Source of the DNA: Pseudoselenomonas ruminantium | Lineage (GTDB): Bacteria; Bacillota; Negativicutes; Selenomonadales; Selenomonadaceae | Direction: 5' to 3' | Assembly: GCA_902785885.1 (NCBI GenBank) | Contig: CADAAS010000004.1 | Span: 1 to 32,151 of the forward strand | Length of the DNA stretch: 32,151 nt | Shown here: positions 1-32,151 of the stretch, in pieces | Numbering within the stretch: position 1 is the stretch's first letter | Layout of the letters: every line of letters begins with the position of its first letter | The notes under the pieces: model-generated | What the model saw: only the letters and a program-made list of their open reading frames with translations | What the model was told of the DNA's origin: nothing | Databases searched by the model: none | Program-made: the position numbers and the translations under genes

Positions 1-154
1 CAAATAGCTAATGTCTATGGGATAGAGGGCGTAGTGCTGCGTCCAGTTGTGGTAGTTGCTGCGTAGACCGCTTGCCTGGTGCGGACTTATCCGATACTCG
101 GCTTGTCGAGAGTAGTTAATGAACAATAAAATTTATAAAAATCTTTAATAATAT
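1..154. other. Left-edge stretch without a confident gene
   Basis: I see no convincing gene here. A plus-strand frame ends with a stop at 64-66 and a minus-strand frame is open from about 128 off the left edge, but neither has a ribosome-binding site or a recognisable product. A short dyad CTCG/CGAG lies near 99-112 without a following T-run. From about 120 the sequence becomes AT-rich and leads into the small-RNA cassette at 196. Confidence 0.4.
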
Positions 155-185
155 TTGTTAAGGTTGCTTATAAATACAGCATAAT
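155..185 (+). promoter_or_regulatory. Weak promoter of the first small-RNA copy
   Basis: CATAAT at 180-185 sits 13 bases before the conserved AGGACGAAC start, exactly where the second copy has a good TATAAT. The -35 is poor: TTAAGG at 158-163 with a 16-base spacer, or TTGTTA at 155-160 with 19 bases. This suggests the promoter of this copy has decayed. Confidence 0.35.
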
Positions 186-195
186 TAAGCATAAG

Positions 196-338
196 AAAAG
201 GACGAACCACAATGATGGTCGCCCAACACCTTTCGGGTAAGGTTCGAATGGTTAATACCAAACAAATGACTCACCAGACGGCTATCTGATGGTCAACAAA
301 ACTCATGATTAAGCCACCTTTGCAGAGGTGGCTTTTTC
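196..338 (+). ncRNA. Candidate structured small RNA, copy 1
   Basis: The stretch from AGGACGAAC (199) to a Rho-independent terminator (312-337) recurs at 27648-27792. Conserved blocks include ACAATGATGGTCGCCCAAC, GGTTAATACC and CAGACGGCTATCTG; the last two can each form a hairpin. The terminator stems of the two copies differ by compensating changes, so an RNA structure is being preserved. It converges on an Fst-like toxin ORF on the opposite strand and could be its antisense antitoxin. A 25-codon frame from ATG 212 is cut to 9 codons in the other copy, so coding is unlikely. The promoter of this copy is weak and it may be inactive. Confidence 0.5.
312..337 (+). terminator. Rho-independent terminator of small RNA copy 1
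   Basis: The 8-bp stem AGCCACCT (312-319) / AGGTGGCT (326-333) has a 6-base loop and is followed by TTTTT. The paralogous terminator at 27767-27792 uses a different but still paired stem. Confidence 0.75.
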
Positions 339-347
339 TCATGCTTG

Positions 348-494
348 CTACGAGTTTTGGTCTAGTATCAACCGAAGAAACGATCCAAGCAGCTTAGTTT
401 TTACCCAAGCATACAGGTCTTTGCCGAATTCCGACCAAAAGCCGGAAAGGATAGGCAACAGAACAAACGTTCCATAATCAAATCCTGTCGTCAA
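348..494 (-). pseudogene. Degenerate Fst-like hydrophobic peptide, copy 1
   Basis: This frame contains a 30-residue block, GTFVLLPILSGF onward, that matches the ORF at 27834-27956 at 27 of 30 residues. Of the 8 codons that differ, 5 are synonymous and 3 conservative (L/V, V/L, T/A), which indicates past selection on the protein. The block has one hydrophobic segment with a P-x-x-x-G motif followed by a charged, Trp-containing tail, as in the Fst/TxpA type of type I toxins. Here the equivalent stop codon has become TCG, adding about 11 residues. The only upstream start is a TTG without a ribosome-binding site, and the promoter half seen in copy 2 is absent. I read it as a decayed copy. Confidence 0.45.
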
Positions 495-515
495 AAATAA
501 TACCTATTAGTACAC

Positions 516-605
516 ACTAAGCGCAACGGCCGGGGATGCCTTTTCGCAGCTTTTGACAAGCCTGTCTATGGCGAAGGAAAGGCATTACCGGCCGGCGCGC
601 GTCTT
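516..605 (+). repeat. Palindromic repeat R1 (loop type A)
   Basis: A long hairpin with outer arms GCGC..CGGCCGG (521-533) and CCGGCCG..GCGC (588-600), an inner stem GCCTTT/AAAGGC, and the conserved loop TTTTGACAAGCCTGTCTATG (551-570). It is flanked by CTAAG on the left and CTTAG on the right, themselves inverted. The arms differ from other copies but still pair. Confidence 0.85.
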
Positions 606-630
606 AGCACCATGATGAACGATAAAGCAG

Positions 631-658
631 TTGACACAACAGACCTTTCTGCTATACT
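631..658 (+). promoter_or_regulatory. Promoter of the 20-aa hydrophobic peptide
   Basis: TTGACA (631-636), a 16-base spacer and TATACT (653-658) form a near-consensus housekeeping promoter. Transcription would start near 665, about 50 bases before the small ORF. Confidence 0.7.
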
Positions 659-713
659 GATTATGGTGCTGTTTAGCGGTTAATAATTGCCCTCAGAACT
701 GAGGTGCTCGCCT

Positions 714-776
714 ATGAATGAGTTAATCGTTGTTTTACTCTTAATCCTGCTCATTCTCATAGAGATAAAAAAATAA
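714..776 (+). CDS. 20-residue hydrophobic peptide, candidate type I toxin
   Basis: This 20-codon ORF (begins MNELIVV, ends EIKK) is almost entirely Leu/Ile/Val, predicting one membrane helix with a short charged end, typical of Ibs-, Fst- or TxpA-like type I toxins. It has its own strong promoter (631-658) and a Shine-Dalgarno GAGGTG (701-706) 7 bases before the ATG. That site is buried in a perfect hairpin CCTCA/TGAGG (691-695, 700-704), a common way to restrain such toxins. A divergent promoter on the other strand (864-892) would make an antisense RNA running into a shared terminator (777-805). The peptide family is not identified; the toxin call rests on size, composition and locus architecture. 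Confidence 0.6.
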   Translation: MNELIVVLLLILLILIEIKK

Positions 777-857
777 ACCGCTCCTAGTTTGGCCACTGTA
801 GCGGTTTATAACATAATGTTTCAACTGTGAGGGTGACCGCCAGGCGGCACCTTCTTT
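770..857 (-). ncRNA. Candidate antisense antitoxin RNA
   Basis: A minus-strand promoter (TTGCCT, 17 bases, TATAAT) would start an RNA near 857 that ends at the hairpin 777-805 followed, on this strand, by TTTATTTTTTT. The RNA is about 85 bases. The plus-strand segment 821-841 it copies is a near-repeat of 693-712, which contains the toxin's Shine-Dalgarno. The antisense RNA could therefore pair both with the toxin mRNA tail and with its ribosome-binding site, as in the par/Fst system. Ends are inferred from promoter and terminator positions. Confidence 0.5.
777..805. terminator. Shared bidirectional terminator
   Basis: The stem ACCGCT (777-782) / AGCGGT (800-805), with inner AGT/ACT pairing, begins right after the peptide stop codon. 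On the minus strand a strong T-run follows; on the plus strand only TTTAT. It would end both convergent transcripts. Confidence 0.65.
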
Positions 858-863
858 ATGCTC

Positions 864-892
864 ATTATAGCATTTACCTACAAAATAGGCAA
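864..892 (-). promoter_or_regulatory. Promoter of the antisense RNA
   Basis: Read on the minus strand: TTGCCT (892-887), a 17-base spacer and a consensus TATAAT (869-864). It points left, toward the small hydrophobic ORF. Confidence 0.65.
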
Positions 893-910
893 ATGCTATT
901 TTTATGATAC

Positions 911-936
911 GCACTAAGCCCGAGGGGGCCTTAGCA
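911..936. repeat. Stub R2 of the palindromic repeat family
   Basis: Only the outer ends of the repeat family remain: GCACTAAGCCC, three bases, then GGGGCCTTAGCA. The ends form a short palindrome, so this looks like a copy whose whole interior was deleted. Confidence 0.5.
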
Positions 937-955
937 TATAGATATAATTGTAGGC

Positions 956-1046
956 ACTAAGCGCGGCGGCCGGTGATACCTTTCCGTAGCTTTTGACAAG
1001 CCTGTCTATGGCGAAGGAAAGGCATTACCGGCCGCCGTGCGCCTTT
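956..1046 (+). repeat. Palindromic repeat R3 (loop type A)
   Basis: Outer arms GCGC..CGGCCGG (961-973) and CCGGCCG..GCGC (1028-1042), inner stem CTTTCC/GGAAAG, and the conserved loop with GACA-AGCC-TGTC at 995-1006. Its arms resemble those of R1. Confidence 0.85.
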
Positions 1047-1068
1047 ACATATCCATGTAATACATGCA

Positions 1069-1156
1069 CTAAGCCCGCCGGCTGATGAGGCTTTCCCGAC
1101 GCGTTTGACAAGCCTGTCTAAGCAGAGGGAAAGTATTATCAGCCGGCGGGCGTCTT
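1069..1156 (+). repeat. Palindromic repeat R4 (loop type B)
   Basis: The 13-bp arms CCCGCCGGCTGAT (1074-1086) and ATCAGCCGGCGGG (1138-1150) pair perfectly. The loop GCGTTTGACAAGCCTGTC is of the second subtype (GCGTTTGAC...TAAGCAGA). It lies 18 bases beyond the stop codon of the glycogen operon's last gene and may also shape that transcript's 3' end. Confidence 0.85.
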
Positions 1157-1173
1157 AGCACCTCGATGTCAAC

Positions 1174-2387
1174 TTAACAGCGCCCATACTTCCTACACAT
1201 AGCCTTGATTTCCGCCGGTTCCAATTCCAGCTGATAATCAGGCTTCAGGCACCATTTCCAATTGAGTCCCACCGTGCCCGGCGTATTCATGCGGCCGCGT
1301 TCGTCAAGCCCCAAGAGGTCCTGCATGGGCGCAATCGCCAGCCGTGCTTCGGAGGCCCAGGCGACCTTGAGCAGCCCCTTGGCGATATCCCTGGGTCGGT
1401 CCATCTTCTTGTGCAAGAGCGAGGCCACCGCCGCACGGGTCGATTCGTCGATATCGTGTTCATACCAGCCCACAGTCGTATTGTTGTCGTGCGTGCCGGT
1501 ATAGACGATGCTGTTTTCCGGCGCGACAAAGCCCAATCTTCCCTGCTCGTTGAAATGCAGGGTGAAGTGCAGCACCTTCATGCCCGGGAAGCCGCAGGCT
1601 TCCCGCAGGGCCTCCACCTCGTCGGTGATGATGCCCAAATCTTCGGCCACGATTTCCATATCGCCGATTTCCTGTTTGATGATATCGAAGAACTTCTTGC
1701 CCGGCCCCTTGCGCCAATGGCCGTTGATGGCGGTTTCCGCCTTGCCGTCCACCTCCCAATAGGACTCAAAGCCGCGGAAGTGGTCAATGCGCACCATATC
1801 CACGAGCTTGGACAGATTCTTGAAGCGCTTCTTCCACCAGCCATAATCCTCCTGTTCCATGGCCTTCCAGTCGTACTGGGGATTGCCCCAGAGCTGGCCC
1901 GTGGCGCTGAAGTAATCGGGGGGCACGCCCGCAACGGTCTTGGCCGTGCCGTCCTCATTCAGGTCAAAGAGCTTTTGGTTGGCCCAAACGTCGGCGCTGT
2001 CATGGGAGATGAAGATGGGCATATCGCCCATAATCTGAATGCCCTTTTCCTTGGCGTATTCATGGAGTTTATGCCATTGTTTATGGAAGATAAACTGCAC
2101 GAATTTGGCATAGCCGACATTATCCGCCAGCCGTTCCGCCAGTTTCTTCAGGGCCTTGGCATCGCGGCTGCGAATAGGTTCCGGCCACTGGAACCAGGCC
2201 TTGTTCTTGAATTCCTTCTTGGCGGCATCAAAGAGGGCATAATCGTCCAGCCAGTAGGCCTCCTCCTCCACAAATGCCTGGAACTGCCCCTTTATTTCGG
2301 TGTCCTCGGATTTCTGGAAAGCCGCCCAGGCCCGCTTGAAGCATTTGAGCTTGAAGAGTCGATAAAGGAAGACTTGCTGGTATAGGG
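1174..2387 (-). CDS. malQ: 4-alpha-glucanotransferase (GH77, MalQ) half of a frameshifted fusion protein
   Basis: This is the C-terminal part of a GH13-GH77 fusion. MalQ transfers maltodextrin segments between glucans and releases glucose in the cytoplasm. The segment carries the GH77 nucleophile motif VRIDHFRGF (around 1775-1800), the acid/base motif EIVAEDLG (around 1640-1660), GTHDNN (around 1480-1500), and the typical ending NTPGTVGLNWKWCLKP. The first MalQ residues (GILLHPTSLPSKYGVGDLG) lie in the preceding reading frame, so the domain is split near 2380-2390. The continuous ORF reaches back to an ATG at 2415, but residues before about 2387 are out-of-frame noise and no ribosome-binding site precedes it. 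A one-base insertion or two-base deletion near 2382 would restore one protein of roughly 1150 residues. Either a true mutation or a sequencing error is possible. Confidence 0.8.
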
Positions 2388-4631
2388 CACCCGCGCCTCG
2401 GCCGGCGTGAGCCACTCATGCTGCAGCAGTTCGTCGATATCGATCAGCAAGGGATTGCCCGCAAAGGCCGACGGCGACTGATACGGCGAGTAGCCAAAGC
2501 CCACAGGTCCCAGCGGCAGTATCTGCCAGACCTTCTGCCCGGCGGCAGCCAAAAAGTCCACGAATTTATAGGCTTCCTTGCCCAAATCGCCCACGCCGTA
2601 CTTGGACGGCAGGGAGGTCGGATGCAGCAGGATGCCTGCGCCCCGCTCAAACTTGCGCGGCAGCGGCTCGTATTCGAGCAGCCGGCCCGAAAGCGGCGGC
2701 AGCTTCAAGGTGAGCTTGCCGCGCACGGAGGTCACCCGTTCCGGCGTATGCTCCTGGTCGGTCACCATATCGACAAAGGTGCCGTCAGCAAAGTCGCTGA
2801 TGTCGAGCACCACCGTATGGCGTTCCGTCCGGCTGCGGTTAAAGACGGCAATATAGGCGCCGTTATCCGCATCCGCACCGAAGACATCATGGCCGCTGCG
2901 CACCACGCGGGCAAAGGCCAGCACATCCCCTTCTGCCGTAAGCGGCAGAAGTTCGCCGGTCTGTAGGGCGTCGTGTTCATTGCGCGCCTTGATGATGGTC
3001 CGGTAGTATTCCCGCAGTTCCTCATCACCGCCCGTCCATTTGTAAGGACGGCGGTTGGTCGGGTCCTTGAAGCCCTCCATGCCGATTTCATCCCCGTAAT
3101 AGATGCAGGGCACGCCGGGATAGGCCATCTGGAACAGCGCCGCCATCTTGAGGCGGGCCTTGCCGACCTTGTACATCTCCGGCGAAAGCTTGGCGCGGCA
3201 CTGCTCAACGGCGGGCATGCCGTCATAGTAGGGCGTCTCGCCCAGGATGGTCAGCGCGCGCTGCACATCATGGCTGCCGATGAGGTTCATCATGGCATAG
3301 AAGTTTTCCGGCGGATAGTTTTCCCGCAGGCTCTCAAACTGCATCATGGCATTTTGGGCCGTGATATAGCCCAGCAGGAAATCGAGCAGAATCTTGCGGA
3401 ACGGATAGTTCATCGCCGAATCCATTTCCTGCCCGCAGAGGTATTTGCGCTGCGAGCCGTAGGCGACTTTATTGGACGCATCTTCCCAGACCTCGCCAAT
3501 CATCACGGCATCCTTGTCCGTCTTTTTGAGTTCCGCATAGAACCCCTGCGAGAAGGGTTCGGGCAGTTCATCGATGACGTCCAGGCGCCAGCCGGCAATG
3601 CCCTCCTTCAGCCAATGATGGAGCACGCTGTCCGGTGCACGGTAGATGAAGTCCATATAGGACGGCGTGGTTTCCGTCACGTTGGGCAGGGTGTCAAAGT
3701 TCCACCAGCATTCGTATTCATAGGGGAAGTTGCGGAAATTATACCAGTCGTAATACGGCGACTTTTGCGACTGGAAGGCGCCCACGCCATCATACTTGCC
3801 CTTGCGGTTGAAGTAGCGGCTGTTGCTGCCCGTATGGCTGAACACGCCGTCCAAAATGATGCGGATGCCTTTTTTCTTCGCCAGTTCCACCAGATCATGG
3901 AACTCCTCATTCGTTCCCAAAATGGGGTCAATCTTATGATAATCGCCGGTATCGTAATGATGATTGCTTTCCGATTCAAACACGGGATTGAAATAAATGA
4001 CGCTGATGCCGAGCTCCTTCAGGTAATCGAGCTTGGCCATAATGCCGGCGATATTGCCGCCGTAGAAGTCATAGGAGACGATTTCCTTCGTGTCCGGGTC
4101 CTTGTAATAACAGGGATCATCCGTCCAGCTGGCATGATAGACCGCGCCTTCTTTTTCGATCAGCTTGTCACCCTGCCGATAGAACCGGTCGGGGAAAATC
4201 TGATACATGACCGCGTGCTTGAACCAGTCCGGCGTCTTGGCGCCCTTGTTGTAGACCGTAATCTGATAGGACGGCGGCACGTTGGGATAGACGTCGCCCT
4301 GTCCGCCCCAGTGCTCCATCTTGTTGCCATAATAGCAGGTGCCGTCACTGCAGGAGATAATGAAATAATACCAGAGCAGGCAGCCTTTTTCCGGCATTTC
4401 TAAATTTACCGAAAAATAACGTGTCTCTGCGCCCTGCGGGTCCTTGCTGGCCAGCGGCAGGAGTTTTTCCCCCTGCTGGTCCTGCCAGAGCCTTAGCAAG
4501 ACCTGATTAATCTGTTGCTTGGACTTGATTTGCAGCCCCAGCCGTACCGTGCTCCCTGCTTCAGCAGCCCCGGACGGGCTGCGATAGTACACATTGTGGG
4601 AGTTATGCTCAACCTCATTTTTTGCAAGCAA
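2292..4631 (-). CDS. GH13 neopullulanase/alpha-amylase part of the amylase-MalQ fusion
   Basis: A cytoplasmic alpha-glucan hydrolase acting on glycogen branches or maltodextrins. An N-terminal beta-sandwich (about residues 1-125, CBM34-like) precedes a GH13 barrel with VMYQIFPDRF, DGVFSH, the nucleophile in GWRLDVIDE (near residue 349), the acid/base in IGEVWED (near 378) and GSHDVQ (near 454). From about residue 665 a MalQ domain begins (GILLHPTSLP). The frame breaks near 2382 and runs about 30 meaningless codons to a stop at 2292. I choose TTG at 4631: the minus strand shows GGAGGAGG 7 bases upstream. A longer frame from 4694 lacks such a site. It is last in the glycogen operon, 77 bases after glgA. 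N-terminal GH13 activity could survive the frameshift. Confidence 0.85.
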   Translation of the reverse strand: MLAKNEVEHNSHNVYYRSPSGAAEAGSTVRLGLQIKSKQQINQVLLRLWQDQQGEKLLPLASKDPQGAETRYFSVNLEMPEKGCLLWYYFIISCSDGTCYYGNKMEHWGGQGDVYPNVPPSYQITVYNKGAKTPDWFKHAVMYQIFPDRFYRQGDKLIEKEGAVYHASWTDDPCYYKDPDTKEIVSYDFYGGNIAGIMAKLDYLKELGISVIYFNPVFESESNHHYDTGDYHKIDPILGTNEEFHDLVELAKKKGIRIILDGVFSHTGSNSRYFNRKGKYDGVGAFQSQKSPYYDWYNFRNFPYEYECWWNFDTLPNVTETTPSYMDFIYRAPDSVLHHWLKEGIAGWRLDVIDELPEPFSQGFYAELKKTDKDAVMIGEVWEDASNKVAYGSQRKYLCGQEMDSAMNYPFRKILLDFLLGYITAQNAMMQFESLRENYPPENFYAMMNLIGSHDVQRALTILGETPYYDGMPAVEQCRAKLSPEMYKVGKARLKMAALFQMAYPGVPCIYYGDEIGMEGFKDPTNRRPYKWTGGDEELREYYRTIIKARNEHDALQTGELLPLTAEGDVLAFARVVRSGHDVFGADADNGAYIAVFNRSRTERHTVVLDISDFADGTFVDMVTDQEHTPERVTSVRGKLTLKLPPLSGRLLEYEPLPRKFERGAGILLHPTSLPSKYGVGDLGKEAYKFVDFLAAAGQKVWQILPLGPVGFGYSPYQSPSAFAGNPLLIDIDELLQHEWLTPAEARVPYTSKSSFIDSSSSNASSGPGRLSRNPRTPK

Positions 4632-4668
4632 TGAAACCCCTCCTCCAAAAACATTTACTGGTGGCAAA

Positions 4669-4690
4669 GGGCGGCAAATCCTTGCCGCCC
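4669..4690 (-). other. Intercistronic hairpin between glgA and the amylase gene
   Basis: A perfect 9-bp stem GGGCGGCAA/TTGCCGCCC with a 4-base loop. On the transcribed strand only TTT follows, so it is a weak terminator at best. It may protect the upstream mRNA or lower expression of the last gene. Confidence 0.55.
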
Positions 4691-4708
4691 CCACCTTACA
4701 GATAGAAC

Positions 4709-6145
4709 TTATTTGTTTTTCAGCTGTTCATAGAGTTTCTTGTATTCCTTCGCGGAGTTGGTCCAGCTATAGTCTGACTCCATGGCATTATGCACAATCT
4801 GGTTCCATTCAGCATAGTTGGCATAGGAACCAAGTGCCTTCTTCAGCGCGTACATCATTTCATGTGCGTTGTAATCACTGAAGACGAAACCATTGCCGGT
4901 CTGCGTGTATTTATCATACTGCTGCACCGTATCCTTGAGGCCGCCCGTTTCGCGAACCACCGGAATCGTGCCGTAGCGCATGGCCACAATCTGGCCAATG
5001 CCGCAGGGTTCGTAGTTGGACGGCATCAGGAAGATATCCGCACCGGCGTAGATACGCTGCGCCAGTTCATTGGAGAAGCGGATGTTGGCGGAAACCTTGT
5101 GCGGGAAACGCCAAGCCAGCCCCTTGAACCAATCTTCGTATTCCTTGTCACCAGTCCCCAGCACGATGAACTGAATATCTTCGTGCATGAGGATTTCATC
5201 CATCATGCGCACGATGAGGTCAAGGCCTTTGGCCGCAACCAGACGGGAAACAAGGGCAACCACCGGCATGCGGCGGTCTTCCGGCAGGCCCAGGAGTTTC
5301 TGCAGGGCCACCTTGTTGTCGCGCTTGCGGTCCGGACTGTCCACATCATAGGTTTCAAACAGGTTCTTGTCCGTCATGGGGTTATAGACATCATAGTCGA
5401 TACCATTGACGATGCCAAAGAGGTCATCCTTGCGGCTGCGCAGCAGGCCGTCCAAGTGTTCGCCGAAGTATTCGTACTGAATTTCCTTGGCGTAGGTCTT
5501 GCTGACCGTGGAAACGTAATCGGCGTAGATGATGCCGCCCTTCATGAAGTTTACGGCATCGAAGAATTCCAAGTCGCCGTTGTTGAAATATTTCCAATCC
5601 AGCCCCAAAACGTCCGGCATGATGTCCTTCGGGAACACGCCCTGATATTTGAGGTTGTGGATGGTGTAGAGCGTCTTGATGTTCTGATAGCGCTCATCTT
5701 CCATGTGCTCCAGTTTCAGGAACACATTGACAAGGCCTGCATGCCAGTCGTTGGTATGAATGACATCCGGCCAGAAATCCATTGCGGGCAGGAGGTTCAG
5801 CACAGCCCGGCTGAAGAAGGAGAAACGCTCGGCATCATCATCATAGCCGTAGAATCCTTCACGGTTGAAATATTCCTGATTATCGACGAAATAATAGGTA
5901 ACATTTTCCAGAACGAGCTTGTCCAGGCCGATGTACTTGCTGCGCCAGGCAACTTCCAGTTCACCGTCATAGACATGTTCCATGCTGTCGATATATTCCT
6001 TGCCAATCGCGCCGTATTTCGGCATGATGACGCGGATATCCACATCTTCCTTCAAGAGTGCTTTGGGCAGGGACCCGGCTACATCTGCCAGGCCGCCCGT
6101 TTTGACAAAAGGTACTGCTTCCGATGCTACATAAAGAACTTTCAT
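4709..6145 (-). CDS. glgA: Glycogen synthase (ADP-glucose type)
   Basis: GT5 glycogen synthase of 478 residues, the usual size. It adds glucose from ADP-glucose to the non-reducing ends of alpha-1,4-glucan in the cytoplasm. The start MKVLYVASEAVPFVKTGGLA contains the ADP-glucose-binding KTGGL motif at residues 15-19; the C-terminal domain has PSNYEPCGIGQ (Glu near residue 377) and the RETGGLKDTV loop. The ATG at 6145 has GGGAGGA about 9 bases upstream. It follows glgB by 35 bases within the glycogen operon. Confidence 0.97.
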   Translation of the reverse strand: MKVLYVASEAVPFVKTGGLADVAGSLPKALLKEDVDIRVIMPKYGAIGKEYIDSMEHVYDGELEVAWRSKYIGLDKLVLENVTYYFVDNQEYFNREGFYGYDDDAERFSFFSRAVLNLLPAMDFWPDVIHTNDWHAGLVNVFLKLEHMEDERYQNIKTLYTIHNLKYQGVFPKDIMPDVLGLDWKYFNNGDLEFFDAVNFMKGGIIYADYVSTVSKTYAKEIQYEYFGEHLDGLLRSRKDDLFGIVNGIDYDVYNPMTDKNLFETYDVDSPDRKRDNKVALQKLLGLPEDRRMPVVALVSRLVAAKGLDLIVRMMDEILMHEDIQFIVLGTGDKEYEDWFKGLAWRFPHKVSANIRFSNELAQRIYAGADIFLMPSNYEPCGIGQIVAMRYGTIPVVRETGGLKDTVQQYDKYTQTGNGFVFSDYNAHEMMYALKKALGSYANYAEWNQIVHNAMESDYSWTNSAKEYKKLYEQLKNK

Positions 6146-6180
6146 TTCGGATTTCCTCCCTAACCTTTAGCGCCTGCGTA

Positions 6181-8334
6181 TCAGGCGTTCACTACGGCTT
6201 CCTCTGTATGAGTCTTGGCCGCTCCTTTACGGGCTGCAGCCTTGCGCGGTGCCTTGGCCTTGGTGGCTTTGGGGGCAGCCGCCGTTTTGCTGCTTGATTT
6301 GCTTGTCTTCTTTGTGGTGGTCTTTTTGGGGGCGGTCTTGGCCGCTACCGCTGCCGAGGATTTCTCCCCACTCAGTTCAAAGCCCTTGGCTTCAATCTGT
6401 GCATCGGTTTCCGGAAAGGATACGCCCGAACCGTCCTGACGCTTGAGCCGCAGGTAAATGGTCGCCAGCGGCGGAACCGTCAATTCAATGGATTGTTCCC
6501 GATTGTGCCAGGGCTTGTCCTGGCTCATAATCTCCCCGGCATTGCACACGCCGCTGCCGCCGAAATCTTCACCATCGGAGTTGAAGACCTCGATGTAGCT
6601 GCCCTTGGCGGGCACGCCGATGCGGTAGCCGGTGTGAACCTCCGGCGTGAAGTTGCTGATGACGATAACGAAGTCATTGCGGTCCTCTGCCTTGCGGATA
6701 AAGGACACAATGCTGTTGTTATTGTCGTTGGGGTCAATCCACTGGAAGCCGTTCCAGTCGAAATCCACCTGCCAAAAAGCGCGGGTATCCACATAGAATT
6801 TATTTAAGGCTTTGGAATAGGCCTGCATCCTGCGATGCATATCAAATTCCTTGAGCAGTTTCCAGTCCAGTTCATCATCGAAATTCCATTCGCTGAACTG
6901 GGCGAATTCGCCGCCCATAAAGAGCAGCTTCTTGCCCGGATGCGCCATCCAATAGCCAAAAAAACTACGGAGTCCGGCAAATTTCTGCCAATAATCGCCA
7001 GGCATCTTGCTGATTAGCGAGCACTTGCCGTGCACCACTTCATCATGCGAAAGCGGCAGCACGAAGTTCTCGGAGAACGCATACATGAAGGAGAAGGTCA
7101 CCTTGTCGTGGTTCCATTTGCGATAAATGGGGTCAAGGCTCACATACTTCAGCATATCGTTCATCCAGCCCATGTTCCACTTGTAGTTAAAGCCCATGCC
7201 GCCCATATAGACCGGCCGGGAAATCAGTGGCCACGAAGTGGATTCCTCGGCAATCATCAGCGCCTGAGGATGGAACTTGAAAATCGCTTCATTGAGCTTC
7301 TTGAGGAAATCCATGGCCTCGAGATTTCCGGTATCGCCGTATTTGTTGGGCATCCACTCGCCATCCTTGCGGCCATAGTCGAGATAGAGCATATTGGCTA
7401 CTGCGTCGATGCGCAGTCCGTCAATATGGAATTCCTCAAACCAGAACATGGCGTTGGATATCAGGAAGCTCTGCACCTCCGTGCGGCCGTAGTCAAAGTT
7501 CGTGGTTCCCCACTCCCAGTTCTCGGCCCGCTGCACGTTGTCGGACTCATAGAGGTTCTGCCCATCGAAGTGGCGCAGCCCCTGTTCGTCCTTGCAGAAG
7601 TGACCCGGCACCCAGTCCATGATGATGCCGATGCCCATTTGATGGGCACGGTCCACGAGATAACGGAAGTCATCCGGCGTGCCGTAGCGGCTGGTCACGG
7701 CGTAGTAGCCCGTGGCCTGATAGCCCCAGGAACCATCAAAGGGATGCTCACAGAGGGGCATGAATTCGATATGGGTATAATTCATGTCCTTCACATAGGC
7801 GATAAGCTGGTCGGCAGCCTCCCGATAGGTGAGGTATTCCCCATCTGCCGTACGCCGCCAGGAGCCAAAATGCACCTCATAGGTCAGCATGGGACGGTCA
7901 TAGGAAGATTCCTTGTTCTTCTGTACCTTCCAGGCATCGTCGTTCCACTGATAATGGTTCATGTCAAAGGTGCGGGATGCCGTCTGCGGCTTCTTTTCCG
8001 CATAGAAGCCATACGGGTCAGCCTTCAGGATATGAGGGCCGCCCCACTGGGGTTCAATGGCGTACTTATAGAGTTCGCCCTCCCCCAGTTTTTCCACGAA
8101 GGCCGTCCAGATTTCCCCATCACCGATTTTATGCATGGGCGTCACCCGGGTATCCCAGTTATTGAAGTCGCCCACCACGCTTACCGATTTGGCATGGGGT
8201 GCCCAGACGGCAAAGCGGATACCCTTTTTGCCCTTCTGTTTGACAAAATGTGCCCCCAGCATTTCATAAGCGTGATAATTCGTTCCCTGATGAAACAGGT
8301 AACGGTCAAACTCGCTCAAATCCGATGTTTTCAA
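6181..8334 (-). CDS. glgB: 1,4-alpha-glucan branching enzyme with a Lys/Ala-rich tail
   Basis: GlgB makes the alpha-1,6 branches of glycogen. An N-terminal CBM48 region (FAVWAPHAKSVSVVGDFNNW, about residues 41-60) is followed by a GH13 barrel with GLRIDAV (nucleophile near residue 309), MIAEEST (acid/base near 361) and LSHDEVVHGK (near 430). The catalytic protein ends at about residue 655. The last 60 residues are an odd tail, rich in Lys, Ala, Thr and Ser (APKKTTTKKTSKSSSKTAAA is typical), resembling histone H1-like bacterial tails and not part of normal GlgB. The start is TTG at 8334, with GGGGG 6 bases upstream. Gaps to glgP (19 bases) and glgA (35 bases) indicate one transcript. Confidence 0.96.
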   Translation of the reverse strand: MKTSDLSEFDRYLFHQGTNYHAYEMLGAHFVKQKGKKGIRFAVWAPHAKSVSVVGDFNNWDTRVTPMHKIGDGEIWTAFVEKLGEGELYKYAIEPQWGGPHILKADPYGFYAEKKPQTASRTFDMNHYQWNDDAWKVQKNKESSYDRPMLTYEVHFGSWRRTADGEYLTYREAADQLIAYVKDMNYTHIEFMPLCEHPFDGSWGYQATGYYAVTSRYGTPDDFRYLVDRAHQMGIGIIMDWVPGHFCKDEQGLRHFDGQNLYESDNVQRAENWEWGTTNFDYGRTEVQSFLISNAMFWFEEFHIDGLRIDAVANMLYLDYGRKDGEWMPNKYGDTGNLEAMDFLKKLNEAIFKFHPQALMIAEESTSWPLISRPVYMGGMGFNYKWNMGWMNDMLKYVSLDPIYRKWNHDKVTFSFMYAFSENFVLPLSHDEVVHGKCSLISKMPGDYWQKFAGLRSFFGYWMAHPGKKLLFMGGEFAQFSEWNFDDELDWKLLKEFDMHRRMQAYSKALNKFYVDTRAFWQVDFDWNGFQWIDPNDNNNSIVSFIRKAEDRNDFVIVISNFTPEVHTGYRIGVPAKGSYIEVFNSDGEDFGGSGVCNAGEIMSQDKPWHNREQSIELTVPPLATIYLRLKRQDGSGVSFPETDAQIEAKGFELSGEKSSAAVAAKTAPKKTTTKKTSKSSSKTAAAPKATKAKAPRKAAARKGAAKTHTEEAVVNA

Positions 8335-8353
8335 TGTAATCCCCCTTGGCCTT

Positions 8354-10828
8354 TTACGAAATGCGGACCGGTTTTACATGCCAGATTTCATTTGCGTATT
8401 CGTCAATGGTACGGTCAGAGGAGAACTGACCGGAGTTGGCGATATTCATGGCCGAAGACGTCAACCAGCCAAGCTTATTCTTGTAACGGCGCATGATTTC
8501 CTCATGCCCCCAAGCATAGGAGCTCAGGTCTTTCAGGATGAAAAACTCATCATTGCCGTGGATGAGATAATCATAGAGGGAATGGAAATCCCCATAGGTG
8601 CCGTCAATGAGCTGATTCATGACGAAGCGCACCATGTCGTTGCTGTTGTATTCATCCCAAGCAGAATATGTACCGGTCATATAGTAGGTCAGTACATCTT
8701 CTGCCCGCAGTCCAAAGATAACGCAGTGTTCGTCACCGCCATGGTCGCCGCCAACGGCTTCACGGATTTCCACATTGGCACCATCCATCGTACCCAGGGT
8801 TATGGCACCATTCATCATGAACTTCATGTTGCCGGTACCGGAAGCTTCTTTCGAAGCCGTCGAAATCTGCTCACTGACATCGGCTGCCGGATAAACGATT
8901 TCGCCGATGGACACGCCAAAGTTCTCAATGAAGACAATCTTCATCTTATCCTTGATGGACTTGTCGTTGTTGACCTTCGCCGCTACAGAATTGATCAGGC
9001 GGATGGTTTCCTTCGCGATGTAATAGCCCGGTGCAGCCTTGCCGCCAAAGATATAGGTAGTCGGCAGCATATCATAACCACTGCTGGTTTTCAGCATATG
9101 ATACTGATACATGATGTGGAGAATATTCATCAGCTGACGCTTGTAGGAATGAATTCTCTTTACCTGAATATCAAAGATGCTGTCCGGATTTACCTTAATG
9201 AGGTTATGCTCCAGGATATACTGCGCCAGACGTTCCTTGCGCAGATGCTTAATCTTGCCCAGCTCCGCGAGGAACGGCTTGTCATTTACATAGTCGTTCA
9301 AGAGGTCCAGCTGTTCCGGATAGCGGTGCCAGCGGCGGCTGCCCAATGTCTCATCAATGAGTCCGGCCAGTTCCGGGTTAGCGCCCATCAACCAGCGGCG
9401 ATGCGTGATGCCGTTGGTCTTGTTGTTGAACATCTTCGGATTGTATTCGTAGAAATCATGCAGCGTAGATGCCTTCAGAATATCGGTATGAATCTTGGCC
9501 ACGCCGTTGACGCTGTGACCGCCGACAATGGCCAGGCGTGCCATATGCACCATGCCATTTTCAAGGATGGACATGGCCTGTACCTTGGCATCGTTGTTCG
9601 GATAGCGGTCGCGCACATCTTCGAGATGACGGCGGTTGATTTCCTCGATAATCATGTAGACGCGCGGCAGAAGTTCCTTGAACATATCCACCGGCCAGGT
9701 TTCAAGTGCTTCCGGCATGATGGTATGGTTGGTATAAGCAATGGTATTTTTGGTAATTGCCCATGCCTCATTCCATTCCAGACCTTCTTCATCAATCAGG
9801 ATGCGCATAAGTTCCGGAACAGCTACTGCCGGATGCGTATCATTGATATGAATAGCAATCTTCTGGCTCAGGTCGCGAATCTTCATGCCCGTCTTCTTGT
9901 AGTGACGGACAATACTCTGCACGCCGGCAGAGGTCATGAAGTATTCCTGAATCAGGCGCATCTTGCGGCCTTCCCAGGTGCTGTCATCCGGATAGAGGTA
10001 ACGGGTAATGCTCTCGACGAACAGGCGGTATTCGTTCTTCTGACGAATCTGCTCCTGCGTGAGATAGCCATAATCGGAGAAGTCACGATTAACCTCTGCA
10101 TTCCAAAGACGCAGATTGTTGACCGTGTTGTTATGATAGCCAACGATAGGCACATCATAAGGAACAGCCATAACCACCATGGGGTTCTCATGAACGAGCT
10201 TCAGGCTGCCGTCCGGCATTTCCTTCATGTAGGCATTGCCATAGAACTTGACATCCACGGCCTTATCCGGCTTGCGGTATTCCCAGGCAAAGCCGTTCTT
10301 CAGCCAGTTGTCGGGGATTTCTACCTGGTTGCCGTCAATGATTTTCTGCTCAAACAGACCGTACTGATAACGGATGGAGCAGCCATGGCCCGGCAGATGA
10401 TGTGCTGCCATGGAATCGATAAAGCAGGCAGCAAGCCTGCCCAGGCCGCCGTTGCCCAAACCGGCATCGGGTTCTTCTTCGTAAACCTTGTCCAGGTTCA
10501 GCTTGAAGTCGCCCAGCGCTTCCTTAACCGCTTCTTCAATGCCCAGATTGATCAGATTGGATTTCAAGAGACGGCCCATCAGGAACTCAATGGAGAAATA
10601 GTAAATTTGCTTTTCCTCACGTTCCATATAAGCCTTGTTGGTCTTAATCCAATTTTCCGAAATATACATCTTCGCCACAGCGGCTACGGTCTGATAGATT
10701 TCGTTTTCCGACAATTCGTCCAGCTCACGGCCCCACATGATATGTGCAGCATTGATGAACCGGGCTTTCAAATTTTCCTTAATTTTCTTAAACTCGGCAT
10801 CGTTAACATTCGTTTTCTTCTTTGCCAA
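8354..10828 (-). CDS. glgP: Glycogen/maltodextrin phosphorylase
   Basis: GT35 phosphorylase of about 824 residues that releases glucose-1-phosphate from glycogen or maltodextrin ends using phosphate. Visible family signatures are EEPDAGLGNGGLGRLAACF near residue 120, IHINDTHPA in the middle, and the pyridoxal-phosphate site EASGTGNMKFMMNGA with its Lys near residue 665. I choose TTG at 10828 (MAKKKTNVNDAEF): GGGAG lies 8 bases upstream. The GTG at 10837 would start directly on that Shine-Dalgarno. It sits between glgD and glgB, so synthesis and breakdown enzymes share one operon. Confidence 0.96.
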   Translation of the reverse strand: MAKKKTNVNDAEFKKIKENLKARFINAAHIMWGRELDELSENEIYQTVAAVAKMYISENWIKTNKAYMEREEKQIYYFSIEFLMGRLLKSNLINLGIEEAVKEALGDFKLNLDKVYEEEPDAGLGNGGLGRLAACFIDSMAAHHLPGHGCSIRYQYGLFEQKIIDGNQVEIPDNWLKNGFAWEYRKPDKAVDVKFYGNAYMKEMPDGSLKLVHENPMVVMAVPYDVPIVGYHNNTVNNLRLWNAEVNRDFSDYGYLTQEQIRQKNEYRLFVESITRYLYPDDSTWEGRKMRLIQEYFMTSAGVQSIVRHYKKTGMKIRDLSQKIAIHINDTHPAVAVPELMRILIDEEGLEWNEAWAITKNTIAYTNHTIMPEALETWPVDMFKELLPRVYMIIEEINRRHLEDVRDRYPNNDAKVQAMSILENGMVHMARLAIVGGHSVNGVAKIHTDILKASTLHDFYEYNPKMFNNKTNGITHRRWLMGANPELAGLIDETLGSRRWHRYPEQLDLLNDYVNDKPFLAELGKIKHLRKERLAQYILEHNLIKVNPDSIFDIQVKRIHSYKRQLMNILHIMYQYHMLKTSSGYDMLPTTYIFGGKAAPGYYIAKETIRLINSVAAKVNNDKSIKDKMKIVFIENFGVSIGEIVYPAADVSEQISTASKEASGTGNMKFMMNGAITLGTMDGANVEIREAVGGDHGGDEHCVIFGLRAEDVLTYYMTGTYSAWDEYNSNDMVRFVMNQLIDGTYGDFHSLYDYLIHGNDEFFILKDLSSYAWGHEEIMRRYKNKLGWLTSSAMNIANSGQFSSDRTIDEYANEIWHVKPVRIS

Positions 10829-10866
10829 AAAAAACACTCCCTTTTTTCAGCCCCAACACAACAATA

Positions 10867-10927
10867 AAGGCCGTCATAACTTGGTTCTATGCCCGTTACA
10901 GGCATATTGCCTCATTACAACGGCCTT
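10867..10927 (-). other. Structured leader between glgD and glgP
   Basis: Arms AAGGCCGT (10867-10874) and ACGGCCTT (10920-10927) enclose 45 bases that contain a second hairpin ATGCC/GGCAT (10889-10893, 10101 bases window-internal equivalent 10901-10905). No good T-run follows on the transcribed strand, so it is more likely an mRNA processing or stability element than a full terminator. Confidence 0.45.
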
Positions 10928-10935
10928 ACTAAATA

Positions 10936-12042
10936 TCAGATTACGACGTTCTTCGTGATAATCAGCGGGTAATTATTGGCCCCTTTAAGCCATTTTTCCT
11001 TCGAAATAACCACGTTTTTGTCGCAGATGACATTTTCCACCAAGGAACCATCCTGAATATCACATTTCTGCATGATAATGGAATTCTTGATTTTTACGCC
11101 CTTGCCTACGGTGACACCACGGAATAAAATGCTGTTCTCGACCTCGCCGCGAATAACGCAGCCATTGGCAATCAGCGAATTTTTAACCTTTGCTGTCTCC
11201 TTATATTGAACTGGTACTTCATCCTTGCCTTTGGTGTAGATGGAATTTTGGCCCATGAAGAGCTCCTCCCAAACCTCCGGCTGCAGAAGATCCATATTCG
11301 CCTTGTAATACGCGGTGGTCGAATCCACATGGGCAACGTAGCCATCGTGCTCACAAGCATAGATATTATACTCGGAAGCCCGACGGATAATGCCGTCCAT
11401 CAGGAGGTCCTGACCGCCATGCTCATAGGTGTAACGCACCAGTTCAACGAAAATGCGTTTCTCAATGAGGTAAACGCTCATTGCTACCTTGGAGCCATCA
11501 TAAACGGCCGGCTTTTCGGCCATATCCGTTACCAGTCCGTTCTCTGCTGTCTCCAAGACCACATTGCGGCCCGGCTGCTCTTCCCTTGCCGTGTAGTACA
11601 CCATCGTGATATCCGCCGAGGTGTTCTGATGGAAGCGCAGCATCTGGGAGAAGTCCACGTTATAAACGAAACTGCCGCTGGTCAGGAGTACATATTTCTG
11701 GCTGCTATGCTCGAAGAAATCCAGATTATGATAAAAATTCTTCAAATCGCCTTTACGGATGCTCTCTTCTTCACTTGGGGACGGCAGGTAGAACAGGCCG
11801 TCATGGCGACGGGCCAAATCCCAATCCTTGCCGGAACGAAGATGATCCAGCACGGAACGCGGCTTGTCCGGGAGCATAACGCCCACGTTCAAAATCCCGG
11901 AATTCACCATGCTCGACAGCGTAAAGTCAATCAGGCGATACCGGCCTGCAAACGGCATGGATTCCACAGCTCGCTTATCCGTAAGTTCACGAATTAATTT
12001 ATTATCTTCTTGAAGATTAATAATCCCCATTACATCTTTCAA
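10936..12042 (-). CDS. glgD: Glucose-1-phosphate adenylyltransferase, GlgD subunit
   Basis: GlgD partner of GlgC in the Firmicute ADP-glucose pyrophosphorylase. The 368-residue protein keeps the family fold (AGRYRLIDFTLSSMVNSGI near the N-terminus and left-handed helix repeats such as VENSILFRGVTVGKGVKIKN near the C-terminus). It lacks the GGxGxRLxxLT nucleotide-binding signature seen in the adjacent GlgC, which fits a regulatory or structural role. The start is TTG at 12042, preceded by GGAG 9 bases upstream; the ATG four codons later is less well placed. The gap to glgC is 47 bases. Confidence 0.95.
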   Translation of the reverse strand: MKDVMGIINLQEDNKLIRELTDKRAVESMPFAGRYRLIDFTLSSMVNSGILNVGVMLPDKPRSVLDHLRSGKDWDLARRHDGLFYLPSPSEEESIRKGDLKNFYHNLDFFEHSSQKYVLLTSGSFVYNVDFSQMLRFHQNTSADITMVYYTAREEQPGRNVVLETAENGLVTDMAEKPAVYDGSKVAMSVYLIEKRIFVELVRYTYEHGGQDLLMDGIIRRASEYNIYACEHDGYVAHVDSTTAYYKANMDLLQPEVWEELFMGQNSIYTKGKDEVPVQYKETAKVKNSLIANGCVIRGEVENSILFRGVTVGKGVKIKNSIIMQKCDIQDGSLVENVICDKNVVISKEKWLKGANNYPLIITKNVVI

Positions 12043-12089
12043 TTTCTTCCACTCCTTGCTGTATCTAGGCTGTAACGATAGGGAAAGGC

Positions 12090-13244
12090 TCAGCCGGCCT
12101 GCTTGCCGCTGGCTTCTGCTTCAACGGTTTCGCCTTCGGCTACTACCGTGATAGCGCCCAGCTGTCCCGTAACTTTTGCACCGGCAGCTACTTCGCAATT
12201 CTGTGCCAGGATGGCGTAATCCACTACAGCGCCATCACGGATAACCGTGGACGGCATGATGACGGAATTGGTTACCTTTACGCCCTTGCCGATGCGCACA
12301 CCCGGGAAGATAACAGAATTTTCCACTTCGCCGAGTACCATGGAACCTTCGCTGATCATGGAGTTCTTCACCTTGGCATCCGGGCCGATGTAATGCGGCG
12401 GCATGGACTCATTGGAGGAATAGATCTTCTTCTCTCCCTTGAGGTCAAACGGCGGCTGGTCCTGCAGCAGGTCCATGTTGGCCTGCCAGAGGCTTTCAAT
12501 CGTGCCCACATCCTTCCAGTAGCCCTCGAAGGCGTAGGAATACAGGCGTGCCTTGTCCTGCAGCATCTTCGGGATGATGTTCTTGCCGAAGTCATGGCTG
12601 CTGGTTTCATCCTTAGCATCTTCTTCAAGATACTTCTTGAGGAAGTTCTTATTGAATACATAGATACCCATGGAGGCCAGGTTGCTCTTCGGCTTGGCCG
12701 GCTTTTCCTCGAATTCCTCAATGCGGCCCGTCTCGTCCGTGTTCATGATACCGAAACGCGGTGCTTCTTCCCAAGGAACTTCGATAACGCCGATCGTTGC
12801 CTCAGCCTTGTTCATCTTATGGGCTTCCAACATCCAGGAATAATCCATCGTGTAGATGTGGTCACCAGACAGAATGAGTACATACTCCGGATCGGCTAAA
12901 TCGATGAAATTGAGGTTCTGATAGATGGCATCTGCCGTGCCCTGATACCAGTCTGCACCCTTTTCACGCGCATACGGCGGCAGGATGAAGATACCGCCAT
13001 TTTTCTGGTCCAGGTCCCAGGCGCTGCCGGAAGCCAGATAGTTGTGCAGTTCCAGCGGACGATACTGGGTCAGTACACCGACCTTGTCAATGCCGGAATT
13101 TGCGCAGTTACTGAGCGGGAAGTCGATAATGCGATACTTTCCCCCGAACGGCACAGCTGGTTTCGCAATTTTCTTCGTTAGCGCGCCGAGGCGGCTGCCC
13201 TGACCACCAGCCAAAATCATGGCCAAGCATTCTGTCTTTCTCAT
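12090..13244 (-). CDS. glgC: Glucose-1-phosphate adenylyltransferase, catalytic subunit
   Basis: Makes ADP-glucose from glucose-1-phosphate and ATP, the committed step of bacterial glycogen synthesis. The 384-residue protein shows the signature [20 protein letters not shown] at residues 8-27, the sugar-phosphate region [39 protein letters not shown], and a C-terminal beta-helix of hexapeptide-like repeats. It is the first gene of the glycogen operon; the ATG at 13244 has GGGGG 8 bases upstream. A promoter with a palindrome lies about 75-100 bases upstream. Confidence 0.97.
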
Positions 13245-13598
13245 AAAAAATCCCCCTTGGATATCATAGTAAACAATAATCTCCCCTTATTCGACTACGG
13301 TTTACTTTTTATATATATTTTAACAGATTTTCATCTGTTAGTATACAATTTTTCTGCTATTTTCTATGTATTTTGTGCAGAAATGAAAAATATTACATTT
13401 GTCATGCTATTATGACATATACCACGCCAGAAACAGAACGCAACGGTAAACTGATTGCTTTTCACTAACAATTAATCTCTTATCGTTTAATATTCGCCTT
13501 ATAGCAGCGATTTCCTGCCTCTGACTGAAAAAAAAACAAATAAATTTTTATAAATATTTTTGGCAACTGACTGAAAATTTACATTAATAAAAAATCAA
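13245..13598. other. AT-rich upstream region of the glycogen operon
   Basis: No gene is visible. The part near glgC holds a promoter-like TATACT and an 8-bp palindrome (separate entry). The part near 13530-13598 is very AT-rich and lies between the end of the small membrane-protein gene and the glg leader. I see no strong terminator hairpin. Confidence 0.6.
13321..13345 (-). promoter_or_regulatory. Putative glg promoter -10 with adjacent palindrome
   Basis: On the minus strand TATACT (13345-13340) abuts a perfect 8-bp inverted repeat TAACAGAT-TTTC-ATCTGTTA (13321-13340) that covers the expected transcription start. This placement suits a repressor operator. No clear TTGACA-like -35 is seen, so the promoter may need an activator. 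Confidence 0.45.
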
Positions 13599-13937
13599 TT
13601 ACAGAAAAGCCCAGAGCAATGTCCCCAAAAACATCGCTATGCTGAACCCAGCCAAGGCATTGCTTGCCGCCCGGCCATTTTTTCCCAGGCAGGCCTTGGC
13701 CAACGGACGCAGCTCAAAGGCCAGAAAGGATACGCACATATACATGACCACCGTGCTGTCGCCTGCAAGCCACTCATAAAGCAGGATAAAGGCCACCACG
13801 GCAATCGCCAGCATTTCCTTGGGCTGATAAAGCGGCGCCTTTGGCGGATGCAGGACCTCGTCATGCTCGGCCCGGCTCACCGGCACGCCGAACTCATCGG
13901 TCTCCCTCTCCTTGTCAGCAAACCAGCGGTAACGCAT
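13599..13937 (-). CDS. Small membrane protein, function unknown
   Basis: A 112-residue protein with a charged N-terminal 40 residues (many Asp, Glu, Arg) and three hydrophobic stretches: about 42-60 (MLAIAVVAFILLYEWLAG), 62-82 and 92-112. It is probably an inner-membrane protein with three helices. I do not recognise the family. It starts 14 bases after the amidase stop codon, so the two are likely co-transcribed; this may hint at an envelope role but proves nothing. Confidence 0.75.
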   Translation of the reverse strand: MRYRWFADKERETDEFGVPVSRAEHDEVLHPPKAPLYQPKEMLAIAVVAFILLYEWLAGDSTVVMYMCVSFLAFELRPLAKACLGKNGRAASNALAGFSIAMFLGTLLWAFL

Positions 13938-13951
13938 TTTCCCACCAGCCT

Positions 13952-14575
13952 TTAATAGTATTTTCTGGTCATGGTCACCAATCGCGGCAGCTTATCGTAA
14001 AGATTCTGCCCCGGGCAGGCGGTCGAATTGAAGTCACGATGGCCGACGATATGCTTGCGGTCCGGCTCAATGCCATAATAGCGGCAAAGTGCCGCCAAAA
14101 GTTTTGCCGCAGCTGCCATCTGTTCCGGTTCCGGCTCATGGCCGTCGAATTCGCCCACGATGTTTACCCCGATGGTATGCCAGTTCTCGCCATAGCAATG
14201 TGCGCCGAGCATGTCCATAGGACGTCCCCTCTCAATGGTGCCGTCCTTGCGGATAACAAAGTGATAGCCAATCCCCGCCCAGCCGTTGTTCTTGTGCCAG
14301 CGGTCGATTTCCGCCGCCGACACATCCCGGTTGGTATTCCCCACATGATGGATAACAATCGCATCGGTCGTTTCACGATTCTGCAGAGAAGAAAATTCAA
14401 AATCCGTCTCCTGAATGGGAATGCCCAGCAAGGGGTCACGTCCCCCCACAGCACTTCCATCCGTCTTCCAGGCCGCCTCTGCTGCCTTCACAGTCCACAG
14501 TTGTGGCAGCAAGGCCGAGCCTGTACCCAGCAGTATTAAGTTTTTCAAAAAATCTCTGCGTTTCAATGCCACCAT
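13952..14575 (-). CDS. N-acetylmuramoyl-L-alanine amidase with Tat signal
   Basis: A 207-residue amidase_2/PGRP-type zinc amidase that would cut the bond between muramic acid and the stem peptide of peptidoglycan. The zinc ligands are visible: His in IVIHHVGN (near residue 75), His in HIVGHRDFNS and Cys in TACPG near the C-terminus; GIGYHFVIRKDGTIERGR is also typical. The N-terminus KRRDFLKNLILLGTGSALL reads as a twin-arginine signal ending around AEAA, so the enzyme should cross the inner membrane folded. The ATG at 14575 has only a weak ribosome-binding site. Confidence 0.9.
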   Translation of the reverse strand: MVALKRRDFLKNLILLGTGSALLPQLWTVKAAEAAWKTDGSAVGGRDPLLGIPIQETDFEFSSLQNRETTDAIVIHHVGNTNRDVSAAEIDRWHKNNGWAGIGYHFVIRKDGTIERGRPMDMLGAHCYGENWHTIGVNIVGEFDGHEPEPEQMAAAAKLLAALCRYYGIEPDRKHIVGHRDFNSTACPGQNLYDKLPRLVTMTRKYY

Positions 14576-14674
14576 TCCAATCTTACCAATAACGCATTAT
14601 ATTATAGCCCTCATTTCTGAAAAAAAAATGATAAAAAACGCTTATGCGTTAGGGACTTTAGAACTAATTTTGAG

Positions 14675-14705
14675 TTCGTGGCATAATTCGTGGCAAAGTT
14701 CGTGG
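14675..14705 (+). repeat. Three TTCGTGG repeats with a 12-base period
   Basis: TTCGTGG starts at 14675, 14687 and 14699, exactly 12 bases apart, twice followed by CA. Phased short repeats of this kind can be arm-type binding sites of tyrosine recombinases, or remnants of an integrase gene end. No integrase gene is in the window. Confidence 0.5.
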
Positions 14706-14708
14706 TGC

Positions 14709-14795
14709 CGCCAGGGGCGGGTGGGGAATATTTTTCCTCTGCTTAGACAGGCTTGTCAAACGCGTCGGAAAAACGTCCCCCACCCGCCCCCGGCG
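14709..14795 (-). repeat. Palindromic repeat R5 (loop type B, reversed)
   Basis: The loop reads TTAGACAGGCTTGTCAAACG on the plus strand, so this copy is inverted relative to the others. Outer arms GGGGCGGGTGGGG and CCCCCACCCGCCCC and inner TTTTCC/GGAAAA pair well. Confidence 0.8.
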
Positions 14796-14874
14796 ACAAG
14801 CTCATTCGCATCTGCACCAACAAGCCGGCCTTCAACAGCAGGCACTACCACTGCTCACGCAAGGCAAGCCCAAG

Positions 14875-14951
14875 CCCGCGGGGATAGGATTGCTTTCGGG
14901 AACGTTTGACAAGCCTGTCTAAGTGAACGAAAGTAATCCTATCCCCGTGGG
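14875..14951 (+). repeat. Palindromic repeat R6 (loop type B)
   Basis: Arms CCCGCGGGGATAGGATT (from 14875) and AATCCTATCCCCGTGGG (to 14951) pair with a single G-T type substitution, and enclose CTTTC/GAAAG and TTTGACAAGCCTGTCTAAG. Confidence 0.85.
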
Positions 14952-14999
14952 CGTCCTTCGCAGCACGCACTATCACTGCTCATACAAGGCAAGTCCCAG

Positions 15000-15076
15000 C
15001 CCGTGGGGATAATGTTGCTTTTGGAAGCGTTTGACAAGCCTGTCTAAGCGGACAAAAGCAATATTATCCCCACGGG
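15000..15076 (+). repeat. Palindromic repeat R7 (loop type B)
   Basis: Arms CCCGTGGGGATAAT (from 15000) and ATTATCCCCACGGG (to 15076) are perfect, with inner TTGCTTTT/AAAAGCAA. The arm differs from R6 by paired changes. Confidence 0.85.
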
Positions 15077-15112
15077 CGTCCTTCCCGGCACGCTGTAACC
15101 CAAAAGCCGCGC

Positions 15113-15142
15113 AAACAAAAAGCACACCCCGCAAGATGTGCT
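15113..15142 (-). terminator. Terminator of the tRNA-Tyr/tRNA-Met transcript
   Basis: Read on the minus strand: AGCACA, a 10-base loop, TGTGCT, then TTTTTGTTTG. It lies 15 bases beyond the encoded CCA end of tRNA-Met. Confidence 0.75.
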
Positions 15143-15156
15143 CAAGACTTTTTATT

Positions 15157-15233
15157 TGGTGGCGGCAAAGAGATTTGAACTCCTGACACTGCGGGTATGA
15201 ACCGCATGCTCTAGCCAACTGAGCTATGCCGCC
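15157..15233 (-). tRNA. tRNA-Met (anticodon CAT), elongator type
   Basis: A full cloverleaf of 77 bases with CCA encoded. The acceptor stem GGCGGCA/TGCCGCC is fully paired including position 1-72, which favours the elongator over the initiator tRNA. The anticodon CAT is at 15197-15199 and the T-arm GGAGTTCAAATCTCT-like region is present. A CAT anticodon could also belong to a modified tRNA-Ile, which cannot be excluded by eye. Confidence 0.92.
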
Positions 15234-15237
15234 AAAG

Positions 15238-15323
15238 TGGTGGGCAGGGATGGATTCGAACCATCGTAATCCGAAGATGACAGATTTACAGTCTGTTGCC
15301 TTTAACCACTCGGCCACCTACCC
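15238..15323 (-). tRNA. tRNA-Tyr (anticodon GTA)
   Basis: An 86-base class II tRNA with a long variable arm and encoded CCA. The acceptor stem GGGTAGG/CCTGCCC contains one T-G pair, and the anticodon stem-loop CAGACTGTAAATCTG shows anticodon GTA. It is transcribed first, 4 bases before tRNA-Met. Confidence 0.95.
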
Positions 15324-15334
15324 ATATAACGCAA

Positions 15335-15380
15335 CAAGCGTTAAGAACATGATATATTATATCCACAATCTTAACGCTTG
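15335..15380. promoter_or_regulatory. Perfect 11-bp inverted repeat around the tRNA promoter -10
   Basis: CAAGCGTTAAG (15335-15345) and CTTAACGCTTG (15370-15380) are exact reverse complements 24 bases apart. They enclose the -10 box, one arm overlaps the edge of the -35 box and the other lies in the leader. It could be an operator, or form the tail hairpin of read-through ftsZ mRNA. Confidence 0.55.
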
Positions 15381-15384
15381 TCAA
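15356..15384 (-). promoter_or_regulatory. Consensus promoter of the tRNA pair
   Basis: Read on the minus strand: TTGACA (15384-15379), 17 bases, TATAAT (15361-15356), a perfect housekeeping promoter. The start site would be near 15349, about 26 bases before tRNA-Tyr. Confidence 0.9.
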
Positions 15385-15404
15385 TGATTTTTTTATTTAA
15401 TGCA

Positions 15405-16550
15405 TTATTTTTTCTGCATCCAGACCGGGATGTCGATGAAATCGGCGGCCGGTGCTACCGTCTGCTGCGTATCTGCCTGCGCGACCGGGTTCGGCGCAAC
15501 CGGATTCGGCATGCCGAGGTTAAGGCCCGTATTGGGCATAACCGGCTGGGCTGCGGATGGTGCTGCCTGCGGCTGCACACCGATGGTTTCCGGTGCATCA
15601 AAGCCCGTGGCAATAACCGTAACGCGTACCTTGTCGCCCATCGTGTTGTCGATGGATGCACCCCAGATGATGTTGGCCTGGCTGTCGGCTGCATCATGGA
15701 TGGCTTCCGATGCCTCCTGAATCTCATACATGCTGAGATTTTCTTCTGCACCCGTAACGTTGAGCAGGATGCCCCTTGCACCATCGATGCTGGTTTCGAG
15801 CAGCGGGGAAGCGATAGCAGCCTTGGCTGCCTCGATTGCTGCACCCTCGCCGGATGCCTCGCCAATGCCCATCAGGGCAGAGCCGGCATTGCTCATTACG
15901 CTCTGCACATCGGCAAAGTCCAGGTTTACCAGGCCAGGCAGGGCAATCAAGTCAGAAATGCCCTTGACGCCCTGGCGCAGCACGTCATCGGCAATCTGGA
16001 AGGCCTGCGTGATTGGCGTCTTCTTGTCCACGACCTGCATCAGGCGGTCGTTGGGAATGGTGATAATCGTATCCACATGCTGCTTGAGGTTGGCAATGCC
16101 GGATTCGGCGTTGCGTTCGCGCTTCTTCCCTTCAAAGCCAAAGGGCTTCGTCACCACGCCAACGGTCAGCGCGCCGATTTCCCGGGCACACTCGGCAACC
16201 ACCGGTGCTGCACCGGTACCCGTACCGCCGCCCATGCCGGCAGTAACAAAGACCATATCCGCCCCGCGCAGCGCTTCCAAAATATCGTCGCGGCTTTCCT
16301 CGGCCGCTTTCTGTCCGATTTCCGGACGAGCACCTGCACCTAATCCCCTGGTGAGTTTCTCGCCAATCTGCATGCGCTTGGGCGCGAGCGACTTTAAGAG
16401 CGCCTGCGCATCCGTATTCACTGCGATAAATTCGACTCCCTGCAGTCCGAAATTTATCATGCGGTTCACGGCATTGCTGCCGCCGCCGCCTACACCGATT
16501 ACTTTAATCTTGGCCAACTGATCCAGGCCGTTTTCCTCTAGTTCAAACAC
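15405..16550 (-). CDS. ftsZ: Cell division GTPase FtsZ
   Basis: Tubulin-like GTPase that forms the division ring. The sequence shows [17 protein letters not shown] near the N-terminus, the GTP-binding [10 protein letters not shown] loop, the T7-loop NLDFADV region, and the C-terminal peptide [12 protein letters not shown] that binds partner proteins. I choose GTG at 16550, giving [16 protein letters not shown] like many FtsZ proteins; GGGGG lies 8 bases upstream. The ATG at 16565 adds five residues and lacks a ribosome-binding site. A 29-codon ORF with its own good site overlaps this start. ftsA is not upstream; an export island separates ftsZ from ftsQ. Confidence 0.97.
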
Positions 16551-16627
16551 AGCGTTAACCCCCATGATGTTTGTATTCTATATCCTGTGGAAACGGTATT
16601 ACGTCCACATGGATTCCTAACTTGCAC
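16538..16627 (-). CDS. Possible 29-aa leader ORF overlapping the ftsZ start
   Basis: A GTG at 16627 is preceded by a perfect AAGGAG (16640-16635) with 7-base spacing. The frame ([16 protein letters not shown]...) runs 29 codons and stops 13 bases inside ftsZ in another frame. Ribosomes finishing it would be placed at the ftsZ start, which suggests translational coupling. The peptide has no recognisable features, and the ORF may be accidental. Confidence 0.35.
16586..16609. promoter_or_regulatory. Inverted repeat in the ftsZ leader
   Basis: TGTGGA (16586-16591) and TCCACA (16604-16609) are separated by 12 bases. The dyad lies within the putative leader ORF, about 36 bases before the ftsZ GTG, and could be an operator or an mRNA hairpin. 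Confidence 0.35.
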
Positions 16628-16684
16628 AAATATACTCCTTAATTCTATCATTTATCGGCGCATAATGCTATAACTTTCCCAAAA

Positions 16685-16724
16685 AAAATACAAAAAAAGA
16701 AAAGGGAGCCTTTCCTAAGGCTCC
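16685..16724 (-). terminator. Terminator at the end of the small-peptide genes
   Basis: Read on the minus strand: GGAGCCTT, a 4-base loop, AAGGCTCC, then CTTTTCTTTTTTT. It follows the 69-residue peptide gene by 10 bases and separates the peptide genes from ftsZ. Confidence 0.9.
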
Positions 16725-16734
16725 ACTTTCGTCG

Positions 16735-16944
16735 TTATTCCTTTGGTTTAAACGGATTTTTATCCACATTTTGTGCACCTGCTGCAGCGACCCAGTCCAA
16801 TTCCTCGTCGCTGAGTTTTGCCGACTGCCAGCGGCTGTTATGCGGCTGCATCGCCAGCAGCCTGTTCAGCAGCCGCTCCCGCACGGGATGGCAGCTGGAA
16901 AAATCAAACTGCCTGAGTTCCTGCTCCAACAACTTATCATCCAT
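16735..16944 (-). CDS. Small leader-type peptide (69 aa), possible exported peptide
   Basis: I do not recognise the family. The 69-residue protein starts MDDKLLEQELRQFDF, is helical and charged, and contains KLSDEELDWVAAAG at about residues 45-58. That resembles the LSDEELxxVAGG leader motif before double-glycine cleavage sites, here as AAG, leaving a 13-residue core AQNVDKNPFKPKE with no Cys, Ser or Thr. I choose ATG at 16944, with AAGGAG 8 bases upstream; the GTG at 16953 overlaps that site. It has the same promoter motif as the two peptide genes before it. It might instead be a regulator or immunity factor for the system. Confidence 0.65.
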   Translation of the reverse strand: MDDKLLEQELRQFDFSSCHPVRERLLNRLLAMQPHNSRWQSAKLSDEELDWVAAAGAQNVDKNPFKPKE

Positions 16945-16974
16945 GCCAATCACTCCTTCAATTTTTCTTCTTAT

Positions 16975-17005
16975 CCTTTATATCCCGAAACGGGTGAATG
17001 TGTTA
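16975..17005 (-). promoter_or_regulatory. ECF-type promoter before the 69-aa peptide gene
   Basis: Read on the minus strand: TAACAC (17005-17000), 14 bases, GGATATAAAGG (16985-16975). The same two boxes with the same spacing precede the two double-glycine peptide genes. It lies in only 73 bases between genes. Confidence 0.7.
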
Positions 17006-17017
17006 CAGCTATTTTTC

Positions 17018-17347
17018 TTACCTGCCTATACGATAGAGTATTCCATCCGTACGGCTGTTGCGAATGACCTTCGTGCCGTTTTCCGCATCGAATTTTGCCC
17101 AAAACTGATCACGGGTAATGACGTTGCCCTGCTTGTCCGTGTAGATGTTGTCCTTGCTCGGATTGTTATTATCGGTAAAACCGGTATAGCCCAGGCTGCG
17201 CAGTGTCTGACGAACAACTGCAGGGCTGACATAACTCTTGCTCACCAGTCCGCGCTTATAAAGCTCCGAGGCATCGGCCATAGTTTCATAAGACGAACCG
17301 CCGGCTACCCCTTCCAATTCCTGCAGATTCAGCTTTTTATTTTCCAT
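17018..17347 (-). CDS. Double-glycine leader secreted peptide, paralogue 1
   Basis: A 109-residue precursor. The leader MENKKLNLQELEGVAGG ends in a double glycine (residues 16-17), the cut site for C39-peptidase transporters such as the one encoded upstream. The core of about 92 residues starts SSYETMADASELYKRGL and holds the block YTDKQGNVITRDQFWAKFDA followed by ENGTKVIR, shared with the neighbour at 17475. There is no Cys, so disulfides or thioether bridges are not expected. The ATG has GGAGGGGG close upstream. It has its own ECF-type promoter (17379-17409), downstream of a terminator. The core matches no family I know; bacteriocin, signal or surface peptide are all possible. Confidence 0.85.
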   Translation of the reverse strand: MENKKLNLQELEGVAGGSSYETMADASELYKRGLVSKSYVSPAVVRQTLRSLGYTGFTDNNNPSKDNIYTDKQGNVITRDQFWAKFDAENGTKVIRNSRTDGILYRIGR

Positions 17348-17378
17348 GATTTTCCCCCTCCCTTTCTATTGCCTTTGT

Positions 17379-17409
17379 CCTTTATATCCCGGAAGGGGTG
17401 CAAGTGTTA
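17379..17409 (-). promoter_or_regulatory. ECF-type promoter before peptide paralogue 1
   Basis: Read on the minus strand: TAACAC (17409-17404), 14 bases, GGATATAAAGG (17389-17379). It lies just after the terminator of paralogue 2, so each peptide has an independent promoter. Confidence 0.75.
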
Positions 17410-17419
17410 TACGATTTTG

Positions 17420-17454
17420 TAAAAAAAGCCTGCTGACATATTCTGCCGCAGGCT
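17420..17454 (-). terminator. Terminator after peptide paralogue 2
   Basis: Read on the minus strand: AGCCTGC, a 14-base loop, GCAGGCT, then TTTTTTT. It lies 20 bases past the stop codon. Confidence 0.85.
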
Positions 17455-17474
17455 ATCCCTAATTTATCGGTTAT

Positions 17475-17819
17475 TTACACCTTTACCCCAAATGCGTCTT
17501 TTAAGCCATCCAGCTGGCCGCCACGGATGACCTTCGTGCCGTTTTCCGCATCGAAGTTTGCCCAGAACTGCTGACGGGTAATGACGTTGCCCTGCTTGTC
17601 CGTGTAGACATTGCCATTGGCCAGGCCGCCCTTGTCTTCATAACCAGTATAGCCCATGCCATGGAGTTTGTCACGGACAGATGCACAGTCAGCATATTCC
17701 TTGTCGAGCAGGCCGCGCTTATAAAGCTCACTGCTGTCGGCAACGGTTTCGATAATCGTACCGCCGGCTACGCCATTCAGTTCTTCAAGATCCATCTTTT
17801 TGTTTTCGAGATTTGACAT
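17475..17819 (-). CDS. Double-glycine leader secreted peptide, paralogue 2
   Basis: A 114-residue precursor with leader MSNLENKKMDLEELNGVAGG (double glycine at residues 19-20) and a core starting TIIETVADSSELYKRGL. It aligns without gaps to paralogue 1 over the core and is nearly identical in the block YTDKQGNVITR.QFWA.FDAENGTKVIR. The C-terminal 15 residues differ, so the two may act as a pair or have distinct targets. It has a single Cys. I choose ATG at 17819, with AAGGAAG about 6 bases upstream; the longer frame to 17846 has no such site. An ECF-type promoter (17868-17898) and a terminator (17420-17454) make it a single-gene unit. The core family is unknown to me. Confidence 0.85.
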   Translation of the reverse strand: MSNLENKKMDLEELNGVAGGTIIETVADSSELYKRGLLDKEYADCASVRDKLHGMGYTGYEDKGGLANGNVYTDKQGNVITRQQFWANFDAENGTKVIRGGQLDGLKDAFGVKV

Positions 17820-17867
17820 ATAAATCTTCCTTTCCTTGTCGTCCAAGCTTTATCACTTCGGCTTTGT

Positions 17868-17898
17868 TCTTTATATCCGCGAACCAGCCAAAGTGTTA
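17868..17898 (-). promoter_or_regulatory. ECF-type promoter before peptide paralogue 2
   Basis: Read on the minus strand: TAACAC (17898-17893), 14 bases, GGATATAAAGA (17878-17868). It begins only 10 bases past the sigma-factor stop codon. The -35 box also lies in the loop of a weak dyad AGCCA/TGGCT. Confidence 0.75.
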
Positions 17899-17907
17899 TG
17901 GCTTTTT

Positions 17908-18465
17908 TTATTTTTTTTGCAAAATTTTTTTGAGCCGGTCCCGCGCCTGTTTCAACGCTACGCGGACGGAACTTGGCGCCATGCCCAGCTGTTCGGCAAT
18001 CTCCGTGGAATTCATTTCCAGCCAGTAGGCCATCTCCAAAATCTTCTGCTGCCGCTCGGGCAGCTGCAGGATGGCGGCCCGCAATTCCTCGGTGCCTTCC
18101 CGCGTCAAGAACTGTCCTTCAGGCGTCTCCTGACGGTCATCTGCCGGGTCGAAGGACTCCTCCCAGGGAACATGCATTGTATAGGGCTTGCTGCCATAGT
18201 ATTTATTGAGCACATTCTGGGCGATGCGAAAGAGCCAGGTGGAAAAAGCGCCCTTGCCCGGGTCAAACTGTTCCAGATGCTGATACATGCGGATAAAGGT
18301 ATCGCTGACCAGTTCGTCGGCCAGGCTGCTGTCCTTCGTCCTGCCCAGCAGGTATTGGTACACCCGGGGAAAATAATACTCGTATAGTTCCGTAAGGGCT
18401 GCCGGGTCACGGATGGCCCTTGCCGCCAGCGCTCCCCAATAAGCCATGTTTTTGTTTTCACTCAT
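17908..18465 (-). CDS. ECF-type RNA polymerase sigma factor
   Basis: A 185-residue sigma-70 family protein of the extracytoplasmic-function group. Region 2 is visible at about residues 24-90 (LYEYYFPRVYQYLLG, ADELVSDTFIRMYQHLEQFD, AFSTWLFRIAQNVLNKYY), and region 4 at about 133-182 (LPERQQKILEMAYWLEMNST, EIAEQLGMAPSSVRVALKQA). Regions 1.1 and 3 are absent, as in ECF factors. Its ATG overlaps the end of the TolC-like gene by 8 bases, so it is translated with the export operon. It lies just upstream of three small peptide genes with a shared non-housekeeping promoter motif, its likely targets. No anti-sigma factor gene is recognisable nearby. Confidence 0.93.
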   Translation of the reverse strand: MSENKNMAYWGALAARAIRDPAALTELYEYYFPRVYQYLLGRTKDSSLADELVSDTFIRMYQHLEQFDPGKGAFSTWLFRIAQNVLNKYYGSKPYTMHVPWEESFDPADDRQETPEGQFLTREGTEELRAAILQLPERQQKILEMAYWLEMNSTEIAEQLGMAPSSVRVALKQARDRLKKILQKK

Positions 18466-19963
18466 GTTCAGTCTCCGCTAAAGACCCAGAAACATCGGCC
18501 TTCTTCAAGGCCTGCAGGGATGAGGCTCCATCTTCTTCCGCCACCTTGTAGCGCTGGGCATCAAAGGCCACCGGAACCCCTATCGCCTTTTCCAGTTTGG
18601 CCCGGCTGAGGTTGTACTGATAAAGCGCCGTAAGATAGTTGGAACGCGCCTGGGTAAATTTTTCCTGCGCATCCGTTACCGCTAAAAGCACATCCACGCC
18701 TTCCTCATAACGTACCTGCGCGATTACATAGCTGTCCTGTGCCTGCTTGACCGCCCCAGCCGTTTCCGCAATATTCTGCTCGGCCGCCTTCATGCTCAGC
18801 CAGGCACTGCGTGTCTCCAGCTGAATGGTCTTCCTCATCTGCCGCGCCCGGGCTTCATAGGCACGGGTACTCGCATCCGCCTGCCGGACATTTTCGCGGG
18901 TCACGCCGTTGTCAAAGATGTTCCAGGAGATATTCAGGCCCGCCTCCCAGGCATTGCTGCGCTCGCTGCGAAAGGGCGTATTGCCGGCAATGCCCTGCCT
19001 GGCGGATGCAGACACCTGCGGCAGATAGCCGGACTTTGCCGCATCCCGCCGGGCAAGCGCCGCCTTGATATCGTACTCTGCCGCCAGCCCGTCCGGACGA
19101 TGGGCCTGGGCATACGCTTCACAGGCCGGCAAATCCTTGTCATAGGGCTCATAGGTAAAGACATCCAACGGCTCGATATCCATATCCTGCGGCAGCCCCA
19201 CCATGCTGGCCAGCGTGGATTTGGCAATCGATACGGCCGCCTCGGCGTTGACCAGGTTCTGTTTATAGTTGGCAATCGTTACCTTCATCATCAAGAGGTC
19301 GGCTTCGGCTACCGCCCCTTCCTCAAACTGGGCGCGGATGAGTTCGAGCTGCGTATTGCCCTTGTCCACGGCTTCCTGTGCCACCTGCGCAAGATTTTCC
19401 CGATAGATGAGGTCGGCATAGGCCTCTGCCGCCTGATAACGTACCGTCTGCCGGCTGTTTTCCATATCCATGTCGGCCCGGTTCAACTGATAGCGCCCCG
19501 CGGCAATCTGCCCTTCCAGCCGCCCGCCGGTGTAGACCGGCACCGTAAGGCTCCAGCTGTTGGCAAAGGTATTGTGGTAAGCGTAGGAGCCTACGGTTAC
19601 CGGTCCCCCGATAAAAGCCCGCCCCGAGTCAGGATAGGCATAGACCGAATTGTAATTGGCCGCATGCGGGTCGCCATAGGCATCATGGGCATCATTGGCC
19701 GACTTGTAATTCCGCCCGCCGATTTTATACGCCTGGGCACTCCAGCTGACCACCGGCCCCTTGCTGCGTCTGGCTGCCTGCAGCGCATGGTCGGCCGCCT
19801 CTCTTTGGGCATCAGCCGACTCAATGCTCTCATTGCCCGCTAGCGCCATATGGATGCTTTCCGCCAAAGAGAGCCGCACCGGTTCAGCTCCGCAGATTCC
19901 TGCCGGAAAGATAAGGCTATAGCTGAGAATACTGGCTAAAACAAATTTTTTATCAAGCTTCAC
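18458..19963 (-). CDS. TolC-like outer-membrane efflux channel
   Basis: A 501-residue outer-membrane factor forming the exit duct of the export system. The signal peptide (MKLDKKFVLASILSYSLIFP) ends near AGICGA. Two internally similar halves follow with long coiled segments (for example RQTVRYQAAEAYADLIYREN and ETRSAWLSMKAAEQNIAETA), each with the typical exposed beta-strand pair, and GLNISWNIFDNG. This protein implies a diderm envelope. Start GTG at 19963 with AAGGTG 7 bases upstream; it lies 18 bases after the ABC transporter gene. Confidence 0.93.
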   Translation of the reverse strand: MKLDKKFVLASILSYSLIFPAGICGAEPVRLSLAESIHMALAGNESIESADAQREAADHALQAARRSKGPVVSWSAQAYKIGGRNYKSANDAHDAYGDPHAANYNSVYAYPDSGRAFIGGPVTVGSYAYHNTFANSWSLTVPVYTGGRLEGQIAAGRYQLNRADMDMENSRQTVRYQAAEAYADLIYRENLAQVAQEAVDKGNTQLELIRAQFEEGAVAEADLLMMKVTIANYKQNLVNAEAAVSIAKSTLASMVGLPQDMDIEPLDVFTYEPYDKDLPACEAYAQAHRPDGLAAEYDIKAALARRDAAKSGYLPQVSASARQGIAGNTPFRSERSNAWEAGLNISWNIFDNGVTRENVRQADASTRAYEARARQMRKTIQLETRSAWLSMKAAEQNIAETAGAVKQAQDSYVIAQVRYEEGVDVLLAVTDAQEKFTQARSNYLTALYQYNLSRAKLEKAIGVPVAFDAQRYKVAEEDGASSLQALKKADVSGSLAETEHE

Positions 19964-19981
19964 TGGGTATCACCTTCCTGT

Positions 19982-22753
19982 TCAGGCATCTGCTACCTGA
20001 CGTTTCACCAAATCGGCAAAGAGACCGCCCTTTGCCACGAGTTCATCAAAACTGCCCATCTCCGCAATCGCACCATCATCCATGACGATGATGCGGTCAC
20101 ACTTCCGAATCGTCGACAGCCGGTGAGCCACCACAATGCGGGTGGCCTTGAGCTTGTCCAGGCTGCGGGTTACGATAGCCTGTGAACGGTTGTCGAGCGC
20201 ACTGGTCGCTTCGTCAAAGATCAGGATGGCCGGCTTGCCTACCAGGGCGCGGGCAATCAGCAGGCGCTGGCGCTGCCCGCCGGAGATATTGGAGCTGCCC
20301 TCGCTGATTACCGTCTGCATGCCCATGGGCATATCGGCGATATCCTCGGCAATGCCGGCCGCCTCAGCTGCTTCCCAGGCATCATCCTGCGTCAGCATCC
20401 GCGTGCCGACAATGTTGGTGTAGATATCGCCCGTCATCAGCTGGCCATTCTGCAGCACGACGCCCATCTGCGAGCGGACCGACGGCAGCGCCAGTTCGGA
20501 CAAGTCCTGTCCGTCAAAGGTAATGCTGCCCCGCTTGGGCGTTTCAAAGCCCAGCAGCAGGCGCACGAGCGTGCTCTTGCCACTGCCGGACTTGCCGACA
20601 ATGGCCACATTTTCCCCGGCCGCAATGGAGAAGTTCACATCCTTCAGCACATCCGTTCCCTCAGCCTCCAGCACGCCGCCTTTTCCGTCAGGCGTCACAT
20701 GCGTATAGGCAAAGGACAGATGGCTGACCTCAATCGCACCGGACAGTGGTCCTGCCTCCTGCCGGTCATCCGTGTTTTCCGGGACGGCCTCCAAAATCGG
20801 CCGCAAGTTCTCGAGCTGCGGCTGGATGGCAAAATACTGGCTCACGAGGCCGATAACGCCGCCCATCACGCCGTTGAAACTCGAATAGGCGGCATTAAAG
20901 GCGATGAACTGCGCATAGCCAATGCCCGTCTTGACCGCCTTGCCGTCCGGACTGACCTCGTTCATGCCGTAGACCGCAATGTAGTAGAGAATCAGCGTCA
21001 GCACAAAGGGCTGAATGCTCGAGATAATCGACGTATAGTTATTCTGCCAGCGCAGTTTCAACGTCCAGTTCCAATGCTCGCCGAAGGTCTTTGTCCAGAG
21101 GCTGTACGCCTGTTCCTCGGCCCCCTGCACCCGGAACTTGGGCAGGCCCGCAAAAATCTGCTGCACGGTGCCTGCGGATTTATTCCCCGCGTCGATGATC
21201 TTGCGCTGGAAGAACAGCACCCGCCGCAGCACGAACGCCACAAACAGCGAATACACGAGCCAGACCACAATGGCCGCCGCCGTGAGTTTCATGCTGTAGT
21301 AGCACATGAGAAAAATGCTCCAGAAGGAGAAGATAAAACTCAAAATGGAGCTGACGAACTCACCGGAGGCCAGGCCCTTGGCTATGCCGATGCCGCCCAT
21401 GCGGCTGGCCAGTTCCCCCACCGTAAAGCGGCGGAAGAATTTGGCCGGCAGGCTCATGAGCCGCCCCCACATGGCCGCCTCAGCAGCCATCTCGATGCGG
21501 TTGGAGATGCGCAGTACCGCAATGGAACGCACAATTCCCAAAGCCGCCGTAGTAAAGCTCGTGACCATCAGCGCCTGCGTGACCGTTGCCAGCCCCTGCC
21601 GGTCCAAAATCGGAATGATATCCTGGAAGATGGTCTCCGTAATCAGCGGCGTAGCCAGCGGAATCAATCCGGCAAACAGGCTGCAGATTAAAATCGTGCG
21701 ATAATCCGCCAGCCAGCACTGATGAAACATGAATTTAATCAAATCCCATAATTTCAAGGCCCGTGCCGGAAAGCCCGCATAACATTGGAAGGCATCGCGG
21801 CTGACGTTTTGCACCTCCGCCTCCGTCAGGTCAATGCCCTCCGGCTGCGTGGACACGAAAATGCGGTAACTGTCCGGCGTTACCGGAATGAGTGCCGCAA
21901 TGTCCTTGCGCCCCGTATCCGGTGAGGTATAGAAGCCCAGCAGCACACCGGTATCCTTCTTATGCCAATTCTCCGGCAGCGTCACCAGGCGCATCTGCAT
22001 ATTGCCCTTCTGCATCAATCTACGCAAAAGCGTAACCTCATCCACCTTCCGATTGCTCTCCGCATCCAGGCCGATGGAATCCACCGGCATTTTCAAAGCA
22101 GCCGCCACCTGCCGCACGGCAAAGACAGCCTCTTTTAGCAGGGCGCTGTCGCTGTCCGTATCCCGGCTGCCGGCGTACAGCTGCTCCTCGCCCATCAGGC
22201 TGCGGATACCGTTTTCCACCAGCATGACCTTGGCCTTGTCCCGCAGGCGGATGCGGCGGGCCAGCTGCTTGTCCCGGGCACCGAACCGCACCCCTAAAAG
22301 CATGGCAAAGATTTTTTCATGCTGCAAAAATGTTTCATATAATTTCTGATTGCTTTGCTCAGTGACCAGCAACTTGCGCTTTTTCCAAAGCTGCAGCATA
22401 TCATCGCCCCTGTCTGCCAACAGACGGAGCCAGGAAATCTGCACCAGCGAAGAGAACCAAGCCTGCATCTGCCCGCGCAGGTATTCCTTCTCCGCCTCCT
22501 GCCAGCGGCAAAACATCAGTTCACAATCCTCCAGCGCATAAATCTGCATCCGGACCTCCTGAAACTCATCCAGCGCAGGAAAAACGGCCTCGCCGGCCTG
22601 CTTTTCCACCAGATAGCACTGATGGAACGCTATTTCACTGCCATTCTGTGTGGTCGCATAGACTTCCACACGGCCGGACACCACCTGCCAGAAGCCCGTA
22701 TCCTCTTCCAGCAGGAAGCGTTCGCCGGCATAGAGATTTTTTCGCATCGTCAT
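19982..22753 (-). CDS. NHLM-type ABC exporter, ATP-binding/permease (second transporter)
   Basis: A 923-residue fused membrane/ATPase exporter. An unusual N-terminal region (about 1-330) begins like a cyclic-nucleotide-binding fold (YAGERFLLEEDTGFWQVVSG) and has no peptidase motif; this matches the second ATPase of NHLM peptide-export systems. Membrane helices follow from about residue 350 to 650. The ATPase has Walker A IVGKSGSGKST, signature SNISGGQRQRL, Walker B ILIFDEATSALD and the His loop IVVAHRLST. Its ATG overlaps the stop of the C39 transporter gene (ATGA), so the two are probably made together and may form a heterodimer or act in sequence. Confidence 0.92.
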   Translation of the reverse strand: MTMRKNLYAGERFLLEEDTGFWQVVSGRVEVYATTQNGSEIAFHQCYLVEKQAGEAVFPALDEFQEVRMQIYALEDCELMFCRWQEAEKEYLRGQMQAWFSSLVQISWLRLLADRGDDMLQLWKKRKLLVTEQSNQKLYETFLQHEKIFAMLLGVRFGARDKQLARRIRLRDKAKVMLVENGIRSLMGEEQLYAGSRDTDSDSALLKEAVFAVRQVAAALKMPVDSIGLDAESNRKVDEVTLLRRLMQKGNMQMRLVTLPENWHKKDTGVLLGFYTSPDTGRKDIAALIPVTPDSYRIFVSTQPEGIDLTEAEVQNVSRDAFQCYAGFPARALKLWDLIKFMFHQCWLADYRTILICSLFAGLIPLATPLITETIFQDIIPILDRQGLATVTQALMVTSFTTAALGIVRSIAVLRISNRIEMAAEAAMWGRLMSLPAKFFRRFTVGELASRMGGIGIAKGLASGEFVSSILSFIFSFWSIFLMCYYSMKLTAAAIVVWLVYSLFVAFVLRRVLFFQRKIIDAGNKSAGTVQQIFAGLPKFRVQGAEEQAYSLWTKTFGEHWNWTLKLRWQNNYTSIISSIQPFVLTLILYYIAVYGMNEVSPDGKAVKTGIGYAQFIAFNAAYSSFNGVMGGVIGLVSQYFAIQPQLENLRPILEAVPENTDDRQEAGPLSGAIEVSHLSFAYTHVTPDGKGGVLEAEGTDVLKDVNFSIAAGENVAIVGKSGSGKSTLVRLLLGFETPKRGSITFDGQDLSELALPSVRSQMGVVLQNGQLMTGDIYTNIVGTRMLTQDDAWEAAEAAGIAEDIADMPMGMQTVISEGSSNISGGQRQRLLIARALVGKPAILIFDEATSALDNRSQAIVTRSLDKLKATRIVVAHRLSTIRKCDRIIVMDDGAIAEMGSFDELVAKGGLFADLVKRQVADA

Positions 22754-25011
22754 TCCACTCTTTCCCTGTCTTCCTGTTCCCGTTCCTCAATCAGACGGCG
22801 GTACGGGCCGTCATGCTGAATCATTTCCCGATGATTGCCCCGTTCCACAATCTTTCCCCGGGACAGGACAATGATTTCATCACAGTCGCGAATCGTGGAC
22901 AGGCGGTGCGCCACAATCAGGCAGGTGCAGCCCCGATGACGGATATTGTCCAGCACCTTTTTCTCCGTAATGGGGTCAAGGGCACTGGTCGCCTCATCCA
23001 GAACGAGAATCGAAGGATTTACGGCCAAAGCCCGGGCAATTTCAAGCCGCTGCCGCTGCCCACCGGAAAAATTCAGGCCGCCCTCCTGTATAGCGGCTTC
23101 ATAACCGCCATTGAGCTTGACGATATCCTCATGGATGCAGGCATCCTTGGCCGCCTCCACGATATCACTCCGGCGGACGGTACGGTCAAAGAGCGCAATG
23201 TTCTCTGCCACCGTACCGCTGATGAGGAAAATATCCTGGTCCACCGCGGCCAGCGAACTGGTAATCACCTTGCGGGGCACATCCCGGCGGGGCATGCCGT
23301 CCAGCAGCACCTCGCCGCTCCATTCCTCGTAAAGCCCCGTGACAATCTTGGCCAGCGTGCTCTTGCCGCTGCCCGATGCGCCCACCACCGCAATCCAGCG
23401 GCCGGGGCTGGCGTGCAAATCGAAATGCTCCAAAAGCGGCCTTTCCAGCGGGCTGTAGCCAAAGCTCACATCCTTCAGCCGCAAGTCCCCCGCCAGGCTG
23501 TCAAAGGGCACCTTTTTCTGTCCCTCCTCTTCAGGGGCCGGAAAATTCAAACGGTCCACCTCATAAGCGCGCACGTCATTCAGACGCTGCATCTGCATTT
23601 CCGTGGTCTGCAGGGTGGACCCCAGGCCCACCAGGGCATTGACCGGCGCCTGAAAGCTGCCCATCAGATGCTGGAATGCCATGAACATACCAGCCGTCAT
23701 CGCGCCTTCCATAATGGAAAAACCGCCCACGGTCATAATGAGCGCCCCATTGATTCCTGCCAACAAGGTAGGCAGGAGCTTTACCGACATCGCCCATAAC
23801 GCCGTTTCCTGCGAGGCCATCAACACCTTGGTCTGATAGCCCGACCACTTGGTAAAGAAATCCGACTCATCCCCGCTGGCCTTGATGGTCTCAATCATGC
23901 GCAGGCCATTCATCGCCACGCCATAAGCCTTGCCGGCATCCTGCTGAATGCGCATATTGAGGTCGGTAAGGTGCCGCCGCATCGCAAAGAACAAAACGAT
24001 TTCCACGGAGCTGAAGGCCACGCCGATAATCGTCAGGGCCACATTATACTGCAACAGCAGCAGGAGATAGAACACCGCCACAAATAAATCCAGCACCGCC
24101 GTAGCCGCCGGCCCGGACAGGGTAACGGCAATGGACTCATTGAAGCCCACGCGGCCGGCCACTTCCGCCGCATAACGCTGATGAAAGAACTGCATCGGCA
24201 GCTTCAGCAAGTGCCAAAAGTAAGCCGAACTGTCTGCCAAAGTCAGCTTGCGCTGCCACTGCGTGAGCACCACAGCCCGCAGCCAGGTCATGATGCCGCT
24301 CAGAATAAAGGACACCGTCATGGCCAGGCAGAAATTCGTCATCCAGTCCAAATGCTTGCGCGTCAGAATATCATCCAAAAAAATCTGGCTCATCACCGGC
24401 CCGGCCAGCCCGGGAATAATCGCACAAAATTCCAAAATAATGATGAAGGTCAGCGCCCAACGGTCCTGCAGGAGTTTCTTGGCCACATCCTTGAAGACGT
24501 TGTAACGATGGCCGGCCTTTTGAAAGTTTGCCCCCGGCGCAATCTGCAGGGACACTCCGGTATAGGAGGTGCGAAATTCCTCCCAGGGCACCGTACGCCG
24601 CCCCATGGCCGGGTCATTGAGATAGGCCTTGCCCTTGGCGATTCCCTCCAGCACCACAAAATGGTTAAACTCCCAATGGATGATCAAGGGAAAGACATTC
24701 TCCTCACCGGCCAGTTCCAAAAGATCCGCCGCCGACCAGCGGTAGCCGTCCGCCTCACAACCGCGGTTGCGGGCTGCCCGGATTACACAGCTGGCCTTGG
24801 AACCATCGCGGTTTACGCCGCATTCGGCCCGCAGCTTTTCGAGCGGAATCCAGAGCCCGTAATGTGCCAGAATCATGCCCAAAGCCGCCGCGCCGCACTC
24901 CGTGGCCTCCATCTGCAGGACCGTAGGGACCTTGACCCGGTATTTGCTCGATAAAAAGGTATTCTTCAATTGCTCGATAACATTCACCCGGTTCACCTGC
25001 CCCTCAGCCAC
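22750..25011 (-). CDS. NHLM-type peptidase-containing ABC exporter (C39 domain)
   Basis: A 753-residue transporter that removes double-glycine leaders and exports the core peptide. The C39 peptidase has its Cys in QMEATECGAAALGMILAHYG (near residue 39), His in IHWEFNHFVVLEG (near 113) and Asp in LNDPAMGRR (near 130), so it should be active. About six membrane helices follow (170-440), then an ATPase with VVGASGSGKST, LNFSGGQRQRLEIARAL and ILVLDEATSALD. Its substrates are probably the double-glycine peptides at 17018-17819. The start may be GTG at 25011 (overlapping the previous gene by 19 bases) or one of two GTG codons at 24996 and 24987; the site is not decisive. Confidence 0.95.
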   Translation of the reverse strand: MAEGQVNRVNVIEQLKNTFLSSKYRVKVPTVLQMEATECGAAALGMILAHYGLWIPLEKLRAECGVNRDGSKASCVIRAARNRGCEADGYRWSAADLLELAGEENVFPLIIHWEFNHFVVLEGIAKGKAYLNDPAMGRRTVPWEEFRTSYTGVSLQIAPGANFQKAGHRYNVFKDVAKKLLQDRWALTFIIILEFCAIIPGLAGPVMSQIFLDDILTRKHLDWMTNFCLAMTVSFILSGIMTWLRAVVLTQWQRKLTLADSSAYFWHLLKLPMQFFHQRYAAEVAGRVGFNESIAVTLSGPAATAVLDLFVAVFYLLLLLQYNVALTIIGVAFSSVEIVLFFAMRRHLTDLNMRIQQDAGKAYGVAMNGLRMIETIKASGDESDFFTKWSGYQTKVLMASQETALWAMSVKLLPTLLAGINGALIMTVGGFSIMEGAMTAGMFMAFQHLMGSFQAPVNALVGLGSTLQTTEMQMQRLNDVRAYEVDRLNFPAPEEEGQKKVPFDSLAGDLRLKDVSFGYSPLERPLLEHFDLHASPGRWIAVVGASGSGKSTLAKIVTGLYEEWSGEVLLDGMPRRDVPRKVITSSLAAVDQDIFLISGTVAENIALFDRTVRRSDIVEAAKDACIHEDIVKLNGGYEAAIQEGGLNFSGGQRQRLEIARALAVNPSILVLDEATSALDPITEKKVLDNIRHRGCTCLIVAHRLSTIRDCDEIIVLSRGKIVERGNHREMIQHDGPYRRLIEEREQEDRERVE

Positions 25012-25991
25012 TGGCTCAACTTATAGAAGACCTTTTCGATGGGCGGGCGCCGCTCAATGATGATGGAGCCGGTGACAAAGCTGCCGGCCGTAATCGGCTT
25101 GTGCTCCCCGACACTGGATGTCCAGAGATAGCCGGACTCCGACCCCGGGTCACGCACCAAATCAAAATTCACTTCCATCACCGAACTTTGCTGTGTGGAT
25201 ATAATCCACTGGGCCAGCTGTTCATTGCCCAAGTTCTTGTGCATGGTCTGCGGCGTTACGGGATACTGCGACACGGAACGCACCGTGCCCAGAAGGCTGC
25301 CCGACTGGGAAACATCCACGCCGTTTGGTGCCAGCTGGATGGTCTGCCCCTTCTCCACCCGCTTGCCCTTGTCCACGGGGATGTAAAGCACGCCTTTCAG
25401 ATGGCCGCGGCCACCGTCATTGCGCAGCGTGAGAATGGGCATGCCGCTGGTGACCATGCTGCCTTCCTGCACCATGATCTCGTCCACGGTCCCCTCATAA
25501 GGTGAATAAATGTACTCCATGGCCTCCTGCTGATAGCGGCGGGAGTCAAATTCATGGACACGGCTGGCCGCCTCGCGGGAACTTGAGGCCAGCCGCGGGC
25601 CAAACCTGGCCATGCGGGTAGCTGCTTCCTCCTGTACCATCGTCACATGCGCGATAAGTTCCCCTTTCTTGACGACATCGCCGGGATGGACATAGATTTC
25701 ATCCATATTTCCGCCCGCCTGCGCATAGACCTTGGACAGGCCCGAAGAATCCATAATGAGCCCCATGCCGTCAGCCTTGACCGTAAACGAGCCAAAGATG
25801 GACCAGATGACCACGGCCAGCATCATGACCGCCACCGAGATAAGGCCCATCCAGCCAATCGGCGTGGTGATGCTCATGGTCATATCCAGTTTTTCCGGCG
25901 AACGCATCTTGTCCAACGCTTCCTTGCTGAATATCTCATTGCCCTTTTGGTTCCAGCGTGCTGCGCCAGCAGGTTTCTTGTCCTCACCCAT
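24993..25991 (-). CDS. HlyD-like periplasmic adaptor of the NHLM exporter
   Basis: A 332-residue membrane fusion protein. About 55 cytoplasmic residues (including KMRSPEKLDMTMSITTPIGW) precede one membrane helix (ISVAVMMLAVVIWSIFGSF) and a periplasmic part with two lipoyl half-motifs (GNMDEIYVHPGDVVKKGELI and GTVDEIMVQEGSMVTSGMPI) separated by a short helical hairpin. It should link the inner-membrane transporters to the outer-membrane channel. Length and order match the HlyD member of NHLM systems. Its ATG overlaps the preceding stop codon by one base (TGATG). Confidence 0.9.
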   Translation of the reverse strand: MGEDKKPAGAARWNQKGNEIFSKEALDKMRSPEKLDMTMSITTPIGWMGLISVAVMMLAVVIWSIFGSFTVKADGMGLIMDSSGLSKVYAQAGGNMDEIYVHPGDVVKKGELIAHVTMVQEEAATRMARFGPRLASSSREAASRVHEFDSRRYQQEAMEYIYSPYEGTVDEIMVQEGSMVTSGMPILTLRNDGGRGHLKGVLYIPVDKGKRVEKGQTIQLAPNGVDVSQSGSLLGTVRSVSQYPVTPQTMHKNLGNEQLAQWIISTQQSSVMEVNFDLVRDPGSESGYLWTSSVGEHKPITAGSFVTGSIIIERRPPIEKVFYKLSQWLRGR

Positions 25992-27157
25992 CAGTTCTCA
26001 CCCTCTACCTCTGCATCCACTTTCATGCCATCCTCAAGGCCATCCAGATTGCCCACAATGACCGTATCGCCTTCCACCAGGCCATCATAAATCTCGATGT
26101 ACTTTTTATCATCGGCTCCGGCTTTCACCGTCCGCAGATGGATAATGCCCTCTGCATCCAACACAAACACCTTGTCATGTGCCTTGTCAATCATCGCCGC
26201 CAACGGCACGGTCAGCGCCTCATAAGACTGCCCCGTCCGCATGGTCACACCGGTATAAAGCATCGGTTCCAGCAGCCGGGCGCGGTTATCCACTGCCCAG
26301 ACCGTCCGCCGGATATCCGCCGGCTCCGACAAATCGGGCACAATCTCGCGGAGGACAGCCTTTATCTCCATGCCGCGTTCCTTATTGCCCACGCCATAAT
26401 CCGTATCATAAGCCTTGCCCGAAAGTTTCCGTTCCGCAAAGGCCAGATAAATGGCCTGTCCCAACTGTAAATGACGGGCATCCCTATCCGACAGGTTCAG
26501 CGAAAACGTCAGCTGCGAAAAATCCCCGACCAACGCAATCGGCGTGCCCGCCTGCACCTGTGCACCGGCCTGCTGATAGATGAGCAGGACTTCCCCATCC
26601 AGCGGCGCCTTCACCGAGAGCCAGCCCTGCTGAACCAGATACTGGTCGCGCTGCGCCTGCGCCTCCCGCAAAGCCCCCTGCGCTGCCATATACTGTGCCT
26701 CAGCTTCCTCATATTTCTCCTGCGAAGTAGCCCGGCGCGCCTTCAGTCGCCCCTGACGCTGATAGCTGTTGCGCGCCTGCGTCATCATGGCCTCAGCCCG
26801 GCTGATGGAACTTTCCGCCTGCTGAATTTTGAGCGGAATGCTCTCATTGACCATCTCCACCAGGTTCTGCCCCTTGGAAACCTTCTCATTCTTCTCCACC
26901 TGCCAGTTTAAGATACGGCCATCCGTGAGCGCCACAGCATCCGTCATATTATCACTGACAAACCGCACCGCATCCAGCGAAATCGTCGGCGCAAACTCCC
27001 GCCGCGCAGCCTTGGCCGCCGTCACCTCCACACGCCGGTTATCCATCCGATTGGCAATCTGATTCTCATCGCTGTAATTCAGCCACGCCCCCCAAGCCAC
27101 AATAGCCAGTGCCATAAAAATAATCAGCACCATCGCCACGCCATAAATCTTCTTCAT
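25991..27157 (-). CDS. RND/MFP-type periplasmic adaptor, first gene of the export operon
   Basis: A 388-residue membrane fusion protein with an N-terminal membrane anchor (VAMVLIIFMALAIVAWGAWL), a lipoyl half-motif (GRILNWQVEKNEKVSKGQNL), a coiled hairpin rich in Ala, Gln and Glu (about 125-180), the second half-motif (LSVKAPLDGEVLLIYQQAGA) and a C-terminal beta-barrel. It differs from the neighbouring HlyD-type adaptor, so the system has two adaptors. It may form the channel-facing part or serve a different transporter. ATG at 27157 with AGGACGGAG closely upstream. Confidence 0.88.
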   Translation of the reverse strand: MKKIYGVAMVLIIFMALAIVAWGAWLNYSDENQIANRMDNRRVEVTAAKAARREFAPTISLDAVRFVSDNMTDAVALTDGRILNWQVEKNEKVSKGQNLVEMVNESIPLKIQQAESSISRAEAMMTQARNSYQRQGRLKARRATSQEKYEEAEAQYMAAQGALREAQAQRDQYLVQQGWLSVKAPLDGEVLLIYQQAGAQVQAGTPIALVGDFSQLTFSLNLSDRDARHLQLGQAIYLAFAERKLSGKAYDTDYGVGNKERGMEIKAVLREIVPDLSEPADIRRTVWAVDNRARLLEPMLYTGVTMRTGQSYEALTVPLAAMIDKAHDKVFVLDAEGIIHLRTVKAGADDKKYIEIYDGLVEGDTVIVGNLDGLEDGMKVDAEVEGEN

Positions 27158-27305
27158 GCTCCGTCCTGCCCCTTCTCTATCGTCAAACCATATGATTGTA
27201 TACTACACATTTTATTTATTCGCCACAAAATGCCTGAATCCTACCCAAAAATCCGACAAATCCAAAAACAGCCGTCGAACATCTTCACTCCCCACTATAT
27301 ATACA
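27158..27305. other. Upstream region of the export operon
   Basis: A 150-base AT-rich gap. On the minus strand TTGTGG, 17 bases and TAGTAT (around 27196-27225) form a weak promoter candidate. The TAACAC/GGATATAAAG motif of the peptide genes is absent, so the export operon is probably not driven by its own sigma factor from here. Confidence 0.4.
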
Positions 27306-27395
27306 GTAAGCCCGAAGGCTGATGGTGCTTTTCCACAGCTTTTGACAAGCTTGTCTATGGCGAAGGAAAAGTATTATCAGCCTTCGGGCGTCTTA
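27306..27395 (+). repeat. Palindromic repeat R8 (loop type A)
   Basis: Perfect 13-bp arms CCCGAAGGCTGAT (27311-27323) and ATCAGCCTTCGGG (27376-27388), inner CTTTTCC/GGAAAAG. The apical stem loop reads GACAAGCTTGTC, one base different from the usual GACAAGCCTGTC. Confidence 0.88.
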
Positions 27396-27429
27396 TCTTA
27401 TGGATGTTGTCAAGAATCATAAATTACGC

Positions 27430-27519
27430 AGTAAGCCCGCGGGGCTGGTGATGTTTTCCGCAGCTTTTGACAAGCCTGTCTATGGCGTAGGAAAACATTA
27501 CCAGCCCCGCGGGCGTCCT
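27430..27519 (+). repeat. Palindromic repeat R9 (loop type A)
   Basis: Perfect 13-bp arms CCCGCGGGGCTGG (from 27436) and CCAGCCCCGCGGG (to 27513), inner GTTTTCC/GGAAAAC, standard loop. Confidence 0.88.
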
Positions 27520-27550
27520 TATCGCCTGTGAACCCAATCACTAAGAAAAC

Positions 27551-27593
27551 AGCCCGAAAGCTGATGGTGCTTTTCCGTCGCGTTTGACAAGCC
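27551..27593 (+). repeat. Truncated palindromic repeat R10
   Basis: The left half only: CCCGAAAGCTGAT, CTTTTCC and TTTGACAAGCC, then an abrupt join at 27593 to the promoter of the small-RNA cassette. The right half is missing, suggesting insertion of the cassette or a deletion at the apical loop. Confidence 0.7.
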
Positions 27594-27609
27594 GAGCAGT
27601 GGCTTTTCC

Positions 27610-27637
27610 TTGACTTTTTCCGATAAACTGATATAAT
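27610..27637 (+). promoter_or_regulatory. Promoter of small RNA copy 2
   Basis: TTGACT (27610-27615), 16 bases, TATAAT (27632-27637). The RNA would begin near 27645, just before AGGACGAAC. Confidence 0.75.
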
Positions 27638-27644
27638 CAGAATA

Positions 27645-27792
27645 TAAAAAAGGACGAACCACAATGATGGTCGCCCAACACCTTCCGCTTTAGAGATTTG
27701 AGTGGTTAATACCAAACAAATGACCTATCAGACGGCTATCTGATGGTCAACAAAATTCATGATTAAGTCGCCCCGGCTAGGGCGGCTTTTTT
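27645..27792 (+). ncRNA. Candidate structured small RNA, copy 2
   Basis: Second copy of the RNA at 196-338, about 148 bases from promoter to terminator. The blocks AGGACGAACCACAATGATGG, GGTTAATACC and CAGACGGCTATCTG are conserved, while connecting bases and the terminator stem vary in a structure-preserving way. It runs toward an Fst-like ORF on the minus strand (27834-27956), so a toxin mRNA reading on would overlap its 3' end, as in txpA/ratA. An antisense antitoxin role is inferred. Confidence 0.6.
27767..27792 (+). terminator. Rho-independent terminator of small RNA copy 2
   Basis: Stem GTCGCCC (27767-27773) / GGGCGGC (27780-27786) with one T-G pair, followed by TTTTTT. It replaces the AGCCACCT/AGGTGGCT stem of copy 1 with a different paired stem. 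Confidence 0.8.
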
Positions 27793-27833
27793 CATGCTTG
27801 CTACGAATTCTGATCTAGTATTAACCGAAAAAA

Positions 27834-27956
27834 CTATCCAAGAAGCTTAGCCTTTAGCCAAGCATATAAATCTTTGCCGAATTCCGACCAAAAGCCGGAA
27901 AGGATAGGCACCAGAACAAAGGTTCCAATAGCGTACAGCAAAAGCTGATATTCCAC
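27834..27956 (-). CDS. Fst-like hydrophobic peptide (40 aa), candidate type I toxin
   Basis: A 40-codon ORF whose product starts MEYQLLLYAIGTFVLVPILS and continues GFWSEFGKDLYAWLKAKLLG. One membrane helix, a P-x-x-x-G motif and a charged tail with Trp-Leu fit the Fst/Lpt pattern of type I toxins. The paralogous frame at 348-494 differs at 8 of 30 shared codons, 5 silently and 3 conservatively, evidence that the peptide was under selection. The start is uncertain: GTG at 27956 is the first candidate in frame, with no clear ribosome-binding site, which is also common in repressed toxins. A strong promoter (28091-28119) lies about 130 bases upstream. Confidence 0.55.
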   Translation of the reverse strand: MEYQLLLYAIGTFVLVPILSGFWSEFGKDLYAWLKAKLLG

Positions 27957-28030
27957 GGTATAATAAAGGGCAATTACACATCACCCTTTGGAGCTTTGAT
28001 AAAGTGTCGGGAAGCTCGACTAGACTTACT

Positions 28031-28083
28031 TCGACCATCATTGTAAATCATCAATGTGAATACGGAAAATCCGCGTTCGTCCT
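28031..28083 (-). repeat. Inverted partial copy of the small-RNA 5' sequence
   Basis: On the minus strand AGGACGAAC (28083-28075) and ACAATGATGGTCG (28044-28032) repeat the first 23 bases of the convergent small RNA, but with about 30 extra bases between them. The toxin mRNA leader would therefore share its 5' sequence with the opposing small RNA. Confidence 0.6.
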
Positions 28084-28090
28084 CTTGCTG

Positions 28091-28119
28091 AGTATATCAT
28101 AATCATGTATTATCGTCAA
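28091..28119 (-). promoter_or_regulatory. Promoter of the Fst-like peptide mRNA
   Basis: Read on the minus strand: TTGACG (28119-28114), 17 bases, TATACT (28096-28091). Transcription would start near 28084. Confidence 0.7.
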
Positions 28120-28142
28120 AACCATTTGACTGTAAGCAACAT

Positions 28143-28231
28143 CTAAGCCCGCGGGGCTGGTGATGTTTTCCGCAGCTTTTGACCAGCCTGTCTATGGCGA
28201 AGGAAAATATTGCCAGCCCCGCGGGCGTCCT
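28143..28231 (+). repeat. Palindromic repeat R11 (loop type A)
   Basis: Perfect arms CCCGCGGGGCTGG (from 28148) and CCAGCCCCGCGGG (to 28225). One base of the apical stem is changed (GACC instead of GACA). Confidence 0.87.
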
Positions 28232-28259
28232 TATCATCTGCGAACCCAATCGCTACGAA

Positions 28260-28348
28260 AACAGCCCGAAAGCTGATGGTGCTTTTCCGTAGCTTTTGAC
28301 AAGCCTGTCTATGGCGAAGGAAAAGTACTATCAGCTTTCGGGCGTCCT
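28260..28348 (+). repeat. Palindromic repeat R12 (loop type A)
   Basis: Perfect arms CCCGAAAGCTGAT (from 28265) and ATCAGCTTTCGGG (to 28342), inner CTTTTCC/GGAAAAG. Compared with R8, a G-C pair of the arm has become A-T on both sides. Confidence 0.88.
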
Positions 28349-28373
28349 CCCATATGGCACCATCACATACAAA

Positions 28374-28462
28374 AGCAGCCCGGTGACGGATGATGCTTTC
28401 CCGTCGCGTTTGACAAGCCTGTCTAAGCAAAGGGAAAGTATTATCCGTCACCGGGCGTCTTA
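28374..28462 (+). repeat. Palindromic repeat R13 (loop type B)
   Basis: Perfect arms CCCGGTGACGGAT (from 28379) and ATCCGTCACCGGG (to 28455), inner CTTTCCC/GGGAAAG. Confidence 0.88.
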
Positions 28463-28486
28463 CCATATGGCCATCATCAATACGAA

Positions 28487-28574
28487 AGCAGCCCGGTGAC
28501 GGATGATGCTTTCCCGCCGCGTTTGACAAGCCTGTCTAAGCAGAGGGAAAGTTTCATCCGTCACCGGGCGTCTT
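28487..28574 (+). repeat. Palindromic repeat R14 (loop type B)
   Basis: Same arms as R13 (28492 to 28568); the two copies share their flank AAAGCAGCCCGGTGACGGAT and look like a recent tandem duplication. It ends 20 bases before the ftsQ stop codon. Confidence 0.88.
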
Positions 28575-28593
28575 CCCACCTCGATGCAAGCCC

Positions 28594-29400
28594 TTATTGA
28601 GCCCCTTTATTCACCTGTATCTCCGCATCCGTCAGCTGTTCCTTCAGCCGGATAAACGGTGCCGTATAACTAAAGTCCACATACTCAATCTGATGCCGGG
28701 CATGCGGCAAGCTCAGCAGAAAATCACGCGTGAGCTTGGCCTTTTCCTCCCAGCGGTCAAAATTTCCCAGGCGAATCTGCACCGCCTGGTTGGTATAGGC
28801 CATGACCGCATTGGGATTCGTGACATTGACCTCGGACAGGCTGTTCAGCGAATCCGCATCCAGCAGGGACAAAAACTCCAAAATCTTGCCCACATTCGGG
28901 TCCTTGTTGTCATCCCCGATGTACATATCATGCATCTTGACCCCGGCAATCAAGGGAATCGGCATCTTGCGCAAGGACTTATAGCTGCCAATGACCTTTC
29001 CCTGCCGGTCCAGGTCCAGATAACCATAATCACAGGCAACGGTTGCCACCGGCAGCCGCTCCTTGAGCTCGATTTCCAATGTATCGGGCACCCGCCGCCG
29101 CACGACCGCACTTTCAATCCGCAAATCCTTCATAAGGTTCTGCGTCACTTCGTCGGTTTCGAGCTGAAACAATGGTTCGCCCTTATGCAGCCGCCCGCTC
29201 GTGAGGATATCCTCCTCATCCAGATAGGCATTGCCATGCAGGACCACCCGCTGCAGGGTAAAAAGAGGCGAGTACACGATAATGGACATCACCCCGCCGC
29301 AAATCGCCAGGAAAGCCAGCCCCTTCAGCAGGCGGCGGGGACTGCGGCGGCGCCTTCTTGGCGGAACCTGTATGTCTTCCGGTATTTCTCGTTCATCCAT
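28594..29400 (-). CDS. ftsQ: Cell division protein FtsQ/DivIB
   Basis: A 268-residue divisome protein with a basic cytoplasmic tail (PPRRRRRSPRRLLKG), one membrane helix (LAFLAICGGVMSIIVYS, about residues 32-50), a POTRA domain (LQRVVLHGNAYLDEEDI) and the FtsQ region with LEIELKERLPVATV. It links early and late division proteins in the periplasm. I choose ATG at 29400, after AAGGAGG and AAGG; an ATG at 29424 would start directly on its own Shine-Dalgarno. It follows ddl by 44 bases. ftsA does not follow it. Confidence 0.93.
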   Translation of the reverse strand: MDEREIPEDIQVPPRRRRRSPRRLLKGLAFLAICGGVMSIIVYSPLFTLQRVVLHGNAYLDEEDILTSGRLHKGEPLFQLETDEVTQNLMKDLRIESAVVRRRVPDTLEIELKERLPVATVACDYGYLDLDRQGKVIGSYKSLRKMPIPLIAGVKMHDMYIGDDNKDPNVGKILEFLSLLDADSLNSLSEVNVTNPNAVMAYTNQAVQIRLGNFDRWEEKAKLTRDFLLSLPHARHQIEYVDFSYTAPFIRLKEQLTDAEIQVNKGAQ

Positions 29401-29444
29401 TTCGCTGCCTTGCCTCCTTTCCATCTCCTGCCACTAAAGCCAGT

Positions 29445-30377
29445 TTAGAAACCGGCCAGCTGCAGAATGCGTTCACACAGTTCCGGGAATTCCACGCCCA
29501 TGGCCCGGGCGGCATCCGGCACCAGGGAAACTTCCGTCATGCCCGGCACGGAATTCACCTCGATAACATACGGCGTTTCGTCCTCGCTGTACATCATATC
29601 CACGCGGGCTACGCCCTTGCAGCCGCAGGCCGTATAGGTCTTGATAGCCAGTTCCTGCAGTTCACGGGTCTTTTCCTCGCTGATTGGTGCCGGGATGATA
29701 TGCGTCGAAGCGCCTTTGGTGTACTTGCTGTTGTAGTCATAACGGCCGGAAGTGGTCGTGATTTCGATAATCGGGAAAGCTTCCTTCTTATCTTCATCGC
29801 CCCAAACGGCTACGGTCATTTCCCGTCCCTTGATGAATTCTTCCACAAGGACTTCATCATTATAGGAGAAGGCCTCCTTGATGGCATCCGCCAGCTCTTC
29901 CTCTTTTTCCACGCTATACACGCCGATGCTCGAGCCCTGGGAAGCGGCCTTGACCACGACCGGCAGGCCGAATTCAGCCAGGATTTCACCGGCCAGATCC
30001 CGCTTCTGCTCGAAGCTGTTATAAGTATGGCATTTCGGCGTGGAAATGCCCTCGCTGATGAAGACGCGCTTGGAAGCTGCCTTGTCCATGGTTACTGCTG
30101 CGGCCAGCACGCCGGAACCCGTGTAGGGAATGCCGAGCATGTCGAGCGTTCCCTGCAGCAGGCCGTCTTCGCCAAACTTGCCATGCAGCGCATTGAAGAC
30201 CATCTTGGCGCCAGCCTTCTGAATATCCATGGCAAAGGTCTTGGGGTTAAGTTCCATGCCTTCGGCATTATAGCCCTTTTGCTGGAGTGCAGAGAGAATT
30301 GCTGCGCCCGTGCGGCGGGAAACTTCGGCTTCGGTGGAAGTGCCACCCATAACAACTACGATTTTATCCTGCTTCAT
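29445..30377 (-). CDS. ddl: D-alanine--D-alanine ligase
   Basis: ATP-grasp ligase of 310 residues that makes D-Ala-D-Ala for peptidoglycan. Visible motifs are VVVMGGTSTEAEVS (N-terminus), ALHGKFGEDGLLQG, VVKAASQGSSIGV (ATP binding), and IEVNSVPGMTEVSLVPDAAR near the C-terminus with metal ligands. The ATG at 30377 has AGGA 6 bases upstream; it follows murC by 21 bases. Confidence 0.97.
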   Translation of the reverse strand: MKQDKIVVVMGGTSTEAEVSRRTGAAILSALQQKGYNAEGMELNPKTFAMDIQKAGAKMVFNALHGKFGEDGLLQGTLDMLGIPYTGSGVLAAAVTMDKAASKRVFISEGISTPKCHTYNSFEQKRDLAGEILAEFGLPVVVKAASQGSSIGVYSVEKEEELADAIKEAFSYNDEVLVEEFIKGREMTVAVWGDEDKKEAFPIIEITTTSGRYDYNSKYTKGASTHIIPAPISEEKTRELQELAIKTYTACGCKGVARVDMMYSEDETPYVIEVNSVPGMTEVSLVPDAARAMGVEFPELCERILQLAGF

Positions 30378-30398
30378 TTATAATCCTGCTTTCCAATC

Positions 30399-31790
30399 TT
30401 ACTTATTGAGTAATTCCACTAATTCTTCACCGGTCTTGTAGATATCGCCGGCGCCCATGGTGATAATCAAATCGCCATCTTTGGCTTCTTCTTCCAAATA
30501 CTTCGCCAGCCGTTCCCGCTGCGGAATGTAGATGACATCCTGTCCGGACTGCTTGCGCACTTCATTTAAGATGGTTTCGCCGTTAATGCCCTCAATCGGT
30601 GCTTCGCCGGCACTGTAAATATCCGTGAGGATAAGCAAATCAGCGGACACAAACGCCTTGCCAAATTCCTCATGCAGAAGCTGCGTGCGGGAATAGCGGT
30701 GCGGCTGGAAGACGCAAACCAGACGCTTGGGATTAAGTTCCTTGGCGGCCTTGAGCGTAGCGGCGATTTCCGTCGGATGATGCGCATAATCATCCACCAC
30801 CCAAATGCCATTGCCCCGCCCCTTGGTCTGGAAGCGGCGTTTTGCGCCGTGGAACTCAGCCAGGCCGGCGGCGAGCTTCTCAAACTCCACGCCCATGCTC
30901 AGCCCCGTCACAATGCAGGCCAAGGCATTGAGCACGTTATGGCGGCCGGGGATGTTCAGCGAAACATGGCCCAGCATCTCCTCACCATGCAGAACATCAA
31001 AGGCAATGCCCTTGCCATTGGTCTTGATGTTCTTGGCCGTATAATCGGCCTCATGTTCAATCGCATAGGTATAGAACTTGCGGTCAACGACCTTGGCGAT
31101 ATTGCGCAGGTTTTCATTATCGAAGCACAGCACGGCATAGCCCGTTTCCTTGTCCACATTCTGGATGAACTGCGTGAAGGCCTTGATGATGTTCTCCATC
31201 GTGCCGTAGTGGTCCATATGGTCATCTTCCACATTGGTCACCACGGCGATATGCGGATGCAGCTTCAGGAAGGAGCCATCGCTTTCATCAGCTTCCGAAG
31301 CCAGGTATTCGCTTTCGCCCAAAATCGCATTCGTGCCAAGGTCCGGCATCTCGCCGCCCACGACCACCGTCGGGGATACGCCGGCCTTCGTGAGTGCCAC
31401 GCCGAGCATGGAAGTCGTCGTGGTCTTGCCATGCGCACCGGCTACGGCAATGCCCTTGTACTCATTGACGAGCGCCGCATTGATATCGGAGCGGTGCAGC
31501 TTGCGAATCCCCAGGTCACGGGCCGCCAGGACTTCGGGATTGTCAAAGGGAATCGCCGTGGATACCACAATGGCATCGGCACCCTTGACGTTTTCGCCCT
31601 TCTGCCCATCCAGCGTGATTTTTGCCCCCAATTTTTGGAGGTCCTGAATCACTTCGGAATCTGCCCGGTCAGAGCCCGTGACTTCATAGCCCAGCTCCAC
31701 CATAATCTTGGCCAGCGGGCTCATGCCGGCACCGCCAATGCCTACAAAATGAATTTTTTCAATATCCTTTAGCTCTTTCAGCCGTTTCAT
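30399..31790 (-). CDS. murC: UDP-N-acetylmuramate--L-alanine ligase
   Basis: Mur ligase of 463 residues that adds the first residue, L-Ala, to UDP-MurNAc. The N-terminal Rossmann motif HFVGIGGAGMSPLAKIM, the ATP loop GAHGKTTTTSML (near residue 120), EADESDGSFL, the VEDDHMDHY segment and the C-terminal region with FQPHRYSRT are present. The ATG at 31790 has GGGGAG 8 bases upstream, and one base separates it from the murG stop codon. Confidence 0.98.
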   Translation of the reverse strand: MKRLKELKDIEKIHFVGIGGAGMSPLAKIMVELGYEVTGSDRADSEVIQDLQKLGAKITLDGQKGENVKGADAIVVSTAIPFDNPEVLAARDLGIRKLHRSDINAALVNEYKGIAVAGAHGKTTTTSMLGVALTKAGVSPTVVVGGEMPDLGTNAILGESEYLASEADESDGSFLKLHPHIAVVTNVEDDHMDHYGTMENIIKAFTQFIQNVDKETGYAVLCFDNENLRNIAKVVDRKFYTYAIEHEADYTAKNIKTNGKGIAFDVLHGEEMLGHVSLNIPGRHNVLNALACIVTGLSMGVEFEKLAAGLAEFHGAKRRFQTKGRGNGIWVVDDYAHHPTEIAATLKAAKELNPKRLVCVFQPHRYSRTQLLHEEFGKAFVSADLLILTDIYSAGEAPIEGINGETILNEVRKQSGQDVIYIPQRERLAKYLEEEAKDGDLIITMGAGDIYKTGEELVELLNK

Positions 31791-31791
31791 T

Positions 31792-32151
31792 TCATTTTCT
31801 CCCCTGTGTCATCTCTATAACCATGGCAGCAATATCCTCTGCCGCCTGCGGCTTGCCCAACGCCTTGCTGGCACTTGCCATTGCCGCCAGTTTACCTTCA
31901 TCTGCCAAAAGCTCCTGCAAGGTACCTTGCAAAACATCGCCCTTTAAGTCCCGGTTCAAAATTACTTTGGCCGCGCCGGCTGCTTCAAGCGCCCGCGCAT
32001 TGTGCTCCTGATGATTCTCCGCCGCATAAGGATAAGGAATCAGGATTGACGGAATCCCGCGTGCAGTGAGTTCGGCAAGGCCTGTCGCGCCTGCCCGGTA
32101 CACCACTAAATCCGCCATAGCCATGGCCTGCGGCATATTGTAGAGGTAGGG
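31792..32151 (-). CDS. murG: UDP-GlcNAc transferase MurG, C-terminal part (cut by window edge)
   Basis: The last 119 residues of MurG, which adds GlcNAc to lipid I to form lipid II at the inner face of the membrane. Typical features are ADLVVYRAGATGLAEL, IPSILIPYPYAAENHQEHNA and a terminal helical region. The frame is open to the window edge (PYLYNMPQAM...), so the start lies outside. Confidence 0.94.
   Translation of the reverse strand, partial: PYLYNMPQAMAMADLVVYRAGATGLAELTARGIPSILIPYPYAAENHQEHNARALEAAGAAKVILNRDLKGDVLQGTLQELLADEGKLAAMASASKALGKPQAAEDIAAMVIEMTQGRK

Follow-up and report, generated by a model that had tools for sequence, protein, structure and literature searches.

The window, a 32,151-nucleotide stretch of a Pseudoselenomonas ruminantium contig, carries an export operon, a sigma factor gene and a group of small genes, all on the minus strand. 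The operon begins with an RND-type membrane fusion protein (25991–27157; TIGR01730, 169 bits, above cut-off, and assigned also by synteny). It continues with a HlyD-type NHLP secretion protein (24993–25991; TIGR03794, 223 bits), NHLP export ABC transporter subunit 1 with a C39 leader peptidase (22750–25011; TIGR03796, 975 bits; Peptidase_C39), ABC transporter subunit 2 (19982–22753; TIGR03797, 728 bits) and a TolC-like outer-membrane channel (18458–19963; Pfam OEP, 203 bits). With the HlyD-type protein and both ABC subunits, one of them bearing the C39 peptidase, scoring above curated cut-offs, the locus encodes an NHLP/NHLM export system. The sigma factor gene (17908–18465) follows directly, its start overlapping the end of the TolC gene by 8 bases, which fits the translational coupling to the export operon proposed in the initial annotation. 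The order MFP-HlyD-ABC1-ABC2-TolC-sigma-peptides is kept in relatives.

The hallmarks of extracytoplasmic function (ECF) sigma factors are sigma2 and sigma4 domains only, joined by a short linker, an AAC in the −35, a CGT in the −10, an anti-sigma factor and positive autoregulation (PMC8103513). The 185-residue window protein, assigned to clade A of its family (TIGR02937, 109 bits), contains only Sigma70_r2 (residues 27–90) and Sigma70_r4_2 (residues 126–178), with a linker of fewer than 50 residues. Among solved structures it lies closest to ECF sigmas, for example RpoE (2q1z). A profile search matched no anti-sigma family among the window genes scanned.

Three small genes lie beyond the sigma factor. 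The first, pepA (17475–17819), encodes a 114-residue exported peptide with a double-glycine leader (...LEELNGVAGG), and its orthologues in relatives are 67–97% identical. Comparison with Pfam, NCBIfam and PDB sequences and with structures by Foldseek gave nothing that matches it, and its predicted model is weak (pLDDT 61). The second, pepB (17018–17347; 109 residues; ...ELEGVAGG), is a paralogue 62% identical to pepA and was not found at the corresponding place in the two nearest relatives. The third gene (16735–16944) encodes a 69-residue member of what we call the FDFS family, which ends in DELDWVAAAG plus a 13-residue tail (...DELDWVAAAGAQNVDKNPFKPKE). The initial annotation treated all three as exported peptides; pepA and pepB have double-glycine leaders, whereas the third is not a double-glycine peptide of the classic kind and represents a conserved family of its own.

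At 27309–28578, in the gap separating the export operon from the next gene, the window also holds six or more hairpin repeats, each about 95 nt long. Their stems vary yet stay complementary (for example GCCCGAAGGCTGA..., GCCCGGTGACGGA... and GCCCGCGGGGCTG...) around a common centre, TTTGACAAGCCTGTCTA, and they look like REP/MITE-type elements or structured RNA. A small minus-strand ORF among them (about 27835–27985; ...EYQLLLYAIGTFVLVPILSGFWSEFGKDLYAWLKAKLLG) resembles a single-pass membrane peptide, for instance a type I toxin. An Rfam search of positions 16500–28700 gave no match.

A shared motif upstream of the three small genes

The initial annotation had described TAACAC-N14-GGATATAAAGR, with constant boxes and differing spacers, before each small gene. 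The window indeed contains three such sites on the minus strand, each with zero mismatches, a gap fixed at 14 bases and a spacer of its own. Copy 1 (TAACACTTTGGCTGGTTCGCGGATATAAAGA; 17868–17898) precedes pepA, copy 2 (17379–17409) precedes pepB and copy 3 (16975–17005) precedes the FDFS-family gene. Shuffled sequences gave an expectation of 0.05 matches in the window at up to three mismatches, and none of 100 shuffles reached three matches. At the matching position in two further loci (L175 and L176), the equivalents of copy 3 keep both boxes and have altered spacers.

We collected 53 non-redundant sites to describe the anatomy of the motif. A-tracts lie 5′ of the −35, where UP-element subsites would fall, in agreement with an A-rich tract just 5′ of copy 1. 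The −35, AACACTTT, is followed by a G-rich stretch and then the −10, GGATATAAAG. RACARA is conserved after the −10 and probably marks the start region. The AAC of the −35 is nearly invariant over these sites, and although the search pattern itself accounts for part of the conservation of the boxes, it does not bias the flanking features, and a de novo dyad search recovered the AAC as well.

ECF-type recognition, as initially proposed, needs correcting at the −10. The −35 contains AAC, but the clade A −10 lacks the usual CGT and contains TATAAA; sister clades B and F have CGTAT, as do a few promoters next to a clade A sigma. Within TAACAC-N14-GGATATAAAG, the TATAAA stands 17 bases behind TAACAC and 18 behind ATAACA. 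The accompanying statement that there is no housekeeping −35/−10 needs qualifying for this element, but it stands insofar as a scan demanding T at the last −10 position found no strong sigma-70 pair 5′ of the three window genes. We also considered an RNA element formed by CCC/GGG pairing of the spacer with the −10 region and rejected it: the pairing is lost in other genera, where the spacer reads TATCCTCTCAT.

The motif was further said to be absent before the export operon. In the window this is correct, the best match there having 6 mismatches, but two genomes of another genus carry an exact motif 331 nt (G165) and 351 nt (G164) 5′ of the operon's first gene, an arrangement that would allow positive autoregulation in those genomes.

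The motif marks a dispersed set of genes for exported proteins

The source genome has 10 sites at up to one mismatch (nine exact, one with a single mismatch) on seven contigs. Seven lie outside the window; six of these precede genes for peptides with a double-glycine motif, and the remaining one precedes a methyltransferase-like protein with a signal peptide. Most targets are scattered over the genome and do not adjoin the exporter. GG before the export cleavage site, as in pepA and pepB (...VAGG), recurs in many peptides of the regulon.

When sites from related genomes were included, an automatic rule placed 41 of 75 before a leader-peptide ORF, and 19 stood before a Sec-type ORF, compared with 5% and 9%, respectively, of random positions in the same loci. 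The median distance from motif to start codon was 47 nt (quartiles 43–49). Leader-peptide genes typically fall within this range, which is where a core promoter would be expected. The motif also stands beside homologous peptide genes in relatives, as the initial reading had anticipated. The question had been raised whether it always precedes double-glycine peptides; mostly it does, but the FDFS gene and the Sec-type ORFs are preceded by it too. The Sec-type targets include a TlpA-like lipoprotein and two families of about 115–119 residues.

These two families occur under the motif in many genomes (for example L065:1032-1379, L066:992-1351 and L068:532-891) and match no family above cut-off; they may serve in immunity or in the envelope. 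Of the six source-genome sites before double-glycine peptides outside the window, one (L010:1726-1755) directly abuts a peptide that has lost its leader start, probably a decayed gene.

Motif and sigma clade occur together

Relatives of the window sigma factor at E below 1e-30 were confined, among 380 genomes of the class, to the family of the source genome; named relatives are Selenomonas ruminantium MAGs and Anaerovibrio. We assigned sigmas at least 54% identical to the window protein to clade A and scanned 189 genomes of the family for the motif at up to one mismatch. As predicted for a motif read by this sigma clade, it was present in 28 of 31 genomes with clade A and in 9 of 158 without, and a reversed-pattern control had one match in all 189. 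Within the genus of the window, the counts were 12 of 12 genomes with clade A and 1 of 10 without. The association is strong overall (Fisher p 2e-22). Stratification by genus leaves it standing at much weaker significance (p 5e-5), since related genomes do not count as independent cases.

The exceptions take several forms. The three clade A genomes that have no site at this threshold comprise one with a version one nucleotide shorter (G157), one with a three-mismatch version, and G169. Some of the nine genomes that have a site and no clade A sigma are incomplete assemblies. One of those without clade A, G008, retains a single site (L079, G008:C18:29200-31100) before a frameshifted regulon gene that is intact in G001, as expected of a gene whose activator was lost. 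In genus g19, genomes that lack clade A have sites with one mismatch, of the form AGCACTTT...AAAGACTGGATATAAAG (G152:C376:2505, G153:C7:80919 and G156:C66:2691). Since the joint loss of peptides, exporter and sigma would also produce co-occurrence, the weight of the argument rests on the clade-specific promoters described below.

Sister sigma clades have putative promoters of their own

Other clades of the sigma family, 40–51% identical, likewise adjoin NHLP exporters and a member of the FDFS family. A de novo dyad search 5′ of double-glycine and FDFS genes returned a different commonest pair, above shuffles, for each of four clades: clade A gave TAACA-N15-GGATA, clade B TGTAA-N17-CGTAT, clade F GTAAC-N16-CGTAT and clade D GTCAG-N14-CGCAT, with clades D and F supplying few sequences. 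Aligned at TAAY, the promoters of clades A, B and F are equal in spacing and unlike in the −10. FDFS promoters matched their own clade in 11 of 13 cases for A, 7 of 7 for B, 2 of 2 for D and 3 of 3 for F, with almost no crossing; clades C and E have too few members for a judgement.

The clade B promoter, GTAATA-N15-CGTATGT, lies before the FDFS small-ORF family and has about 88 matches, against about 13 for its reversed control. Most of them come from genera with clade B sigmas, namely g1, g3 and g22. Several genomes hold both A and B systems, and genomes with two systems (for example G004, G005 and G017) carry both promoter types before paralogous genes, each matching the neighbouring sigma. 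The gene at 17908–18465 had been called the only sigma gene in view; it is indeed there, but the source genome has a second sigma/exporter pair, with a clade B sigma (L015:637-1183; G000:C3:3649-4173) directly 3′ of its own NHLP ABC transporter, and an FDFS-family gene with a B promoter on contig C237.

Within clade A, G157 carries the motif with a gap one base shorter. In G143 (L116, G143:C134:66000-82000), several peptide genes beside a clade A sigma have an AACACTT-like −35 and a −10 of CGTATAAAG, with one base less between them. The G143 promoters appear to be intermediate between the clade A and clade F types, and such intermediates would bridge the atypical −10 of clade A and the CGT common among ECF promoters.

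The FDFS family accompanies every clade

A member of the FDFS family accompanies every sigma clade, usually under that sigma's own promoter, and it is the one constant small neighbour of the sigma. The family was found in 92 of the 95 genomes that have the sigma family, compared with 8 of the 94 that do not. The C-terminus of the protein looks like a C39 cleavage site (DELDxVAAAG) followed by a short hydrophilic tail, and its predicted structure is helical, with low confidence. Export can relieve a sigma factor of its inhibitor, as when FlgM is removed by flagellar export. By analogy, the FDFS protein could keep its sigma inactive until it is itself cleaved or carried away by the exporter. We offer an export-coupled regulator as a speculative and rather unlikely role for the family; the tail could instead be a signal peptide, and these two are the foremost guesses.

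Discussion

Taken together, the data indicate that the motif is very probably a core promoter, read by RNA polymerase with the ECF sigma encoded at the end of the NHLP-type export operon. That this sigma ties peptide expression to the presence of the exporter, as the initial annotation proposed, is well supported by the conservation of the motif, its co-occurrence with the sigma clade and the clade-specific promoters, from which we infer sigma dependence. The covariation of promoter with sigma clade is the strongest of these lines, and it would be hard to explain by a housekeeping sigma or by one common transcription factor.

The TATAAA matches five of six positions of a sigma-A −10 and ATAACA four of six of a −35, at 18 bases, so the sites might be strong housekeeping promoters (ATAACA-N18-TATAAA) that spread with duplicated peptide cassettes, the neighbouring sigma being irrelevant. 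Some peptide promoters do share leader sequence and are clearly recent copies. We nevertheless consider this improbable: ten positions of the −10 region are nearly invariant over the 53 sites, atypical for sigma-A even if partly a bias of the search pattern, paralogous small genes in one cell carry different promoters that match their own sigma clades, and relatives that lack clade A hardly ever have the motif. Still less can be said for the three window copies being remnants of local gene duplication with no regulatory meaning. The 62% identity of pepA and pepB, and the lack of pepB at this place in the two nearest relatives, fit such a history, but the third gene is unrelated, the spacers and flanks are unlike, and exact copies are found ahead of unrelated genes, both across seven contigs and in other genera, making the idea extremely unlikely.

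The motif could also be the site of some transcription factor or be read by another ECF sigma, as the genome has at least one further close sigma (the clade B protein at G000:C3:3649-4173) and more distant ones. Clade B, however, has its own promoter, and 56 of 62 genomes with only non-A sigmas of the family lack the A motif. The core-promoter position, usually 43–49 nt from the start codon, would moreover leave little room for a separate promoter downstream. A different reader therefore seems about as improbable as sigma-A.

Under the favored reading, a promoter recognized by the clade A sigma, polymerase binding and transcription would proceed as follows. The export operon would be transcribed and the sigma made by translation coupled to that of TolC. 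The sigma would then turn on dispersed genes through the −35 TAACACTT and the −10 GGATATAAAG, whose products would be the double-glycine cargo of the C39 exporter, the FDFS small protein and some envelope proteins that leave by the Sec route. The making of cargo would in this way be tied to the presence of the exporter, and in G164 and G165 the motif before the export operon would add positive feedback.

Elements of this arrangement have precedents. In streptococci, ComE and BlpR, two-component response regulators induced by a peptide pheromone, control dispersed double-glycine peptide operons. That system shares with ours the dispersed operons, one control site and one C39 exporter, and differs in using a response regulator where a sigma factor appears here. 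NHLP/NHLM bacteriocin export provides the three components found above cut-offs in the window (TIGR03794, TIGR03796 and TIGR03797). Those models include no sigma, whereas the present operon has an ECF sigma in addition to TolC and a second membrane fusion protein, and its cargo has short double-glycine leaders.

In the microbisporicin lantibiotic cluster of Microbispora corallina, a ribosomal peptide system is under a pathway-specific ECF sigma: the sigma/anti-sigma pair MibX/MibW works with a single consensus, GAACC-N15-GCTAC, with a gap of 15 bases (PMC4973701). There the precursor gene mibA is not expressed from the ECF promoter, the targets lie in one cluster and MibW is a dedicated anti-sigma (PMC4973701); in the present system the promoter stands before the peptide genes themselves, which are dispersed over the genome, and no anti-sigma was recognised. 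AntA of the antimycin clusters is likewise an ECF sigma in a biosynthetic cluster, described as an orphan (PMC3933326); unlike the present case, it belongs to a non-ribosomal depsipeptide cluster of actinomycetes. In the literature searched, whose coverage leaves out most subscription papers, neither this promoter nor an ECF sigma linked to NHLP exporters was described.

The literature searched also held no control mechanism for the NHLP-type exporters of rumen bacteria, which now gain a probable one. Searching for the promoter offers a way to find exported peptides in Selenomonas, Anaerovibrio and their relatives, in place of searching for poorly conserved small ORFs. The sigma clades form a natural set of related sigmas whose promoters differ, a resource for work on how promoter specificity shifts and for the design of insulated gene circuits. 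The conserved FDFS small proteins are a candidate for the missing regulator. If they do act in this way, they would, together with the divergence of the clade promoters, make mutually insulated exporter-sigma-cargo modules within one cell.
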